Origin: Brucepastera parasyntrophica
Lineage (GTDB): Bacteria > Spirochaetota > Spirochaetia > Treponematales > Treponemataceae
Reading direction: 5' to 3'
NCBI RefSeq assembly: GCF_022376835.1
Contig: NZ_CP084606.1
Location: 2,474,501 to 2,538,500 of the forward strand
DNA length: 64,000 nucleotides
In this document: positions 1 to 64,000 of the stretch, piece after piece
Position numbering within the stretch: position 1 is the first letter of the stretch
Layout of the letters: each line of letters begins with the position of its first letter
Notes under the pieces: model-generated
Databases searched by the model: none
Told to the model about the DNA's origin: nothing
The model's input: only the letters and a program-made list of their open reading frames with translations
Program-made: the position numbers and the translations under genes

Positions 1-17
1 TAAAGGAGGATTTTTAC

Positions 18-1379
18 ATGGAATTGCTGCAAAAAAAAATACGGCCGCTCTACTTCAAATATCTGTCCGCCGCGTTTGGCAGCGCCCTGATCAGCTCAAT
101 CTACAGCATTGTGGACATGGTCGTTGTGGGCCAGTATGAAGGGCCGAACGGCACCGCGGCTCTGGCAATAGTAGCCCCCGTATGGAACATCATCTATAGC
201 CTCGGTTTGCTGACCGGCATCGGCGGATCGGTCCTGTACAGCTCGGTCAAAGGTAACGCGTCAAAAAATGACGGCACCGCCAATTCGCTTTTTACCACTG
301 CGCTCATCGGTACTTCTATTCTGGCCATGATAAGCTGGCTGCTGGTCATGTTCTTTGATAAAGAACTGCTCATGCTGTTCGGCGCGGAAGAGACCCTGCT
401 TCCCCTCGCGCTGGATTATCTGAAACCCCTGAAATACGTTGTGCCGGTTTTCATCTTCAACCAGATGCTGGCCGCCTTTTTGCGAAACGACAATAACCCG
501 GGCCTTGCTACCGCGGCGGTGCTTACCACTGGCATTCTGAACGCCATTGGCGACGTTTTCTTTACATTCACATTGGACATGGGAATCTTCGGAGCAGGCC
601 TGGCCACCGCGATTGGCGGCACGGTTTCTCTGCTCATTATGCTGACCCACTTCAAAAGCAAAAAGAATACGCTAAAGCTCGTAAAACCAAACAGCCTTAT
701 CCGGAAGTCCCGGCTCATTGCTGTAACCGGCTTTTCTACCTTCTTTGTCGACATAGCAATGGGGATTCTGACCATGCTGTTCAACCGGCAAATCCTCCGT
801 TATGCCGGTACGGACGCGCTCTCGGTGTACGGCATTATTGTCAATATCAGTACGATAGTCCAGTGCTGCGCCTACAGTGTGGGACAGGCGGCTCAGCCGA
901 TATTGTCCATCAATTACGGCGCGAAACAGTGGGAGCGTATTAGGGAAACCCTGAAATACGCCCTGCGGACAGTGGCCTTTTTCAGTATTGCATGGACCGC
1001 AGTGACGCTTGCTTTCCCCAACGGGTTTATCCGCCTGTTTATGACGCCGACAGAAAGCGTACTCGCCATTGCGCCGGTCATTATCCGGCGCTACTGCCTG
1101 TCCTTTATTCTGATGCCGCTTAACGTTTTTTCCGCATACTATTTCCAGAGCCTTCTCAAACCGGGAGCCTCCTTCGCTGTGTCCATATCCCGGGGCTTCA
1201 TTGTAAGCGGTGTCCTTATTTTTGTTCTGCCGATGGTATTTGGCGGCGACGCCATGTGGTTCGCCATGCCCCTGACTGAACTGCTGGTAGCGATTGGTGT
1301 GGTTACCCTGATGGCTTATTACACAAAAAACCTGAACAAGGAGAAAGCAGTTTCCGCCAAAATGGTTTGGCAGGTTTAG
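18..1379 (+). CDS. MATE-family efflux transporter
   Basis: The 453-residue protein has about twelve hydrophobic segments in two similar halves, roughly residues 10-200 and 230-440, with the usual length of a MATE (multidrug and toxin extrusion) transporter. The family exports cationic drugs or metabolites across the inner membrane in exchange for Na+ or H+. Opening residues such as the FGSALISSIYSIVDMVVVGQ segment match the first helix of DinF/NorM-like members. The start is set by a strong AAAGGAGG at 2-9, eight bases before ATG. The gene stands alone on the plus strand and converges on the H2-sensor locus. The substrate cannot be told from sequence. Confidence 0.88.
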   Translation: MELLQKKIRPLYFKYLSAAFGSALISSIYSIVDMVVVGQYEGPNGTAALAIVAPVWNIIYSLGLLTGIGGSVLYSSVKGNASKNDGTANSLFTTALIGTSILAMISWLLVMFFDKELLMLFGAEETLLPLALDYLKPLKYVVPVFIFNQMLAAFLRNDNNPGLATAAVLTTGILNAIGDVFFTFTLDMGIFGAGLATAIGGTVSLLIMLTHFKSKKNTLKLVKPNSLIRKSRLIAVTGFSTFFVDIAMGILTMLFNRQILRYAGTDALSVYGIIVNISTIVQCCAYSVGQAAQPILSINYGAKQWERIRETLKYALRTVAFFSIAWTAVTLAFPNGFIRLFMTPTESVLAIAPVIIRRYCLSFILMPLNVFSAYYFQSLLKPGASFAVSISRGFIVSGVLIFVLPMVFGGDAMWFAMPLTELLVAIGVVTLMAYYTKNLNKEKAVSAKMVWQV

Positions 1380-1390
1380 ACTATATCCGT

Positions 1391-1432
1391 CCCTGTTTTC
1401 TTTGCCGTTGAAAAATGACAAAGAAAACAGGG
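1391..1432. terminator. Hairpin between convergent genes
   Basis: A perfect 14-bp stem (CCCTGTTTTCTTTG and its complement) encloses a 14-base loop just after the MATE gene and before the convergent H2-sensor gene. There is no long T tract on either side, so a terminator role is inferred from position. Confidence 0.45.
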
Positions 1433-1527
1433 GTATCGTTCAAGTATTTAAACTAACGAACCATTTGTCTGAATAGCCGGCAAAAGCGGCCGGTCTCCCT
1501 CCGCTTTCGCCGATAATTCATTTTGAT

Positions 1528-2453
1528 CTATTCCTTGGCAAAGGCTTCAATTGTAGTGCGGGTATTGTTCGAGATTTTTTCTATTTCATTTATCTTGCTG
1601 AAGATATGTGTAACGCCTGTAAACATGGAATCGTAAAAATCCTTGACCTTTGACGATATTTCCCTCAGATAGGAAATGGCCTCCGCAACTTCCGAGCCTC
1701 CCAGGGAAATTTCATCAAGGGAATTTATAAGCGCGGACATTTCATTTGCCATTTCGGAAACATCTTCGGACATTGCCTTTATGTCTCCTCCTGTCTGAAT
1801 TGTTTTGTCTCCGGATGCCTTTATCTGCTTGACCAGCATATCGAGTGAACCCGTAATACTTCCCGCGTTTTTATCGGTGGTTTCGGCGAGCTTCCGGATT
1901 TCCTGGGCGACTACAGCAAAACTCCTTCCCGCAGAACCCGCGTGGGCGGCTTCTATCGAAGCGTTCATCGCGAGCAGGTTTGTTTTGGCCGCGACATCAT
2001 GAATAATGGAAAGCATTCCGCCGATATTTGAAACATCTTTTGACATGGTTTCCATGGCTGACATAACATTGGTCATTTCCCGTTCACCCGTGGCGGCGGT
2101 TTGGGCGAGCCTGTCAATCTGAACGCGCTTGCTCGAAGCAATACGGGAGGCATTGGAAAGGGACGCTATAATCTCTTCCACTGAAGCCGCCGACTGGCTG
2201 ACCGCGGCGAACTGGGCCTCGCTCTGGGCCTGCAGTTCCTTCAGATCGTTCTGGACGGAAGAAACAAGACCGGCGGCTGAATTGATGGAATTTCCGAGCT
2301 GGAGAGAGGAATCTATAATGACATTCTGCTCCTGTTCAAGCACATGCTCCGTATATACGTGACAGTGTTCCTTTCTGTTCAGTCCGTTAAAAATGGCAAC
2401 CGCCATACCCCGGCAGCTTCGGTATCCGCAGGACGCGCAGTCAAGTTCATCCT
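1528..2453 (-). CDS. H2 sensor, Fe-S motif and methyl-accepting signalling part
   Basis: This is the continuation of the hydrogenase-like gene in the -1 frame. It opens with EDELDCASCGYRSCRGMAVA, a four-cysteine iron-sulfur motif normally found right behind this type of H-cluster domain; the fourth Cys is in KEHCHVY. It is followed by a long coiled coil with the chemoreceptor tip sequence NLLAMNASIEAAHAGSAGRS. There is no membrane segment, so it should be a soluble chemoreceptor signalling domain that contacts CheA/CheW. An internal ATG at 2406 would give a 292-residue protein lacking three of the four cysteines, which makes independent translation from there unlikely to be the main product. 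A H2-sensing hydrogenase with a chemoreceptor output fits termite-gut treponeme biology. Confidence 0.78.
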
Positions 2454-3650
2454 CTTTTTTGTTTTCAGCATTGTCTGGTATATCTGGGAAATCTGGCTGT
2501 CCGTAGGCTGTTTCAGCATATAATTCCCTGATCTGTTGACATAATTCCTGCGGTACAGATTCGGCCTCCAGTATTCGGAAAGGACCTTTCCCATTTTTTT
2601 ATGGGCTTTTTCCCGGGACATTTTGGCGCCTCCGTAATGTTTTTCATGTTCCAGACTGACCTTTTCAACGGGATACTCAAGCTCATCGGCCGATTTACCT
2701 TCTTTCAGGGTTCCGGGGCCTCCGTTGCAGCCAAGCTCGCAGTTCAGGCAGTCGATAAGGAGCGGATTTATATTTTCCTTGACAGACTTCGGCAGGCCCT
2801 CAAAGTATTTGTAAATAATGTCCGTTCCTTCTATTTTGCGGGTCCGTGAATCAATGCCGGGAAGGTCCCTCATCGCCGTCCGCATGAGGCCGCCCGGAAT
2901 GGAAAACAGGGCGGCGCGTTCGGCTTCGGGATTATCGAATTCAGCTTCGGGCTCCGAGGCAAGGTTAACATTTCTCAGCTTCAGCAGCGAATCGAGTGAT
3001 TTATAGGTCACGTTAAGAACGTCGACGCCGGTTTCCGAAAATTCCCTGCGTTTGGCCACACAGGGCGACAGGGCCACAATCCGATGTTTGCTGTACTGCG
3101 GATAGAAGGCCTTTATCATCTTTATGGTATGCAGCATCGGGCTGTCCATGGGGATAAGATAGGGGAGAAGCTCCGGCTGGTACAGTTCGATATATGTAAC
3201 AATTGCCGGACAGGGCTGGGAGATGACCATTTTCGGGTCAATCTGTTTTATATATTCAAGATAGGACTTTATGGTCAGTTCGGCGCCGAAACTTACGTCA
3301 AAACAGGCCTCAACCCCCTGTTTTTTCAGCCAGCCCAGCAGCCGTTTATACTGTCCGGGAAAGCTCGCGACAATTGCCGGGGCCGCAATAGCGATAAGGG
3401 GTTCTTTTTGGGCCAGGGCGTCAAGAAATTCTTCGGTATCATCAAGGATGGATCTGGCATCGTGCGTGCAGGCTTCAATGCAGTTCCCGCAGCCTATGCA
3501 CAGATCATGATTTATCGTTACTTTCTCTCCGGAACCGTCTATACAGTATTTAACCGGACAGACCGATATGCAGGTGTGACAGTTGACGCATTTTTCTGAA
3601 TCAATATTAATAACCGGAATGAGAGAAGTCGATTCGGCTTTTGTTCCCAT
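2379..3650 (-). CDS. [FeFe]-hydrogenase-like H2 sensor, ferredoxin and H-cluster part
   Basis: Two CxxCxxCxxxC ferredoxin motifs (residues 21-31 and 51-61) precede an [FeFe]-hydrogenase H-cluster domain with QPCPA, SPCVAK and DCLNCELGCNGGPG as the three cluster-binding motifs. The usual proton-relay cysteine in TSCCP is replaced (SQPCP), as in sensory rather than catalytic hydrogenases. The frame ends in an unrelated tail at 2379; the next frame encodes the missing CxxCxxxxC iron-sulfur motif and a methyl-accepting signalling domain (next entry). The conserved C-terminal block (EYW..LY.R....) is in this frame down to the A6 run at 2455-2460, so the two parts are one gene broken or shifted there. 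ATG at 3650 follows AAAGGA. Likely cytosolic; it senses H2 and passes the signal to the chemotaxis machinery (inference). Confidence 0.8.
   Translation of the reverse strand: MGTKAESTSLIPVINIDSEKCVNCHTCISVCPVKYCIDGSGEKVTINHDLCIGCGNCIEACTHDARSILDDTEEFLDALAQKEPLIAIAAPAIVASFPGQYKRLLGWLKKQGVEACFDVSFGAELTIKSYLEYIKQIDPKMVISQPCPAIVTYIELYQPELLPYLIPMDSPMLHTIKMIKAFYPQYSKHRIVALSPCVAKRREFSETGVDVLNVTYKSLDSLLKLRNVNLASEPEAEFDNPEAERAALFSIPGGLMRTAMRDLPGIDSRTRKIEGTDIIYKYFEGLPKSVKENINPLLIDCLNCELGCNGGPGTLKEGKSADELEYPVEKVSLEHEKHYGGAKMSREKAHKKMGKVLSEYWRPNLYRRNYVNRSGNYMLKQPTDSQISQIYQTMLKTKKRMNLTARPADTEAAGVWRLPFLTD
2454..2460 (-). other. A AAA AAG heptamer at the frame change
   Basis: Read on the minus strand in the upstream frame, the codons are ACA AAA AAG, giving the heptamer A AAA AAG, the slippery sequence used for -1 frameshifting in E. 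coli dnaX. A -1 slip here joins the hydrogenase and signalling frames exactly. A missed A in the run would have the same effect, and several other genes in this window show that pattern. Confidence 0.5.
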
Positions 3651-3819
3651 AAATTATTCCTTTGTCATAGAGATTGTTATACAACATATATACATAATTT
3701 CGGAGATTTTCTCAATAAAGTGCAGCAAAAAGAGGTGTATAATTACTATACCAGTATATACATGTTTTTTCAAACAAGTCCATGAAAAGATTCATTTACA
3801 GTGTATAAAAAGCCTGTGT

Positions 3820-4470
3820 TTATCTGAAAACCGGTAAAACTCCCGACTCGGACACTTCAAAAATCTCGGTGGAGAGCGGGTGTGTCGAGGTTTCATAGGT
3901 CAGATAGATATCATCCTTGAAAAGTTTCTGATAATGCATTATGCCTTCCCGGTCAAAGAGAATGACGGTTCTTCTTTCCGGCACTGTAAAATAAAAGGGA
4001 GAGCCGAAAAGAGCGGCGCAGGTTTCCTGGAAAGGCGTGTAAAAGGGTAAAATCGAATTAAGCGGGGAAATCCCGGAATGGACGCTGTAATAAGAAATAT
4101 CTCCTCTCGTGTGGGACTGAAAGCGTCCTGAGGAAGCCAGCTTTGCCATGTTGGTATCCATCGCAAGGCGGATGGTGGCGAGGTTTATGGACCATTCCTG
4201 GATCAGGGCCTGGGACAGGGGAATGACCGAACCGCCGTAAAAAAGGGCCAGGCTCATTTTCAGCGAACTTGACATCAGCTGTGAAAGCGGTGAGGCAAAG
4301 TTCAGGGGAACGATATCTCCCCTTGAAGCAGCTTCAGTATCAACCGGCTCGAAAAAAGGAAAAATCCTGTTTTTTGCCGTGTCCCAGTCAGGAATAGTCT
4401 GTTGAAAATGTTCAAGACTCAAAACATCCACTTTTTGCAAGTTACCTAAGGAAAGCTGTTCGTTGTTCAT
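3820..4470 (-). CDS. Hypothetical protein, 216 residues
   Basis: I do not recognise this protein. It has no signal peptide or membrane segment and no clear metal or nucleotide motif. Coding is supported by a GAGGGTGG ribosome binding site before ATG at 4470, a long open frame and composition like the neighbours. It lies 169 bp upstream of the H2-sensor gene on the same strand, so the two could share a transcript, though the gap contains A/T-rich sequence that could hold a separate promoter. A function is not assigned. Confidence 0.65.
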   Translation of the reverse strand: MNNEQLSLGNLQKVDVLSLEHFQQTIPDWDTAKNRIFPFFEPVDTEAASRGDIVPLNFASPLSQLMSSSLKMSLALFYGGSVIPLSQALIQEWSINLATIRLAMDTNMAKLASSGRFQSHTRGDISYYSVHSGISPLNSILPFYTPFQETCAALFGSPFYFTVPERRTVILFDREGIMHYQKLFKDDIYLTYETSTHPLSTEIFEVSESGVLPVFR

Positions 4471-4714
4471 TTACCACCCTCAATTTTTCTGTGGAATTAT
4501 TTATCAATGTAACAATTCCCCCGGTGAAAAGATACAAGAACCCGTATATATAACAAAAAATTATTTATTTACGCTGAAACCCCCGGAAACCCGCATTATT
4601 CCGGCCCTTGAAACCTGATTTTCCGGGCGGAAAACCTTATATGCGGAAAATCCGGGAAATGCCGCCCGGGAAAGGTATCTTGAAAGCTTATCCGTATTTA
4701 TGATATATTCACTT

Positions 4715-5197
4715 ATGAAAGTCACAATTTTTTTCGGATCAAAATCAGATACAGATATAATGAAAAAAGCTGCTGCCGTGCTTACTGAATTCGGCGTGGA
4801 AAATGAATCCTATGTTATATCGGCGCACCGCGCGGGGGAACTGCTTGCGGAAACCGTCCGGGCGGCTGAAAAAAATGGGACAGAGGTTTTTATCGCGGGT
4901 GCGGGTCTCTCAGCCGCGCTGCCCGGAGTTGTGGCATCCCTTACGGTCCTGCCGGTAATAGGCGTTCCGATTGACGGCGGTTCGGTCGCCGGTTTCGATT
5001 CCCTTCTGTCCGTCGTACAGATGCCCAAGCAGATACCGGTTGCCGCGGTCGGCATGAATAATGCCGCGAACGCGGCCTATCTCGCCGTCGAAATTCTCGC
5101 GGTTAAATATCCCGGACTCAGGGAAAAACTTCTGGACTTCCGGCAGAAACTGCAGGATGATGTGCGGGCCAATATGGGACCTTTTGTCCTGGCATAG
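4715..5197 (+). CDS. purE: PurE, 5-(carboxyamino)imidazole ribonucleotide mutase type
   Basis: PurE makes CAIR in de novo purine synthesis. Seen are the N-terminal FFGSKSDTDIMKKA phosphate-binding loop, SAHRAGE with the catalytic His, VIGVPIDGG and LLSVVQMP near the C terminus. These are class I (N5-CAIR mutase) features. The segment that is usually GGAAHLPG reads GLSAALPG, without the His. Treponema denticola has the other class (direct AIR carboxylase), so the substrate should not be taken for granted; no purK is in this window. The start at 4715 (MKVTIFFGS) matches the family better than the ATG five codons upstream. It is the first of a run of purine genes. Confidence 0.88.
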   Translation: MKVTIFFGSKSDTDIMKKAAAVLTEFGVENESYVISAHRAGELLAETVRAAEKNGTEVFIAGAGLSAALPGVVASLTVLPVIGVPIDGGSVAGFDSLLSVVQMPKQIPVAAVGMNNAANAAYLAVEILAVKYPGLREKLLDFRQKLQDDVRANMGPFVLA

Positions 5198-5206
5198 AAA
5201 ACGGAG

Positions 5207-5339
5207 GCAATTTCAAAACTGAGAAACTTTTGAAATTGCGACCTTAGACGTAGCAAAAAAATCGATTTCTATCAGATATAACGAAATAGATTTTTCTTTG
5301 AAAAGCTTCTTTTAAAACTAACCGAGTTTTGAAAGAAGC
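5207..5339. repeat. Three consecutive hairpins between purE and purC
   Basis: Three inverted repeats follow each other: 5207-5239 (12-bp perfect stem, GCAATTTCAAAA), 5255-5295 (imperfect) and 5305-5339 (15-bp stem with one G:T, five-base loop). None ends in a T tract. They resemble the hairpin cluster at 18252-18488 in layout. They might reduce read-through, protect mRNA ends or be remnants of intergenic repeats. Confidence 0.6.
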
Positions 5340-5432
5340 TCAACGGTCAGTGGAATAAAACAGGTAAAGCAATTATACTGGAGCAAGGTTTCAACTTAAG
5401 CCGCCGCGCGGTTTAAAAAAGAGGTTTTTACT

Positions 5433-6173
5433 ATGGATAAAAAAACGGAAGCTGTGATCAAGGGGCTGGTAAAGGGTGACCAGCTGTATGAGGGTAAGGC
5501 AAAGAAAATATTTGCGACTAATTATCCCGATCTTGTAATTATTGATTATAAGGACGACGCCACGGCCTTTAACGGAGAAAAAAAAGGCCAGATAGAATCA
5601 AAGGGCGTTCTGAACAATAATATTGCGTCCGGCTTGTTCGAACTTTTGGCAAAAAAGGGCGTTAAATCCCATTTTGTAGCAAAGCTTTCCGACAGGGAGA
5701 TGCTCTGTAAAAAAGTATCCATTATTCCCCTGGAAGTCATTGTCAGAAATGTCGCCGCCGGCAGTTTTTCCAAGCGTCTGGCGGTTCCCGAAGGTTCGGA
5801 ACTTAAAACAACCATCTTTGAAATTTCCTATAAGGACGATGCCCTCGGCGATCCCCTGATAAATGATTACCACGCGGTCGCAATCGGGGCCGCAACATGG
5901 AAGGAATTGAAGGAAATTTACGCGCAGACGGAAAAAATAAACAAAATCCTGTCCGAATTTTTTGCGCAGCGGGGTATCCGGCTTATTGATTTCAAACTTG
6001 AATTCGGAAAAACTTCTGACGGTAAGATTATTCTTGCTGATGAAATCTCCCCGGACACCTGCCGGTTCTGGGACGCTAAAACAAATGAAAAACTCGACAA
6101 GGACCGCTTCCGGCGGGACCTTGGCAATATAAAAGAAGCGTATATCGAAATTTTTAACCGTATTTCAAAATAA
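5433..6173 (+). CDS. purC: Phosphoribosylaminoimidazole-succinocarboxamide synthase (PurC)
   Basis: PurC joins CAIR and aspartate with ATP to give SAICAR. The 246-residue protein has the usual length and signatures: [11 protein letters not shown] for nucleotide binding, [13 protein letters not shown], and [15 protein letters not shown] follows AGAGG with ordinary spacing. It follows purE after 235 bp of hairpin-rich sequence and precedes purF. Confidence 0.95.
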
Positions 6174-6186
6174 TTTTTTTGCTGGG

Positions 6187-6219
6187 CCGGTTTCAGAATC
6201 TTTTCGGTTCTGAAACCGG
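6187..6219 (+). terminator. Hairpin after purC
   Basis: A perfect 12-bp stem (CCGGTTTCAGAA and complement, nine-base loop) begins 14 bases after the purC stop. It has only a short T-containing tail, so it may be an attenuating or mRNA-stabilising hairpin rather than a strong terminator. Confidence 0.5.
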
Positions 6220-6402
6220 ATTGATTCATTTTCGGTAAACGTTTTGGGTATAAAACGGCTTGGCGGAATAACTGTTTTGTTACACTGTTATTCCATGATA
6301 ATTTTTGACAGGCTGCGGTGTCCTCTCCTGCTTGACTGGCCGGACACCGTTTATCCTGTGTAACACCGGAATTTCCGGTATTTGCACAAAATAAAGTGGT
6401 GT

Positions 6403-7900
6403 ATGATGAATAATTTTACCGCGGAGGACGATAAGCTCAAAGAATCCTGCGGGTTATAGGGATTTATCTCTCTGATCATGATGACAGCGCCTCGAAACTG
6501 GCCTACTACGCTCTCCAGTCTCTGCAGCACAGGGGACAGGAAAGTACCGGCATAGCGGTATCGGATGGGGAGAACATTGAGCATCATAAGGACATGGGCC
6601 TTGTAGGTGATGTGTTCAACAAGGAAAACCTTACCGCGCTGAAAGGACATATCGCAATAGGCCACGTGCTGTATTCTACTTCAGGCAAGGCAAGCATTGA
6701 TAATGCCCAGCCCTTTGTTTCGCGCTCAAAGCTCGGGACTCTGGCCGTCTCCCATAACGGCAGCCTGGTCAATGCGGAACCTATGAAGGAGTTTCTGGAG
6801 GAAACGGGCTCGACCTTTACTTCGAGCAGCGATTCCGAAGTTATCATAAAGCTGATAGCAAAAAATTATAAAAAAGGGCTGGACCGGGCGATCACCGATA
6901 CCATTCAGCTTATTAAAGGCTCTTTCGCGCTCTGTGTTATGACTGAAAAAACACTGATAGGAATCCGCGATCCCAACGGGATCCGCCCCTGTGCCTGGGC
7001 AAGGTTCCGAACGGCTGGATTCTTTCCAGTGAATCCTGCGCGATTGATGCGATCGGCGGGGAACTTGTCCGCGATATAGCGCCGGGCGAAATTGTTATCA
7101 TTAATGATGACGGCGTTCTCTCCTTTAAGTTCGGTGAAAAAACGGCAAAAAAGACCTGTATTTTCGAGTATGTATATTTTGCCCGGCCGGATTCAATTAT
7201 GGACGGGATCGGCGTACAGGAAGCCAGGATAAAAATGGGCGAGGTTCTTGCAAGGGAATCGGGAGTTGTTGCCGATGTTGTTATCGGTGTTCCGGATTCC
7301 GGGCTGGGCGCGGCCATGGGTTATTCAAAAGCCTCAGGAATTCCCTATGCAATGGGAATTGTCAAAAACAAATACATCGGAAGGACCTTTATCGCGCCCA
7401 GTCAGGAAGAGCGGGAGCAAATGGTATTTGTGAAGCTGAATGCCCTGAAAAGCGATGTACACGGCAAGCGGGTAATAATTATTGATGACTCCATTGTCAG
7501 GGGTACAACTATCCGCCGGCTTATACAGATTCTGCGGAAGGCAGGCGCGAAGGAAGTGCATTTCCGTATTTCGTCTCCTCCTGTCCGTTATCCCTGTTAT
7601 TTCGGCATAGACACGCCCGCGCGCGCCGACCTCATTTCATCAAAACATGATAGTGATGAGATATGTGCTTCGGTAGGGGCCGATTCGCTGGCCTTTATTT
7701 CAATGGAAGGCATGATAGAAGCCCTCCAGTCCTGCGAATATGAAGATGATCAGACCAGGGAACTGCATTCCCATCAGCATGCCTCTAAAAACGGAAGCAC
7801 GGTGGCGTCGAATTCAACAAATTGCAGATACTGTCAGGGATGTTTTCTTGGAGAATATCCTATATCAATGATCGGCGAAGTAGGAAAGAGGTCTTTGTAG
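6403..7900 (+). CDS. purF: Amidophosphoribosyltransferase (PurF), frame broken twice
   Basis: PurF makes phosphoribosylamine from PRPP and glutamine, the first committed purine step. The N-terminal Ntn glutaminase region reads ESCG then (V)IGIYLSDHDD and SLQHRGQESTGIA, so Cys at 6448 would be the nucleophile after removal of a ~15-residue propeptide. The C-terminal part has the PRPP motif VIIIDDSIVRGTT and CRYCQGCFLGEYP. Two frame breaks are visible: at GGG 6451-6453 and CCCC 6986-6989; adding one base to each run restores a full-length protein (RP-LCLGKVPNGW at the second). Fragments 6594-7079 and 7199-7900 are the longest intact pieces. Two ATGs at 6403 and 6406 are possible starts. Either sequencing errors or a decaying gene. 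Confidence 0.85.
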
Positions 7901-7984
7901 TCAGATAATGTAACTTCAAGGAGTATACAATAACCGGGGAACTGTTTCCCTGTGTTTTCTGTTCCGCATGATAAGGGGTTCAAA

Positions 7985-8997
7985 ATGATAGATTACCGTC
8001 AGGCTGGTGTTGATGTTGAGGAAGGATACCGGGCCGTGCAAAACTATAAGGAAAGCGCAAAACGGACAGCCATTCCCGGCGTCCTGAGCGGACTCGGGAG
8101 TTTTTCCGGAATGTTTCAGCTGCCTGAAGGATACAGGGAACCGGTGCTTGTATCCGGGACCGACGGGGTAGGGACCAAACTGGATATAGCTTTTCAAATG
8201 AACCGCTATGATACGGTGGGAATTGACTGTGTCGCCATGTGCGTAAATGACATTTTATGCCAGGGAGCGAAGCCTCTTTTTTTCCTTGACTATATTGCCT
8301 GCGGCAAACTTGACGCCTCTGTTGCGGGCGACCTTGTCCGGGGCGTTTCCGAAGGCTGTCTTCAGGCCGGTGCCGCATTGCTCGGCGGTGAAACCGCGGA
8401 AATGCCCGGTTTCTATGATGAAGGAAAATATGATATAGCGGGGTTCGCTGTCGGTGTCGCGGAAAAAGCGGCGATCATTGACGGTTCGAAAATAAGGGAA
8501 GGCGACGCGCTTATCGGTCTTGCTTCAAGCGGAGTCCATTCAAACGGATTCAGCCTTGTGAGAAAACTGGTGCCTGATTTGTCAGAGCCGTTTAATGGTA
8601 TTCCTATCGGCGAAGAACTCCTGATCCCTACGCGGATTTATGTAAAACCCGTACTTGGCCTGCTGCAGAACATTTCCATTCACGGGATGGTGCATATTAC
8701 CGGAGGAGGCTTTTATGAAAATATTCCGCGGATGTATGCCCGTGCCGGTGAAGAGCAAAAGCTCGCTTCCTTTATAAAAAAGGAAAGCTGGCCGGTTCCC
8801 GCGATTTTCGCTGAACTGGTCCGTCGGGGGCTGACCCTGACCGGATGTTCAATACGTTTAATATGGGCATTGGATTTATACTGGCTGTCAGCAAAGACGA
8901 TGTTCAGACTGCGATGAAGTTTTTGAATGATTCCGGTTTTCCGGCATATGAAATCGGATATGTCGGAACAGGAACAGAAGATATATATTTTTATTGA
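7985..8997 (+). CDS. purM: Phosphoribosylformylglycinamidine cyclo-ligase (PurM), frame broken once
   Basis: PurM closes the imidazole ring to form AIR using ATP. Seen are the start [46 protein letters not shown] and [13 protein letters not shown]. The open frame runs off course at the GGGGG run 8826-8830; adding one G gives (R)[17 protein letters not shown] and continues to a TGA at 8995-8997 with the family's usual C-terminal end. ATG at 7985 follows AAGGGG; an earlier in-frame ATG at 7952 has no such site. It lies between purF and purN, so the pathway order is consistent. Confidence 0.87.
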
Positions 8998-9067
8998 TGA
9001 ATATACCCTTCGCGGACGGCGGGTCCTATCCTGCAATCTGCTGAGCGGTGCAATGGCGGAGTAGTGT

Positions 9068-9676
9068 ATGCGTATAGCGGTTCTTGTTTCCGGCGGCGGA
9101 ACGAACCTTCAGGCCCTGATCGATAATGAAGCCGGTGATTTTCCTCCTGAAGAAAAATATGAAATCGCTTTGGTTATTGCTGACAGAAAAGATATTTATG
9201 CGATCGAGCGGGCTGAAAAACATAAACTTCCCTGTGAACTGGTTTTATCTCCGTCCGGAATCCCCCGGTCCGAAACCCGCAGAATTATTTCCGACCGTAT
9301 TCTTGAACTTGCGCGGCGATATGATATTGACGCGCTGGTGCTTGCCGGTTTTCTCACTATCCTAAATGGAGATATTATTTCCGAGTATTCCGGCCGGATT
9401 ATCAATCTGCATCCCGCGCTGCTCCCCAGGTACGGCGGAAAAGGGATGTGGGGCCATCATGTACACGAGGCCGTTCTGGCCGCGGACGAAACGGAATCGG
9501 GCTGTACCGTACATCTTGTTGACGCCGGCTGCGACACAGGCCCTGTTCTTTTGCAGAAGAAGGTCCCCGTTTTTCCCGGTGATACGGCGCAGACTCTCGC
9601 GGAACGGATTTCACATGAAGAACATTCCGCAATTGTGGAAGGAACCCGCCTGCTGGCGAAGAGGCTGCGCAAATGA
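9068..9676 (+). CDS. purN: Phosphoribosylglycinamide formyltransferase (PurN)
   Basis: PurN transfers a formyl group from 10-formyl-tetrahydrofolate to GAR. The 202 residues carry GGGTNLQALID near the N terminus, the folate-site block NLHPALLPRYGGKGMWG with the catalytic His, and ESGCTVHLVDAGCDTGPVL with the catalytic Asp. It is intact, unlike purF and purM just upstream. GGCGGAG precedes ATG. The stop overlaps the next gene by four bases, so the two are translationally coupled. Confidence 0.95.
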   Translation: MRIAVLVSGGGTNLQALIDNEAGDFPPEEKYEIALVIADRKDIYAIERAEKHKLPCELVLSPSGIPRSETRRIISDRILELARRYDIDALVLAGFLTILNGDIISEYSGRIINLHPALLPRYGGKGMWGHHVHEAVLAADETESGCTVHLVDAGCDTGPVLLQKKVPVFPGDTAQTLAERISHEEHSAIVEGTRLLAKRLRK

Positions 9677-10509
9677 ACCGGCTCCTGTTCGAATTTCTGC
9701 AGGGCATTCTGATCGGCGCAGCGGGGATTTTACCCGGAATTTCCGGGGCAGCGATGGCAGTGGTTTTCGGGCTGTATGAAGAAATTACCGGAGTACTTGC
9801 GCATCCTGTCAGAGAGATAAAAAACTTTCTGCGTACGCACTGGTCCCTGTGCCTCGGCGGGCTTGCCGGTTTTGTTCTGCTTGCCTTTGTCCTTGAACGT
9901 TTTTTTTCCGACTACGCGACTGTATTTGTGTTTCTTTTTTCAGGATTTATTCTGGGGACACTTCCTGGACTGTACCGGGAAGCAAAAAAGGACGGGATCG
10001 GCGCCGCCCAGATTATATCCTTTTCCATTGCCATGGGCATTATGCTTGTCCTTGCCTTCATCCGGTTCCGGTATGCCGATCTGTTTGTAAAGTCAGCCGA
10101 ATCTGCTGAATCGGTTTCCCGCGCGCTTTCCATTCCCGGCATATGGGTTATAGCAGGAGGCATAATTGCGATCGGTTCGCTCATTCCCGGAATCAGCGCT
10201 TCCTTTATTTTTATTGCGATCGGATTATATATTCCGCTCCTCGAAGCGGTCGGAGAACTGAATATTCTGATAGGACTGCAGATAGTTGCCGGAATACTTA
10301 TTACCGTTATTCTTTTCGCGCGTCTGGTACATTGGCTGTACCGCCGTTTTACCGGTACGATGACCTTTATTGTTCTCGGTTTTACTATCGGGTCGCTGGT
10401 GCTGGCCTTTCCCGGCATTCCGCAGGGTACAAATATTCTGCTGTGCATCATCCTTGTTATAGTGGGATTCTTTCTGTCTTATTTTCTTGAAAAAAAAGAA
10501 ATAAAATAA
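9673..10509 (+). CDS. DUF368 family membrane protein (undecaprenyl-phosphate translocase type)
   Basis: A 278-residue integral membrane protein with two related halves, each marked by a proline-glycine signature: GILPGISGAAMAVVFGLYEE near residue 20 and SLIPGISASFIFIAIGLYIP near 170. These are the hallmarks of the DUF368 family, members of which recycle undecaprenyl phosphate across the inner membrane for envelope synthesis. It overlaps purN by ATGA but has no link to purine synthesis; the coupling is probably incidental. About eight to nine membrane segments are visible. Confidence 0.82.
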   Translation: MNRLLFEFLQGILIGAAGILPGISGAAMAVVFGLYEEITGVLAHPVREIKNFLRTHWSLCLGGLAGFVLLAFVLERFFSDYATVFVFLFSGFILGTLPGLYREAKKDGIGAAQIISFSIAMGIMLVLAFIRFRYADLFVKSAESAESVSRALSIPGIWVIAGGIIAIGSLIPGISASFIFIAIGLYIPLLEAVGELNILIGLQIVAGILITVILFARLVHWLYRRFTGTMTFIVLGFTIGSLVLAFPGIPQGTNILLCIILVIVGFFLSYFLEKKEIK

Positions 10510-10589
10510 AAATTGTCCGCGTAACATATAGCGCATACAGAAGGCCCGGTATTCCGCGCGTAATTATTTTTTTATATGGGATACTGTTT

Positions 10590-11287
10590 GTGAAAAAAGA
10601 GAAAATACAAATAGAAAACATACCGGCGATTCTGTATGGAGCCAGTTCTGATAAATTATATATATCGGTCCACGGAAGGTACTCAAAAAGGAAGAGGCTG
10701 AAAATTTTGCGCGTATTGCGGTACAACACGGGTATCAGGTAATAAGTTTTGATCTGCCCGAACACGGCGAGCGTAAGAATGAACCCTGTCAATACAACCT
10801 TCAGAACGGAGTACATGATCTGGAAATTATATATTCGTATTTCAGGAATACATATAAAAGTTTTTCGCTTTATGCATGCAGTCTTGGCGCCTATTTCAGT
10901 CTGATTGCGTACCAGGATATCAGATTCACTGAGTGTCTTTTTCTTTCCCCGATTCTTGATATGGAACGCTTAATCCGGAATATGATGAAATGGGCAAATG
11001 TTTCCAGCGAACAACTGAGGGAAAAAGGAAATATTGAAACTGATTTTGGCGAAACGCTGTCCTGGGATTATTATCAGTATGTCAGAAATCATCCGCTAAA
11101 AAAATGGGACAGTAAAACTTTCATATTGTACGGAGAAAATGATAATTTGACGGAAAGAAGTATTCTTGATTCATTCTCCGGAAAATATAATTGTGATGTA
11201 ACTGTTATGGACAAGGGAGAGCATTATTTCCATACTCCCGAGCAGATACATTATCTCGAAAAGTGGATCAGGCAGGTTATCAGATAA
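10590..11287 (+). CDS. Alpha/beta hydrolase, frame broken once
   Basis: A GTG at 10590 opens a frame encoding KKEKIQIENIPAILYG...LYISVHGRYSK; adding one A to the AAAAA run at 10685-10689 continues it as KEEAENFARIAVQHGYQVIS and FDLPEHGERKNEP, then LYACSLGAYFSL with a nucleophile elbow-like ACSLGA, and ends at 11287. Late residues GENDNLTE and KGEHYFHTPEQ supply the expected Asp and His regions. This is an alpha/beta-hydrolase fold of about 232 residues; substrate unknown. Without the correction only the C-terminal half (10961-11287) is open. GTG start chosen because the upstream ATG frame stops at once. Confidence 0.7.
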
Positions 11288-11368
11288 ATATCTGCGGTCT
11301 GTGTCCTGTGTTTTTCATCATCATTTTCACGATGGGCTTTCAGCCGGTTTCATATTCCGAAAATATGT

Positions 11369-12382
11369 TCATTCATAAAAACTTCCTGTGCTGTACAGCG
11401 CGAGAATTTCTTCAGAGGTTCCGAGGGAGGGAATCGCGCCGCGCCGGCTTGCGGCCAGCGCTCCCGCGGCGTTTCCAAAGCCGCATATCTTTTTCAATTC
11501 TCCCGCAGATATTTGCGAAAGTGTATCCGCTGAGTACTTTTCTCCCAGTTTAAACAGAAACGCCCCCCAGAAAGCGTCGCCCGCTCCCGTGGTATCGGCG
11601 ACAGTGACCTCAAAAGCAGGAACATGGCCCCGCCCGTTTTTATGGCAGAAAAAGCATCCTTCCGGTCCCATGGTTACGATAACAAGCGCAGGACCTTCAG
11701 CCAGAAGATATTCCGCGGCAGTTTCAATGCTATCCTCACCGGTAATCATCAGAGCTTCTTCATTCGAAACCTTAATCACATCAGCCAGTTTTACGCCGGC
11801 CTTCATTTGACTGATTGCTGATTCTCTGTCCGGCCACAGGGGTTCCCTCCAGTTCGGATCAAAAGAAATAATTTTATTCAGCTTTTTTGCTTCCTCGGCT
11901 GCAAACAGGGTCGCCGAACGGGCCGGCTCACCGGTAAGAGACAATGAACCGAAATGGAAGATGTCACAATTTACAAGAAGTCCGGCAGAAATATCTTCCC
12001 TGGTCAGACAGGTGTCTGCTCCGGGACGCCGGTAAAAACTGAATGATCTGTCACCGGACTTACTGAGATGGACGAAGGCCAGGGTCGTATCCGCTCCGGA
12101 TACTTTCACGAGACCTGATATATCTACACCGAGCGAAACAAGCGTTTGTTCGAGAAAATTCCCGAAACTATCCTTTCCTACTGCGCCGATGAAGGAGGAC
12201 TGCCCTCCCAGTTTTGAAAACGCCGCGAGAACATTCGCCGGAGCACCTCCCGGGTTCTGCTCGAAGCAGGGATTTGCATAGCCTGTCTGAACAGGGGTAA
12301 AGTCAATAAGCAGTTCACCCAGCGCGGTAAGAGCAGGTTTTTTTTCATCAGATTTTTCTCCGCCATAATATTCAGGTTTCAA
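11369..12382 (-). CDS. PfkB-family fructokinase
   Basis: A 337-residue sugar kinase of the PfkB/ribokinase superfamily. It shows NPGGAPANVLAAFSKLG near residue 45, FDPNWREPLW in the middle (typical of fructokinases) and the anion-hole and catalytic motif DTTGAGDAFWGAF near residue 265. It should phosphorylate fructose with ATP in the cytosol. Its start overlaps the end of the upstream acetyltransferase gene by 11 bases, which suggests a two-gene operon on the minus strand. Confidence 0.88.
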   Translation of the reverse strand: MKPEYYGGEKSDEKKPALTALGELLIDFTPVQTGYANPCFEQNPGGAPANVLAAFSKLGGQSSFIGAVGKDSFGNFLEQTLVSLGVDISGLVKVSGADTTLAFVHLSKSGDRSFSFYRRPGADTCLTREDISAGLLVNCDIFHFGSLSLTGEPARSATLFAAEEAKKLNKIISFDPNWREPLWPDRESAISQMKAGVKLADVIKVSNEEALMITGEDSIETAAEYLLAEGPALVIVTMGPEGCFFCHKNGRGHVPAFEVTVADTTGAGDAFWGAFLFKLGEKYSADTLSQISAGELKKICGFGNAAGALAASRRGAIPSLGTSEEILALYSTGSFYE

Positions 12383-12971
12383 TAGGTTCCCTGCGGAAAA
12401 AATAATTCTTATCTTCTCCGGTAATGGAACGCAGAACCCGGCACGGATTTCCTCCCGCGACTACTCCTCCGGGGATATTTTTTGTAACAACACTGCCTGA
12501 CGCGATAACAGTGTCCGCTCCGATTTCAACTCCCGGATTTACAATAACGCCTGCACACAGCCACACGTTGTTCCCGATGGTTATCGGTTTACCGTATTCA
12601 ATTCCGGCGTTTCTCGGTTCATGGTGAACCGGATGGCCTGCGGCGAACAATCCGACATTCGGAGCGAACATGACATTATCACCGATAACAATGGGCGCAC
12701 AGTCGAGAATAGTACAGTTGAAGTTCGCGTAAAAGTTTTTTCCGATTGAAATATTATATCCGTAATCACAGCGGAAGGGAGTTTCTATCCAGAAATCTCC
12801 GTCTGTTTTTCCCAAAAGCAGTAAAAACAGTTCCCTGCGTTTTTCATATTCGTCGGGCTCAAGTTTATTCAGTTCATGAACCAGTTTTTTTGCCTTGATC
12901 CGTTCTCCGGAAAGTTCCTCATCAAACGATTTATAGACCAGCCCCGCAAGCATCTTTTCCTTTTCCGTCAT
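12372..12971 (-). CDS. Maltose/galactoside O-acetyltransferase family
   Basis: The N-terminal MTEKEKMLAGLVYKSFDEEL is the Mac domain of maltose acetyltransferases; it is followed by left-handed beta-helix hexapeptide repeats (IGDNVMFAPNVGLFAAGHPV, TIGNNVWLCAGVIVNPGVEIG) and a GGNPCRVLR end. The catalytic His is in AAGHPVH. At 199 residues it is of normal length. It uses acetyl-CoA to acetylate sugars; the true acceptor is unknown. GGAAGGAC precedes ATG. It lies just upstream of and overlaps the fructokinase gene. Confidence 0.88.
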   Translation of the reverse strand: MTEKEKMLAGLVYKSFDEELSGERIKAKKLVHELNKLEPDEYEKRRELFLLLLGKTDGDFWIETPFRCDYGYNISIGKNFYANFNCTILDCAPIVIGDNVMFAPNVGLFAAGHPVHHEPRNAGIEYGKPITIGNNVWLCAGVIVNPGVEIGADTVIASGSVVTKNIPGGVVAGGNPCRVLRSITGEDKNYFFRREPIET

Positions 12972-13285
12972 ATAGTCCTTCCTGAAAATAACATATACCG
13001 ATTATACCGATATCCCTGATAAAACCGCAACCGGTAAATTTTGAATAATGCAGATTTACATAGTCCCTTAATTTAAGTTTCCGGTGTAAAAGGGTTTTTC
13101 AGTAAAAACAGCGGAGACAAACGCATTCAGGCAACCCGCGTCTCATCGAAAACAAATTTGTAATACGTTTATTATGTAAAGTTTTAGTGACTGAAGGATT
13201 GCTGCGCGGCAAATATTCGGCTTTACTTCGCGGTCCGGTATCAGTATTTTAAAATAAAAGTGATATTGCCAAAGGAGAAATGATA
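12972..13285. other. Intergenic region without a gene
   Basis: This stretch lies between divergent genes and should hold promoters for both. I see no credible open frame, RNA gene or repeat. An AAAGGAG ribosome binding site at 13271-13277 belongs to the next gene. Confidence 0.5.
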
Positions 13286-13810
13286 ATGGAAACCCTGAAA
13301 GCTATTGCAAGAAGAAAATCAGTCCGCTCATACAAGCCGGACCCGGTCCCGGAAGAGGTCCTCAATACAATACTTGCCGCGGGCTGCGCCGCGCCGGTCG
13401 GCATGGGCATGTATGATTCCCTCCATCTGACAGTTATACAGAACACGGAAATGCTGGGCCGTATTTCCGAAGCTGTCAAAAAGATAATGAACAGGGGCGG
13501 AAGTCCCCTGTACGGCGCTCCTGTCTTAATTATTATTTCGTCCCGGGAAAGCATGCCTGTCGCCGGTATTGAATACGCGAACGCGTCATGCCTGATCGAT
13601 AATATGCTGATAGCGGCGACCGATCAGGGCCTCGGAAGCGTATATATCTGGGGCGCGGGCCCCGCGGTCAGTTCGGATATATCACTGATGAAAGCGCTGG
13701 CAATTCCTGAAGGCTTCAAGCCGGTTTCGGGACTTGTGCTGGGCTTTCCCGAAAGCCCGGACATGTCGGAAAAAGAACTGAAGATAACCATTTCACTTAA
13801 CCGCATATAA
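13286..13810 (+). CDS. Nitroreductase family protein
   Basis: A 174-residue FMN-dependent nitroreductase-like protein. The N-terminal AIARRKSVRSYKPDPVPEEV motif binds the FMN phosphate, and GLGSVYIWGAG and the C-terminal GFPE match the fold. The middle (GAPVLIIISSRESMP, ASCLIDNMLIAATDQGLG) fits the subgroup of small nitroreductases. The physiological substrate is unknown. ATG at 13286 is preferred over 13280 because the AAAGGAG site then has proper spacing. Confidence 0.85.
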   Translation: METLKAIARRKSVRSYKPDPVPEEVLNTILAAGCAAPVGMGMYDSLHLTVIQNTEMLGRISEAVKKIMNRGGSPLYGAPVLIIISSRESMPVAGIEYANASCLIDNMLIAATDQGLGSVYIWGAGPAVSSDISLMKALAIPEGFKPVSGLVLGFPESPDMSEKELKITISLNRI

Positions 13811-13907
13811 GCCTGCAAAAAACAAGGTGCGTATGAGGTTCCACGCAGTCCGGCCGGACTGTCTGCACCGTCATCCGGGGATTCCCGTTTTGATGCAATT
13901 CTCTAAA

Positions 13908-13936
13908 ATAAAGTGTATAGCAACTATACACTTTAT
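13908..13936. promoter_or_regulatory. Operator-like palindrome GTGTATAG-CAA-CTATACAC
   Basis: A perfect 13-bp inverted repeat with a three-base centre lies about 240 bp before the flavoprotein gene and is followed by TTGTTGTC. A second palindrome with the same core sits after that gene at 15007. The shared core suggests binding sites for one regulator; a transcript hairpin is the alternative. Confidence 0.5.
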
Positions 13937-14178
13937 CTTGTTGTCTGATGTATATAAAGTGACATCCGCCTTTTGATACAATCAGTTTCAGGCTGCTCTT
14001 CTGAAAATGTTCAAATATTCCGGAAAGGAAATACGGGCTGCGCCTGGGGTTCCCGTTTTACTGTACTTTCCGGGCATCCCTAAAATTGCCCTTTCCGGCA
14101 ATTCGCTGTATACTATAAATAACCCTGATTTTTCGGGGAAAAATGAGGGCCATAATAGAGCGGGCCAGGGGGTAATAT

Positions 14179-14799
14179 ATGAAAGTGCTGATGATAAACG
14201 GCAGCCCGAGAGAGAAGGGCTGTACCTTCACTGCTTTGTCGGAAATAGCAGACGCCCTGAACCGTCAGGATATTGAAACGGAAATCATACATATTGGGGC
14301 AAAGCCGGTAAGAGGCTGTCTTGGCTGCGGTTCCTGTAATAAAACAGGACGCTGCATTATGGAAGATGATGTAAATGCCATAATGGAACGCCTTCCCGAA
14401 TTCGACGGCTTTATCTTCGGATCCCCTGTCCATTTTGCGGCCTTATCAGGCGCGCTGACTTCTTTTATGGACCGGCTGTTTTATGCGGGCCGGCATCTGC
14501 TGGTCCTCAAGCCGGCTGCCGGAATAGTAAGCTGCCGCAGGGGCGGCGCAACAGCGGCCTTTGATCAGATCAATAAGTATTTTACCATCAGCAATATGCC
14601 GGTGGTTTCTTCACAATATTGGAACATGGTTCACGGCAACAGTCCTGAAGAAGTAAAGCAGGATCTTGAAGGATTGCAGATAATGCGGACTCTGGGAAAC
14701 AACATGGCCTGGCTTCTCAAATCAATTGAAGCAGGAAAAGCGGCGGGTGTTCGTCCTCCGGAACCGGAGCCTCCCGCGCGAACCAACTTTATCAGATAA
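14179..14799 (+). CDS. Flavodoxin-fold NAD(P)H-dependent FMN reductase / iron-sulfur flavoprotein
   Basis: The 206-residue protein has a flavodoxin-like fold: MINGSPREKGCTFTALSEI for the FMN phosphate loop, then RGCLGCGSCNKTGRCIMEDD, a cysteine cluster typical of iron-sulfur flavoproteins and related reductases, then GFIFGSPVHFAALSGALTSF with the second FMN contact. It is cytosolic and probably transfers electrons to small molecules or quinones. AGGGGG precedes ATG. Operator-like palindromes flank it at 13908 and 15007, so it may be specifically regulated. Confidence 0.83.
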   Translation: MKVLMINGSPREKGCTFTALSEIADALNRQDIETEIIHIGAKPVRGCLGCGSCNKTGRCIMEDDVNAIMERLPEFDGFIFGSPVHFAALSGALTSFMDRLFYAGRHLLVLKPAAGIVSCRRGGATAAFDQINKYFTISNMPVVSSQYWNMVHGNSPEEVKQDLEGLQIMRTLGNNMAWLLKSIEAGKAAGVRPPEPEPPARTNFIR

Positions 14800-15006
14800 G
14801 TGCTGTATCCGGCGTTCCGAATATTTTCATCCCGGAAAACTTCCGTTTTCTGTATGTTCAGTTTTGCGTCGTCGCGGCCGGCATGATTGTCTCCGGCCGG
14901 AAGAAGCCGGACAATTTTTATCCGTAATATAAATTGGAAAACGGAAGGTGTATAAAAACCGGTTTTTATGTGTATGACCGGTAATTCCGGTCTGTTTGAA
15001 CATCAC

Positions 15007-15027
15007 AGTGTATAGGTGCTATACACT
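15007..15027. promoter_or_regulatory. Second GTGTATAG-N3-CTATACAC palindrome
   Basis: A 9-bp perfect inverted repeat (AGTGTATAG, GTG, CTATACACT) followed by TGTTGTC shares its core with the site at 13908. It lies 208 bp after the flavoprotein gene. Confidence 0.45.
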
Positions 15028-15070
15028 TGTTGTCAGGATTTTCCTCCATGCGGCTGCGCCGGGAGAAATT

Positions 15071-15100
15071 CTGTCCGGAAAGCGGATGTTTTCCGGACAG
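15071..15100. terminator. Hairpin between convergent genes
   Basis: A 10-bp perfect stem (CTGTCCGGAA and complement) with a 10-base loop lies between the flavoprotein gene and the convergent nitroreductase lipoprotein gene. No T tract; the role is inferred. Confidence 0.4.
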
Positions 15101-15115
15101 AATATAAGGAATGGA

Positions 15116-15240
15116 TTTATTCGGGGCGAGGGTTTAATCAGCCTGCGGCTGGTTCTGTAAGGTACTGATTTAACGGCCGCTTCCGCGACCTGCGAATACC
15201 CCAGACCGAAGGTCTGCCCTGCGGCGGAGTATTTTATTTA
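15116..15240 (+). repeat. Mosaic palindromic repeat, copy A
   Basis: It opens with TATTCGGGGCGAGGGTTTAA and ends with CGGCGGAGTATTTTATT. Its inside (AATCAGCCTGCGGCTGGTTC, GCGACCTGCGAATACC) is shared with copy B at 16862, and its two ends with copy C at 47464. It overlaps the last codons of the minus-strand lipoprotein gene. Confidence 0.65.
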
Positions 15241-15836
15241 TAATTAATAATTGATTCCGCTTCAAGTCGGGGAGACGCGGTACTCATCCCGTCCTGATTA
15301 GATTCGATATGCCCGATTCTCACAAGTGAAATAGCATCGAACCCCGCGGGTATTTCAAGGGTGTCTTTGAAATTTGCGTTTATTGCGCTGATCGGACCGG
15401 TATATATCCGTGATCCCAAACCCAGGGCCTGGGCAGCGAGATACATGTTCTCCGTTGCGAGTGCGCAGTCAAAGAAAACCGAAGAGGAGTTTCCTTTTCC
15501 CGAAACAATAATCAGAATATTCCCGTCCGGAATATCCGGAATTATCCTGTTCGCGATAGCATTGTCCCGCAGTACAGTGAAGTGCCAGGGCTGTCCGTTC
15601 CGCGCGCTGGGAGCCTGTACACCGCAGTCAAGAATCAATGAAAGATCATTTTCGCTTATTTCCCCCTGAACAAAAGACCTCGCGGCATAATTGAACAGCA
15701 TGTTTGTTATGGCGTCATTATTGATCCCGAAATCATCAGCCGGTGAGGACTTTGATCCGGCTGTCTCTTTGCTGCAGCCGGAAAAAACGAAAAGGACGAG
15801 AAGCGTAGCCGTAATACATGTTACGCTTTTTTTCAT
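15234..15836 (-). CDS. Nitroreductase-like lipoprotein
   Basis: A signal peptide with lipobox (ATLLVLFVFSGC, residues ~11-22) is followed by a nitroreductase fold: NYAARSFVQGEISENDL, CGVQAPSARNGQPWHFTV, and ATENMYLAAQALGLGSRIYT. The mature protein should be anchored to a membrane and bind FMN outside the cytoplasm, an uncommon place for this family. ATG at 15836 has AGGA at good distance; the ATG three codons earlier does not. The gene lies 22 bp after (downstream of) the cytochrome b5-like lipoprotein gene, and the two may form an extracytoplasmic redox pair (inference). Confidence 0.8.
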   Translation of the reverse strand: MKKSVTCITATLLVLFVFSGCSKETAGSKSSPADDFGINNDAITNMLFNYAARSFVQGEISENDLSLILDCGVQAPSARNGQPWHFTVLRDNAIANRIIPDIPDGNILIIVSGKGNSSSVFFDCALATENMYLAAQALGLGSRIYTGPISAINANFKDTLEIPAGFDAISLVRIGHIESNQDGMSTASPRLEAESIINYK

Positions 15837-15857
15837 AATTACCATCCTTGTAAAATG

Positions 15858-16214
15858 CTATTGGATAAGCTTGCCGACAACAGGAAGCTTTGAAAGAACG
15901 GAAGTTCCGTGAGGTGATTTTGTTTTTATAACCTCCGTCAGGTCCTGCCCTGCCGTATTGCCCATATGTTTTCCGCCCGCCCACTTTGGCACTGCCGTGA
16001 CATCATAGATAATTCCGTCTACCGCAACATAGGCGGGTCTGCCGTCCTGCCCGTTATATTGGGAAAGCTGTTCCACAGTCAGTTCCAGCCCGGGCGATTG
16101 TGACAGCTGCGCCGGCGCTGCCTGCGGATCGGTCTTTTTTTCTTCCTTGCAGCCTGCGAAGGCTACAGCCGTGAATGCCAGTAAAAGCACTAAAACGCGA
16201 AAAGATGTTTTCAT
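15858..16214 (-). CDS. Cytochrome b5-like heme-binding domain lipoprotein
   Basis: The 118-residue protein has a signal peptide and lipobox (LLAFTAVAFAGC) followed by a small domain beginning LTVEQLSQYNGQDGRPAYVA and continuing VDGIIYDVTAVPKWAGGKHM, the pattern of prokaryotic cytochrome b5-like heme/steroid-binding proteins. AGGAG lies seven bases before ATG at 16214; a longer frame upstream lacks a site. It is followed at once by the nitroreductase-like lipoprotein gene, which supports a shared redox role. Confidence 0.8.
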   Translation of the reverse strand: MKTSFRVLVLLLAFTAVAFAGCKEEKKTDPQAAPAQLSQSPGLELTVEQLSQYNGQDGRPAYVAVDGIIYDVTAVPKWAGGKHMGNTAGQDLTEVIKTKSPHGTSVLSKLPVVGKLIQ

Positions 16215-16362
16215 AATTTCTCCTTTTGAGATGGTTTTTTTGATAAAAAGAAACGCAGTCCGCAAATTCTTTTTATCACCTTTTACAATATACTACCCTG
16301 TCTGCCCGTGAGACAATATTGCCGTTCCTGCCCGCCTGCCGTTTCCTTTTCCCGGCGGAAAG

Positions 16363-16845
16363 TCAGAGTATCAACTCCCAATAGCCGACATCGAGCCACT
16401 CTCCAAATTTTTTTCCTATTTCACTGAAATGGGCAATTTTTCTGAAGCCCATTTTTTCATGAAGTCCCACGCTTTTTTCGTTCGGAAGCGTAATGCCCGC
16501 AACAATAGCGTGAATACCGGTTTGGGCGGTTTGATTTATCAATCCGGAAAGCAGCGCGCTGCCGATACCTTTGCCCTCGCAGTCCGTCTTCAGATAAACC
16601 GTATCTTCCGCTGAAAAACGGTACGCCGACCGTTCTTTCCATAAGTTGAGATAGGCGTATCCTGTAATCCCTTCCCGCTGTTCCCATACAAGCCAGGGAT
16701 ATTTTTCCGTAATACTTTTTATCCGCATTTTCATTTCTTCCTCGGAAACCGGAACTTCCTCAAAAGTAACCGGTGAGTTTTCAATATAATAATTATATAT
16801 TTCGCACAATTCCCGGGCATCCTGTATTTGTACCGGCCGTATCAT
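16363..16845 (-). CDS. GNAT acetyltransferase, phosphinothricin-acetyltransferase type
   Basis: MIRPVQIQDARELCEIYNYY, FEEVPVSEEEM and CEGKGIGSALLSGLI (acetyl-CoA loop) match PAT-like N-acetyltransferases, as does NEKSVGLHEKMGFRKIAHF. At 160 residues it is the expected length. The start at 16845 is set by GGAG seven bases upstream; the open frame continues 34 codons further upstream but that part is encoded by repeat copy B and is unlikely to be translated. The natural substrate is unknown. Confidence 0.85.
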   Translation of the reverse strand: MIRPVQIQDARELCEIYNYYIENSPVTFEEVPVSEEEMKMRIKSITEKYPWLVWEQREGITGYAYLNLWKERSAYRFSAEDTVYLKTDCEGKGIGSALLSGLINQTAQTGIHAIVAGITLPNEKSVGLHEKMGFRKIAHFSEIGKKFGEWLDVGYWELIL

Positions 16846-16861
16846 CCCTGTCTCCTTTTCA

Positions 16862-17078
16862 AAATAAAACAGGCCGCCGCAGAGCAGCGGACTATTTCGT
16901 TCTCCCATAGATCTGGTCTCGGGTTTAATACCATGGAACCTATACAAACTTTAGTTTGTATAGGTTTTTTATAAAAAACGCCGCAAAACCGGCGAGGTAT
17001 TCGCAGGTCGCGGACGCTGCCGTTACATACCTTACAGAACCAGCCGCAGGCTGATTGAACCCCCGCCACGAATAAAAG
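16862..17078 (-). repeat. Mosaic palindromic repeat, copy B
   Basis: On the minus strand it begins TTTATTCGTGGCGGGGGTTC and ends in CTGCTCTGCGGCGGCCTGTT. It contains a perfect 14-bp hairpin at 16937-16966 (AACCTATACAAACT and complement) and the block GGTTCCATGGTATTAAACCC also found in copy C. It ends 17 bp before the GNAT start codon. Confidence 0.68.
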
Positions 17079-17145
17079 TTTCTTTTATTGGAAATATGAA
17101 TTATAATTTAAAGTGCGGGTATATGCAAATAAAGGAGAAACTGCG

Positions 17146-18216
17146 ATGCGTATAGATAATGACTTTATTCAAACCTCGGTTATTCTGCAGACTATTACCG
17201 AGAAGATCGAAAAATTCTACCCTGAAGATATAGCCCTGTTTATCTGCTACGGTTCCTATGTTACCGGGGGATATGAAAAACAGTCTGATATAGATTTTTT
17301 CTTTGTGCCTAAAACCGAAAAAGGGTATGAACTCGGATTCCAGTTTATTATTGACGGCGTCGGCTATGATTTATGGCCCGTTTCATGGGAAAGGCTGGAA
17401 CGGATAGCTGCCCTCGAGGAACAGACCATATCCATATTAATGGACGGAAAAATCCTTTTTGCCGCCGATGACAGCGATATAAAACGGGTTGAGGGAATAA
17501 AGGAAAAGACAAGGCAAAATCTGAAAAACAGGGAGCTTGTTCGGACCCGGGCAAAAGAAAGTATTGAAAAATCGAAGATCATTCATTTTGATTTACAGGA
17601 ACGTGATACCGGGGCCGCCTTGCTCGGAATGCATATTGCCGAAAATCTGCTGTTTGCCCTGGCCATCATGAATGGGACTTATCCCAGAAAGGGGATAAAA
17701 AAGATCGAAGACGAACTGCCTCTGTTTCCTGAAAAACCCGCTGATTTTTTTGAAAAATATTCCCGCTTCAGCAGGGCCCGGGACGAAAACGAGGCAATTG
17801 AAATACTCCGTACAATGATAGCGGATACTGAAAGGATATGGGAAAAAGAATATTCGGGCATGGAATCAGCTCCCGATATTTCCTGGCTCGCGGGCTTTTA
17901 TGAAGAATTCAAGTCGACATATAACAAACTGCTGTGTGCCTGCGAGGAAAAAATCTATGAAAAAGCTTTTTTCGCGGCCGCGATGATAGACGGCGAAACG
18001 GAAGCTTTTTTCGGCAGATATTTTGATAAGGGTACTTTTCCCGATTTGCTTCAGATAGTTATGGGCGGAGATTTTTCCGCCGCCGAAGCGGCGTGCAGAA
18101 TCCACGAAAAAATACTGGTGGATTTTTTGCGTAAAAATAATATTCAGATTAATTCTTTTCAAACTATTGATGATTTCGTAAACGAATTCATGAAAACGAA
18201 AGAGACTGAAACATAG
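17146..18216 (+). CDS. Nucleotidyltransferase-domain protein
   Basis: The N-terminal half has the polymerase-beta-type nucleotidyltransferase signature: CYGSYVTGGYEKQSDIDFFF, i.e. GS followed by DxD with two metal-binding aspartates, near residues 40-60. The remaining ~250 residues are helical with no motif I recognise, perhaps a HEPN- or kanamycin-nucleotidyltransferase-like partner region. It could modify an antibiotic or another small molecule, or an RNA or protein; I cannot tell. AAAGGAG sits eight bases before ATG at 17146. No partner gene is adjacent. Confidence 0.72.
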   Translation: MRIDNDFIQTSVILQTITEKIEKFYPEDIALFICYGSYVTGGYEKQSDIDFFFVPKTEKGYELGFQFIIDGVGYDLWPVSWERLERIAALEEQTISILMDGKILFAADDSDIKRVEGIKEKTRQNLKNRELVRTRAKESIEKSKIIHFDLQERDTGAALLGMHIAENLLFALAIMNGTYPRKGIKKIEDELPLFPEKPADFFEKYSRFSRARDENEAIEILRTMIADTERIWEKEYSGMESAPDISWLAGFYEEFKSTYNKLLCACEEKIYEKAFFAAAMIDGETEAFFGRYFDKGTFPDLLQIVMGGDFSAAEAACRIHEKILVDFLRKNNIQINSFQTIDDFVNEFMKTKETET

Positions 18217-18251
18217 ATAAAAAAGGACATTTAGTTATACAGTCTTTTGTA

Positions 18252-18488
18252 TGCGGAAACCCTTCTGGTATTTTCCGCAAATACCGATTTCAGGAAATCT
18301 CAAAAGACCCGGTCGGTTTTTTGAGATTCCTCGAAGCCGGAATTTTAATTCATTGAACTGCAAAAATTAAAATTCCGGCTTCACGTTAAATCTAAGGAAG
18401 ACTTCCAAAACTTCAGTTTTTGGAAGTCCCTTTTATTATGGAAGTGTTTCTGACGTAAAAAAAAATAGTTTTTTTTTACGTCAGAAAC
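18252..18488. repeat. Cluster of five consecutive hairpins
   Basis: Five inverted repeats follow each other: 18252-18279 (8 bp), 18292-18331 (13 bp with one bulge), 18333-18382 (18-bp perfect), 18400-18428 (11 bp) and 18446-18488 (20-bp perfect, three-base loop). The last is the right-hand hairpin of the two-hairpin repeat family (GTTTCTGACGTAAA arm) and is followed by that family's TTACATTAAAGGAG tail. Confidence 0.7.
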
Positions 18489-18508
18489 TTACATTAAAGG
18501 AGTATATA

Positions 18509-18870
18509 ATGAAAAAAATCGACGTTATTCTGGAAAAATCCCTGCGATTCTCTCAAGCCGGATTTCCATTTTTATTTATGTTTTCCTTTTCGGATACCTT
18601 TTTATTTTTGCCCTTATCTGCGCTCTTGTTCCCTTTTTGCACAGTTATGCGCCGAGCAATATGACCCAGCTGATTATGGGCAATTATACAAATGTTCTGA
18701 GCGCGCTCGGAGCGTCAATTGCCGCGGGGACCGGGGCCGCGGTTCATACAAGCGTAAAAAAGCTCCACCAGAAACATGATACCCTTCAGCAGACTATACA
18801 GGCCCTGCATGAAAAAATAGAGAAACTGGAAAAGAAGAATATAAATCCTGCCGTCGGGCAGGATCAGTAA
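18509..18870 (+). CDS. Small membrane protein with C-terminal coiled coil, frame broken once
   Basis: AAAGGAG six bases before ATG at 18509 gives the start MKKIDVILEK. Adding one A to the AAAAA run at 18534-18538 leads into a frame encoding one or two membrane segments (SIFIYVFLFGYLFIFALICA, then LVPFL) and a hydrophilic tail with a coiled coil (LHQKHDTLQQTIQALHEKIE). The corrected product is about 120 residues. Only 18637-18870 is an uninterrupted stretch otherwise. No function is recognised. Confidence 0.55.
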
Positions 18871-18871
18871 T

Positions 18872-18970
18872 ATAGTCAAATAATTTAAATTACTTGACTA
18901 TTTCCGGTTGAAAGTGTTTCCGGTGTAATTAGTTAATTCTTTACACCAGAAACTTACATTAAAGAGTATA
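18872..18970 (+). repeat. Two-hairpin repeat, copy 1
   Basis: Left hairpin 18872-18901 (ATAGTCAAATAATTT arm), spacer TTCCGGTTGAAAGT, right hairpin 18916-18953 with GGTGTAA paired to TTACACC, then the TTACATTAAAG tail. It lies directly upstream of the amylase lipoprotein gene. Confidence 0.75.
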
Positions 18971-18985
18971 ACCAAGGATAAGGCA

Positions 18986-20895
18986 ATGAAAGTAAAAACT
19001 GTTTTCGGATTATGTGCGCTGTTTCTTTTTTTGTTTCCTGCCGGGCAGTCAATCCGGCGCTGAATGTTGCCGTACCTGTTCCCAACGCGGATATTCAGGC
19101 TGAGGGCCTGCCCGGATTGATGGAAAATGCCTCAATCGGATACCAGATATTTGTGCCTATTTTTGCCGATGGGGATTCCTCGAACGACGGAGCTTCAAGC
19201 GGCGATATTCAGGGAATAATAGATAATCTTGATTTTCTGAAAGATACCCTGCATATTTCGTGCCTGTGGCTGAATCCGGTCCAGAAGAGCAGCAGCTCGC
19301 TCTACGCAATTGATGACTTTTTTTCCATCAACAGTAATTTCGGGAATCTGAAAATTTATCATGAGCTTATTAAAGCGGCTCATGAGAGAGGCATATATGT
19401 CATTCTGGATCTTGTAATAAACCATACTTCAGACTTGAACAAATGGTTTACCGAGGCAGCCTCAAATAAAAATTCCCCTTACAGAAAACTGTACCGCTTT
19501 GCCGGTTCCGATGCGCAGGGCCGGTACTGGCAACCCAATCAGTTTGGTCCGGTTGATTCCAACAATACCTTTTCCGAATATTATTACGCCTACTTCGGAC
19601 TGAACGTACCTGATCTGAATTATGATAATGAAGAAACGTTTCAGCTTATGATGGATATTGCAAAATACTGGATTTCCCTTGGCGTAGACGGTTTCCGTAT
19701 AGACGCCGCCAAGCATGTTTTTACCGATCCTGATGAAGGCGAAAATCCGGCTGTGCAGAATCTGGAGTTTTTCAAACGCTTTTACCGCGAAATAAAACAG
19801 ATCAGCCCCGGCTTTTTTCTGCTGTGCGAATTATGGGATGATAATCCCGATTATATAGCCCCCTATTATGAAGGCATGGATTCCAATTTCAATTTTATTA
19901 TGCGGACAAAAATTATTGAGGCGGTAAACAGAAACACTTCTTCGCCCCTGAACAGTTTTTATTCTTATGGCGATGCGAAATTCAAAACCGTTAACCCTGA
20001 TTATGTGGATTCCGTTTTTCTTTCCAATCATGATCTGCCCAGAATACTATCGCTTCTCGGAAATGATGAAAAAAAGGCAAAGCTGGCGGCAAATATCGTT
20101 TTTACCCTGCCCGGAATAACATGGATTTACAGCGGAGATGAGCTGGGCATGAGCGGTGAAAAAATATATGAGTTCCAGCCCTATAAATGGGGAAGGGGAA
20201 AACAAAAGTATCAGACCAAATATTTTAACGTACAATGGGACGCGTATAATACCGCTCTGAAAGACCATGCCGCCCAGCTCGCGGACAGGGATTCAATGCT
20301 CCAGCATTATTCATTCTGGACAAAACTGAAATCCGAAAACCATATTCTGTCACGGGGAAATTTTTCTGACGTTTATTTTAATAACAGTCTGTATGTTTTT
20401 AAAAGAGCGTATGAAGGTGAGACCTGGCTCGTGGCCCATAATCTCACGGACACCCCCCAGCCCTTTAATTATGATCTGAAAAACGCGGATTTTGTTTTCA
20501 GCACGGCCGGGTCCCGCAAAACCGATACATCCTGTACCGTTGCCGCGATGGATACAGTCATTATCCGGCTGGGTCCCGGTTCGGCCGGCGGCGGGAATAC
20601 TCCTCCGCCCATGGGGATTACCGTTCATTTTTACGCTCCGGAAAACTGGACAGACCTCCGGACCTATACCTGGGGGACTGCCGGCGCTAAAGCCTCAAGT
20701 CCCTGGCCCGGCGATCCTATGGCGCCAGAAGGAAACAACTGGTACGGGTATACTATTCCGAATGCCCTTTCCACCAATATAATTTTCAATAACGGCGGCT
20801 CCGGAAAGGGAAACCAGACGGCTGATTTGTCCGTTTCTTCCGGTGAATGGTGGTACTATAATTCGGCGTGGTATTCATCCAATCCGCTTGAATAA
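18986..20895 (+). CDS. GH13 alpha-amylase lipoprotein with starch-binding module, frame broken once
   Basis: ATG at 18986 begins MKVKTVFGLCALFLF; adding one T to the T7 run at 19026-19032 gives a lipobox ending FFVSC, so the enzyme should be a lipoprotein outside the cytoplasm. The GH13 motifs are clear: DLVINHTS, GVDGFRIDAAKHV (nucleophile Asp), LLCELWDD (acid Glu) and FLSNHD. After residue ~520 a separate module (VHFYAPENW...PWPGDPM... WYGYTIP) resembles CBM25/26 starch-binding domains. It should cut alpha-glucans. A two-hairpin repeat precedes it. The uninterrupted stretch starts at 19012. Confidence 0.87.
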
Positions 20896-20923
20896 TATAC
20901 GTCCGGGAATGTGAAACAGAGTT

Positions 20924-20979
20924 TTTACACAATGTAATGTGTAAAGCGGAACGGTTTTTACACAAACCTGTGTGTAAAA
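20924..20979. repeat. Two TTTACACA hairpins after the amylase gene
   Basis: Two related hairpins, 20924-20945 and 20956-20979, both use TTTACACA paired with TGTGTAAA. The second has about nine pairs. They follow the amylase stop by about 30 bases and may end or stabilise its mRNA. Confidence 0.45.
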
Positions 20980-21061
20980 CAGCGGAAGCGGGACAAACAG
21001 GTTTTAACGCCCCGCCATGAATAAAAAACTGTCTTTTTCCTGAATTATGATGTACAGTTAT

Positions 21062-21168
21062 ATAGTCAAATAATCCCGCATTATTTGACTATTTCCGATT
21101 ATACGTGTTTCTGATATAAAAAATCAGTCAATTCTTTATATCAGAAACGCAACTTACATGAGTATAAC
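21062..21168 (+). repeat. Two-hairpin repeat, copy 2
   Basis: Left hairpin 21062-21092 (13-bp stem, loop CCCGC), spacer TTCCGATTATACGT, right hairpin 21107-21148 (GTTTCTGATATAAA arm), then AACTTACATGAGTATAAC. It precedes the secreted-protein gene at 21188. Confidence 0.75.
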
Positions 21169-21187
21169 TATGGAGGAGTGGTGTAAT

Positions 21188-21538
21188 ATGAAGAAAAAAA
21201 TGACTGTTATTGTTGCCGTTATGTTTCTGTGTTTTGGCTCTGTTTTTGCCCTTGATCTTGATTTCACGCTGATTAATGGTACGGGAGTCGATATTTATGA
21301 AGTATATGTCTCTCCTGTTGAATCTGATGACTGGGGCGACGATATTCTTGAAGACGACATACTCTTCGATGAGGAAGATATGCTCATAACCTTCGGTGAT
21401 CAGCATACTTCAAGGTACTGGGATATCTTGTGTATTGATGAAGACTACGATGAATATTATCTGGAAGAAATCGATCTGACAGAGGTTTCCCTGATTATTG
21501 TAGTCTGGGAAGACGGACCTGCGTTTTATTACGAATAA
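21188..21538 (+). CDS. Small secreted protein, acidic
   Basis: A 116-residue protein with a signal peptide (MKKKMTVIVAVMFLCFGSVFA) and a very acidic mature part beginning LDLDFTLINGTGVDIYEVYV. The 'NGTGVDIYEVYVSP...DDWG' pattern and the later FGDQHTSRYWDI match short exported proteins common in treponemes; their function is not known to me. GGAGGAG lies upstream with adequate spacing. ATG at 21188 is preferred to 21158, as the signal peptide then starts normally. Confidence 0.75.
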   Translation: MKKKMTVIVAVMFLCFGSVFALDLDFTLINGTGVDIYEVYVSPVESDDWGDDILEDDILFDEEDMLITFGDQHTSRYWDILCIDEDYDEYYLEEIDLTEVSLIIVVWEDGPAFYYE

Positions 21539-21710
21539 TCCGCCTCCGTAACTGCGAAAAAGCGTCTTTCTTATTCTTTTTCCTATAACTATATTAATTG
21601 TCTCTCAATAGCGCCGGGCTTTTCAAAAGCCTGGCTTTGTTGTCGCATCCTGTCCTGGAATTGGCCGGAATATTTGGCAGATTTCCTGAACCCGCTATAT
21701 AAGAATTCCC

Positions 21711-23267
21711 ATGGAAATAACCAGTTTTGCTTTATTCGGTTATGAGGGTGAAATTGTAAAAGTTGAAACCGATCTGCGGCGGGGCATTCCCGCGATAGAT
21801 ATCGTCGGGCTTCCGGACGGAGCGGTCAAAGAGGCCCGGGAACGCATGCGCGCGGCAATTATAAATTCCGGGCTTGCTTTTCCCAGGGAACGGGTTTTAA
21901 TCAATCTAAGTCCGGCAGACCTTAAAAAAGAAGGAAGTTCCTTTGATCTTCCCATAGCCCTGTCCGTTCTGAGCGCGGCGGAAGGTCCGGCGCTTCCCGC
22001 TGACAGGAGTGCAATTATGGTCCTTGGCGAACTTGAACTTTCCGGAAAAGTCCGGCCGGTGAAAGGCGTTCTTGCTGCGGTTACGCTGGGGGCGCGCCGC
22101 GGCATATCCCGGTATATTGTTCCGGCCGATAACGCGGCTGAGGCTTTTATATGCGGGGGCGTCCGGATCGCGGGCGTTAAAACGCTGGGAGAAGCTGTCG
22201 CTGCCATGAATGGGTTTTCCGGCCCGGACAATCTCCGGCAGAACGTGTACGAAAATTCTCCCGGAAAAAGAGAAAAAGATTTTTGCGTCAAATGGACAGA
22301 TGCCGGACCTCATTTTTCCGGATTTGAGGAAATCAGAGGACAGGCGCAGCTTGTGCGGGCCCTCCAGATTGCGGCGGCAGGGGGGCACCATCTGCTTGCT
22401 TATGGGCCTCCCGGCAGCGGAAAAACACTCGCTATACAGCATTTTCCCCTGCTTCTTCCTGAGATGGACTATAAGACAGCTCTCGCTGTTACCAGAATCC
22501 ACAGTATTGCCGGCACTCTGAGGCAGGAAACACTTTTTTCCGACGCAGACCAGGACTGCCTGCCCGGTAATATGCTGATTAAGATTCCTCCGTTTCGCCA
22601 GCCCCATCCCGGCGCCAGTCTGGAAGGAATGGTCGGAGGAGGAAAGGGGTGCGGCCCCGGAGAAATTTCGCTTGCCCACGGCGGCGTCCTTTTTCTCGAT
22701 GAGGCTGTCCAGTTCAAGGCCTCGGTCCTTCAGGCGCTCCGGACTCCTGTTGAAACAGGTTTTGTAACGGTAAGCAGGGCAGGTAAATCCTGTTTATATC
22801 CGGCGGCTTTTCAGCTCATTATGGCCATTAATCCCTGCCCCTGCGGCAACTTTGCCGCTCCGGGGAGGGTCTGCATTTGCTCGCCTGATATAATACAGCG
22901 GTACTGGAAAAGGCTGACGGCCCCGCTTCTCGACCGGGTTGATCTCAGAATACAGGTTCCCGTTCCGCAGGCTGACAGTCTTGCGGGATTTCCGTCAGTA
23001 TCAACGGATACATTGAGGGAAGGAATTGAACGCGCCCGCCGGCTTCAGTGGGAACGGAACCGGGCGGACAAAAATACTGAAAACGGTAACGGCTGGCTGA
23101 ACGCTGCGTTTTCTCCCCATGAAATAGGCCGTTTTTGCCGGCTTCAGCCGGACGTACAGCTGTATTTTACTGAAAGGATAAAAAAGGAATGTTATTCCGG
23201 GAGGGGCAGTCATGGCATTCTTAAAGTAGCCAGAACCATTGCCGATATGGAAAAATCAGAAAAATAA
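21711..23267 (+). CDS. comM: YifB/ComM-family AAA+ ATPase (Mg-chelatase-like)
   Basis: The 518 residues show the three parts of the family: an N-terminal Lon-like domain (VETDLRRGIPAIDIVGLPDG), the AAA+ core with Walker A GPPGSGKT near residue 232 and a Walker B-like LFLDEAVQF near 326, and a C-terminal Mg-chelatase-like lid. Cysteines in NPCPCGNFAAPGRVCICS form the usual zinc-binding insert. ComM homologues help branch migration of incoming DNA in natural transformation. The gene is alone on its strand. No strong ribosome binding site is seen before ATG at 21711. Confidence 0.88.
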   Translation: MEITSFALFGYEGEIVKVETDLRRGIPAIDIVGLPDGAVKEARERMRAAIINSGLAFPRERVLINLSPADLKKEGSSFDLPIALSVLSAAEGPALPADRSAIMVLGELELSGKVRPVKGVLAAVTLGARRGISRYIVPADNAAEAFICGGVRIAGVKTLGEAVAAMNGFSGPDNLRQNVYENSPGKREKDFCVKWTDAGPHFSGFEEIRGQAQLVRALQIAAAGGHHLLAYGPPGSGKTLAIQHFPLLLPEMDYKTALAVTRIHSIAGTLRQETLFSDADQDCLPGNMLIKIPPFRQPHPGASLEGMVGGGKGCGPGEISLAHGGVLFLDEAVQFKASVLQALRTPVETGFVTVSRAGKSCLYPAAFQLIMAINPCPCGNFAAPGRVCICSPDIIQRYWKRLTAPLLDRVDLRIQVPVPQADSLAGFPSVSTDTLREGIERARRLQWERNRADKNTENGNGWLNAAFSPHEIGRFCRLQPDVQLYFTERIKKECYSGRGSHGILKVARTIADMEKSEK

Positions 23268-23312
23268 CCGAGATGCATTTAAATGAAGCCTTTTCGCTCA
23301 GGCAATGGGGAC

Positions 23313-24191
23313 CTATGGCTCCTGATTTTCTGTAAGCGTTTTCTGCTTCTGTGCCTCAAGCAGGGGAAACAGCTGGTCCGTAAAATATGTATCGGAAATA
23401 GTCCTGCCTCCGGCAGTTTTTCCGATTTTTCTGTCCGGCCGGGCCATTCCATGAAAATCACTGCCTGCAGTAACACACATTCCGAGCGATTTCGCCAGTT
23501 TTTCGAGCCGTTCACATTCGGCCACTCTGGCGGCCGGATGCCAGGCCTCTATTCCGGCGAGTCCCTTATCCCTGAAATCGGCAATAATTCCTTCGAGCCG
23601 GCTCCAGGAAACATACAGAGAAAGAGGATGGGCCAGAACAGGTATTCCGCCCGCTCCGGTGATTGCTGAAATACCTTCTTCTAGTGAAATGCTCTTTCTG
23701 CTGAAGTAAAAAGGTCTGTCCTTGGCCAGAAAACGGTCAAATGCCGCCTGACGGGTTTTAACCACTTTTGCTTTTACAAGAAACTCGGCAAAATGTGGCC
23801 TTCCGACTGTTCCTCCCCCCGCGATTTCCTCAACCCGTTCAAGATCAACATCTATTCCGGCTTCCTGCATCCGCTTTACAATTTCGGTATTTCTGGCTTT
23901 CCGTTCATTATTCAGACGGTCGAGTATTTCCATGAAATCAGGTGAAATGGTTTGCAGGCCCAGACCAAGCAGATGGCACTCTCCCGGCTTCCAGTTTATA
24001 TTGAGTTCAACTCCCGGTACAAAGGTCAGCCCGGTCCCTTCGGCGGCCTTTTTTGCTTCCTCGTTACCGGCAATAGTGTCATGATCAGTCAGGGCCAGAA
24101 CGCTGATTCCCTGTTCAAGTGCATAACGGACCAGGTCACCGGGTGAATAGGATCCGTCCGAAGCGCTTGAATGTGTGTGTAAATCAATCAT
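23313..24191 (-). CDS. PHP-domain phosphoesterase (YciV/TrpH type)
   Basis: The N-terminal DLHTHSSASDGSYSPGDLVR and ALTDHDTIAGNEEA motifs are the metal-binding signature of the PHP family. GHP-like HLL, HPLSLY and the C-terminal GSDFHG add further metal ligands. At 292 residues it fits the YciV group, members of which are 5'-3' exoribonucleases or 3',5'-bisphosphate nucleotide phosphatases. It converges with the comM gene. Confidence 0.83.
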   Translation of the reverse strand: MIDLHTHSSASDGSYSPGDLVRYALEQGISVLALTDHDTIAGNEEAKKAAEGTGLTFVPGVELNINWKPGECHLLGLGLQTISPDFMEILDRLNNERKARNTEIVKRMQEAGIDVDLERVEEIAGGGTVGRPHFAEFLVKAKVVKTRQAAFDRFLAKDRPFYFSRKSISLEEGISAITGAGGIPVLAHPLSLYVSWSRLEGIIADFRDKGLAGIEAWHPAARVAECERLEKLAKSLGMCVTAGSDFHGMARPDRKIGKTAGGRTISDTYFTDQLFPLLEAQKQKTLTENQEP

Positions 24192-24273
24192 ATAATAAGG
24201 ATGATAGCAAAAAATAGACTAAATGCCAGTTTATATGGTATACTATATGGAATGCGGGAATTGAGAGGTAGTC

Positions 24274-25233
24274 ATGCCGAAAGCGATTCAATATAAATCT
24301 AATTCTGTCATTTACTTTGCGGGCGATATAGATGACCGTGTATTCCTTTTGCAAAAGGGACACATAGCCCTGAATTCGACCGATGTTGAAACCGGTAAAC
24401 AGATTACCGATTATATTAAAGAGGGTGAATTTTTCGGCGTAAAATCGGCGCTCGGCCACTTTCCCAGAGAGGAAAGTGTGCTGGTTATTGCGGACTCAAT
24501 CTGTCTGGCCTTTTCCACCGCCGAATTTGAGGCGTTCGCCATGACAAATACCAGAATTATAATGAAAATGCTCAAGGTATTTTCAACCCAGCTCAGGCAA
24601 ATTCACCACCAGATTGAATCCATTCTGCACAGCGAGGAACAGACTGATTGTGATGACGGAATGTTTTCGGTAGCGTCCTGCTTTTATAAATCACGCCAGT
24701 ATCAGGCAGCTTCACAGGTTGCGGTCAGATATCTCCGGCTGTATCCCGGCGGCAAGCATGTTCAGGATATGAAGCAGATGGCCCAGATGAGTATCACACC
24801 GCAGCCGTCACAGCAGGCCCAGAAACCCTCCTTTTCCCCGTCGGATACCGGTCCATCTTCAGTTGATCCGAATCTGAGTATGACGCTTGCCCAGGGGCTT
24901 ATCGGCCAGGGTAAATGGGACGAAGCCTATAAACAGTATCATTCAATCATTGAACTGGGAGATACCCCGCAGACTGCAAAAGCCTATGTGGGCGCGGGAA
25001 AATGTTTGTTTGAATTGAGGGAATATGCGCGCTGTATCCAGCTGTTAACACAGTTTGTCAGTAATTACCCCAAGTCGATTCTCCTGTCGGAGGCTCTTAT
25101 GTATATGGGTAAGTGCTATCAGGAACTGGATCAGAATGACAAAGCAAAGGCCTTTTACACAAAGGCGCGCGCGCTGGCAACTCCCCAGCTTGCTCAGGAA
25201 ATACAGAGCCTGCTGGAATCTGTCGGAGGTTAA
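24274..25233 (+). CDS. Cyclic-nucleotide-binding domain protein with TPR repeats
   Basis: Residues 1-120 form a cNMP-binding-like beta barrel (NSVIYFAGDIDDRVFLLQKG, DYIKEGEFFGVKSALG). A linker rich in Pro, Gln and Ser follows, then tetratricopeptide-like repeats from about residue 215 (AYKQYHSIIELGDTPQTAKA, AYVGAGKCLFELREYARCIQ). There is no helix-turn-helix, so it is not a CRP-type regulator; it may couple a ligand to a protein partner. GAGAGG precedes ATG, and a TATACT element lies upstream. The next gene, also cNMP-binding, starts two bases after its stop. Confidence 0.8.
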   Translation: MPKAIQYKSNSVIYFAGDIDDRVFLLQKGHIALNSTDVETGKQITDYIKEGEFFGVKSALGHFPREESVLVIADSICLAFSTAEFEAFAMTNTRIIMKMLKVFSTQLRQIHHQIESILHSEEQTDCDDGMFSVASCFYKSRQYQAASQVAVRYLRLYPGGKHVQDMKQMAQMSITPQPSQQAQKPSFSPSDTGPSSVDPNLSMTLAQGLIGQGKWDEAYKQYHSIIELGDTPQTAKAYVGAGKCLFELREYARCIQLLTQFVSNYPKSILLSEALMYMGKCYQELDQNDKAKAFYTKARALATPQLAQEIQSLLESVGG

Positions 25234-25235
25234 TT

Positions 25236-25880
25236 ATGAGTGACGTTTTTGCGGCCTTTTCACGTTTTGCGAAAATTTTTCCGAAAGGTTCCGTCATTTT
25301 TTCTGAATATGAACCGGGTGACAGTTTTTATCTCATACAAAGCGGACGGGTCCAGCTCGTCAAGATTGTGAACGGATTTGAAAAAAATCTGGATATTCTT
25401 CAGCCTTCGGAAATATTCGGCGAAATGGCGATCCTTGAAAATTCTCCGCGTTCCGCGACCGCGATAGCTTATGATGATGTGAAAGCCCTTGAATTCAATA
25501 AAGCCAATTTTGAAGTGCTGATGATGGGCAATCCCGCCATTGCGATGAAGCTGTTAAAAACCTTTGTGAAACGTATTTTTGCGCAAAAAAGACGGTTAAT
25601 GATTCTTACTATCCCCGACAAACAGGCAAGAGTCGGCGATGTTTTTCTCATGCTTGATGAAACCCAGCCGAATATTGACCGCTCAACTGAAATGCGTACG
25701 TTTAGCACAACAATGGATGAAGTCGCCCGCTGGGCAGGTTTGCCTCTGGAAAATGTGCAGGATGAAATAAACCGCTTTGTCGATATGGGAAGAATCATTG
25801 TTTACGAAAACAGGATTATCGTAAAAAATATTACCGACATGCAGCGTTTTGTTAATACGCGCCGCAATAAAAATATGTAA
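25236..25880 (+). CDS. CRP/FNR-family cyclic-nucleotide-binding regulator
   Basis: An N-terminal cNMP-binding domain (GSVIFSEYEPGDSFYLIQSG, LDILQPSEIFGEMAILENSP, RSATAIAYDD) is followed by a C-terminal region (TTMDEVARWAGLPLENVQDE) that fits a winged helix of the CRP family. The PRSATAIA segment matches the phosphate-binding cassette. It directly follows the cNMP/TPR gene with GGAGG as its ribosome binding site, so the pair is probably co-expressed and may share a second messenger. Confidence 0.82.
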   Translation: MSDVFAAFSRFAKIFPKGSVIFSEYEPGDSFYLIQSGRVQLVKIVNGFEKNLDILQPSEIFGEMAILENSPRSATAIAYDDVKALEFNKANFEVLMMGNPAIAMKLLKTFVKRIFAQKRRLMILTIPDKQARVGDVFLMLDETQPNIDRSTEMRTFSTTMDEVARWAGLPLENVQDEINRFVDMGRIIVYENRIIVKNITDMQRFVNTRRNKNM

Positions 25881-25891
25881 CCGGTGTATAA

Positions 25892-25920
25892 TTGACCCCG
25901 TCCCTTCTTTCTGATACTAT
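25892..25920 (+). promoter_or_regulatory. Promoter of tRNA-Thr
   Basis: TTGACC at 25892-25897 and TACTAT at 25915-25920 are separated by 17 bp, and the tRNA begins 19 bases later. Near-consensus housekeeping promoter. Confidence 0.7.
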
Positions 25921-25938
25921 TGCGATACAGTAAATACT

Positions 25939-26011
25939 GCCAAGATAGCTCAGACGGCAGAGCAGCACACTCGTAATGTGCAGGTCAAGGGTTCGATTCC
26001 CTTTCTTGGCT
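25939..26011 (+). tRNA. tRNA-Thr (anticodon CGT)
   Basis: All arms pair: acceptor GCCAAGA/TCTTGGC, D arm GCTC/GAGC, anticodon stem GCACA/TGTGC with loop CTCGTAA, and T arm AAGGG/CCCTT with TTCGATT. The 3' portion is the left attachment site of the integrative element, which has re-created the gene end on insertion. Its own terminator now lies 7 kb away at 33077. Confidence 0.96.
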
Positions 26012-26012
26012 G
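25967..26012 (+). repeat. attL, 46-bp core inside tRNA-Thr
   Basis: The core begins in the anticodon stem (ACACTCGTAATGTGCAGG) and ends TTCTTGGCTG; it is identical to 33023-33068. Confidence 0.9.
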
Positions 26013-26091
26013 AAATATAAATCACTACGTTGTAACGATTTATACTAAAAACTACCCGACAGCGGGCGTTCTAATTTTATGTGTTAGATAA

Positions 26092-26112
26092 AATTGTGAC
26101 ATAAAACTGTGA
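26092..26112 (+). promoter_or_regulatory. Putative integrase arm site, left end
   Basis: A 21-bp motif built of two TGTGA half-sites (AATTGTGACAT then ACTGTGA) lies 80 bp inside the left core. It matches 19 of 21 positions at 32873-32893 near the right end, in the same orientation. Confidence 0.5.
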
Positions 26113-26151
26113 TATTTCCAGGTTTAATTCACAATAATACAGGATTAGAAC

Positions 26152-27522
26152 ATGAAAACATCATCTCTTCCTTTTTCCATTACAAAGCCTTCAGACCGGT
26201 CTTATTATTATGTAGCTTTTAAGAATGAAAAAACCGGACGCTATTCAACAAAAATCAGTACAAGGCAGAAAGTAAAATCAGAGGCGGTAAAAACAGCCTA
26301 TGACTGGTATGTGAATGGAATCCCCCAAAAAGATAAGACGATTAATATTGAAAAAATGACTGTTTTTGAATCTGTCAAAAATACAGATTTTTCTTCTGAC
26401 GATGCTGAAAGTTTGATTAAAATTCTTAAAAAGAAAGGTCTTATAAAATCAGCAGTTATTACCGGTTCAAAGCAGGATATTGAACTGGAACAGTTTATGC
26501 TTGATTTCTGGACATTTGATAAATCACCATACGTCAAGGAAAAGCTGAGAAAAAACCATTCTATTCACCGGCGGTATGTTGCAAGGCAGTATGGAGCTGT
26601 AAAAAATTACTGGGTGCCTCATTTCAGGGGATATTTGCTTGGAAGCCTAACAAAAACCTCTATTAATGAATTTATGGCAGGTTTTGAAGAATCTGACTTA
26701 TCGGCTTCCGGTAAAAACGGGATTATCAGGGCCGGAACCATAGCTCTGAAATGGGCTTATGAAAAAGAACTGATTGAACATGATATAACCAACGGCTTAA
26801 CATGGTTTGCCGGAATGAGTCAGGAACGGAATATTCTGACGCCGGAAATTGCCAGAGCTGTTTTTTCTATGCAGTGGCATGATGAACGGGCAAAACTGGC
26901 CAATATGCTGGCAATGGTTACCGGTTTACGGGCCGGAGAAATACAGGGCTTGAGGATCAGGGATATGCGGGCTGACTGTCTGAATGTTCAGCATTCATGG
27001 AACCTGGCGGATGGATTAAAAGTAACAAAAAACAAGGAACATAGGATAGTTGAACTGCCTTTCCCCAGTATAATGCAAGGACTTGTGCAGCTTGCAGAAC
27101 TTAATCCGTGGAATGAAGGAATTGACGGGTATATCTTTTTTTCACCGAAAAAGGCACATAAGCCTATTGAGGCGACAATGTGGCTGAAGGCCCTGCGGCA
27201 GGCATTACAGGCAATAGGCATGAGTGAAACGGAAGCAAAGCAGATAGATTTTCATAGCTGGCGGCATTATTTTACTACCTACATGAGAGAAAAAGTGAAC
27301 GAAAAAGTTTTAAGAGGACAGACCGGACACAAGACTGTTCCCATGCTGGAACATTATTCAGATCACAGACTGCCGGGAGACAAAAACCAGTTACAGCAGG
27401 CCCAGATTGAAGCATTCGGGATATTGTGCCTCCCTATTAATACGAACCGGAAATTCTGTCACCCGGAAATTCTTGACTATTCTTCAAAACCATATTTAAA
27501 TATAAAAACAGGGGCTGTATAG
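26152..27522 (+). CDS. Tyrosine recombinase (integrase)
   Basis: The 456-residue protein has the catalytic set of the tyrosine recombinases: Arg in VTGLRAGEIQGL, the HxxR box in DFHSWRHYFTTYM, a GH in QTGHKTVPMLEHY and the Tyr nucleophile in LEHYSD. The N-terminal part holds a core-binding SAM-like domain (YWVPHFRGYLLGSLTKTSIN). It would recombine the tRNA-Thr attachment core. It begins 140 bp from attL and reads away from the tRNA. It has no obvious defects, so the element may still be mobile. Confidence 0.93.
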   Translation: MKTSSLPFSITKPSDRSYYYVAFKNEKTGRYSTKISTRQKVKSEAVKTAYDWYVNGIPQKDKTINIEKMTVFESVKNTDFSSDDAESLIKILKKKGLIKSAVITGSKQDIELEQFMLDFWTFDKSPYVKEKLRKNHSIHRRYVARQYGAVKNYWVPHFRGYLLGSLTKTSINEFMAGFEESDLSASGKNGIIRAGTIALKWAYEKELIEHDITNGLTWFAGMSQERNILTPEIARAVFSMQWHDERAKLANMLAMVTGLRAGEIQGLRIRDMRADCLNVQHSWNLADGLKVTKNKEHRIVELPFPSIMQGLVQLAELNPWNEGIDGYIFFSPKKAHKPIEATMWLKALRQALQAIGMSETEAKQIDFHSWRHYFTTYMREKVNEKVLRGQTGHKTVPMLEHYSDHRLPGDKNQLQQAQIEAFGILCLPINTNRKFCHPEILDYSSKPYLNIKTGAV

Positions 27523-27618
27523 GCCGGGACTAATTACCCCGGCTGAAAAGCGATTTCCGAACGCCTGACAGCAACCCTTTATTTTTTTTCGGAAAAACAC
27601 TATCGGAGGTGTTTAAAA

Positions 27619-28125
27619 ATGATTTATTTTGAATCAATAATTTCAAAAAGAAATATTTCCGCCTTAGATTATTGTAAAGAGCTTTTAGAAAATCCGGTAA
27701 TAACTCTTACTGATAAAATAACAAAAATGAAAAGAGTTCTAAAAGATGTAACAATGCTACAAATGCATCTTACGACATTTATCTTAATTAATACTACTGG
27801 TTTCTTTTCACTTGATTTGCCTTTATTCAGACTCAGTACACTACAATTAATAGTCGGGAGAAATGATCTTTCTTCGCTGTTAAATGAAATAGAAAGTAAT
27901 TCCAATCGAATAAAGCAAATTGAGGATTATTGGCATATTTGTTGTGATTCTGTAATCTTTTTCATAGAAAGATATCAAGATTCTCGTATTGTAAATGAGG
28001 ATTATGTTCCAAACATTCTTGAGCGAGAGAAGAAAATCGTTTTTACTGAACGCGATAATTTTTTAATGAAGAGGAGCAAGTCGAGGATTTGGAAAGAATT
28101 AAAAAGAGCAGAACGAAATTCATGA
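27619..28125 (+). CDS. Hypothetical cargo protein A, 168 residues
   Basis: I do not recognise this protein. It is helix-rich and soluble, with no signal peptide. Its codon use is A/T-rich, unlike the chromosome. A GGAGG site lies before ATG at 27619. One base separates its stop from the next gene, so the two form a transcription and probably functional unit. Position between integrase and the replication block is where elements often carry fitness or defence genes, but I see no direct evidence for either. Confidence 0.62.
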   Translation: MIYFESIISKRNISALDYCKELLENPVITLTDKITKMKRVLKDVTMLQMHLTTFILINTTGFFSLDLPLFRLSTLQLIVGRNDLSSLLNEIESNSNRIKQIEDYWHICCDSVIFFIERYQDSRIVNEDYVPNILEREKKIVFTERDNFLMKRSKSRIWKELKRAERNS

Positions 28126-28126
28126 A

Positions 28127-28639
28127 ATGTATAAGCTTCATCATTTTGTTTTTAAAGAAATTAAAAAAATGCAAACTGAAGGCTTGCTTGATGAAATCTT
28201 AATTCATAGTTCTCCGTATTTACCAAAGTATGTTTCTGATGAAGGAGAAGAATTAAAAAAAGTTGTTCAGTATGCGAATTTGGTTAAAAATTCTCTTGAA
28301 GAAAATATAGGGGAACTTGAAAATCAACAAAATGAAAAAAAACTATTAGCACGGTTACCTACATGGAAAAATTTGCTGAACGAAAAATGTTATAAAGCCA
28401 TGATAAAGGCAATCGAAAAAGGATTTATTGAAGAAATAGAAAATGAGAAAATAGATTTTCAATGTAGCCAAACGGGTATTTCATATTTTTTTAAAACAGG
28501 TGAATATACGAAATGGAGACATATCTCTGAAAATGTAACAAGTAAAGGTAATGCGCTGTATTATCCAACTCTCCGTAATGACTATAGCAAAGTTAGTGGT
28601 GACAATATGAAAAAAATAGACCTATTTTATGAAGATTAA
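28127..28639 (+). CDS. Hypothetical cargo protein B, 170 residues
   Basis: Not recognised. It is highly charged, with a long helical stretch (AMIKAIEKGFIEEIENEKID) and an aromatic C-terminal region. A/T-rich codon use like protein A. It starts one base after protein A stops, without an independent ribosome binding site apart from a weak one within the end of A, so its translation is probably coupled. Function unknown; a two-component toxin or defence module is one possibility. Confidence 0.6.
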   Translation: MYKLHHFVFKEIKKMQTEGLLDEILIHSSPYLPKYVSDEGEELKKVVQYANLVKNSLEENIGELENQQNEKKLLARLPTWKNLLNEKCYKAMIKAIEKGFIEEIENEKIDFQCSQTGISYFFKTGEYTKWRHISENVTSKGNALYYPTLRNDYSKVSGDNMKKIDLFYED

Positions 28640-28817
28640 CTGATGTTTGAAAAAAATATATAATTACATCTGGACAAGAATAAATTTCAACAAAAATTCC
28701 AACCTTTATTTACTAAATGTATGAATACTCCTCCAAAAGAAGGATATACACTTTCAACTATGCACTCCGTTATATAAACGGTTTGTAACAATTTTTTGGA
28801 AGTAGGGAGGAAAGATT

Positions 28818-29027
28818 ATGATCCAAGAAAAATTAAGTGGAGATAACCTTCTCACACGAAAACAGGCGGCAGGTTACTTGCAAGTCTGTTTAACCACCTT
28901 TGACAGATTGTCTGTACCGAAAATCCGGTTCGGACGCTGTGTCCGTTTCCGTAAAACAGATTTACAGGCATTTATTGATTCTCAAATTGAAGGTAATAAA
29001 CCTTTAAATAACGGGGGCAATAAATGA
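28818..29027 (+). CDS. Excisionase-like helix-turn-helix protein
   Basis: The 69-residue protein has the small winged-helix (MerR-like/HTH_17) pattern of excisionases: NLLTRKQAAGYLQVCLTTFD, then a strand FGRCVRFRKTDLQAFIDSQ. It could direct excision with the integrase or serve as a local regulator. GGAGG lies before ATG at 28818. It overlaps the next small gene by ATGA and so opens a tight four-gene unit. Confidence 0.8.
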   Translation: MIQEKLSGDNLLTRKQAAGYLQVCLTTFDRLSVPKIRFGRCVRFRKTDLQAFIDSQIEGNKPLNNGGNK

Positions 29028-29188
29028 AACCAGTATTAAGCGCCCAGATAACCAAAAGATTATCTGAAAAAACTTCTGAAATTAAGTACGGAACCGTATC
29101 GGTCATTCTTACTATCCATTGTGGACGGATAACGGCTATTACCTATTCGGCTACTGAAAATACAAGAGAGGTGAATTTGCATGACTAA
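29024..29188 (+). CDS. Small DUF2292-like protein, 54 residues
   Basis: This short gene begins at ATG 29024 (overlapping the previous stop by four bases) and ends at 29188 (overlapping the next ATG by eight). Its centre, EIKYGTVSVILTIHCGRITA, matches the pattern of the YezD/DUF2292 family, small basic proteins of unknown function (typical: YG...V.IH.G.I..I). The double overlap supports translation. A DNA- or RNA-binding role is only a guess. Confidence 0.62.
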   Translation: MKPVLSAQITKRLSEKTSEIKYGTVSVILTIHCGRITAITYSATENTREVNLHD

Positions 29189-29711
29189 TGATATCATTTT
29201 TGCAGATGTTCACCTGAAATATGAGCATAGGGCAGGTACACGGCAAATACACCGCTTGGTATGTATGGAAGGTGAAAATCCCCCTGAAGAACTTATCCAG
29301 AAAAACAGCAATAACCCTGAAGGGTTTATATATGTTGCAAAAAAAGGGATAAAGGCTGATCTTGCCTTGAGCGGGAATAAAATGCCGGGCAGACAGAGTA
29401 ACCATATTACTGATCTGCATCCTATCCCCGGTGAGAACGGATTCTATTACGGTAATTGTAATCCTGTGCCGGAAAAAAACGGACTGCCAAAAAGGGACAA
29501 TAAGGGAAAACCCGTACATTTTCAGGACGCAATAATAGCCAAATATGAAAATGGAATCCTTGATATATGGGTTTACAAAGGGTTTGGAATTATGGATAGG
29601 ACTCTGAGCGAAACCTATAAAACAAAAGGCATCCGGCTTGCATTATCTGATAATAATGTACATTTGGATGCAAAAAATGATACCGGTTTTACAGGGGGGC
29701 GCCATGATTGA
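29181..29711 (+). CDS. Hypothetical protein of the replication block, 176 residues
   Basis: I do not recognise it. It is soluble, mixed alpha/beta in look, and has no signal peptide or catalytic motif that I can name. It overlaps the small gene before it by eight bases and the replication initiator after it by eight bases. In filamentous phages the single-stranded DNA-binding protein gene stands beside the initiator gene, so that role is possible, but the sequence itself does not show it. Confidence 0.6.
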   Translation: MTNDIIFADVHLKYEHRAGTRQIHRLVCMEGENPPEELIQKNSNNPEGFIYVAKKGIKADLALSGNKMPGRQSNHITDLHPIPGENGFYYGNCNPVPEKNGLPKRDNKGKPVHFQDAIIAKYENGILDIWVYKGFGIMDRTLSETYKTKGIRLALSDNNVHLDAKNDTGFTGGRHD

Positions 29712-30606
29712 TTTGATTAGCTGTGTAATTCCTGATGGCAGAATCCCTGTAAATCTTGAAAATGAGCATATAATCCCGAAAGGAAGCTGTGAAATAATAC
29801 AGGGAAATATTAAAAACCTGAAAATAAGAAAGCTGCCGGACAATACTATTTTCTTGACCGGCAGCCTCCCTAAGTATTTATGTGGTCAGAACGCCGTACC
29901 ATTGAGCCGGACAGGCATCTCTGAAGCCATAGATACTTTAGAGCATGATACCGGATTTGACTTACACAAGTCTACCCTTGTACAGTTTGAAATTGGTAAT
30001 ACATTTCCGGTTACACATCCCGTAAATGATTATCTAACAACTTTTGGATATGTTACACGTTTTTGCCGTCATGCCATAGGACGGAATAAACTCGAAACCG
30101 TTGATTACCGGACAAAATCAAGGACTTTCAAGGCGTATGATAAACGTTCTGAAATGTTGCATAGGAAACAGCCTATTCCTTCAGTGTTCGGTAAGTCTCA
30201 CATGATACGCCTTGAACTAAAATATGCCAGAGGCGTGAAAAGAATATTTAACAGGCCATTAACGCCTTATGACCTGGTTTCAACTGATATTTATTGCCGG
30301 TTAATACGGCTCTGGCAGGGTTTTTATTTCAGGATTCCAAAAGGGATATATGCGGGGTTTAATTTATACGATATTGGGAAAGTGAGTGATTTGAAAAAAG
30401 AGCTATCACGATACGCTCTGGAAAAGAGCGGCACTGATGCTGTTTTCAGTGTTATTACCTTACTACAGGATATCGGTGTTTTTTCCAAATCTGACACAAC
30501 CCGTTCGCGGCTCTATATCCGGGGCTTAATAATGGACAGCCTGCCTGATGATTTAACGGCGGAACTGGATAATCTGGTCAGATATTCTGTGATAAATTGT
30601 CATTAA
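29704..30606 (+). CDS. Replication initiation protein, filamentous-phage gene II/X type
   Basis: The opening MIDLISCVIPDGRIPVN and the following NTIFLTGSLPKYLCGQNAVP, FDLHKSTLVQFEIGNTFPV resemble the phage X/CRI replication proteins of filamentous phages. The later LELKYARGVKRIF and DLVSTDIYCRLIR fit their C-terminal part. Such proteins nick the origin to start rolling-circle replication. ATG at 29704 is used, since an upstream start would lie inside the preceding gene. With the integrase it suggests an element that can switch between an integrated and a replicating circle. Confidence 0.68.
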   Translation: MIDLISCVIPDGRIPVNLENEHIIPKGSCEIIQGNIKNLKIRKLPDNTIFLTGSLPKYLCGQNAVPLSRTGISEAIDTLEHDTGFDLHKSTLVQFEIGNTFPVTHPVNDYLTTFGYVTRFCRHAIGRNKLETVDYRTKSRTFKAYDKRSEMLHRKQPIPSVFGKSHMIRLELKYARGVKRIFNRPLTPYDLVSTDIYCRLIRLWQGFYFRIPKGIYAGFNLYDIGKVSDLKKELSRYALEKSGTDAVFSVITLLQDIGVFSKSDTTRSRLYIRGLIMDSLPDDLTAELDNLVRYSVINCH

Positions 30607-30640
30607 GTAAAAAGGGCCGGATAATACCGGCCCTTCTTTG

Positions 30641-30916
30641 TTATAGTAATTCGAGTAAATTTGCAATTTCATCTTTTATCTGCTGTTTTGTCTTGGTTTC
30701 TGATTCCTGGAAAAATAGTTTTGGACTTACTTCAAGGGCGTTTGCTATTTTTATGATAGTTAATACAGAAGGCTGCTTCTTTCCGGCTTCTATGCTGGCA
30801 AGGAAACTTTGTGAAAGGTTTGCTCTGTTTGACAGTTCCATTTGTGACATTCCCTTTTCGCCCCGGAGCTTCCTTATCCGGTCTATCACAAATAGTAATT
30901 GTTTTTTTTCTTCCAT
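30641..30916 (-). CDS. XRE-family repressor
   Basis: The 91-residue protein is a Cro/CI-type helix-turn-helix: IRKLRGEKGMSQMELSNRAN followed by LSQSFLASIEAGKKQPSVLT and a short C-terminal helix for dimer contacts. It is the only minus-strand gene of the element, divergent from the lipoprotein gene. Four TCTATAGA-like sites between the two starts would let it control both directions; the site nearest to it overlaps its own start codon. This fits an autoregulated repressor of element genes. Confidence 0.85.
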   Translation of the reverse strand: MEEKKQLLFVIDRIRKLRGEKGMSQMELSNRANLSQSFLASIEAGKKQPSVLTIIKIANALEVSPKLFFQESETKTKQQIKDEIANLLELL

Positions 30917-30982
30917 AGAAAAAGAATAAGTGTCTATAGAGCTTGACTCAATGTTCTATGGCGATATAATATTGTCTATAGA
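30912..30982. promoter_or_regulatory. Promoter with four TCTATAGA-like operators
   Basis: TTGACT (30943-30948) and TATAAT (30965-30970), 16 bp apart, form a rightward promoter. Four palindromes (TCCATAGA, TCTATAGA, TCTATGGC, TCTATAGA) are centred at 30915.5, 30936.5, 30958.5 and 30978.5, i.e. 20-22 bp or two helical turns apart, bracketing both promoter boxes. Likely repressor sites. Confidence 0.65.
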
Positions 30983-31021
30983 GGGGCGTTTTTCATTAAA
31001 TAGATCAAAATGGAGTGACAA

Positions 31022-31423
31022 ATGAAAAGAAATTTATTTGTTGTATTAGGATTTATTTTGATGTTATCTGGTTGTGAAATGCTGGGTAAAACTGAATATT
31101 CCGTAAGTTATAGTGTCTTTTGCTCTGGAGGAGAAGTTGAATCTATCAGATATCGTGATAAAGATAAGATAGAGAAGATAGTTTATAACCCCCGTGAAAC
31201 AGTTGATTATTATTGGCGTGAATCTTTTTATGTGGAAGCACCCTTTGTTCCAGAAATACATGTTAAATTCAGATCAGATTCTATATATGGTTTTTGTCTT
31301 GTTTATTTATCGGCAAGAGAGTACGGAGAAGAAGATTACTTATATGACTTAGAAGAAAGAATAGACAACCTCCCAGACGGAAAAGTCGGCAATGTCCATA
31401 TTTATGGTGACCCTTTGAATTAA
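31022..31423 (+). CDS. Small lipoprotein of the element
   Basis: A signal peptide and lipobox (VLGFILMLSGC, residues ~8-18) are followed by about 115 mostly polar and aromatic residues with no family that I recognise. It is the first gene after the operator-controlled promoter at 30943, so it may be under direct repressor control. A surface or periplasmic position is expected. The gene shares the A/T-rich composition of the cargo. Confidence 0.72.
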   Translation: MKRNLFVVLGFILMLSGCEMLGKTEYSVSYSVFCSGGEVESIRYRDKDKIEKIVYNPRETVDYYWRESFYVEAPFVPEIHVKFRSDSIYGFCLVYLSAREYGEEDYLYDLEERIDNLPDGKVGNVHIYGDPLN

Positions 31424-31479
31424 AACTTTGGGTCAATTATATATGTAGTTTCCTAATTTATTTAAGGAGTAACAGAACA

Positions 31480-32088
31480 ATGAGACGATTTATTTTTTTT
31501 TGCATTTTTTCATTAGTCTTACTTCCGGTGATAGGCCAGGATGCAGATAGTTCTTTATGGAATATATCAATCATGCTTGATGATAATCTTTTTAAGAATT
31601 TTGATCTTATTAAAGAAGAGTCAGTAAATCTTACCGATTCCCAACGGCATGTTTTATATAATACCTATAAGAAATCAACAGGATGGTATTTTGTTGGTAA
31701 TTTTTTTCTAGGTGCCGGGCTGGGTTCCTTTTTTCAAGGAGACATTACAGGCGGTCTTATTGGGTTGATTGGGGAACTTGCAGGAGCGACAACATTTTAT
31801 TTTGGATATATTGACAGGAATACTTATTATTCAGTTGGATCAGTTGGTTGGTCTAATGCTTCGATGACTACAAAAGGGGTGATACTTGCATCCGTAGGGT
31901 TGGTAACTTTAGTTGGAATCAGAATCTTTGAATGTATAAGACCTTTCAGATTTGCAAAATCCTATAATAATAAGTTAAAAGATTCTTTGGGATATTCTGG
32001 ATATTCAATGGCGTATAACATTTCTCCCCGTATGAATTTTGAAACAGGTGCCTCCGAAGTATGTTTTTCTTTGCAATTTAAATACTAA
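31480..32088 (+). CDS. P13-like membrane protein
   Basis: A signal peptide (FIFFCIFSLVLLPVIGQ) leads to a polar stretch and then several hydrophobic segments (YFVGNFFLGAGLGSFFQGDI, GGLIGLIGELAGATTFYFGY, GVILASVGLVTLVGIRIFEC) and RPFRFAKSYNNKLKDSLG. 'LGSFFQGDITGG' and the RPF..A..YN..LK tail resemble the P13 channel-forming family of spirochaetes. If so, the element brings an outer-membrane channel to its host, an unusual cargo. AAGGAG lies before ATG. It follows the lipoprotein gene by 57 bp, likely the same transcript. Confidence 0.6.
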   Translation: MRRFIFFCIFSLVLLPVIGQDADSSLWNISIMLDDNLFKNFDLIKEESVNLTDSQRHVLYNTYKKSTGWYFVGNFFLGAGLGSFFQGDITGGLIGLIGELAGATTFYFGYIDRNTYYSVGSVGWSNASMTTKGVILASVGLVTLVGIRIFECIRPFRFAKSYNNKLKDSLGYSGYSMAYNISPRMNFETGASEVCFSLQFKY

Positions 32089-32348
32089 AAATAATGTCAA
32101 ATAGAGTCTCATTTACATGAGTTTTTAGCATTTTTTTGTATAGGGGTATTGACATCCTTTAGGTGAGCTATCTGTATAGTAAAATAAAGTATATCTTATG
32201 TCATTATAATATATAGAAAGCGTATTTCTGCAATTTAGATTGACAATCAATAAACTGGAGGCCGTCTATATCTATGAATGATTTTGAATTATCTGAAAAT
32301 CTTAAAAAATAATAGTCAAACGGACTTTAAACGTAAAGGGGATAGTAT

Positions 32349-32843
32349 ATGGGAAATAACAAAGAAATAAGACAAAGAATGGAGACTTATAGAAATATTC
32401 TTCTTGTCTTAAATTGGATCGGTGCAGTCGGCCTACTTATTTGGGGTATTGTATTGGCTACTTCTCGGGATACACGAGGCACAGGAATTGGTGTAATCAT
32501 CGGTTCAATTATTATTGGAATAATAGGGCATTTTTTGATTAATGTAGCTCTAGTAGTTCCTTTTATTCTTCTCAATAACGGAGATATTCTTGAATCGTTA
32601 ACCTGTCCTGATTTATCCGTTACCGGGAGGCGCATACACCCGAACCCGAGCAATGACAGGTCTTCTTTGATAGATTTAAAAGGTAATAAAGGAAGTTCCT
32701 CAGGATCAAATTCTAGCAATACTGCATCTGTAAATTCAAACCCAAACATTGTGAATTATGGTGATTATTGGCTATGTAAAAAATGTGATGAAAGAAATCC
32801 AAATACAGCGCCAACGTGTAAAGGTTGTGGTGCATATAAATAA
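32349..32843 (+). CDS. Membrane protein with C-terminal zinc ribbon and a captured linker
   Basis: Two membrane segments (NILLVLNWIGAVGLLIWGIV and GVIIGSIIIGIIGHFLINVA, then LVVPFILL) are followed by a linker and a C-terminal CxxC..CxxC zinc ribbon (LCKKCDERNPNTAPTCKGCG). Residues 85-111 of the linker are encoded by 80 nt that match the opposite strand of the host aldo/keto reductase gene (37968-38047) in 79 positions. Serine/asparagine-rich low-complexity sequence follows. The gene is therefore a mosaic. GTAAAGGGG lies before ATG. It is the last element gene before attR. Confidence 0.7.
   Translation: MGNNKEIRQRMETYRNILLVLNWIGAVGLLIWGIVLATSRDTRGTGIGVIIGSIIIGIIGHFLINVALVVPFILLNNGDILESLTCPDLSVTGRRIHPNPSNDRSSLIDLKGNKGSSSGSNSSNTASVNSNPNIVNYGDYWLCKKCDERNPNTAPTCKGCGAYK
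32602..32681 (+). repeat. 80-nt copy of the aldo/keto reductase gene, antisense
   Basis: From CCTGTCCTGATTTATCC to GATAGATTTAAAA this equals 37968-38047 apart from one G/A difference. The reductase is read on the minus strand there, so this copy lies antisense in the element gene. Confidence 0.93.
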
Positions 32844-32872
32844 TAACCACAAAAGCAAGAATTAGTTCGTTC

Positions 32873-32893
32873 AATTGTGACATTAAATTGTGA
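32873..32893 (+). promoter_or_regulatory. Putative integrase arm site, right end
   Basis: AATTGTGACAT followed by TAAATTGTGA matches 26092-26112 in 19 of 21 positions, 130 bp inside attR. Confidence 0.5.
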
Positions 32894-33022
32894 GAAACCC
32901 TGATATGCTACGGTAACTTTTAATGTTTTTGAATATTTCATAATCTACTTTACAGCACTACATTATATGAATATAATATGCTCATATAACACATAATACG
33001 GCTAAATCTTCCTGTATTTATT

Positions 33023-33068
33023 ACACTCGTAATGTGCAGGTCAAGGGTTCGATTCCCTTTCTTGGCTG
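33023..33068 (+). repeat. attR, 46-bp core
   Basis: Identical to the tRNA-Thr core at 25967-26012; the tRNA 5' half is missing here. Past this point lies the tRNA's original downstream DNA. Confidence 0.9.
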
Positions 33069-33153
33069 CTCAACAGGAACCATCTCTTTAGAGATGGTTC
33101 TTTTTTTTCGTGCTGAAGGGGAATCGAAACGGAGCGGGCGCCGAACGGATGTG
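33050..33153 (+). repeat. 104-bp direct repeat, copy 1
   Basis: It runs from CGATTCCCTTTCTTGGCT of the tRNA 3' end through the terminator to CCGAACGGATGTG. An identical copy lies at 33235-33338. Confidence 0.9.
33077..33108 (+). terminator. Original tRNA-Thr terminator, copy 1
   Basis: GAACCATCTC, loop TTTA, GAGATGGTTC and then eight T: a textbook intrinsic terminator. It was presumably just behind tRNA-Thr before the element inserted. Confidence 0.88.
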
Positions 33154-33234
33154 AGGAAAAGCGCCCATGGATGGGCGCGTCAGCCCGAGGAGGCGGCCTG
33201 GAGAGAGGGAACAGGAAAGTTCCCGAACGTAAGG

Positions 33235-33338
33235 CGATTCCCTTTCTTGGCTGCTCAACAGGAACCATCTCTTTAGAGATGGTTCTTTTTTTTCGTGCTG
33301 AAGGGGAATCGAAACGGAGCGGGCGCCGAACGGATGTG
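33235..33338 (+). repeat. 104-bp direct repeat, copy 2
   Basis: Same sequence as 33050-33153, starting with the last 18 nt of the tRNA. Between the copies lies an 81-bp unit with a GCGCCCAT..ATGGGCGC hairpin. Confidence 0.9.
33262..33293 (+). terminator. Original tRNA-Thr terminator, copy 2
   Basis: Same 10-bp stem, TTTA loop and T8 tract as copy 1, duplicated with the surrounding 104-bp repeat. Confidence 0.85.
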
Positions 33339-33369
33339 GTTCCGGTCCGGTTTTCAGGGCAGACCTATA

Positions 33370-34059
33370 TCAGAATTTATATTCCAGTATATTTTTAAAA
33401 TCGGCATTGTAGCAATAATACACCTTGTTTTCTTTTTGTGAATATACCATTGAAAATTCCGTTTTCCATTCTTCTTCCTGCTTTACTCTTTCAAGTATCC
33501 TTAATGCGCTGTTTACATCCGGACTCTTTTCTTTTTGCAGTAATTTTTCTGTTTCGGAGTATCTGCAGCAGGAATTATCTGTTCTGTTATCAATAAGGGA
33601 AAAGTTTGTCATTATAAAATACGGTGATTCATTAAACGGACTATATATATTCCCCCGCCCGGGTTCAATTACATACGCATTTCCATTTTTATCAGTGATC
33701 ATGCAGTGGACGCTGATATTTGGAACATTCACAATTTCAACGCTTTCAATATACCTGCCCAAATCATTCATACCTCCCATATTTCCGGTAAGTATATTTT
33801 GAACAAGCTTTACGGCGTTAACAGTATTTTTTCCCCTTTTATACAAACCTTTCCCGTTCGAATCAACTAATAGGGAATTTATAAATGTGCCATTGCTGTT
33901 CACGCCAAAGGACGGATAGTTTCTGCCGTTATTTTCATCTTTTATACAAACCATAAAAATTTGCGGATTTTTCAGGTTTAAACTAAATATCATGCCGTTG
34001 TTATCAAAATTCATCGCTGTTATTATGTCATTTCTTCTGTCAATAAAACTGGTGCACAT
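33370..34059 (-). CDS. Choloylglycine hydrolase/C45-like Ntn amidohydrolase
   Basis: The protein begins MCTSF, so Cys2 would be exposed after Met removal as the N-terminal nucleophile, typical of linear C-N hydrolases (penicillin V acylase, bile salt hydrolase, acyl-CoA:6-APA-type). Further signatures are ITAMNFDNNG (with the usual Asn) and FGVNSNGTFINSLLV, and NVPNISVHCMITDKNGNAYV. No signal peptide. AGGAAAAAAC precedes ATG. It is the first chromosomal gene beyond the element's right end. The substrate is unknown. Confidence 0.77.
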   Translation of the reverse strand: MCTSFIDRRNDIITAMNFDNNGMIFSLNLKNPQIFMVCIKDENNGRNYPSFGVNSNGTFINSLLVDSNGKGLYKRGKNTVNAVKLVQNILTGNMGGMNDLGRYIESVEIVNVPNISVHCMITDKNGNAYVIEPGRGNIYSPFNESPYFIMTNFSLIDNRTDNSCCRYSETEKLLQKEKSPDVNSALRILERVKQEEEWKTEFSMVYSQKENKVYYCYNADFKNILEYKF

Positions 34060-34167
34060 GTTTTTTCCTGTACAAATATTGTTATCAGTTATTTCAGCAT
34101 TACGATCAATCCGTCCCTAATTTTTATTTTGCCGGACAAAGTAATGCGCCATGCTCGCAGTAGAGAA

Positions 34168-34647
34168 TTATTTAAACGGGGTACCGCAGAATGCACATTC
34201 CGGACCGCCGGTTTCAACCGGGGCTCCGCAAGCCCTGCATGAGGCCGTTTGAGATGTACTGTTCTCAGGAAACATTTCCTTGCGAAGTACCAGAAGATTA
34301 TTTTTTTCATCAATATATGCCCCGGGAAAATATTGATCCCGGATTAAATTGTTGAGATTTGACTTTACGGATTTTTCCGATGATTTCGTTTCCTCCGCCA
34401 ATTGGGAAATTGAATATGTCTGATTGCCAGAGAAGATTTCATAATACGTTTTAAAGGTTTTGATAAAAATGTCTTCTCCACATCCTGCCCCAAACAAAAA
34501 AATACCCACAACTAATAGTAATATTCCGACCCAGACCGCCAAAAGGACTCCCCCGGAAACCATAAGTATTACGCCTATTATTTTTCTTCTTCTGCCTATT
34601 TTCTTTTTCGTTTCAATGAGTATTTTTGTTTCTTCGTTAAATTCCAT
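34168..34647 (-). CDS. Membrane protein with C-terminal zinc ribbon
   Basis: About 159 residues: a short cytosolic start (MEFNEETKILIETKK), two hydrophobic segments (IIGVILMVSGGVLLAVWVGI, LLLVVGIFLFGAG), a winged-helix-like region (FKTYYEIFSGNQTYSISQLA) and a zinc ribbon (CRACGAPVETGGPECAFCG). It overlaps the gene upstream by 11 bases and belongs to the three-gene SPFH cluster. A longer frame upstream is not needed: ATG at 34647 has AGAGGG at the right distance. Function unknown. Confidence 0.7.
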   Translation of the reverse strand: MEFNEETKILIETKKKIGRRRKIIGVILMVSGGVLLAVWVGILLLVVGIFLFGAGCGEDIFIKTFKTYYEIFSGNQTYSISQLAEETKSSEKSVKSNLNNLIRDQYFPGAYIDEKNNLLVLRKEMFPENSTSQTASCRACGAPVETGGPECAFCGTPFK

Positions 34648-35350
34648 AACTAAATATCCCTCTCTTTGCCGCTTTTGATTCCGCAACTTTTTGGTTTATC
34701 AATAACTGTATTTCATATATAAGACTGTCAATTTTTGATTCCTCTCCATCTCCCGCCCCGGCAAAAACCTGTTCAAGTTCAGTACATTTACCCGCAATTT
34801 TACCGTCATTTGTTATCGGCAGCGTGCTGTCGGTATACAGTATCGATTCATACAGTTTTTCAAGCCGGGGCTTGTAAGCCGTATTTTTTTCATTATTTTT
34901 TAGGAATGCTATTCTGTCAGCAAGCGACTGCATTTCCGATACTGTATTCAAGACTTTTTCATTCCTTGCCGCCGTATTTAAACCTGCCGTGAGGATAATC
35001 AAAAACAGAATTCCTGCGATCGCTATTATTACTGCCTGCAGTATAATAAAAAGACGGATACTGTCTCTGAATAATAACTGGAACAGGATTGAAATGAAAA
35101 TAGAAGCCGCCGCGTATAATAGAAGTACGGATATCCCTCCAGAACGAAGCATTATCCCACCGGATGAAGTCGCCGCCCTGTCCAATACAATAATTCCGCA
35201 TGTACAAACGGCTTCGGCAAGCAGTATAAACGAAAGTCCTAGCCAGTTAATGAGCGTTCTTTCATAAGCAGGTACTAAAAAGAAGATCAGCAGTGTTAGC
35301 AAGACACAGATACTACCGATAATTGCTGTAATATTTGTACGTTTTATCAT
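34637..35350 (-). CDS. Membrane protein of the SPFH cluster
   Basis: The 237 residues contain four N-terminal membrane segments (AIIGSICVLLTLLIFFLVPA, LSFILLAEAVCTCGIIVLD, GISVLLLYAAASIFISILFQ, FIILQAVIIAIAGILFLIIL) and a ~110-residue helical cytosolic tail. I do not know the family by name. AGAGG precedes ATG at 35350, and its end overlaps the next gene, so it is translationally coupled within the cluster. It lies 21 bp downstream of the SPFH/zinc-ribbon gene. Confidence 0.7.
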   Translation of the reverse strand: MIKRTNITAIIGSICVLLTLLIFFLVPAYERTLINWLGLSFILLAEAVCTCGIIVLDRAATSSGGIMLRSGGISVLLLYAAASIFISILFQLLFRDSIRLFIILQAVIIAIAGILFLIILTAGLNTAARNEKVLNTVSEMQSLADRIAFLKNNEKNTAYKPRLEKLYESILYTDSTLPITNDGKIAGKCTELEQVFAGAGDGEESKIDSLIYEIQLLINQKVAESKAAKRGIFSYGI

Positions 35351-35371
35351 ACTGATACCTCTGGTTTTGTA

Positions 35372-36667
35372 TTATGTAAGTTTTTGTCCGCATTCGGGAC
35401 AGAATTTGGGACTGCCTGTAATGGATATATCGCAGGCAGGACATTTTTTTTCCATTGTTGTTCCGCACTCGGGACAGAATTTTGTTTTTGAATTTTCAGA
35501 AATATGTCCGCATTTCTGGCAGGGTTCGGACATTTCAGCCCCGCAGGAAGTACATTTTTTTGTCCCCTCATTTAAATCCGCTCCGCATTTCGGGCAGGGG
35601 TTATATTTATCGCCGCATTCGGGACAGAATTTTACATCCGGCTTGTATGCAAAACTGCATTTGCTGCATGTGATTTTGGTGTTGCGCTGTGTATGCATTT
35701 CCTTCAGTTTATGTCCGCACGTAAAGCAAAAAAGAGAATCCTGATTAACGCTGGTATGGCATTTTGGACACAGCGTAGTCCCTGTTGTCTGTACAACTTT
35801 TCCCACATCCTGCATCATCATCCCGAAACTTCTTCCCGCGGCTGCGCCCATACCCAAGCCAATCCCCGCGCCCATAAATCCGGATCCAAACGAACCCTGG
35901 TTTTTTGCCGCACCTTCCAGGGAATCAAAAGAGCGTTCCTGCTGGTAATTGTATCCGATGATATCCATTTCTGCCCGTTTAGCCAGTGCTTTTTTCAGAG
36001 TTTTAACTGCCTCATCATCTTCAGGTACATTTATATCATTAACATAGAAGTTGACCACTTGTATGCCATATTCTGCAAAGAAAGGTTCAATTTTCTGTTT
36101 TATATAATTGGATAATTCAACCAGATATGCATTGATTTCCAGAATAGAAACATTTTTATGTACCAGATAGCCGGAAATGCTGTCTTTTACCTTCGTGATA
36201 TATAGACCCCTGAAATGGTTTACGATATCCTGTTGTTTAAAGGCCGGCATGGTCCCGACAAGTTTTACCATGAACTGCTTTGAGTTTTCAATTCTGATAC
36301 CGAAATGACCGAATGACCGGACCGGTACCATGACCTTGTATTTGGGATCCTGAATCTGAATGGGAGTTGGCGTTCCCCATTTTATATCGAGAACATTGAG
36401 TTTATTGATATACCAGATTTCAGCTGTAAAAGGTGATTTTCCCCCGAAAGGGAGATTGATGATCTTGTTAAGCAGGGGAAGATTGGCGGTGTCCAGAGTG
36501 TGCCGACCGGGACCGAAAACATCGAGAGCTCTGCCTCCCTTGAAAAAAACAGCTTCCTGTGATTCATTTACAATTAGTTGGGTCCATGTTCCCAGATCTA
36601 CACTCGGGTATTTCCAGACAAATGTATCCGCCGGACCATTATACTTTACAACATCTACTATTGCCAT
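35372..36667 (-). CDS. SPFH-domain protein with five C-terminal zinc ribbons (YdjL/virion-core-like)
   Basis: Residues ~1-260 form an SPFH/band-7-like domain starting MAIVDVVKYNGPADTFVWKY; its APTPIQIQD, VRSFGHFGIR segments match the bacterial proteins annotated as SPFH or 'virion core protein' domain. A glycine-rich linker (GSGFMGAGIGLGMGAAAGRS) follows, then ten CxxC knuckles (CPKC, CFTC, CSKC, CPEC, CPKC, CTSC, CQKC, CPEC, CPAC, CPEC), i.e. about five zinc ribbons. Such proteins are thought to organise membrane microdomains and are often found with stress genes. It is the promoter-proximal gene of a three-gene cluster. Confidence 0.82.
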   Translation of the reverse strand: MAIVDVVKYNGPADTFVWKYPSVDLGTWTQLIVNESQEAVFFKGGRALDVFGPGRHTLDTANLPLLNKIINLPFGGKSPFTAEIWYINKLNVLDIKWGTPTPIQIQDPKYKVMVPVRSFGHFGIRIENSKQFMVKLVGTMPAFKQQDIVNHFRGLYITKVKDSISGYLVHKNVSILEINAYLVELSNYIKQKIEPFFAEYGIQVVNFYVNDINVPEDDEAVKTLKKALAKRAEMDIIGYNYQQERSFDSLEGAAKNQGSFGSGFMGAGIGLGMGAAAGRSFGMMMQDVGKVVQTTGTTLCPKCHTSVNQDSLFCFTCGHKLKEMHTQRNTKITCSKCSFAYKPDVKFCPECGDKYNPCPKCGADLNEGTKKCTSCGAEMSEPCQKCGHISENSKTKFCPECGTTMEKKCPACDISITGSPKFCPECGQKLT

Positions 36668-36927
36668 GATATTTCTGCCTTAAACCTTAATAAATTTGGA
36701 TACTACTGCGATAAATGTTTGAACATGCGTAACTTTTCAAAATTATAGCATGAAAATCAAAAATAGTAAAAAAATTACATTACTTTCCGGTATTTTTTTG
36801 TAAACAAATCTGACCCGCGGCAGATACGTCTGTAACTGCCGGCGAGTATTGTCCATCAAATTCCTGTTCGCAGACCGAAAGAAGTCTTAAGCTGCTGCCA
36901 TTTTCCCAGACACAAGACGGCACTGTT

Positions 36928-38061
36928 TTACCGGCCTCCGTGAACGAGAGAGGAAATTTTCTCAAGCTCATCCGGGATATTGATTTTCTGCGGACAGAGT
37001 TCAACGCAGGTTCCGCACCGGGTACACTTGTCCGGCTGCGCCGATTCCCCAAGATTTTTCATGGCCGTATCAAAGGCCTCGCGATTTCTGCTGCCGCAGA
37101 ATTCATTGAAGATGGAAAAATTACCGGGAATATCAACTCCGAATGGACAATCCATGCAATATCTGCATCCCGTACAGGGAACCATGTCCGCAGTGCGGAA
37201 TGCCGAAAGGGCTATTTTGATAGTTTCGTATTCATCCCCGTTAAGAGGACGGAAGTCATTCATCGTTTTCAGATTATCATCAACCTGCTCCATAGTACTC
37301 ATCCCGCTGAGGACTGTCAGGACATTGGGAAGTGAAGCCGCAAAGCGGACCGCCCAGGACGCGGCACTTTTACCGGGATCGGCCTCTCTGAGTATTGCCG
37401 ACGCTTTTTCATTCAGTGACGCAAGTGATCCTCCCCGTACCGGTTCCATTACAATTACCGGAAGACTGTTTTTCTCCGCTATTTCATACTGCTCTTTTGC
37501 CCCGTTAGTCTCCCAGTCAAAGTAATTTATCTGAAGCTGTACAAAGTCCCATGTATGGGATGAAATAATATCCCGGAGCACATCCGGCGTATCATGGAAA
37601 GAAAATCCCAGATGGCGGATTTTTCCTTCCTTCTTTTTTCTATCAAGCAGTTCATAAACTTCGTATTTTTCAAAGTTTGCAAAATGTTCGGCAGTCAGGG
37701 CGTGCGCCAGATAAAAGTCAAAATAGTCAACGCCGCATTTTTTTAACTGCTCACTGAAAATTCTTTCAGCATCTGCGGTCGACTGGACCGCGTTCCATGT
37801 AGGCATTTTGGTTGCGAGAAAAAATTTTTCACGCGGGTATTTTTTTAAAGCTTCTCCAATAAATATTTCACTCATTCCGTTATGGTATGTCCACGCGGTA
37901 TCAAAATAATTCACACCGTTTTCAATTGCCCTGTCAATCATTTTTTCAGCGGCGGCCCGGTCAATGTCCTGTCCTGATTTATCCGTTACCGGGAGACGCA
38001 TACACCCGAACCCGAGCAATGACAGGTCTTCTTTGATAGATTTAAAATGACGTTTTTCCAT
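36928..38061 (-). CDS. Aldo/keto reductase with C-terminal 4Fe-4S ferredoxin domain
   Basis: MEKRHFKSIKEDLSLLGFGC starts an aldo/keto reductase barrel with the catalytic set DTAWTYHNG (Tyr), TKMP (Lys) and FYLAHAL (His). After residue ~285, GCRYCMDCPFGVDIP and KCTRCGTCVELCPQKINIP form a ferredoxin-type domain, the arrangement in anaerobe AKRs of this subgroup. ATG at 38061 is chosen because the upstream 26 codons lack a ribosome binding site. Nucleotides 15-94 of the coding region also exist, antisense, in the integrative element at 32602-32681. Confidence 0.9.
   Translation of the reverse strand: MEKRHFKSIKEDLSLLGFGCMRLPVTDKSGQDIDRAAAEKMIDRAIENGVNYFDTAWTYHNGMSEIFIGEALKKYPREKFFLATKMPTWNAVQSTADAERIFSEQLKKCGVDYFDFYLAHALTAEHFANFEKYEVYELLDRKKKEGKIRHLGFSFHDTPDVLRDIISSHTWDFVQLQINYFDWETNGAKEQYEIAEKNSLPVIVMEPVRGGSLASLNEKASAILREADPGKSAASWAVRFAASLPNVLTVLSGMSTMEQVDDNLKTMNDFRPLNGDEYETIKIALSAFRTADMVPCTGCRYCMDCPFGVDIPGNFSIFNEFCGSRNREAFDTAMKNLGESAQPDKCTRCGTCVELCPQKINIPDELEKISSLVHGGR
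37968..38047 (-). repeat. 80-nt segment shared with the integrative element
   Basis: The start of the reductase gene, encoding its conserved first strand (LSLLGFGCMRLP). As the conserved part of a family, this is the source copy; 32602-32681 is the derived one. Confidence 0.9.
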
Positions 38062-38095
38062 ATCAATTCTCCTTATGTGTATGAAAAAAGAAAAG

Positions 38096-38120
38096 TATGT
38101 GTATACCGGGAATACACATA
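38096..38120. promoter_or_regulatory. TATGTGTAT inverted repeat upstream of the reductase gene
   Basis: A perfect 9-bp inverted repeat with a seven-base centre lies 35 bp before the reductase start codon. It could be an operator or a leader hairpin. Confidence 0.4.
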
Positions 38121-38266
38121 AAAACCGGAATCCATACACATTCTTGTTTCAGTGTACGGAAACCCTGCTTAGGTTCCCGTGTGGATTCTGCTTATGTGCC
38201 GCCGGCTTACTATCTTTTTGCCCGGTCAGCAACTGTTTCTTGCATTGTCCCGGGCCTTTTCCGGGT

Positions 38267-40102
38267 TTAGAATGTTCCGTCGTATATCAGTTTTTCCCCG
38301 CTGTCCAGTGTAACGGTAAGTCCCTGTTCCAGTATCCGCATCGCGCCGGGGACCTGGGAAATCCATATTAAATTCGGATTTGCCGAAGTCAGCGTTTCTT
38401 CATTTATATCCGTCGGGTTTTCAATTACCAGACCGTCAACTACCCTGAGCAGGGGAATAAAATCCATATCAAAATTACGGGTGACCAGTATTTCTCCGCC
38501 TTTTTTCTTGAGTACTGAAAAAGCTTCGTAGGCCGACTCGGCGCGTACCACCCGGCCGGTAACCCTGCACAGATTTTTCTTCTTCGTCGTATCGTCAGCG
38601 TCCTTCGGCTGGGGAAGAACTCCTCCGCCGTTTACACCCCGGGCCAGAACATTGCCGACAATCAGAACCCTGATACTGTTTACCATAATCGGGCTGCTCA
38701 GAGGCATGCCGGCTACCATAACAATTTTATCCAGGGGTTCCAGAAAACCCGCATCGAGTGAGGCCCTGATGGTATTCTGCGTCATCTCTTCGGAATCCTC
38801 GGCCATCTTGACCAGCAGAGGCACAACACCCCAATTGAGCAAGAGCTGGCGCTGTACGATTTCGTGGGGCGTAGCCGCAATTATCGGCTGTTCAGGCCGG
38901 AAAGTGCTCAGAAGCCGGGCCGTATTTCCGGAAAGGGTAGGTGTAATAATTGCCGCAGCCGCAATTTCGGTAGCGGTCCGGTATGCCGCGTGGGTAATTA
39001 TTTCAGCTACATCACTGTTATTATGGTCCAGCGAATGAAAATCCCTCATTTTCTTTTTATACTCGGGAGAGGCTTCGACAGTGAGCGCTATTTTCGTCAT
39101 CATTTTGACGGATTCGACAGGATACGCCCCGTTCGCGGTTTCCCCGGAAAGCATGACGGCGTCCGTACCGTCAAAGATTGCGTTTGCAACATCCGTTAAT
39201 TCGGCCCTTGTCGGGGTAGGGTTGACAATCATTGAGTCGAGCATTTGGGTAGCCGTTATAACCGGTTTGCCGGCAAGATTGCAGGTCTGGATGATTCTTT
39301 TCTGCGCGAGCGGGATACGTTCCGTTTCAAGCTGGACACCCATATCTCCGCGCGCAACCATTATTCCCGCCGAAACCGCTACAATGTCTTCAATATTATC
39401 CAGCCCTTCCTCGTTTTCTATTTTTGCAATAAGCCTGACTTTTGAATTGAACGGCTCGATAAACCTCAGGATGGCAATCACGTCGGCGGGCGAGCTGACA
39501 AAGCTTGCCGCAATATAGTCTATCCCCATTTCAATGCCGAATTCTATGTCCTTTTTATCCTGCTCGCTCAGAATGGGAATATCAGGATGAACCCCGATAA
39601 CATTGACATTTTTCCTGCTTCCCATTTTTGCCGTATTCAGAGCCCTGCAGGTTATTTCCGTTTTCCCGTCAGTTTCAAGGACAAGAAAGCCGATAAGGCC
39701 GTCGGCAATCAGAATACGGTTGTCGGGCTTTATTTCTTCGGGAAGCTTTTTCCAGCTCAGGGAGATTCGTCCCGGGATGTCCGCTTTCGCGGCAAGCGTC
39801 GGGCCGTCATCTACAGTAAAAATAAAGGTTTCATCCTTGTGGACTTCGATTACTCCGTCATCCGGAACAAGACCGGTCCGTATTTCCGGGCCCTTTGTAT
39901 CAAGCAGAAGCGCACACGGAATACCTGTAATCTGCGAAGCCCTTTTGACGGTTTCCATATTTTTACGGTGGTAAACCTGATTCCCATGGGAAAAATTAAA
40001 GCGGGCGACATTCATTCCTGCCCTGAGAAGGTCGCATACAATATCAATATTTTCGGCAGTAGGCCCCATTGAACAGACTATCTTTGTTTTTCTCCGGATC
40101 AT
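38267..40102 (-). CDS. pyk: Pyruvate kinase
   Basis: MIRRKTKIVCSMGPTAENID, LLDTKGPEIRTG, VMVARGDMG-type (GIMVARGDMGVQLETERIPL) and TQMLDSMI are the canonical pyruvate kinase motifs. The catalytic barrel and allosteric C domain fill ~475 residues; a further ~130 residues (KKKNLCRVTGRVVRAESAYE and GEILVTRNFDMDFIPLLRVV) resemble the PEP-utilising-type extra domain of some bacterial enzymes but lack the usual TSH motif. It converts PEP and ADP to pyruvate and ATP. A two-hairpin repeat ends just before the start and supplies AAAGGTG as ribosome binding site. Confidence 0.95.
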   Translation of the reverse strand: MIRRKTKIVCSMGPTAENIDIVCDLLRAGMNVARFNFSHGNQVYHRKNMETVKRASQITGIPCALLLDTKGPEIRTGLVPDDGVIEVHKDETFIFTVDDGPTLAAKADIPGRISLSWKKLPEEIKPDNRILIADGLIGFLVLETDGKTEITCRALNTAKMGSRKNVNVIGVHPDIPILSEQDKKDIEFGIEMGIDYIAASFVSSPADVIAILRFIEPFNSKVRLIAKIENEEGLDNIEDIVAVSAGIMVARGDMGVQLETERIPLAQKRIIQTCNLAGKPVITATQMLDSMIVNPTPTRAELTDVANAIFDGTDAVMLSGETANGAYPVESVKMMTKIALTVEASPEYKKKMRDFHSLDHNNSDVAEIITHAAYRTATEIAAAAIITPTLSGNTARLLSTFRPEQPIIAATPHEIVQRQLLLNWGVVPLLVKMAEDSEEMTQNTIRASLDAGFLEPLDKIVMVAGMPLSSPIMVNSIRVLIVGNVLARGVNGGGVLPQPKDADDTTKKKNLCRVTGRVVRAESAYEAFSVLKKKGGEILVTRNFDMDFIPLLRVVDGLVIENPTDINEETLTSANPNLIWISQVPGAMRILEQGLTVTLDSGEKLIYDGTF

Positions 40103-40104
40103 CT

Positions 40105-40208
40105 TTATACACCTTTACTTTACGTTTCTGGTATAAAGGATTAACTGATTCTTTATATCAGAAACACGTACAATCGGAAATAGTCAAATAATTTAAATTA
40201 TTTGACTA
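40105..40208 (-). repeat. Two-hairpin repeat, copy 3 (before pyk)
   Basis: On the minus strand: left hairpin 40181-40208, spacer TTCCGATTGTACGT, right hairpin 40124-40165, then GTAAAGGTGTATAAAG ending at the pyk start codon. The right hairpin uses one G:T pair where copies 2 and 6 have A:T. Confidence 0.78.
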
Positions 40209-40378
40209 GACCTCACAAATGCAGCCAGGATAAATACAGCATTTTGAGCCGCCTTACATAAATATAAAGCATAATTATAAAAACCGGAACTTTTTTTTCA
40301 GATTTTCAGTCTTTATGCAGTCCGGAATAAAATATCTCTGTCAGAGTACGAAGGATTAGGCTCTGCCCTGAATAAAAA

Positions 40379-40403
40379 AAACGTTCCCGGACAGGGAACG
40401 TTT
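40379..40403 (-). terminator. Terminator of tRNA-Cys
   Basis: AAACGTTCCC and GGGAACGTTT pair across a five-base loop; on the minus strand a T run follows (A-run 40374-40380 on the plus strand). Confidence 0.8.
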
Positions 40404-40409
40404 TATGAC

Positions 40410-40481
40410 AGGCGCCGATCAGAATCGAACTGATGCATAAAGGTTTTGCAGACCTCTCCCTTACCGCTTGGGTACGGCGCC
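40410..40481 (-). tRNA. tRNA-Cys (anticodon GCA)
   Basis: On the minus strand the acceptor GGCGCCG pairs with CGGCGCC, the anticodon loop is CTGCAAA (GCA), and the T arm ATCAG/CTGAT encloses TTCGATT. A TATAAT lies upstream at 40504-40509. Confidence 0.95.
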
Positions 40482-40713
40482 GATTACTTCTAAAAGATAA
40501 CGGATTATAAGAGATTTGTCCATAACCCGGAGAAAAACAATCTGAAAATTATGAAATGTTTCAGAAAAACCTCCTGTCCTTGAAAAAAAAAGTTTTTTAT
40601 TTGGAAAATTTGGCCATGGTGCTATATAATTTTCTTATATTAGATATATGCCGGGAGAAAGATACACTATTTCCTGTCGTATGTCTGATCGATGCAGCAA
40701 AAGTGGGGGTTTT

Positions 40714-41229
40714 ATGAACAAAGCGAGTAAGTTGCCGGCCGTTTTACTGTGCCTGATACCGTGTTTTGTGCTTTTTGCCGCCTGCGCCACCGGAAAAGGC
40801 GCTGAAGAATCCCGTACTCCGGCGGTACTGCCGACGGGAACCGAATGGGGTTATGTTGAATTGACCGCTTCAACACTGAAGCTGCCCAATCTGACGCTTG
40901 CCTCGAGTACTATCAGGGCGAAATCCACCGGCGCTGACGAAAAAGGTATTGACCTTATATGGTCCGGCGCGAGCCTGGATGATTTCAATGCGCTTGCCGG
41001 AGAGTGTTTTACAAAGATTCCCGCCAATCTTAACTGGTTCGGGAAAGTGTCTGCATTGGAAAGCCTTAAACGGGACAGTTCCCATTTCTGGGAGTTTGAG
41101 GCCTACTACAAGACTTCAGCGACTGCGTACCAGATCTTTATCCGCTACTTTTATGATGATTATTACGAACTTACCGGGATAGTGAACGGAACGCTTGCGC
41201 TTCACATTATCGAATATCCCGATTTTTAG
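40714..41229 (+). CDS. Lipoprotein, paralogue of the next gene
   Basis: A signal peptide and lipobox (LLCLIPCFVLFAAC, near residue 25) precede ~145 residues. It shares with the next gene MNKxxKxPxALLCL, ETEWG-like TEWGYVELTASTLKLPNL, GASLDDFNALAGECF and KIPANLNWFGKVS. The family is unknown to me. ATG at 40714 follows GTGGGGG; the open frame extends further upstream but without a signal peptide there. Function not known. Confidence 0.75.
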   Translation: MNKASKLPAVLLCLIPCFVLFAACATGKGAEESRTPAVLPTGTEWGYVELTASTLKLPNLTLASSTIRAKSTGADEKGIDLIWSGASLDDFNALAGECFTKIPANLNWFGKVSALESLKRDSSHFWEFEAYYKTSATAYQIFIRYFYDDYYELTGIVNGTLALHIIEYPDF

Positions 41230-41523
41230 GGATATTCTGTTCCGGTCCGGCTGTAACCAGGCCGGCGGTTATTATTAATAAAGATTTCCCCAAAACTGAC
41301 CTGTTTCACGGTCACTGTAAGAATATCTACCGTCTATTAATACAGTCATTTCCAGATTTTTCTTCTCCTCCGCCGGATAATAAAGGAAGCCCCATTTTGA
41401 AGATATTGTATTTTTCTTTTAAAAAAGATAATTGCAGTATATACTGTAACCGCTATGGATATGTGGTGAATGGTCATGAGTATCCGCAAAATATCCGTAT
41501 AATGTAGCAAAAGTGAGGTTTTT

Positions 41524-42048
41524 ATGAACAAAGTGAACAAATTTCCGGGCGCCCTGCTGTGCCTGGTCATAGTCCTGGTGTTTTTCACAGCCTGTGATAC
41601 CGGAACGAATGGTGACAAAAACCCTTTGGGACGTACATCATTGCCTGCTGAGACAGAATGGGGCTGCGTCGGGCTGACATCTTCGACACTGGACCTGCCC
41701 GGTCTGACTGTAGATTATGTTTTTGTGACACCGGAAACAACCGCTTCTTCATATGCGAAAGTGAAAATAGGATGGACAGGCGCCTCACTGGAAGATTTCA
41801 ATACACTTGCACAGGAATGTTATACGGAAATTCCCGCCAATCTTAACTGGTTTGGCCTTGTTAGCACACCGGAAAACTGTAAAGATGATTATCAGGACTG
41901 TTTGTCCTTTACCGCATATTATGTGACAGGGAATACCGCGTATGAAGTTTCCGTGTTTTATTATTATACTGATGCGTATTTTCAGATACCAAAAAACACT
42001 ATGGTTTTATTAATTGAAGAAATTCCCTATTATATTTTGTTAATATAA
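41524..42048 (+). CDS. Lipoprotein, paralogue of the preceding gene
   Basis: MNKVNKFPGALLCLVIVLVF and a lipobox (VFFTAC) are followed by TEWGCVGLTSSTLDLPGL and GASLEDFNTLAQECYTEIPA, matching the gene at 40714. The tandem pair therefore arose by duplication. It has a different C-terminal end. GAGG precedes ATG. The 294-bp interval upstream holds nothing I can identify. Confidence 0.74.
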   Translation: MNKVNKFPGALLCLVIVLVFFTACDTGTNGDKNPLGRTSLPAETEWGCVGLTSSTLDLPGLTVDYVFVTPETTASSYAKVKIGWTGASLEDFNTLAQECYTEIPANLNWFGLVSTPENCKDDYQDCLSFTAYYVTGNTAYEVSVFYYYTDAYFQIPKNTMVLLIEEIPYYILLI

Positions 42049-42395
42049 AATCATGCTTATACGGGATACCCAGGCTGCTGGAATTTCCGGAGTAAAAAAG
42101 CTCTTTTATATATTCTGAATAAACAGGGAGGTCTGGTACAGCATATGAGAAAGACTAAAAAAAGACTGATCAGCTTTCTTAATGGGTATTCTTACATCCG
42201 GAAATAATGCTGCTTTTGGTAATCCGTAATTGACAGCCGCCTCAAAAATAAAACGGTTTTTATTTGTTACATTATAAAAACAAAGCCGCCCCTAATTTTT
42301 CTCCTTGTATTTTCAGCGTGAAAATGTATATTATAAGGCATATCGCCGTGTCATTGCCCGTAATGCATGTCAGGCGGTATTCCGGAGGATTCCTC
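42049..42395. other. Intergenic region without a gene
   Basis: No credible gene, RNA or long repeat. A frame open from 42264 joins the chemoreceptor gene but lacks a start signal. The GGAGGAT ribosome binding site of the next gene lies at 42383-42389. Confidence 0.45.
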
Positions 42396-44153
42396 ATGAA
42401 AAGCTTGCGTACAAGGTTTTTCCTTTTTTTTATCGGTTTATGTATTGTTGCTTCGGCAGGCGCCGGGGCAGGCATGTATATCCAGTATTCAAATTACATA
42501 CAATATACTTATTCTAATACCCTGAAAAGCACCGCCGAGATGATTGATAATAATTATCCTTTTATAGGCGATATTGATTATCTGATCGGGGCCGCGCAGG
42601 AAATGACTCCGGAATACCGGGAATTCATCCGGAATCTGCAGAACATTGCGCAGGCATATAATCTGGGCTATATCTATCTCCTCCAGAAAGTCCCGGAAGG
42701 ATACAGGTTTATTTTCGATGCGGAATTCCTCATTGAGGAAATGTTTGAAGAACTGTTTCTTTCCGTGTATGAACTCGAAGACCAGCCGGATGAAATGGAT
42801 ATCGCATACAATACCGGGAAAATGCAGATCATGAAAAAACCCTATACTGATGAATGGGGTACTTTTATCGGAGGATATCTGCCCGTAATCCGGAACAACA
42901 GGGTCGTCGCCTTATTGGCCCTGGATTACGAAGTTTCATTCCTGGACGGACTGTACCGCAGTGCGCTGGTCTCTTTTCTGTTTTCCCTCGGGTTTGCCGT
43001 TTTGCTTGCCGTTATCCTGGCCCTCGTCCTTTCCAAATCCCTGCTGACTCCAATCAACCAGGCTCTCCGGATGGCCGGCGACCTGGCCGATATGGATTTT
43101 GCCGCGGAAATGTCGGTTACCAGAGAGGATGAAATAGGGGCAATCCAGAATGCCCTTATTAAAATCAGGGACAATTTCCGTCAGACTCTTGATACCCTTA
43201 ACGGGAACCTTGAGCAGACAAAAAATATCAGTAAAACGCTTGACGTCGCGATTGAAAAATCTTCAGATGATCTGGAACTCATTTCAAATAATATGGATTC
43301 CGTACAGAACAAAGCCGCGTTCCAGCTCGAATCCGTGCAGCATACAACGAATTCTGTCGGGCAGATAATCAGGAATATTGAGTCCCTGAATAAGGCCGTC
43401 CAGACTCAGGCTGTAAATATCACCGAATCGTCGGCATCAATAGAACAAATGATTGCGAATATAGCGTCAATCCGGAATGTAGTCGGGGAAGTTCATAAAA
43501 CCACCGACCGGTTGACCGCATCTTCCGACAACGGGCAGAGAAAACTGGAAATGCTTATGGAGGAAGTCAAACGTATATCGCAGCAGTCGGCGGCTTTACA
43601 GGACGCGAATACGGCCATATCGAATATTGCGGGGCAGACAAATATTCTCGCGATGAACGCGGCGATTGAAGCTGCTCACGCCGGCGACGCCGGAAAAGGT
43701 TTCGCGGTTGTCGCGGATGAAATCAGGAAACTGGCGGAATCCTCCGCCGAAGAATCAACGGCAATTGCCGTTGAAATCACGCGGATGCAGGAAGGCATCG
43801 AAAATATTCTGGAAGCTTCAAAAGAGACTACCGACACAATGACTGAAATGTTCAATGAAGTAAATAACATGAGCAATTCCTTTGCCGTCGTCAACAATGC
43901 TATAGAAGAGCAGGCCGCCGGCGGGACCCAGATCCTGCGCGCCCTGAAAACAATTCAGGATATGACTGAACAGGTCAGAGACGGCTCAGCTGAAATCCAT
44001 AAGGGCAGCGGGGAAATTTCATCCGAGATAAAAGGACTTCAGTCCGCCTCGGAAGAGGTAAACGAAAGTGTGCAGGGCATACGTCAGGCAAGCCAGCATA
44101 TTGCGGAATCACTGGAGGAGGCGCGTTCAATATCGGCCAAAACCAACGGGTAA
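42396..44153 (+). CDS. Methyl-accepting chemotaxis protein
   Basis: The 585-residue chemoreceptor has a first membrane segment ([19 protein letters not shown]), a ~160-residue extracytoplasmic sensor region, a second membrane segment ([20 protein letters not shown]), a HAMP region ([20 protein letters not shown]) and a long signalling coiled coil with the tip [20 protein letters not shown]. The ligand of the sensor domain is not evident. GGAGGA lies before ATG at 42396. It is an inner-membrane receptor of the chemotaxis system, separate from the soluble H2 sensor at 1528-3650. Confidence 0.9.
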
Positions 44154-44220
44154 TGCAATTATTCTGATTCCGGTTTGATCTCCTGTTCAGAAGTCAGGGC
44201 CTCAGCCAAAAGGATTGAAA

Positions 44221-44673
44221 ATGTATAAGACCGAACCAACTATAACCGTAAAAATAAAAAATACGGAAGCCTTTTATACGCTAAACTGGTCGGCACTGAA
44301 AAAGGCTGATAAATATGAAATTACACTGCAGGTCCCTTCCGTTTCAGGAATTTACGAACTGTACCGGATGGATGAGACCAAAAAACTGAATTTGCTGGCC
44401 GTGACCCATGCGTGGTACGGCGGCCTGCGCAGCCAGCTCCGGGCCGCGATTGATCCCGAGGCGACCAATGACGAGTCAAAAAAGGAACTCCTTGAGGACG
44501 CCGAATTGTACTACCGGTACAGCGCGTCAAACTCTTTTCCCGACATGCTCGATGTAGTATGGTTTCTCCACAGTACCTATTTCCCTGATGATGTCCGCGT
44601 CGAAAATTCCGGCAGATATACACGTATCTACCTGATCGAAAAAGCCCCTGACCGGGTGTATTGGCTTGACTGA
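44221..44673 (+). CDS. Hypothetical protein, 150 residues
   Basis: Not recognised. No signal peptide or membrane segment. It contains a short aromatic-rich stretch (HAWYGGLRSQLRAAIDPEAT) and ends VYWLD. AAGGA lies before ATG at 44221; TTG at 44215 is too close to it. The next gene (thioredoxin-reductase-like) starts 29 bases after the stop, so they may be co-transcribed. Confidence 0.65.
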   Translation: MYKTEPTITVKIKNTEAFYTLNWSALKKADKYEITLQVPSVSGIYELYRMDETKKLNLLAVTHAWYGGLRSQLRAAIDPEATNDESKKELLEDAELYYRYSASNSFPDMLDVVWFLHSTYFPDDVRVENSGRYTRIYLIEKAPDRVYWLD

Positions 44674-44702
44674 AAGGCTGAACAATTCATACACTGTATC
44701 TT

Positions 44703-45665
44703 ATGGATGAGATATATGATTTGATTATTATAGGGGCGGGTACAGCCGGTCTGGTAACCGCACAATATGCATGCAGATCAAATCTGAATGCGCTTGTAAT
44801 TGAAGAAAAGATGGAGGGCGGACAGGCTACCCTTATTCCCCTTCTTGAAAATTACCCCGGATTCCCCGAACCCATAGACGGGTTTACTTTTGCCGAAAAA
44901 ATGAAGCTGCAGGCCGTTCAGTTCGGATCGAAATTCCTTTCAGGGAAGGTTACCGGACTGGGAAAGAAAAAGCATTTGTTTTCGGTCTCGGTCGAAAAAT
45001 CGGATGACAGCATCCAGACCCTCGAAGCAAAGACAGTTGTTCTGGCAACCGGCGCGGCGCACCGCCAACTTGGTATTCCGGGAGAATTTGAATTTTACGG
45101 GAAAGGTGTTTCATACTGCGCAAATTGCGACGGCCCCCTTTTCAGGAATAAGCATATTGTCATAATAGGCGGCGGCGACGCTGCCTGTGATGAGGCGGGA
45201 TTTCTTGCCCATCTGACTGACAGGGTAACCATCATACACAGAAAGCATACTTTCCGCGCCCAGCGGGCATTAGCGGAGAGGACCCTGAAAAACCCTCATA
45301 TCCATGTGAGGTTTAATTCAGTTGTGACCGCAATCAATGGTTCAAAAAATGAGAACGGCCATGAAAAACTGACATCCATAACCGTTGAAAATGTGCATAC
45401 GGGAGCTGCGGAGGAAGTCGCCTGCGACGCCGTGTTTATTTCCATCGGAATGGACCCCCGCACGGAACTCGCCGCCCTCGCCAGAAAGGATGAAGCCGGA
45501 TATTTAATTACCGACGAAAACATGCAGACTTCCATTCCCGGACTGTTCGCGGCCGGCGACCTGCGCGCAAAACCCTTCAGGCAGCTTGTAACTGCCGCGG
45601 CTGACGGGGCAATAGCTGCCCGGAGTGCGGCTGAGTATATCGACATCCACATCCGGGGAACCTGA
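44703..45665 (+). CDS. Thioredoxin-reductase-like flavoprotein
   Basis: LIIIGAGTAGLVTAQYACRS is the FAD-binding Rossmann motif, YCANCDGPLF carries the redox-active CxxC, and HIVIIGGGDAACDEAGFLAH is the NADPH motif; the end SIPGLFAAGDLRAKPFRQLV binds FAD again. At 320 residues it is of normal size. It should reduce thioredoxin, or a related protein disulfide, with NADPH. The CANC form of the active site differs from the usual CATC. No thioredoxin gene is adjacent. Confidence 0.88.
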   Translation: MDEIYDLIIIGAGTAGLVTAQYACRSNLNALVIEEKMEGGQATLIPLLENYPGFPEPIDGFTFAEKMKLQAVQFGSKFLSGKVTGLGKKKHLFSVSVEKSDDSIQTLEAKTVVLATGAAHRQLGIPGEFEFYGKGVSYCANCDGPLFRNKHIVIIGGGDAACDEAGFLAHLTDRVTIIHRKHTFRAQRALAERTLKNPHIHVRFNSVVTAINGSKNENGHEKLTSITVENVHTGAAEEVACDAVFISIGMDPRTELAALARKDEAGYLITDENMQTSIPGLFAAGDLRAKPFRQLVTAAADGAIAARSAAEYIDIHIRGT

Positions 45666-45669
45666 TAAA

Positions 45670-47322
45670 TTGAAGTTCCCCGGAATACACAGGCTGTGTA
45701 TTATTGTCCTGGTTTTATTTTTTTCACTTTACCCGGCGTCAGCTCAGTCCCGGAAACAGCTCCCTGACTTCTGGGATAATATGCCCCATGAGGAACTGGC
45801 TGACCGCATTGTTTCCGCGATGACGGATGAGGAACTCCTTGCCCAGATGCTGATGTTCGGCTGGGCGGGAACCGACCCGAGCAGGGAAGTTATCAGATGG
45901 GTCGAAGAGCGCTCCCTGGGAAGCATAAAGATTTTCGGCTGGAATACTGATAATACCAGAAAGGTCGCTGAATCCGTTACGCTTCTCCAGCGGAAGGCCG
46001 AAACCGGCAGGTTCCGTATTCCTCTCTTTGTTGCGACCGATCAGGAAGGCGGCTGGATCCGTCATATCAAGGGCCTTACAAGCGAGACCCCCGGGAATCT
46101 TGCCATAGGCGCGTCAGGCCTGCCGTCCGACGCCTGGTATTCAGGCTATTATATAGCCAGGGAACTGAGGGCGGTCGGAATCAATCTCAATTTCGCGCCT
46201 ACAGTCGACTTATATACGGATCATGATTCTACGATAATTGGCCCCCGTTCTTTCGGGGAAGACGCCCGCGCCGCGGGGATACTGGGCATGGCCTTTTCAC
46301 AGGGAAGCCTTGCCGCCGGGGTTCTGACTACGGCAAAACACTTTCCCGGACACGGACATACCCATTCAGACAGTCACGGGAAACTGCCTGTTATTGATAT
46401 TGATCCGGAAACACTCCGTTCCCGGGAACTTGTGCCTTTCAGATATCTTATTGATTCAGGGGTCCCTGCGATAATGAGCGGGCATCTCAGTTTTCCGAAT
46501 ATTGGCGGCGACGGCAAACCGGCAACCTTTTCTCCCTATCTGCTCCAAACCCTTCTCAGGGAGGAAATGGGTTTTGAAGGCCTCATCATTACCGATGATA
46601 TGATGATGAACGGCGCGACCGAGTATGCGGGAAGCGTCTCACGCGCTGTCCAAATGGCCATTGAAGCCGGGAACAATATTATCGAGTCATCAACAACGCC
46701 GGGTTTCCAGGATACCCTCTGGACAGGAAATCTGACCAGAATGAAACAGTCCTCCGGGTTTCGGGACCAGGTTGCCGGGTCCGCCCGGCGGATTATCCTC
46801 GCCAAACTTGAATATTTTAAGGATGGAAAAAATTCAATCTATCCTGATATGGATAAAATTGAGGAACGTATTCCTGACAGGGAAGGTGAGTCTTTTTTCC
46901 TGTCGCAGGCAGTCCGCTCGGTAACTACCGTCAGGGAAAATCCTGCAATCCCCGTTTCCGGCCAATCCATTCTCATCGCGGGATCTTTTTCATCTTTCCG
47001 TTCCCTCGGAAAACAGCGTTTTCCGGAAGCCGATACCGCGGGAATAAATAATAGCCTTCCCGCGCTTGCCCGGCGGTATGATACGCTTATCTTCTGTCTT
47101 GCGAACAGGGACAACCTTTCAATTCTGAAGGAAATGGAAAACAGCAAAACGAATATTATTGTTGTCTCGATACTGTCACCTGTACTCCTGAATGAGGTTC
47201 CCTGGGTACAAAATGCGCTTGCCGTATACAGTTATTCGCCCTGGTCTTTTATTGCTGCGTTTGGAGCCCTGGCCGGTGATTTCAAACCTGACGGGACAAT
47301 GCCTCTTAAAGATATGTATTAG
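45670..47322 (+). CDS. Glycoside hydrolase family 3, NagZ-like
   Basis: A TTG start at 45670 gives a signal peptide (CIIVLVLFFSLYPASAQS). The mature enzyme has the family 3 motifs DQEGGWIRHIKG, KHFPGHGHTHSDSHGKLPVI and IITDDMMMNGA; the HxxDSH loop is typical of beta-N-acetylglucosaminidases. Unlike most NagZ, this one would be exported. Likely it trims GlcNAc from peptidoglycan or chitin-derived sugars. A ~150-residue C-terminal domain has no catalytic motif. The open frame extends upstream to 45625 but overlaps the reductase gene. Confidence 0.85.
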   Translation: MKFPGIHRLCIIVLVLFFSLYPASAQSRKQLPDFWDNMPHEELADRIVSAMTDEELLAQMLMFGWAGTDPSREVIRWVEERSLGSIKIFGWNTDNTRKVAESVTLLQRKAETGRFRIPLFVATDQEGGWIRHIKGLTSETPGNLAIGASGLPSDAWYSGYYIARELRAVGINLNFAPTVDLYTDHDSTIIGPRSFGEDARAAGILGMAFSQGSLAAGVLTTAKHFPGHGHTHSDSHGKLPVIDIDPETLRSRELVPFRYLIDSGVPAIMSGHLSFPNIGGDGKPATFSPYLLQTLLREEMGFEGLIITDDMMMNGATEYAGSVSRAVQMAIEAGNNIIESSTTPGFQDTLWTGNLTRMKQSSGFRDQVAGSARRIILAKLEYFKDGKNSIYPDMDKIEERIPDREGESFFLSQAVRSVTTVRENPAIPVSGQSILIAGSFSSFRSLGKQRFPEADTAGINNSLPALARRYDTLIFCLANRDNLSILKEMENSKTNIIVVSILSPVLLNEVPWVQNALAVYSYSPWSFIAAFGALAGDFKPDGTMPLKDMY

Positions 47323-47336
47323 GCGGGAAATTTTTT

Positions 47337-47382
47337 ATACTATAACCTTATACTATATTGATATAGTATAAGGTTATAGTAT
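47337..47382. terminator. Perfect 21-bp palindrome after the GH3 gene
   Basis: ATACTATAACCTTATACTAT... pairs perfectly over 21 bp around a TTGA loop (47337-47357 and 47362-47382). It starts 15 bases after the stop. It is A/T-rich and lacks a T tract, so a terminator or protein-binding role is inferred. Confidence 0.5.
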
Positions 47383-47463
47383 TTATACACGCCCCGGAAA
47401 TCCGGGGCATGGCGGTGCGGAATATTGTCAAATAACTTAAATTAAAGATGTATGTTATCAGTT

Positions 47464-47620
47464 TATTTTTATTCGTGGCGAGGGTTTAATACTGCGTTGC
47501 GACAATTTTTATAAAAATTTTATGCAAACTTTAGTTTTTATAGGTTCCATGGTATTAAACCCGAGACCAATTCCACGGGAGAGAAAAATACTCCGCTGCT
47601 CTGCGGCGGGGTATTTTATT
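47464..47620 (+). repeat. Mosaic palindromic repeat, copy C
   Basis: It opens TATTCGTGGCGAGGGTTTAA and ends CTGCGGCGGGGTATTTTATT, with GGTTCCATGGTATTAAACCC inside; GGGTTTAATAC and GTATTAAACCC pair. It extends into the 3' end of the minus-strand lipoprotein gene and encodes that protein's last ~37 residues. Confidence 0.72.
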
Positions 47621-48108
47621 GCGGTACCCTGGATTTCCACTGTTATTTCAACGGTGGATCCTCTTGTTATATTTTTCACGGTCTGATTGACAAAAATTAT
47701 CGCATCGGCGTTCTGTGCCTTTGCGTTTTCTATCATTACATACATCGCGTTTGACCGTGCAATATCAACAGGTTCGCTTGGAGAGGCAACAGTGGTCGAC
47801 ACTGAGCCAAATCCCGAGAAAAGTCCCGCGTCCTGCCTGAGCGAGCCGGCCATTCCCATATAACCCAGATAGCCGTACTTATACGTATCTCCGGTTACAG
47901 TGCCGTCTTTATTAACACTCACTGTTCCGCTTCCCGATACCTTTCCCACAGTTGTATAGTCCGTCCTTTCCAGGTCGGCAAACCCCATCGCGGGATTATG
48001 GATATTTGTGCTTTCCGAAGAAACGCTTTCTGTTGTCATACAGGACATGACAAACACCATACACAAAACAACCAGCACTGATAAAAAGAAGCCCATTCTG
48101 TTTTTCAT
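47509..48108 (-). CDS. Lipoprotein with repeat-derived C terminus
   Basis: A signal peptide and lipobox (VVLCMVFVMSC, near residue 22) precede ~140 residues rich in Gly, Ser and Thr (VGKVSGSGTVSVNKDGTVTG) and RSNAMYVMIENAKAQNADAI, the pattern of small surface lipoproteins of the heavy-metal-binding/YbjQ-like type. From residue ~163 the sequence (IKYPAAEQRSIFLSRGIGLG...) is encoded by repeat copy C and not by the ancestral gene. The stop is within the repeat. Confidence 0.72.
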   Translation of the reverse strand: MKNRMGFFLSVLVVLCMVFVMSCMTTESVSSESTNIHNPAMGFADLERTDYTTVGKVSGSGTVSVNKDGTVTGDTYKYGYLGYMGMAGSLRQDAGLFSGFGSVSTTVASPSEPVDIARSNAMYVMIENAKAQNADAIIFVNQTVKNITRGSTVEITVEIQGTAIKYPAAEQRSIFLSRGIGLGFNTMEPIKTKVCIKFL

Positions 48109-48485
48109 TTTTCTGCTCCAACTAAAATACTTTCGTGATGGCCTTTGGAACCCACCCGAGATTTAATCCGGAAAAATTACGGATTGTTGTGCAATAAATT
48201 CCGGGCGTTTATTACAGCCGGAATTTAAATGGAGAATGTGCTTTTATCAAGCGCTGCCTTTTTCCGGACATATTCCGGATTTGTTCAAAAGTCTATTCAT
48301 TCTGAATATATTTCTGACTGTACGTGTCTTTTGTACAAAAGTCAAGATAAAGTCCGGAAATGCAGTATCTGACAAATATGAAAATATGATGTATATTTGA
48401 TTTATGGTGAAGGCTGGTCCGGCAGGCAGCCGGACCGTCTGCCGTTCTGATCAGCAGATATTATTGCAGATGCCGGAGGCATATA
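48109..48485. other. Intergenic region without a gene
   Basis: Divergent promoters are expected here. I see no credible gene, RNA or long repeat. GGAGG at 48475-48479 belongs to the next gene. Confidence 0.45.
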
Positions 48486-49378
48486 TTGGGTCTGTTTTCC
48501 GAATTTAAACTTCTCCGCCCCGTAACTGCGGAAAATTTCCAGGACGCGGTCAATTTTCTTGTTCCCCTTGAACATCAATGCGTAACACTAATGAGTCAGC
48601 TGTCGGAAAACGGAAGGGCCGTTTTTCCCGAAGGGCAGTACAGGTTCTTTTTTCTGCTTGGCGGAAAAGGAAAGCAGAACGAATATGACGGGGTCCTTTA
48701 CCTGACCAGGACCGGAATGCTGCTTCATGTTTTCAAAAAAAATACTGATATTGAATCTTACCGGAAGGAAATCGGCAGGCTGTGCTCAAAACACAGAATT
48801 TACTGTATTATGGGAGATACTGGTCATACCTCTTTTCTTGAACAGCTTGTTAACAGGAATATAAGCTATGCGGTTAATTATCAGCTTATGACAATTACGG
48901 ATCTGGACGAGCTATGTTTTTTTTCTCCGAGTTCCATAATTATTGACGGATATTCTCCGGGGATCCGTCAATGCACCTCCGCCGATGCGGAACTGCTGCT
49001 GCCGCTTCAGGGGGATATGAAAAGGAAGAGGTGCTTCTTCCCGGCACAAGCCTGAACCGGGACGCCTGTCTGAAAAATCTGTCGGAAGCCCTGAAGGTCC
49101 AGCATATTTACCTTCTGTACAGCGGAGGCTGTCCCCTTGCCAAGGCGGGAACAAATGCCCTGGGGCTTTTCTGGGACCAGCTTGGCGGCGTATATACTCT
49201 CCCCCAGTACCGCGGGCAAGGCCTCGCGACGGCCCTTGTTTCACATCTTGTGAGGAAAAGGCTTGTACTGGGCAGAAAGGTAGTTCTTTTTGTTAAAGTT
49301 CTCAATCCGGCGGCAAAAAAGGTCTATGAAAAGATCGGTTTTAAAACTGACGCCGGTTTCAGGATTTCCTATTTTTAG
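48486..49378 (+). CDS. GNAT-family acetyltransferase, frame broken once
   Basis: TTG at 48486 follows GGAGG by six bases. The frame breaks at the GGGGG run 49010-49014: adding one G joins SADAELLLPLQG to GYEKEEVLLPGTSLNRDACL. The C-terminal domain has the acetyl-CoA loop YRGQGLATALVSHLVRKRLV and NPAAKKVYEKIGFKTD, as in GNAT enzymes; the N-terminal ~170 residues are unfamiliar. Corrected length is 297 residues. Uninterrupted pieces are 48486-49055 and 48971-49378. Substrate unknown. Confidence 0.75.
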
Positions 49379-49411
49379 GATGTGTTTTTTTCTTTCGGAT
49401 TACGCACTCGT

Positions 49412-50221
49412 TTATTCTGATTTTCCCAATTCTTTTGAACGTTCCCAGGCCGCGAGGGCCGATTCAATAACCGCCGAGCGGAAATTCTTTTCTTCGAGTT
49501 TTGTCACAGCGGCTATGGTAGTACCACCGGGAGAGCAGACCCTGTCTTTCAGTTCTCCGGGATGTTCATCTGTTCTGATAACCATTTCGGCCGCTCCTTT
49601 CAGGGTTTGGGCCGCGTACCGGATAGCCTGTGCGCGGGGAATTCCCATTCTGACTCCCGCGTCCGCAAGCGCTTCGATAAATATAAAGCCATAGGCAGGC
49701 CCTGAACCGGAAACGGCGGTAAACGCATCCATAAGGGATTCAGCGGTCCGTTCTGTCAGTCCCGCCGCGGAAAGCAGTCTTTCAAGTTCTTCTATGGTTT
49801 CGTCCGGGACCGCCGCATCGGGCGCGATCGCGATCATTGCCATGTTTACGGCAGCCGGCATGTTGGGCATTATTCTGATTACTTTCGGGTGCCTGTCAAC
49901 CCGTTTCTTTATATGATCAATTTTGATTCCCGCCGCCATGGACACCAGGACGGTTTCAGTATCCAGATGTCCCGAAATCTCGGCAAGCACAGGATTCAGA
50001 AACTGGGGTTTGACAGCGAGAAATACATAATCTGCGGAAGAGGCGACTTCCGCGCCGGAGCCGGCAAGCGTACAGCCTGTCCGTTCGGCAAAGTCCCGGG
50101 CCTTATCCTTATCGGAATCAAAAACAATCATTTCTTCAGCGCCTGCGACCCTGATAATCGATTCCATCAGGGCCGAACCCATTACACCCATTCCTATGCA
50201 GCCGGCTTTTTTCTTTTTCAT
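49412..50221 (-). CDS. proC: Pyrroline-5-carboxylate reductase (ProC)
   Basis: ProC makes proline from pyrroline-5-carboxylate with NAD(P)H. KAGCIGMGVMGSALMESIIR is the dinucleotide-binding motif, VRIMPNMPAAVNMAMIAI and SGSGPAYGFIFIEALADAGV and SPGGTTIAAV are the conserved C-terminal signatures. 269 residues, normal. Two-hairpin repeat copy 4 lies just upstream, between proB and proC, so proC may have its own leader. The end lies 33 bp from a convergent GNAT gene. Confidence 0.94.
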   Translation of the reverse strand: MKKKKAGCIGMGVMGSALMESIIRVAGAEEMIVFDSDKDKARDFAERTGCTLAGSGAEVASSADYVFLAVKPQFLNPVLAEISGHLDTETVLVSMAAGIKIDHIKKRVDRHPKVIRIMPNMPAAVNMAMIAIAPDAAVPDETIEELERLLSAAGLTERTAESLMDAFTAVSGSGPAYGFIFIEALADAGVRMGIPRAQAIRYAAQTLKGAAEMVIRTDEHPGELKDRVCSPGGTTIAAVTKLEEKNFRSAVIESALAAWERSKELGKSE

Positions 50222-50241
50222 GCGGATAACTCCTATTGGTT

Positions 50242-50343
50242 GTACACCTTTAAGTTATGTTTCTGGTATAAAGAATTAGCAAATTCTTTATATCAGAAAC
50301 ACTTAGAATCGGAAATAGTCAAATATTTAAATTATTTGACTAT
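50242..50343 (-). repeat. Two-hairpin repeat, copy 4 (before proC)
   Basis: On the minus strand: left hairpin 50315-50343, spacer TTCCGATTCTAAGT, right hairpin 50259-50300 with AAAGAATT/AATTCTTT, then AACTTAAAGGTGTAC. It lies between proB and proC. Confidence 0.78.
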
Positions 50344-50376
50344 AATTATGCGCTGCCCAGCCGGACCCGTATTTAT

Positions 50377-51168
50377 TCAGCTGAGAAGAAAAACTGTTCC
50401 TGACTGGCTCCCGTTTGCCAGTGCCTCCAGCACATCCTGATGGGCGCCATTGGCGAGAATCATGGGGATCCCATACGCCGCCACCTTTTCTCCGGCTTCC
50501 AGCTTTGTATTTATTCCGCCCGACCCAAAGGCATTTGCCGTACCGATTGAAATGGAATTACGGAGTTCAGACATATCCGTTACCTTTTCTATCAGTTTCG
50601 CGTCCCTGAATTCCTTCGGATTTTTATCAAAGACCCCGTCTACATCACTGAACAGGATAAGCAGGTCGGCGTCCCACAGGATCGCGGTCAGCGCGCTTAG
50701 ATTATCATTATCGCCTATTCTGATTTCGTCAAAGGCCACGGAATCGTTTTCATTAATAATGGGAACAACCCCTTCATCGACAAGCGTAAAAAGCGTGTTT
50801 CTGATATTCAGTGTCCTGTGACCGTCGAGGAAATCGTCCTTTGTCAGCAGAAGCTGTCCGATCCGGAGATTAGACTCGGAAAACGCGGTCCGCCAGCTGT
50901 TCATCAGTTCCACCTGCCCGATTGCGCACAGGGCCTGCCGGTAATGAATGTCCCGTTTTCTCACCCAGCGGTCAAGTGTGGAAAGACCCGCCACCTGGGC
51001 TCCTGACGAGACAAGAACAATCTGTTTCCCCTTTTTGATCAGGCCGGCGCACTGCGCGGCAAAGCCTGACATAAAATCACGGTTGATAGTCCCGTCCTCT
51101 TTCGCGAGCGTATTTGATCCTATTTTGATCACAATTTTCCGGGAATCATTAATTAATGTGGGTATCAT
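50377..51168 (-). CDS. proB: Glutamate 5-kinase (ProB), short form
   Basis: ProB phosphorylates glutamate with ATP, the first proline step and the usual feedback point. The amino-acid kinase fold shows IVIKIGSNTLAKEDGTINRD, VLVSSGAQVAGLSTL, INENDSVAFDEIRIGDNDNL and SIGTANAFGSGGINTKLEAG. It is 263 residues and lacks the C-terminal PUA domain of E. coli ProB. The start overlaps proA by four bases. The gene order proA-proB-proC on the minus strand is a complete proline pathway from glutamate. Confidence 0.94.
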   Translation of the reverse strand: MIPTLINDSRKIVIKIGSNTLAKEDGTINRDFMSGFAAQCAGLIKKGKQIVLVSSGAQVAGLSTLDRWVRKRDIHYRQALCAIGQVELMNSWRTAFSESNLRIGQLLLTKDDFLDGHRTLNIRNTLFTLVDEGVVPIINENDSVAFDEIRIGDNDNLSALTAILWDADLLILFSDVDGVFDKNPKEFRDAKLIEKVTDMSELRNSISIGTANAFGSGGINTKLEAGEKVAAYGIPMILANGAHQDVLEALANGSQSGTVFLLS

Positions 51169-52481
51169 GGACGTACCTGTCCTTCGCCTTCGATATAATA
51201 TTTTATTGTTGTCAGGGCTGTCAGTCCCATAGGGCCGCGGGCATGGAGCTTCTGGGTGCTTATCCCGATTTCCGCGCCCATGCCGAACTGCCCGCCGTCA
51301 GTAAACCGGGTTGAAGCGTTAACATATACGCAGGCGGCGTCTATCCCTGCCTGAAAAAGCCGAGCCGCTGTTCTGTCATTTGTGACAATTGTTTCAGAGT
51401 GCTTTGTATTATGCGCATTGATATACTCGATGGCCTCTTCAGCGGAGTCAACAATTTTTACCGCCAGGATGTAATCCAGAAATTCATATCCCCAGTCGGA
51501 ATCCGCTGCCTGAATAATATTCTCCGCCAGACCGGCCCCCGATTTTCCCGCTTCTTCCTTAAAAAAAGCATAGGCGCGGTTATCACACCGGAGTTCAACC
51601 CCGCCTTTCCGGCCTGTTTTTGCCTCATACTTTATAAAGGCTTCCCGCAGGAGCGGAAGAACGGATTCCATCCGGTCCCGGTGAACCAGAACGCATTCAA
51701 CCGCATTACAGGCGGCAGGTTTCTGTATTTTTGCATTTTCGGTAATCGAAACAGCCATTTCATCATTTGCCGAAGAATCGATATATGTATGGCAGACTCC
51801 GGCCCCTGTCTCAATAACGGGAATCCGGGCTGTTTCAACAACTCTCTTGATAAGGGCCGCGCCTCCCCGGGGAAGGGCGACATCAATTTTTCCGGCGGCG
51901 TTTAATATCCAGTCAACATCGGCATGGGAATTTTCTCCGGTTCCGGGCTCGGAAAGCGCTATCGCGTTCTCCACCCCGCCTGCTTCCGCAAGGCCCTTGC
52001 GTATGGCCGCGACGATTACCCTGTTTGATTCAAGGGCGGAAGAACTGCCCCTCAAAAGTACGGCGTTCGAACTCTTATATGCCAGGGCAAAAGCGTCTAC
52101 CGTTACATTGGGCCTGGATTCATAGATAACAGCGGCAACCCCCAAGGGAACGCGTACCTGCCGTATTTGCATACCGTTCGGTACGGTCCATCCGGCTACT
52201 ACCTGGCCTATAGGGTCTGTCTGTGCGGCAAGAGTGTGGAGGGATTCGATGATCTCATCGAGCGTTTTTTCCGTCACGGCAAGCCTGACAATCATTGCCT
52301 CGGTCATGCCCCCGCTTCTGGCCAGTTCAACATCTTTTTTATTTGCCGTGATAATTTCGCTGCGGGCCTTATCTATCGCACCGGCGACACCCAGCAGGGC
52401 TATGTTTTTCTGCTCCGCCGTACACTGGGCAAGTTCTGCCGCCGCCATGCGTAATGTTTTGCAAACGGCATCAAGATCCAT
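51165..52481 (-). CDS. proA: Gamma-glutamyl phosphate reductase (ProA)
   Basis: ProA reduces gamma-glutamyl phosphate to glutamate semialdehyde with NADPH. The 438 residues show RVPLGVAAVIYESRPNVTVD, ALPRGGAALIKRV, CNAVECVLVHRDRMESVLPL with the catalytic Cys in KPAACNAVEC, and STRFTDGGQFGMGAEIGIST. Length is normal. It is the first gene of the proline operon (proA, then proB overlapping by four bases). The upstream hypothetical gene at 52491-53060 ends nine bases before it. Confidence 0.95.
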   Translation of the reverse strand: MDLDAVCKTLRMAAAELAQCTAEQKNIALLGVAGAIDKARSEIITANKKDVELARSGGMTEAMIVRLAVTEKTLDEIIESLHTLAAQTDPIGQVVAGWTVPNGMQIRQVRVPLGVAAVIYESRPNVTVDAFALAYKSSNAVLLRGSSSALESNRVIVAAIRKGLAEAGGVENAIALSEPGTGENSHADVDWILNAAGKIDVALPRGGAALIKRVVETARIPVIETGAGVCHTYIDSSANDEMAVSITENAKIQKPAACNAVECVLVHRDRMESVLPLLREAFIKYEAKTGRKGGVELRCDNRAYAFFKEEAGKSGAGLAENIIQAADSDWGYEFLDYILAVKIVDSAEEAIEYINAHNTKHSETIVTNDRTAARLFQAGIDAACVYVNASTRFTDGGQFGMGAEIGISTQKLHARGPMGLTALTTIKYYIEGEGQVRP

Positions 52482-52490
52482 AGAAGACTC

Positions 52491-53060
52491 CTAGAAGTTG
52501 GACAAAAAACACAGTCCGAGCATGACGGCCGCCCGGCATTTTTCTTCGGACCATTCGTTATGGGCAGGAAGGGAATTAATATAATACCAGAAAAAACCGA
52601 AATACGGATCTATGCGTACGGCATATTCCAGAAATGAATCTGTCCGTGCGATCGTGCCGAAAAGAAGATATACCACATCATGAAGAATCGGCAGAAATTC
52701 CGAAAGCGAAGTATGATAGTCGTAAGAAGCCAGATTTTTACATAAGGCGTCTATGCGGTACAGGACTTCTTCTTTCATTGCAATATCCGATTTTTCAACC
52801 CAGGTTTTTTGCACAAGCAATTGGATATTTTTCTGAAAGCTGGAAACAAGGTTTTTTTCAGCTTCATCCCGGGCCGTATTTTTTTCTGTCATTATCGCTC
52901 TGAAATCATCCTCATCCCCAAAGGCTGCGGAGATCTGCATGGCCGTATCCGCCAGAACAGAATCATCTGTTGTCTCAATAAACAGAGGGAGCGCTTCCGA
53001 AACCGCGTTCCGGACGGCAAGAGGCATTGATACGTCATTTTCAAAGATGAAATTTTGCAT
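52491..53060 (-). CDS. Hypothetical protein upstream of proA
   Basis: Not recognised. 189 residues, helical, with no signal peptide or motif; ends LCFLSNF. It is placed nine bases before the proA start and is probably part of its operon. A role in proline synthesis is not indicated by the sequence. The start region has no strong ribosome binding site. Confidence 0.6.
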   Translation of the reverse strand: MQNFIFENDVSMPLAVRNAVSEALPLFIETTDDSVLADTAMQISAAFGDEDDFRAIMTEKNTARDEAEKNLVSSFQKNIQLLVQKTWVEKSDIAMKEEVLYRIDALCKNLASYDYHTSLSEFLPILHDVVYLLFGTIARTDSFLEYAVRIDPYFGFFWYYINSLPAHNEWSEEKCRAAVMLGLCFLSNF

Positions 53061-53417
53061 AACTAAAAATGTACTTTTATGCTTTTTTTGTCAAGGCAAG
53101 GTTTGATATATAGGCGGAATCTTCTGAAAACGAACGGTTTCGGGACGGAAATATGAAAATACGTTTTATTTCTTTACGGCACAATAAAATAGAAAACGCC
53201 TTTCTGGCGGTCTGAATATGTCCGGCCGGCACAAATTCCGCGTAAAGCCGGAATTCACGGTAAAAGTGAAAGCAAAAAGAAAAAGAGCGGTAAAAAGCAA
53301 TGTATGATGTATAACACACCATAAAAACATGCTATTATAAAAGCAATACAATGAGATATATGGTCAAATAATTTAAACTATCTGACTATATCAGAAATGT
53401 AAGGTAAAGGAGTATAT
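53061..53417. other. Intergenic region with a degenerate two-hairpin repeat
   Basis: At 53360-53415 a degenerate repeat copy is visible: TGGTCAAATAATTTAAACTA, then TATCAGAAATGTAAGG and TAAAGGAGTATAT directly before the next start codon. The rest of the region holds no gene I can support. Confidence 0.55.
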
Positions 53418-54704
53418 ATGCTGTTACGACTGAAAAACGCTGTAAAATTACCGGTCTGTTTTGTTTTTGTGGTTGCCCTGCTGTTTTTGTCCTGTGCTTC
53501 ACAGCAGGAAAATTCGGAACCGGGCATGATCACTCTCGATTTCACCGTAACCGTTCCTGAACAGCTTCCTGACGGCGCTGAAATTACCCTTGCGGGTACT
53601 GTTAACGGGTGGAACCCGCAGGACCAGGCCTGGGTCGCCGAAAAAACGGGAGAAACGGTTTACCGGCTCGTTAAAACAATTGAAGCGGAACCCGGTAAAA
53701 AAATTGAATACAAGTGGACCCTTCAGCTTTCCGGCATGAAAAATTCCTGGGATCATGTGGAAGGCAGCGCCTCCGGCGGAGAAATCGGCAACCGGATATA
53801 TACGGTAAAGAAAAGCAAAAATGTTATAAAAGATACGGTCGCCCTGTTCAAGGGAAAAACGGATAAATCAACGGTGACGTCCGGGACCCTGGAAATTTTT
53901 ACGCTTGAAATGCCCCAGTTTTCCGACAAACGGGAACGCACAATCAGGGTATGGCTGCCGGACGGATATTCCGGGACCGATTCCTCAAAATCGCTCCCTG
54001 TTTTGTATATGCATGACGGTCAGAACCTTTTTGATTCCTATACTTCTTTTGCGGGGGAATGGAAAATTGACGAATCGATTACGGAAATGATGAAAAACGG
54101 AACCTACGGGGGATGTATTGTAGTCGGAATAGACAACGGCGGCGGACTGCGGAGCAACGAGCTTTCACCGCCTTTCAAACGGTCCCCGATGGGGAGCGGT
54201 TTTATTTCAGCTCCTGCCGGCCCTGAATATGCAGCCTTTATAACGGATACTCTGAAACCCTATATTGACGGACACTACAACACCAAACCCGGACGGACTG
54301 ATACAGGGGTCGGAGGCAGCAGCATGGGAGGTATCATGTCCTTTTATATGGCCATGGAATACCCCGAAACGTACGGATACGCGCTGGTTTTTTCACCTGC
54401 CCTGGCTGTTTACCCTGATGACGAAGTTATCGCCTACATTGACTCAAAGGATTTTTCAAAGCCGGCTTCGCTGCCGAAATTATTCATATATTCAGGCGGT
54501 TCCGCGCTTCCTTCCGAGCGGGGGACAGCGGGTGACGAAACCGCCATTGCCCGGTATGTTGAATTCCTCAGACGGGAACTGACTGAGCACGGTTATCCCG
54601 AAGGAAAAATTAAAACCCTGCTGGACCGGAGCAAACCCCATAATGAATCGGCCTGGGCCCAATATTTCCCCCAGGCGTTTCTCTGGCTCGTGTCCGGAAC
54701 ATAA
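53418..54704 (+). CDS. Esterase-D-like lipoprotein with N-terminal carbohydrate-binding module
   Basis: Signal peptide and lipobox (VVALLFLSC) lead to a CBM20/48-like beta domain (EITLAGTVNGWNPQDQAWVA, EYKWTLQLSGMKNSWDHVEG), then an esterase D/enterochelin-esterase fold with SLPVLYMHDGQNLF and the nucleophile elbow GVGGSSMGGIMSF. A catalytic His is in LLDRSKPHNESAW near the C terminus. It is anchored outside the cytoplasm and probably acts on acylated polysaccharide. The ribosome binding site TAAAGGAG comes from the degenerate two-hairpin repeat. Coding sequence from ATG at 53418. Confidence 0.83.
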   Translation: MLLRLKNAVKLPVCFVFVVALLFLSCASQQENSEPGMITLDFTVTVPEQLPDGAEITLAGTVNGWNPQDQAWVAEKTGETVYRLVKTIEAEPGKKIEYKWTLQLSGMKNSWDHVEGSASGGEIGNRIYTVKKSKNVIKDTVALFKGKTDKSTVTSGTLEIFTLEMPQFSDKRERTIRVWLPDGYSGTDSSKSLPVLYMHDGQNLFDSYTSFAGEWKIDESITEMMKNGTYGGCIVVGIDNGGGLRSNELSPPFKRSPMGSGFISAPAGPEYAAFITDTLKPYIDGHYNTKPGRTDTGVGGSSMGGIMSFYMAMEYPETYGYALVFSPALAVYPDDEVIAYIDSKDFSKPASLPKLFIYSGGSALPSERGTAGDETAIARYVEFLRRELTEHGYPEGKIKTLLDRSKPHNESAWAQYFPQAFLWLVSGT

Positions 54705-54734
54705 AATTCCCGCCGGAAAAATGTTACGGGAGTT

Positions 54735-54843
54735 TTACGTATAGTTCTTTAATGTAAGTTTCTGATGTAAAAAATTGGTTAATTCTTTACGGCAGAAACA
54801 CATACAACCGGAAATAGTCAAAGAATTCAAATTATTTGACTAT
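54735..54843 (-). repeat. Two-hairpin repeat, copy 5 (reversed)
   Basis: On the minus strand: left hairpin 54814-54843, spacer TTCCGGTTGTATGT, right hairpin 54758-54799, then TTACATTAAAGAAC. It lies between two plus-strand genes, facing the end of the esterase gene, so it cannot be a leader for a minus-strand gene here. Confidence 0.75.
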
Positions 54844-54897
54844 ACCGGACTTTTCCGAATATTGACCATGAAATATCAAAACGGTACCTTATAATAT

Positions 54898-55392
54898 ATG
54901 AAGATATTGCATTTGGGAAATGAAGAGCTCAGGAAAAAAGCAGAACCGGTAGCTGAAATCACGGAAGAAACAGCGAAACTGGTTAACGATATGTTTGAAG
55001 CCATGGAAAAAGAGAAGGGAGTCGGTCTCGCGGCTCCCCAGGTGGGGCTTGGTCTGAGGATTTTTATCGTGAAGGCTGACGACGGTGTGAGGCGGGCCTT
55101 CATCAATCCCCAGATAATAGCAACCTCGCAAAAGCAGGTGGTTTTTGAAGAGGGCTGCCTCAGCATCCCCAAAATATATGAAGATGTGATCCGCCCCGAA
55201 TCTATTACAATTCAGGCGAGAAATGAAAAAGGCCGCCGTTTTACTCTGGAAGCCGGCGGATATCTGGCCAGAATTATCCAGCATGAATATGATCATCTTG
55301 AGGGTATCCTGTTCATTGACCGCATTGATAAGGAAAAAAAGGCAAAAATCGAACAGAAATTCATAAAGAAAGCGGCGAAAAAGGACGCATAA
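54898..55392 (+). CDS. def: Peptide deformylase
   Basis: Removes the formyl group from nascent proteins. GVGLAAPQVGLGLRIFIVKA, EEGCLSIPKIYEDV with the metal-binding Cys and QHEYDHLEGILFIDRI with the HExxH-type site are all present; 164 residues, normal. Next to fmt with five bases between, so formylation and deformylation are co-expressed. Copy 5 of the two-hairpin repeat ends 54 bp upstream. Confidence 0.95.
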   Translation: MKILHLGNEELRKKAEPVAEITEETAKLVNDMFEAMEKEKGVGLAAPQVGLGLRIFIVKADDGVRRAFINPQIIATSQKQVVFEEGCLSIPKIYEDVIRPESITIQARNEKGRRFTLEAGGYLARIIQHEYDHLEGILFIDRIDKEKKAKIEQKFIKKAAKKDA

Positions 55393-55396
55393 CGAT

Positions 55397-56377
55397 ATGC
55401 TGAGAGTTCTTTTTGCCGGAAGCCCGGACTGTGCCGTTCCCGCGCTGCAGTCGGCGGCCCGTTCCCATATTATTGTGGGAGTTTTAACGAACCCAGCGGC
55501 TCCGGCCGGCCGTTCAAAAAGACTTGTTCCCACGCCGGTGGCGCAGGCCGCCGAAGAACTCAGGCAGGCCGGGCTTATTCCTGCCGGGACGCCTGTTTTA
55601 ACCCCTGACAGGGTAGCAGGTCCTGTTCTTGACGCAATAGCTGCGGCAAAGCCCGATATTCTGGCCTGTTTTGCGTACGGAAAAATGTTCGGACCCAAAA
55701 CCCTTGCCCTTTTCAGCCTTGGTGCCCTGAATATTCACCCGTCCCTCCTGCCCAGGTGGAGGGGGGCTACTCCTATCCAGGCTGCGATTCTTGCAGGCGA
55801 CAAGGAAACCGGTATCACAATCCAGAAAATGGGCCTTGAAATGGACGCGGGAGATATTATTCTGCAGAAAAAAATATCCCTGAATGGTACTGAAACTGCC
55901 GGCAGCCTTCTGGATACTGCGGCCCGCGAGGGCGCCGATTTACTGTCTGAGGCGCTCCGTCTCTGCGAATCGGGGACCCTGAACCCGGAGCCGCAGGACA
56001 GCTCCCTCGCAACCTATGCGCCTCCCCTGAAAAAGGAAGACGGTCTTCTTCGATGGACCGATACCGCAGAAAAACTGGATGCCCGGATCAGGGCCTTTTA
56101 TCCATGGCCGGGGACTTTTACTCCTGCCGGTGAAAATATCCTGCTCATTCACAGAGCCCATGTATACAGGAAAAATGCCGGGCCGGACAAAACAGCCGTT
56201 CCGGGGTTTGTTCTGGGAACAGACCCGAATGACGGTATTCTTATTCAAACCGGCGGCGGAATTCTTGCTGTTGAGCAGCTTCAATGGCGCGGGAAAAAGA
56301 ACAATGACTGGAAATCATTTATGAATGGCACCCGTAATTTTGAAAATACCATCCTTGGAAGTGGTTCCTCCGTATAA
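55397..56377 (+). CDS. fmt: Methionyl-tRNA formyltransferase
   Basis: Adds the formyl group to initiator Met-tRNA. LRVLFAGSPDCAVPALQSAA at the N terminus, INIHPSLLPRWRGATPIQAA with catalytic Asn and His, GITIQKMGLEMDAGDIILQK and the C-terminal FYPWPGTFT block are typical. 326 residues, normal. Four bases after the def stop; a ribosome binding site lies inside def. Confidence 0.95.
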   Translation: MLRVLFAGSPDCAVPALQSAARSHIIVGVLTNPAAPAGRSKRLVPTPVAQAAEELRQAGLIPAGTPVLTPDRVAGPVLDAIAAAKPDILACFAYGKMFGPKTLALFSLGALNIHPSLLPRWRGATPIQAAILAGDKETGITIQKMGLEMDAGDIILQKKISLNGTETAGSLLDTAAREGADLLSEALRLCESGTLNPEPQDSSLATYAPPLKKEDGLLRWTDTAEKLDARIRAFYPWPGTFTPAGENILLIHRAHVYRKNAGPDKTAVPGFVLGTDPNDGILIQTGGGILAVEQLQWRGKKNNDWKSFMNGTRNFENTILGSGSSV

Positions 56378-56532
56378 AACCGTACATGCCTGCCGGTAAA
56401 CGCTGATTGATACGTTCAGAATTGTTTGTTATAATTCCTGAAGGGTTTGCAGACTATGGTTTTTCAGGCGCATAGGCCTGTTTCGTCAAAAACTGTAACC
56501 ACGGAATATAATATTGTTTTTTCCACAGATAT

Positions 56533-56640
56533 ATAGTCAAATAATTAAAATTATTTGACTATTTCCGATTCTAAGTGTTTCTGATATAACGAATTAACAA
56601 ATTCGTTATATCAGAAACTAAACTTAAAGGTGTATAAAGG
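56533..56640 (+). repeat. Two-hairpin repeat, copy 6 (before the PASTA gene)
   Basis: Left hairpin 56533-56562, spacer TTCCGATTCTAAGT (identical to copy 4), right hairpin 56577-56618 using AACGAATT/AATTCGTT, then AACTTAAAGGTGTATAAAGG. The gene start is 22 bp further. Confidence 0.8.
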
Positions 56641-56661
56641 TAAGTTCAAAGGAATCATACA

Positions 56662-57702
56662 ATGAGTTTTTTAAAACCGGATATGGATGATCTTTCGCGG
56701 AAGCTTGAGAATAATTCCAAAACAATATTCCTGTGCGGCCTGGTCATGTTTCTTGTCACTGCGGCTGCCTGTGTAATTATTTTCTTTATTTCCCTTAAAA
56801 GCAGCGAACAGGTTATGGTCCCGGCGGTTACCGGAAAAGACCTGTCCGTCGCTATGCTTGAAATGCAGGCAAAGGAATTGTATCCGAGGATACAGCTCCG
56901 CTATTCTGACCAGCCTGAAGATAAGGGGATTATTCTCGAACAGAGTCCTTCCGCCGGGTCCATAGTTAAGGCTGGGCGGCGGATAAATCTTGTTGTCAGC
57001 AGGGGCATTATTATTGACCGTGTCGAAAATTTTACCGGCCAGAATATTGATGATGTTAAAATGCACCTGCAGGCCCTTTTTACCTCCATGTCAGTGCCGC
57101 TTCTTACTATTAAGGAGCCTGTTCTGTATCAATTCAGCACGGAACCCGCCGGAACTATTCTTGAGCAGAATCCTCCGCCGGACACTCCGATTACGGGTCC
57201 GATGCAGATGGATATGGTGGTGAGCCGCGGTCCTGAGAACAATAAAACCAGAGTTCCCGATTTAACCGGTCTTACAGTCCGGCGGACCCTGTCCGTTATA
57301 AAAGATTCCGATATTGTCTTTGATTTTTCTTCCCGGAACCCGGAAGGAAATGAACTCGCGGGTACCATTGTGTCTCAGATACCGGCGGGCGATTCTCTTG
57401 TCAATACCTTTTCCCGAGTTTCCGTTGTTATAGCATTCCCGGTCACCGCGACAGACGGAAATGTATACGGCATATTCACGGAAACCCTTCCTGATTATCC
57501 CTATCCCTTTACGATCCGGCTGGATGCAATTTCTCCGAACGGGGACCGCGCCGAACTTGTTTCGCTCAAACATCCCGGAGGGATTTTAACAATTCCCTAT
57601 GTTGTTCCCAGCGGTACTGTCCTTGCACTGACCATACTGAACAGGGAGATCAGTACCTTTGAGGTCCGGGCTCCTGCAGTTGAAGATGAAATGATGGATT
57701 AA
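56662..57702 (+). CDS. PASTA-domain membrane protein
   Basis: A short N-terminal cytosolic region is followed by one membrane segment (FLCGLVMFLVTAAACVIIFF, residues ~25-45) and three extracytoplasmic PASTA-type repeats, each with VP.. and a GxxxxxxxxL-like pattern (QVMVPAVTGKDLSVAMLEMQ; IIIDRVENFTGQNIDDVKMH; TRVPDLTGLTVRRTLSVIKD). PASTA repeats bind peptidoglycan fragments; here there is no kinase domain. It ends the def-fmt gene group and has its own repeat leader and terminator. Confidence 0.85.
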   Translation: MSFLKPDMDDLSRKLENNSKTIFLCGLVMFLVTAAACVIIFFISLKSSEQVMVPAVTGKDLSVAMLEMQAKELYPRIQLRYSDQPEDKGIILEQSPSAGSIVKAGRRINLVVSRGIIIDRVENFTGQNIDDVKMHLQALFTSMSVPLLTIKEPVLYQFSTEPAGTILEQNPPPDTPITGPMQMDMVVSRGPENNKTRVPDLTGLTVRRTLSVIKDSDIVFDFSSRNPEGNELAGTIVSQIPAGDSLVNTFSRVSVVIAFPVTATDGNVYGIFTETLPDYPYPFTIRLDAISPNGDRAELVSLKHPGGILTIPYVVPSGTVLALTILNREISTFEVRAPAVEDEMMD

Positions 57703-57720
57703 ACGCAAATAGTTTTTTAC

Positions 57721-57748
57721 GGCCCGGCAGATAACCGGGCCATTTTTT
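57721..57748 (+). terminator. Terminator of the PASTA gene
   Basis: GGCCCGG, loop CAGATAA, CCGGGCC and then a T-rich tract ATTTTTTAT; begins 19 bases after the stop. Confidence 0.82.
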
Positions 57749-57848
57749 ATATATGAAATTATGTCTGATATAGTAATGGTTTATATATAATACCATAACA
57801 GATATATAACTGTCTCTGTTATAGTACTTTGGCGGGAAATTTTTCCCT

Positions 57849-57877
57849 AAAAAAAGACGGTTCCATGCGGAACCGTC
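57849..57877 (-). terminator. Terminator of the NhaC-type gene
   Basis: GACGGTTCC, loop ATGC, GGAACCGTC with an A run on the plus strand (57849-57855), which is a T run on the minus strand. It lies 25 bases after the stop of the minus-strand antiporter gene. Confidence 0.85.
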
Positions 57878-57901
57878 CCTGCTGCCGGGAAGCCCCGGGC
57901 T

Positions 57902-59518
57902 TTACTTCTGGCTTATAAGTCTGGGAAGGAAGATCATTCCCGCCGCAAACACTACAAGCGTTCCGGCCCATCCTATAAAGGTGTTCAGGGCCAGTCCGCC
58001 GGCAATAAATCCGACCAGACTGCAGATAGCCACAAAAACCGCATACGGCATCTGGGTTGTCACATGTTCAAGATGGGGACAGCCGGCGCCGGTTGAGGAC
58101 AGTATGGTGGTATCGGAAATGGGCGAGGAATGGTCGCCGAATACCGCCCCGCTTAAAACAGCGGCAACACTGATCATAGCGGCGTTTAAAAGCGGAGCGC
58201 CTTCAAGACCTTTTGCCCCGGCCAGAGCGACCGCAATAGGCATTACGATAGGGATCATAATAGTAAAGGTTCCCCAGCTTGTTCCTGTTGAGAATGAAAT
58301 AAGCGCTGAAAGAATAAACGCGATACAGGGAAGAAGCCATATGGGGAAGCCCCCGTTGACCACCGTTTCCGAAAGGAAATTTGCGAGGCCGAGACCGCCT
58401 TCGTCCGGAGTATATTTAATTATGCCGCCTATGGTCCAGGCCATGGTCAGAATAATCAGTGCCGGTACCATTGAACTGATTCCGTCTTTCAGTGAGGCCG
58501 CCGCGGTTTTTATATTCAGCAGTCTTCGGCACATATAATATATGTAGGTGATAACTATGGTAAAGATGACTGCGTAAAAGAGGGCGACTGACGCGTCTGT
58601 GTCGTTAAAGGCCGTGGCAAGGGACATTGATGAAACAGCCTGTCCGAAAGAAGTTATTGTTTCTCCGTCGACGGCTCCCATCCAGGTTGTAACGGGGAAA
58701 AACACAACCGCCGTAATTATGAGTACAATGATGGGGAAGAGCATATCAAAGGGTTTTGCCCTGCTGTTTTCAATGTGTTCGACCTCGCCCGAAGGGGGGC
58801 CGAATTTCTTTTCATTCCACAAAAGACCCTGTTCTTTTGCCATCTTTTCCGAAGCCGCCATCGGGCCGAAATCTCTTCCCGACAGGATGAGAATCAGGAC
58901 CATAACAAGGGTGAGGAGAGCGTAAAGATTATAGGGTATGGAGCGGATAAAAAACGAGAATTCGGAAATCCCCAGACTTCCAAAGCCTTCGGAGCCTTTG
59001 ACAACCGACATAACCGTTACAACCCAGCTTGAAATCGGCGCGATTATACAGACCGGCGCCGCGGTCGAGTCGAGGATATACGCGAGTTTCGCCCGGGAAA
59101 TTTTCTGTTTGTCGGTAATGGGCCGCATGATCGTTCCGACTGCCAGTGAGTTAAAATAGTCATCGATAAAAATGAGCAGCCCCAAAAACCATGCCATAAG
59201 CTGCGATGTTTTTCTTGTTTTCAAGTGGTTCGAAGCCCAGGTTCCGAGGGCGTGGCTCGCTCCCGTACGGGACAGCATTCCCACAAGGCCGCCCAAAAGC
59301 GCACAGAACAGGAAAATTCTGATGTTCCACCCGTCATTGAGTGAATCCGCCAGCATGTCTGTTGTATTCATCAGGGCAAGCGCCGGATTTCCTCCCGCGA
59401 CGATTAACGCGCCGGAAAGGATCCCCAGAAAAAGTGAAATAATAACATCTTTTGTTATAAGCGCCAAAGCAATTGTCAGTAATGGAGGGATAAGCCCCCA
59501 GGCTCCAAAATGTTCCAT
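57902..59518 (-). CDS. NhaC-family Na+/H+ antiporter
   Basis: The 538-residue protein has about twelve to thirteen membrane segments and the NhaC-family look: GLIPPLLTIALALITKDVII near the start, LIFIDDYFNSLAVGTIMRPI in the middle, FSTGTSWGTFTIMIPIVMPI and HSSPISDTTILSSTGAGCPH near the end. It swaps Na+ for H+ or a substrate-proton pair across the inner membrane. ATG at 59518 is used; AAGGAG lies 11 bases upstream. Terminator at 57849. Confidence 0.85.
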   Translation of the reverse strand: MEHFGAWGLIPPLLTIALALITKDVIISLFLGILSGALIVAGGNPALALMNTTDMLADSLNDGWNIRIFLFCALLGGLVGMLSRTGASHALGTWASNHLKTRKTSQLMAWFLGLLIFIDDYFNSLAVGTIMRPITDKQKISRAKLAYILDSTAAPVCIIAPISSWVVTVMSVVKGSEGFGSLGISEFSFFIRSIPYNLYALLTLVMVLILILSGRDFGPMAASEKMAKEQGLLWNEKKFGPPSGEVEHIENSRAKPFDMLFPIIVLIITAVVFFPVTTWMGAVDGETITSFGQAVSSMSLATAFNDTDASVALFYAVIFTIVITYIYYMCRRLLNIKTAAASLKDGISSMVPALIILTMAWTIGGIIKYTPDEGGLGLANFLSETVVNGGFPIWLLPCIAFILSALISFSTGTSWGTFTIMIPIVMPIAVALAGAKGLEGAPLLNAAMISVAAVLSGAVFGDHSSPISDTTILSSTGAGCPHLEHVTTQMPYAVFVAICSLVGFIAGGLALNTFIGWAGTLVVFAAGMIFLPRLISQK

Positions 59519-59611
59519 AAAATAAACATCTCCTTTTAATATTTGGCATATCTTCAACTATTTATTCTAATCGAGCTTTCCGTTTCGCTCAACATTTTTT
59601 TTGAATTGTTT

Positions 59612-59900
59612 CCGCTTGACCTGGTTCCGGCTATATGAATAATGGTAGAAACCGGAAAAAACGGAATGCGGTGAGAATCCGCAGCGGTCCCGCCACTGTA
59701 AGCAGTGATGAACGCGCACAGTTACCCATTGGATACCAGGGGTTTGATATATCAGATCCATTCCGAGAAGGGCGCGTGTAAAACTTCCGGAAACCTGAAA
59801 ATTGAAAAGTTTTTATGTTTCGGAGTTTTTTTTCGCAAAAACAGAATAGTATCCAGTTTTACTTTTTTGTTTTATATCTGCAAGCCAGGAGACGCTTTTC
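59612..59900 (+). ncRNA. Cobalamin riboswitch
   Basis: The core shows CGGAATGCGGTGAGAATCCG and GCAGCGGTCCCGCCACTGTA (59670-59700) and the terminal B12 box AAGCCAGGAGACG (59882-59894). The 5' side has CCTGGTTCCGG paired with AACCGGAA. A long variable A/T-rich insert (about 59770-59880) separates the core from the B12 box. The BtuB-like gene begins 42 bp later, so B12 should repress its expression. Translational control is more likely than transcriptional as no T-tract terminator is seen. Confidence 0.9.
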
Positions 59901-59935
59901 GGTAATTTAAAAGCCCGGAACCCGAGGAGGTCTCC

Positions 59936-61939
59936 ATGCAACGTTTTTTTATTCTCTTTCTTTTCTGCTGCTCCATGCTTGCAGCGGAAACCATCCCTTC
60001 GTATGTAGTAACGGCAAACAGGACCGAGGAAGAAATCATAGAAGTCCCCGCAGGTGTGACCGTTATTACTTCACAGCAAATAAAAGAATCCGGGAAAACC
60101 AGTATGGTCCAGGTATTACGGGACCTCGGCGGCCTTACCTTTCACTCATATTCGGGAGTGGAATCATCCGCGCAGGTTTCAATGAGGGGTTTCAGCGAAA
60201 ATTCATTCGGACGTGTTTCAGTCTATGTTGACGGGAGAAAACTCAACAACCCCGATATGAATGGTTTGAACTGGCTTGCCATTCCGGTTTCTTCCATCGA
60301 CCGGATTGAAATCCTCGACGGCCCGGCCGGAGTTATATACGGCAGCGGCGCTGTCGGCGGAGTAATATATATTACAACCAAAGAAAATACCGGCGGGGCG
60401 GCCGCTTCGGCCCTCGTTTCCATGGGCAGTTTTGATTCCCACAGGCTGCAGCTGGGCGGCGGTTACGGCACGGATACAGCCGGTTTTTTCATATCAGCTG
60501 ATGTATTTCATACTGCAGGCAGCAGGGAACGGACCGAAACAACAAATATATACGCAGGCGCAAACGGGTTTTTTGATATAGCTGATATATGTACGATAAG
60601 GCCTTCCTTCAGTTATTATAACCAGCAATACCAGATGCCAGGCCCCCTTACCGCGGATCAGTATGAAAATAATCCTTCGATGGCGGTCAATCAGGATGAT
60701 GCCGGAAAGGAGACCGGCCTGACAGGGCAGGTAACCGCGGCATTTTATCTTTTTGATACTGTCCAAATCGACATCCCCGCAAGTTATACATTAAAGAAAA
60801 CCAGCGCTGATATGGTCAGCTGGTTTTCTTTTTCGGACAGGGTATACCATCTTTTTGATATTAAACCAAAGGCGGAATACAGCCGTGAGATAAAAACAGG
60901 TTCCATGAGGCTCAGCGGGGGACTCGATTTTGAAGGAGCCATCCTGACGGCAGAGTCTTTCGCCGATCCCGGCCGCACCAATTCTTCATTTGAATTTTCA
61001 ATTTCACAGTTCACACTGGCTCCCTTTATTTCCGCCGCGGTACCCCTTCCTTTTAACCTTATTCTGGGGGCAGGCGTCCGCTATTCCTTTTCGGCGGTCA
61101 ACGCCTACAAAGACAAGCCTGTTATCGGCCAGGACGCGTTCTGGAACCCTATATACGGAGACGAGATTGACGAATCGGATTTTTACCATTCTTTTGTCTA
61201 TGATATTTCCCTGACTTACCGTTTCCTGAGAAACTGTTCGGTATACATCACATACAGCACACTTTTCCGTATCCCGTTTGTCGATGAAAAAGCTGAACTT
61301 ACCGGCTATGGAATTGACAGGTTTAACGCTGATCTCCGGCCGGAACATGGATGGAATGCGGGCGCCGGATTTAAATATATTGTAAACCCGTTTTTATCCG
61401 TTGGGCTGAATGTATATTACATGAGTATATCCGACGAAATAGTCTATGCTTCCAGTAATGTGAATCTGGATGAAACAAGGCGGATCGGTGGTGATATAAA
61501 AATACATTTCGCGCCTTTAAATCAGGTAGAAGTGAGCGGCGGCGCCGGCTATGTTAATGCGGTTGTTGTTGACGGTTCTTATACCGATTATGAAATCCCC
61601 ATGGTCCCTGCCTTTACCGGAAATATGCAGGTCCTGCTCAGGCTGCCGCTCGGCTTCACCCTTTCTTCGGATATTTCCTATACCGGAACCAGATACTACA
61701 AGGATTCCTGGAGCAATATCGATGAAAAAATAGACCCGTATCTGTTATGGGGAATGTATATGTCTTTTTCACCTGATTTTATGACAAAGAGACTTGCACT
61801 TTCCCTGCGTATCGATAACATTCTTGATACAAAGTATGCCGAATACTGTGCGACCGATTATAATTCAATGCCCGCGGCCGTCGCATATTATCCGGGCAGC
61901 AGGAGATCCTTTACATTAAGTGTTTCATTTGCCTATTAA
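59936..61939 (+). CDS. TonB-dependent outer-membrane receptor, BtuB-like
   Basis: Signal peptide (MQRFFILFLFCCSMLAAE) is followed by a TonB box-like SYVVTANRTEEE, a plug domain (QVLRDLGGLTFHSYSGVESS, SVYVDGRKLNNPDMNGLNWL, VIYGSGAVGGVIYITTKENT) and a long beta-barrel ending with aromatic F/Y residues (SFTLSVSFAY). Position behind a cobalamin riboswitch indicates that it takes up B12 across the outer membrane. 667 residues, GAGGAGG before ATG. The tonB-like gene overlaps its end. Confidence 0.88.
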   Translation: MQRFFILFLFCCSMLAAETIPSYVVTANRTEEEIIEVPAGVTVITSQQIKESGKTSMVQVLRDLGGLTFHSYSGVESSAQVSMRGFSENSFGRVSVYVDGRKLNNPDMNGLNWLAIPVSSIDRIEILDGPAGVIYGSGAVGGVIYITTKENTGGAAASALVSMGSFDSHRLQLGGGYGTDTAGFFISADVFHTAGSRERTETTNIYAGANGFFDIADICTIRPSFSYYNQQYQMPGPLTADQYENNPSMAVNQDDAGKETGLTGQVTAAFYLFDTVQIDIPASYTLKKTSADMVSWFSFSDRVYHLFDIKPKAEYSREIKTGSMRLSGGLDFEGAILTAESFADPGRTNSSFEFSISQFTLAPFISAAVPLPFNLILGAGVRYSFSAVNAYKDKPVIGQDAFWNPIYGDEIDESDFYHSFVYDISLTYRFLRNCSVYITYSTLFRIPFVDEKAELTGYGIDRFNADLRPEHGWNAGAGFKYIVNPFLSVGLNVYYMSISDEIVYASSNVNLDETRRIGGDIKIHFAPLNQVEVSGGAGYVNAVVVDGSYTDYEIPMVPAFTGNMQVLLRLPLGFTLSSDISYTGTRYYKDSWSNIDEKIDPYLLWGMYMSFSPDFMTKRLALSLRIDNILDTKYAEYCATDYNSMPAAVAYYPGSRRSFTLSVSFAY

Positions 61940-62627
61940 TTCCGACAGAAAACGACTCCTGACCGCCGCTGTATGTACGCTCGTATTGTTCACCGGCGGT
62001 CTGCTTTTCTCATATCTTCTTCCCGCTGATCTGCTCCGGAAGCATGACTCCCTTGCTTCCGTATATTCCGCTGTTTCAATTACACTTTCCAACAGTCCGC
62101 CTGAAGGTGTCTCTCCTGGTAACGCAAAGAATCCGGTGTATAAGACAGAACCCGCGCGGGATTTGCCGCTTGAGTCCTCCATGTCCTGGAATCTCTCCGC
62201 TCAAAGCCCGGCGGAAGAACCTGGATTTGATTCTTCATATGATTTTTCCGGCGATTCCAGCGATATTCCGGAAAACCCATCCGGTCCCGGATTTCAGCAC
62301 AATTCCGAATCCTCAACAGAGAACGGCATTTCCATTGGTGCCCATGACGCCGGAAAAAACGAGTTTTTCATGTGGCTTGACGCCGCCATACGTACCAGAC
62401 TGAATTATCCTGAACGCGCCCGCCGCAGGAATATTGAAGGGACCGTTTTTCTCCTTGTTTCCGTCAGTCCGGGCGGAGAAACCTGCCGTGTCTCCGTGTC
62501 GGAATCTTCCGGCTCCGCTCTTCTTGACGCCCACGCGATACAGCTGGTCGAATCCCTGTTTCCTTCGCCATTACGTCCGGGTAAAGAATACCGGGATGTC
62601 ATAAAAATTACATATTTTCTCAAATAG
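61920..62627 (+). CDS. TonB-family energy transducer
   Basis: GTG at 61920 begins inside the receptor's last codons (20-base overlap). An N-terminal membrane segment (LLTAAVCTLVLFTGGLLFSY), a Pro/Ser-rich periplasmic linker and a C-terminal TonB domain (LNYPERARRRNIEGTVFLLV, VSPGGETCRVSVSESSGSAL) are visible. It transmits the proton-motive force to the receptor. ExbB and ExbD are not in this window. The overlap means B12 control should extend to both genes. Confidence 0.82.
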   Translation: MFHLPINSDRKRLLTAAVCTLVLFTGGLLFSYLLPADLLRKHDSLASVYSAVSITLSNSPPEGVSPGNAKNPVYKTEPARDLPLESSMSWNLSAQSPAEEPGFDSSYDFSGDSSDIPENPSGPGFQHNSESSTENGISIGAHDAGKNEFFMWLDAAIRTRLNYPERARRRNIEGTVFLLVSVSPGGETCRVSVSESSGSALLDAHAIQLVESLFPSPLRPGKEYRDVIKITYFLK

Positions 62628-62630
62628 TTA

Positions 62631-62661
62631 TTGACATATGATATTATACGATGTATAATAT
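62631..62661 (+). promoter_or_regulatory. Consensus promoter with overlapping palindrome
   Basis: TTGACA (62631-62636) and TATAAT (62654-62659) are 17 bp apart, a perfect consensus. ATATTATA (62641-62648) and TATAATAT (62654-62661) form an inverted repeat over the -10 box, a likely PadR operator. Confidence 0.75.
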
Positions 62662-62701
62662 AACAAGAATTATGATATTATATGAGGGTAATTAAAGGGA
62701 T

Positions 62702-63028
62702 ATGCTTTTTTCAATTAATTCGGGTTTGCTGGACGCCTGTGTTCTGGCAATTTTATCCCGCGGAGATGAATACGGTTACCGCCTTACCCAGGAGGTAAAG
62801 AAGGTTATGCCCATTTCCGAATCAACCCTTTATCCGGTCCTCAAGCGGCTTCAGAAAAACGGCTGGCTTGTAACCTATGACCAGCCTTTTCAGGGCCGTA
62901 ACCGCCGGTACTACAGGATTACAGATGAGGGAAGGCACCAGCATGTTCTTCATATGAATGAATGGAAAGACTATAAAACCAGGATCGAAATTATTTTTAA
63001 CGGAGAGTCTGATTATGACACGAAGTGA
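62702..63028 (+). CDS. PadR-family transcriptional regulator
   Basis: The 108-residue winged-helix protein has LDACVLAILSRGDEYGYRLT and PISESTLYPVLKRLQKNGWL and RRYYRITDEG, the PadR signature. PadR genes often stand before a DUF1700/DUF4097 membrane gene, as here (14-base overlap). AAAGGGAT precedes ATG. The palindrome over its own promoter suggests autoregulation. Confidence 0.9.
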   Translation: MLFSINSGLLDACVLAILSRGDEYGYRLTQEVKKVMPISESTLYPVLKRLQKNGWLVTYDQPFQGRNRRYYRITDEGRHQHVLHMNEWKDYKTRIEIIFNGESDYDTK

Positions 63029-64000
63029 ATTTATGGATGAATTGAGGAACCGCCTTGAAAGGCTTCCTCCCGGAGAACTTGAGGAGGCGCTGGCGTATTA
63101 TGAAGAATACTTCGATGAAGCCGGGCCTGAGCATGAACAGGATGTTATCCGCGAGTTTGGCAGTCCCGCAGCCCTTGCTTCACGGATCCTTGCCGACCAC
63201 GCGGTAAAGGAGGCCAAGGCCGCGCCGTATAACCCCAAAAAAGGCTTTTCAGCGTTATGGATGGTGCTTCTCGCTCTGTTCGCAACCCCTGTCGCCTTTC
63301 CTGTTATTATAGCGCTTATTATAGTGGTAATCGCGGTACTTATTGTTATTGTGGTTGTCGGTGTTACCGCCATATCAATGGTGATAGGAGGGATCGCTTC
63401 CTTTCTGTATGGTATCTTCGGTCTGTTTACGGCGCCGACAACAGCGCTTATTCTTTTCGGCGCCGCTTTTTTCCTGTGGGGCTTGGGAAAAATTATTTTT
63501 GTAGTGGTCGGGGCTATCCTTTCTCTTCTGGAGCGGTTTGTGAACTGGGTCTTCAACAGAGAGAAGGGGGTAAATATGCAAGGTAAAAAATACGGAAGAA
63601 GGCTCCTGAGAGGATTTGCGCTGCTTTGTATAGGCAGTATATTAATGGCTATCGGTCTGAGTCTTGGCGGAGAAAGGCATCTTTTCGGGTTTTATAGAGA
63701 CCGGATATTTACCTCCCGGCCTGGTTCGGAAAAAGATGGCGGAATAATTTCCGAGGATGGTTTTTTTATGGAAAACGGTACATTACCCGAGAAACTCAAA
63801 TATATGAGTATTAAGGTATCGGTAGCCAGCGTAACAATCCGTACCGGCGCGGCACCCGGATATACATACTCCGGATTTGGAGATAACAATCTTGCTATTT
63901 CAGCCAGCGGAAATACGTTTAAAGTGACAGACACAAAGGCCTTTTTTCCTTTCAGGAAATACGGCAAGGAAAATCCTCCCACCCTGGAAATAATCCTTCC
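63015..64000 (+). CDS. DUF1700-DUF4097-like membrane protein (partial, runs off window)
   Basis: MTRSEFMDELRNRLERLPPG and ALAYYEEYFDEAGPEHEQDV form the DUF1700 N-terminal domain; several hydrophobic segments (LALFATPVAFPVIIALIIVV, VVGVTAISMVIGGIASFLYG, LILFGAAFFLWGLGKIIFVV) follow, then a second membrane segment (LLRGFALLCIGSILMAIGLS) and the start of a DUF4097-like beta region (KVSVASVTIRTGAAPGYTYS). The frame stays open to the last base, so both domains are in one protein. Coupled to padR by overlap. Function unknown, probably envelope stress related. Confidence 0.8.
   Translation, partial: MTRSEFMDELRNRLERLPPGELEEALAYYEEYFDEAGPEHEQDVIREFGSPAALASRILADHAVKEAKAAPYNPKKGFSALWMVLLALFATPVAFPVIIALIIVVIAVLIVIVVVGVTAISMVIGGIASFLYGIFGLFTAPTTALILFGAAFFLWGLGKIIFVVVGAILSLLERFVNWVFNREKGVNMQGKKYGRRLLRGFALLCIGSILMAIGLSLGGERHLFGFYRDRIFTSRPGSEKDGGIISEDGFFMENGTLPEKLKYMSIKVSVASVTIRTGAAPGYTYSGFGDNNLAISASGNTFKVTDTKAFFPFRKYGKENPPTLEIIL

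What the first reader, a model, noticed from the sequence alone, without database searches (positions are those of the whole stretch)
56533..56640. Two-hairpin repeat family with compensatory base changes
Six good copies (18872, 21062, 40105, 50242, 54735, 56533) and partial ones (18446, 47421, 53360) share: ATAGTCAAATAATTT hairpin, spacer TTCCGATTCTAAGT, GTTTCTG..CAGAAAC hairpin, and a TTAAAGGTGTATA tail. In the second hairpin the paired segments change together: GATATAA/TTATATC, GACGTAA/TTACGTC, GGTGTAA/TTACACC; and AACGAATT/AATTCGTT versus AAAGAATT/AATTCTTT. Selection has kept the fold. Copies lie outside the integrative element.
Basis: seen in the sequence. Interest (0 to 1): 0.78.

Follow-up and report, generated by a model that had tools for sequence, protein, structure and literature searches.

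The report
Jumping hairpin DNA rebuilding ribosome-binding sites
The repeats are about 110 copies of a ~105-base mobile DNA element made of two hairpins, found in several families of treponeme-like bacteria; it often lands exactly between a gene's ribosome-binding site and its start codon, and its own end supplies a replacement ribosome-binding site.

Summary
The window's copies belong to a sharply bounded ~105-bp element, TATAGTC-hairpin1-TTCCGATTnTAAGT-hairpin2-TTAAAGG(A/T)GTATA, with about 112 recognisable copies in the genome. Related elements in two other families of the order have different hairpin arms but the same layout, spacer and 3' end; 24 of 28 stem pairs show two-sided changes. 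Within this genome A-C mismatches are at least as common as G-U (82 vs 55), so I see no selection for an RNA fold. It is non-autonomous mobile DNA: one genome (G226) has over 30 copies, most nearly identical, and sister species have empty sites. Insertions follow a one-sided rule, RGWRWWW^, resembling a Shine-Dalgarno sequence and the element's own 3' end. In 38 of 112 copies the tail abuts a start codon, against 2 at the other end; 27 of the 38 still carry an SD-like word just upstream. Other genomes show the same (26 vs 5 of 80). The mobilising enzyme is unknown: Y1, IS630 and IS110 transposases are each missing from most carriers. The RNA-element reading is only partly supported. No published description was found in the open-access papers searched.

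The parts
56532..56636 (+). Full copy (the finding's own). Tail ends 25 nt before the start of a PASTA-domain gene (56662-57702)
   Evidence: (120 bits)
18871..18970 (+). Full copy, hairpin 2 left arm shortened; upstream of an alpha-amylase gene (19012-20895)
21061..21166 (+). Full copy upstream of a small unknown gene
40106..40210 (-). Full copy between an old SD-like word (GTGAGG) and the start codon (40102) of the pyruvate kinase gene; tail AAAGGTGTATA is the SD candidate
50241..50344 (-). Full copy upstream of a pyrroline-5-carboxylate reductase gene (49412-50221)
54740..54844 (-). Full copy; tail faces the 3' end of the esterase gene, so no SD role here
18398..18506 (+). Derivative: hairpin 2 and tail intact, hairpin 1 replaced by an unrelated hairpin; tail AAAGGAGTATA is 2 nt before ATG at 18509
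53359..53416 (+). Deletion derivative: hairpin 1 joined to the 3' part of hairpin 2; tail AAAGGAGTATA is 1 nt before the ATG (53418) of an esterase gene; too degraded for the model
   Evidence: (read by eye)
47423..47454 (+). Remnant: left end fused to tail (TATTGTCAAATAACTTAAATTAAAGATGTATG)
   Evidence: read by eye

Best explanation
The repeats are a family of short non-autonomous mobile DNA elements (MITE-like in the broad sense, but without terminal inverted repeats). Each has TA at both ends, a hairpin at the very left end, a conserved ~14-nt spacer (TTCCGATTnTAAGT), a second long hairpin, and a right end GG(A/T)GTATA. Shown: such elements inserted recently in at least one genome, and sister species have empty sites. 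Shown: insertion is oriented, with the left end following a target motif RGWRWWW. Shown: about a third of copies abut a start codon with the right end where a Shine-Dalgarno sequence should be, often with an SD-like word left just upstream of the element. Inferred: these elements inserted between SD and start codon, and because the right end is itself a Shine-Dalgarno sequence the insertion is tolerated and the gene then depends on it for translation. Inferred: the hairpins are recognised as DNA, perhaps single-stranded, by an unidentified recombinase; the TTCC spacer may act as a guide that pairs with the GGAG-like target and with the GGWG right end.
For: About 112 copies with sharp ends. Over 30 copies in G226, most near-identical; empty sites in G211, G243 and G259, two of them matching left flank + TA + right flank in length. 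Relatives lack the element at the 56533 site. Left-flank motif with G at -6 in 74/112 copies, also in copies far from genes (49/74), no signal on the right; 43/80 in other genomes. Tail abuts a start codon in 38/112 vs 2 at the left end, 4.6% at random nearby points, and 26 vs 5 of 80 in other genomes. SD-like word left of the element in 27/38 such copies vs 18/74 others, Fisher p = 4e-6; joined flanks put it a median of 8 nt from the start. No wobble preference in stems. Spacer complementarity to the flank peaks at -7 to -4.
Against: No mobilising enzyme and no autonomous copy found. Mobility is shown directly only for the other family's type; for this genome's type it is inferred from the same anatomy. 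No translation data. No significant sign of selection on the tail after insertion and start-abutting copies are not significantly older (p = 0.16). The TTCC guide idea rests on complementarity that the SD preference alone could produce.
Confidence: 0.82

Rival explanations
1. A cis-regulatory RNA: the two hairpins in the 5' leader control translation or mRNA stability of the downstream gene and the fold is under selection; the spacer UUCC may mask the SD.
For: Strong hairpins; paired changes across genomes; a third of copies sit directly before start codons; in the G226 type the predicted fold pairs the spacer with the tail.
Against: A-C mismatches are not rarer than G-U; no orientation bias beyond 30 nt; recent near-identical copies at unrelated places; downstream genes are of many unrelated kinds; no Rfam match.
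Confidence: 0.1
2. REP/REPIN-type repeats moved by a RAYT or IS200/IS605 Y1 transposase, single-strand peel-and-paste.
For: Hairpin ends without inverted repeats, a one-sided target left of the element, the same motif at the right end, some insertions in hairpin loops.
Against: No Y1 domain in this single-contig genome nor in G196, G177, G138, G034, G218, G203, G276; the Y1 genes found in other carriers are not flanked by the element's ends; no GTAG foot.
Confidence: 0.15
3. The paired arm changes come from template switching at palindromes (quasi-palindrome correction) and not from selection of any kind; this concerns the covariation only and is compatible with mobility.
For: Few intermediates at some pairs (A-T 64, G-C 37, two mixed) and no wobble preference.
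Against: The same arm variants recur in many dispersed copies, which points to founder subfamilies; single copies do keep unrepaired mismatches.
Confidence: 0.3

Closest known systems
REP / BIME / REPIN repeats with RAYT (Y1) transposases
   Same: High-copy, intergenic, palindromic, non-coding, probably moved in trans; Spirochaetes are named among hosts of CGTC-tagged palindromes (PMC3733652)
   Different: Two different hairpins in fixed order and ~105 bp; no GTAG or CGTC tag seen at the hairpin feet; no Y1 gene in this genome
MITEs of the IS630 / Tc1 type (Correia-, RUP-like; from own knowledge)
   Same: Short, non-autonomous, TA at both ends, TATA-rich termini
   Different: No clear terminal inverted repeats; oriented one-sided target; no IS630 transposase in this genome or in 11 of the 12 others searched
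IS200/IS605 elements and their derivatives (from own knowledge)
   Same: Hairpin near each end, target motif left of the element, no longer target duplication; possible guide pairing between spacer and target
   Different: No Y1 gene in most carriers; guide pairing is only a hypothesis here
IS110 family (bridge RNA; from own knowledge)
   Same: 2-bp core shared by both ends, no terminal inverted repeats, oriented site-specific insertion
   Different: IS110 transposase found only in this genome among 13 searched
Enterobacterial RU / ERIC-like small mobile repeats
   Same: Around 100 bp non-coding mobile repeats that alter gene leaders (PMC2759123, PMC2229807; abstracts)
   Different: No sequence relation tested; SD targeting and SD replacement are not mentioned in the abstracts seen

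Membership tests
Non-autonomous mobile element (MITE-like, broad sense) | Many dispersed copies with constant ends | tested here: met
Non-autonomous mobile element (MITE-like, broad sense) | Empty sites in close relatives | tested here: met
   (f5 type); for distant relatives of the window site
Non-autonomous mobile element (MITE-like, broad sense) | Terminal inverted repeats (strict MITE definition) | tested here: not met
   Ends compared by eye: only TATA shared in most types; each end has its own hairpin
Non-autonomous mobile element (MITE-like, broad sense) | Autonomous partner or transposase in the genome | tested here: inconclusive
   Three families searched; none general; others not searched
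REP/RAYT | RAYT/Y1 transposase in the genome | tested here: not met
REP/RAYT | GTAG or CGTC tag at the hairpin foot | tested here: not met
   consensus, read by eye
IS630-type MITE | TA target and TA duplication | tested here: inconclusive
   TA at both ends; empty-site length fits L + TA + R at two sites; no closer check possible
IS630-type MITE | IS630 transposase present | tested here: not met
   only G218 of 13 genomes
IS110 | IS110 transposase in carriers | tested here: not met
   only this genome of 13
Cis-regulatory RNA | Stem changes prefer G-U over A-C on the transcribed strand | tested here: not met
   G-U 55, A-C 82
Cis-regulatory RNA | Member of a known Rfam family | tested here: not met
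Cis-regulatory RNA | Transcribed, with an effect on expression | not testable with these tools
   No transcript data

The most novel reading that the evidence does not exclude
A new class of transposable element whose insertion machinery aims at Shine-Dalgarno-like sequences, possibly through base pairing between its conserved TTCC spacer and the GGAG-like target, and that rebuilds the Shine-Dalgarno at its other end, moved by a recombinase outside the Y1, IS630 and IS110 families.
Probability: 0.35. Interest if true: 0.85.

Novelty: new variant of a known kind. Interest (0 to 1): 0.66.

Why it matters
Mobile elements in compact genomes mostly survive by avoiding genes. This one appears to settle in the few most sensitive bases of a gene's leader, between ribosome-binding site and start codon, and to make that harmless by carrying a ribosome-binding site of its own. 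That gives a testable model of how short repeats become part of gene control. It is abundant in some treponeme relatives, including many uncultured ones, and I found no published description in the open-access papers searched. The enzyme that moves it is unknown.

Tried and rejected
Rfam match (none). Y1 as mobiliser, IS630, IS110: each missing from most carriers. Target duplication longer than TA: no identity between flanks. An autonomous relative in G226 through extra left ends: the further ones read are also short elements, one (C269) with a mutated right end. Start-abutting copies older than the rest: not significant. GGAG enriched in start-abutting tails: no. Compensation between spacer and right end (TTCC with GGAG, TACC with GGTG): too few cases. 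Element in viral contigs: one chance match without the element, none for the window's subtype. Literature precedent: none found.

Full report
What was checked. Aligning the best matches of a whole-genome search shows an element with abrupt ends, about 105 bp: TATAGTCAAATAATTTAAATTATTTGACTAT (hairpin 1), TTCCGATTnTAAGT (spacer), GTTTCTGATATAAAGAATTAGCTAATTCTTTATATCAGAAAC (hairpin 2), TTAAATTAAAGG(A/T)GTATA (tail). A covariance model from 32 copies finds about 112 non-overlapping copies in the 3,239,032-bp genome; I fetched them with flanks. More degraded copies exist, such as window 53359-53416, which the model did not list.

Elsewhere. Order-, family- and phylum-wide searches find relatives in 28 of 150 genomes of one other family (22 of 57 genera) and in one genome of a third family, but in no other sampled genome of this organism's own family or of the rest of the phylum sample. 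These relatives have quite different hairpin arms (for example TTCCCTGACAATTT and GTTTGTCAGGCAAAG) but the same order of parts, the CCGATTGTAA spacer, GAATT...AATTC near the tip of hairpin 2 and the GG(A/T)GTATA end. On 23 diverse copies, 95.3% of cells pair, 24 of 28 pairs have two-sided changes, and none of 500 shuffles reaches the observed scores. One single-contig genome (G209) carries both arm types, and one copy in this genome has the foreign hairpin 2, so types mix across families.

Is it RNA? If the transcript's fold were selected, one-sided changes that leave a G-U pair should outnumber those that leave A-C. On 104 distinct copies of this genome the counts are G-U 55 and A-C 82, so the transcribed strand is not favoured. 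Copies more than 30 nt from a gene start point towards and away from it about equally often. Rfam has no match. The palindromes are best read as DNA features kept in the founders that spread. Template switching at palindromes could also contribute and was not excluded.

Is it mobile? In G226 I tabulated 28 pattern-matched copies with flanks, most of them nearly identical, and a left-end search shows more than 30 in all. Joined flanks from eleven of its sites were searched in the other genomes of its genus, and uninterrupted sites were recovered at several. At what looks like a trpC-trpF junction (named by eye), G211 reads CTCCGGGGCATATAGTG where G226 reads CTCCGGGGAGTA-element-ATG, the element ending GGAGTATA. 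At a second site all three sisters match the length of left flank + TA + right flank. Mobility is thus shown for the type of that family; for this genome's type it is inferred from the same anatomy. Relatives at the 56533 site have no element there.

Target rule. In this genome the left flank carries R at -7, G at -6 (74 of 112), W at -5, R at -4 and W at -3 to -1; the right flank carries little and no longer duplication exists. Copies not abutting a start show the same G (49 of 74), so it is a property of insertion. In 80 copies from other genomes G is at -6 in 43. GGAG followed by three A/T bases satisfies the rule, and so does the element's own right end GG(A/T)GTAT. The spacer TTCC is complementary to GGAG, and its complementarity to the flank peaks at -7 to -4. 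This suggests, but does not show, a guide role.

Shine-Dalgarno replacement. In 38 of 112 copies a start codon opening at least 100 codons lies -2 to +9 nt from the tail, against 2 at the left end and 4.6% at random nearby points. Of these 38, 27 have an SD-like word within 16 nt left of the element, against 18 of 74 other copies (Fisher p = 4e-6). Joining the flanks with TA puts that word 5-12 nt from the start codon, median 8, the usual SD distance. Examples: aaggagattt-element-gctATG, attgaggagaaa-element-aATG and, in the window, pyruvate kinase (ttgtgagg-element-aagATG). The element's AAAGG(A/T)G then sits at the right distance. Other genomes repeat the pattern: 26 of 80 against 5. In the young G226 set 7 of 28 copies have a start codon within 6 nt of the tail, so target choice may suffice without later selection. 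I found no significant sign of selection after insertion: the tail type does not clearly differ and the age difference has p = 0.16.

Who moves it? Y1 transposases, IS630 and IS110 are each missing from most carriers; of the three, this genome has only two IS110 genes. No autonomous copy was found. Many carriers are incomplete metagenome assemblies, though this genome is a single contig. The one-sided, oriented target and the hairpin ends argue for a recombinase that reads one strand or uses a guide; this is inference.

Verdict. It is a family of non-autonomous mobile DNA with an unusual relation to ribosome-binding sites, not a demonstrated RNA element. I found no published description among the open-access papers searched.

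Noticed in passing
window 18403-18435; L060; L179, L185, L188: A second hairpin repeat (TTCCAAAACTTCAGTTTTTGGAA and relatives) replaces hairpin 1 at 18398-18506, sits inside hairpin 2 of a copy in G177 and flanks several copies in G226.
   Followed up: partly
window 47339-47383: A long near-perfect A/T-rich palindrome (ACTATAACCTTATACTATATTGATATAGTATAAGGTTATAGT) just upstream of the 47423 remnant.
   Followed up: no
window 20917-20985: Two TTTTACACA...TGTGTAAA palindromes close together after the amylase gene.
   Followed up: no
window 59606-59915: Cobalamin riboswitch (Rfam RF00174) before a 667-aa ORF.
   Followed up: no
window 18986-19064: A short signal-peptide-like frame starts at 18986 and stops before the amylase ORF listed from 19012; possible frameshift, natural or from sequencing.
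   Followed up: no
L121 2001-2108 (genome 3098086-3098193): A copy in this genome with its own hairpin 1 but the hairpin 2 of the other family's type (GTTTGTCAGGCAGG), suggesting exchange between types.
   Followed up: partly
L094 (genome 3201755-3201879): A copy whose hairpin 1 is lengthened by about 20 bases and still pairs.
   Followed up: no
L174, L177, L188, L283: Some recent G226 copies sit in the loop of an older inverted repeat, which would fit a single-stranded or cruciform target.
   Followed up: no
L181 274-378: One G226 copy appears to interrupt a coding frame, so insertion is not limited to intergenic DNA.
   Followed up: no
L298, L299 (genome 1798106 and 2856311): Two IS110-type transposase genes with the same score in this genome.
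   Followed up: no
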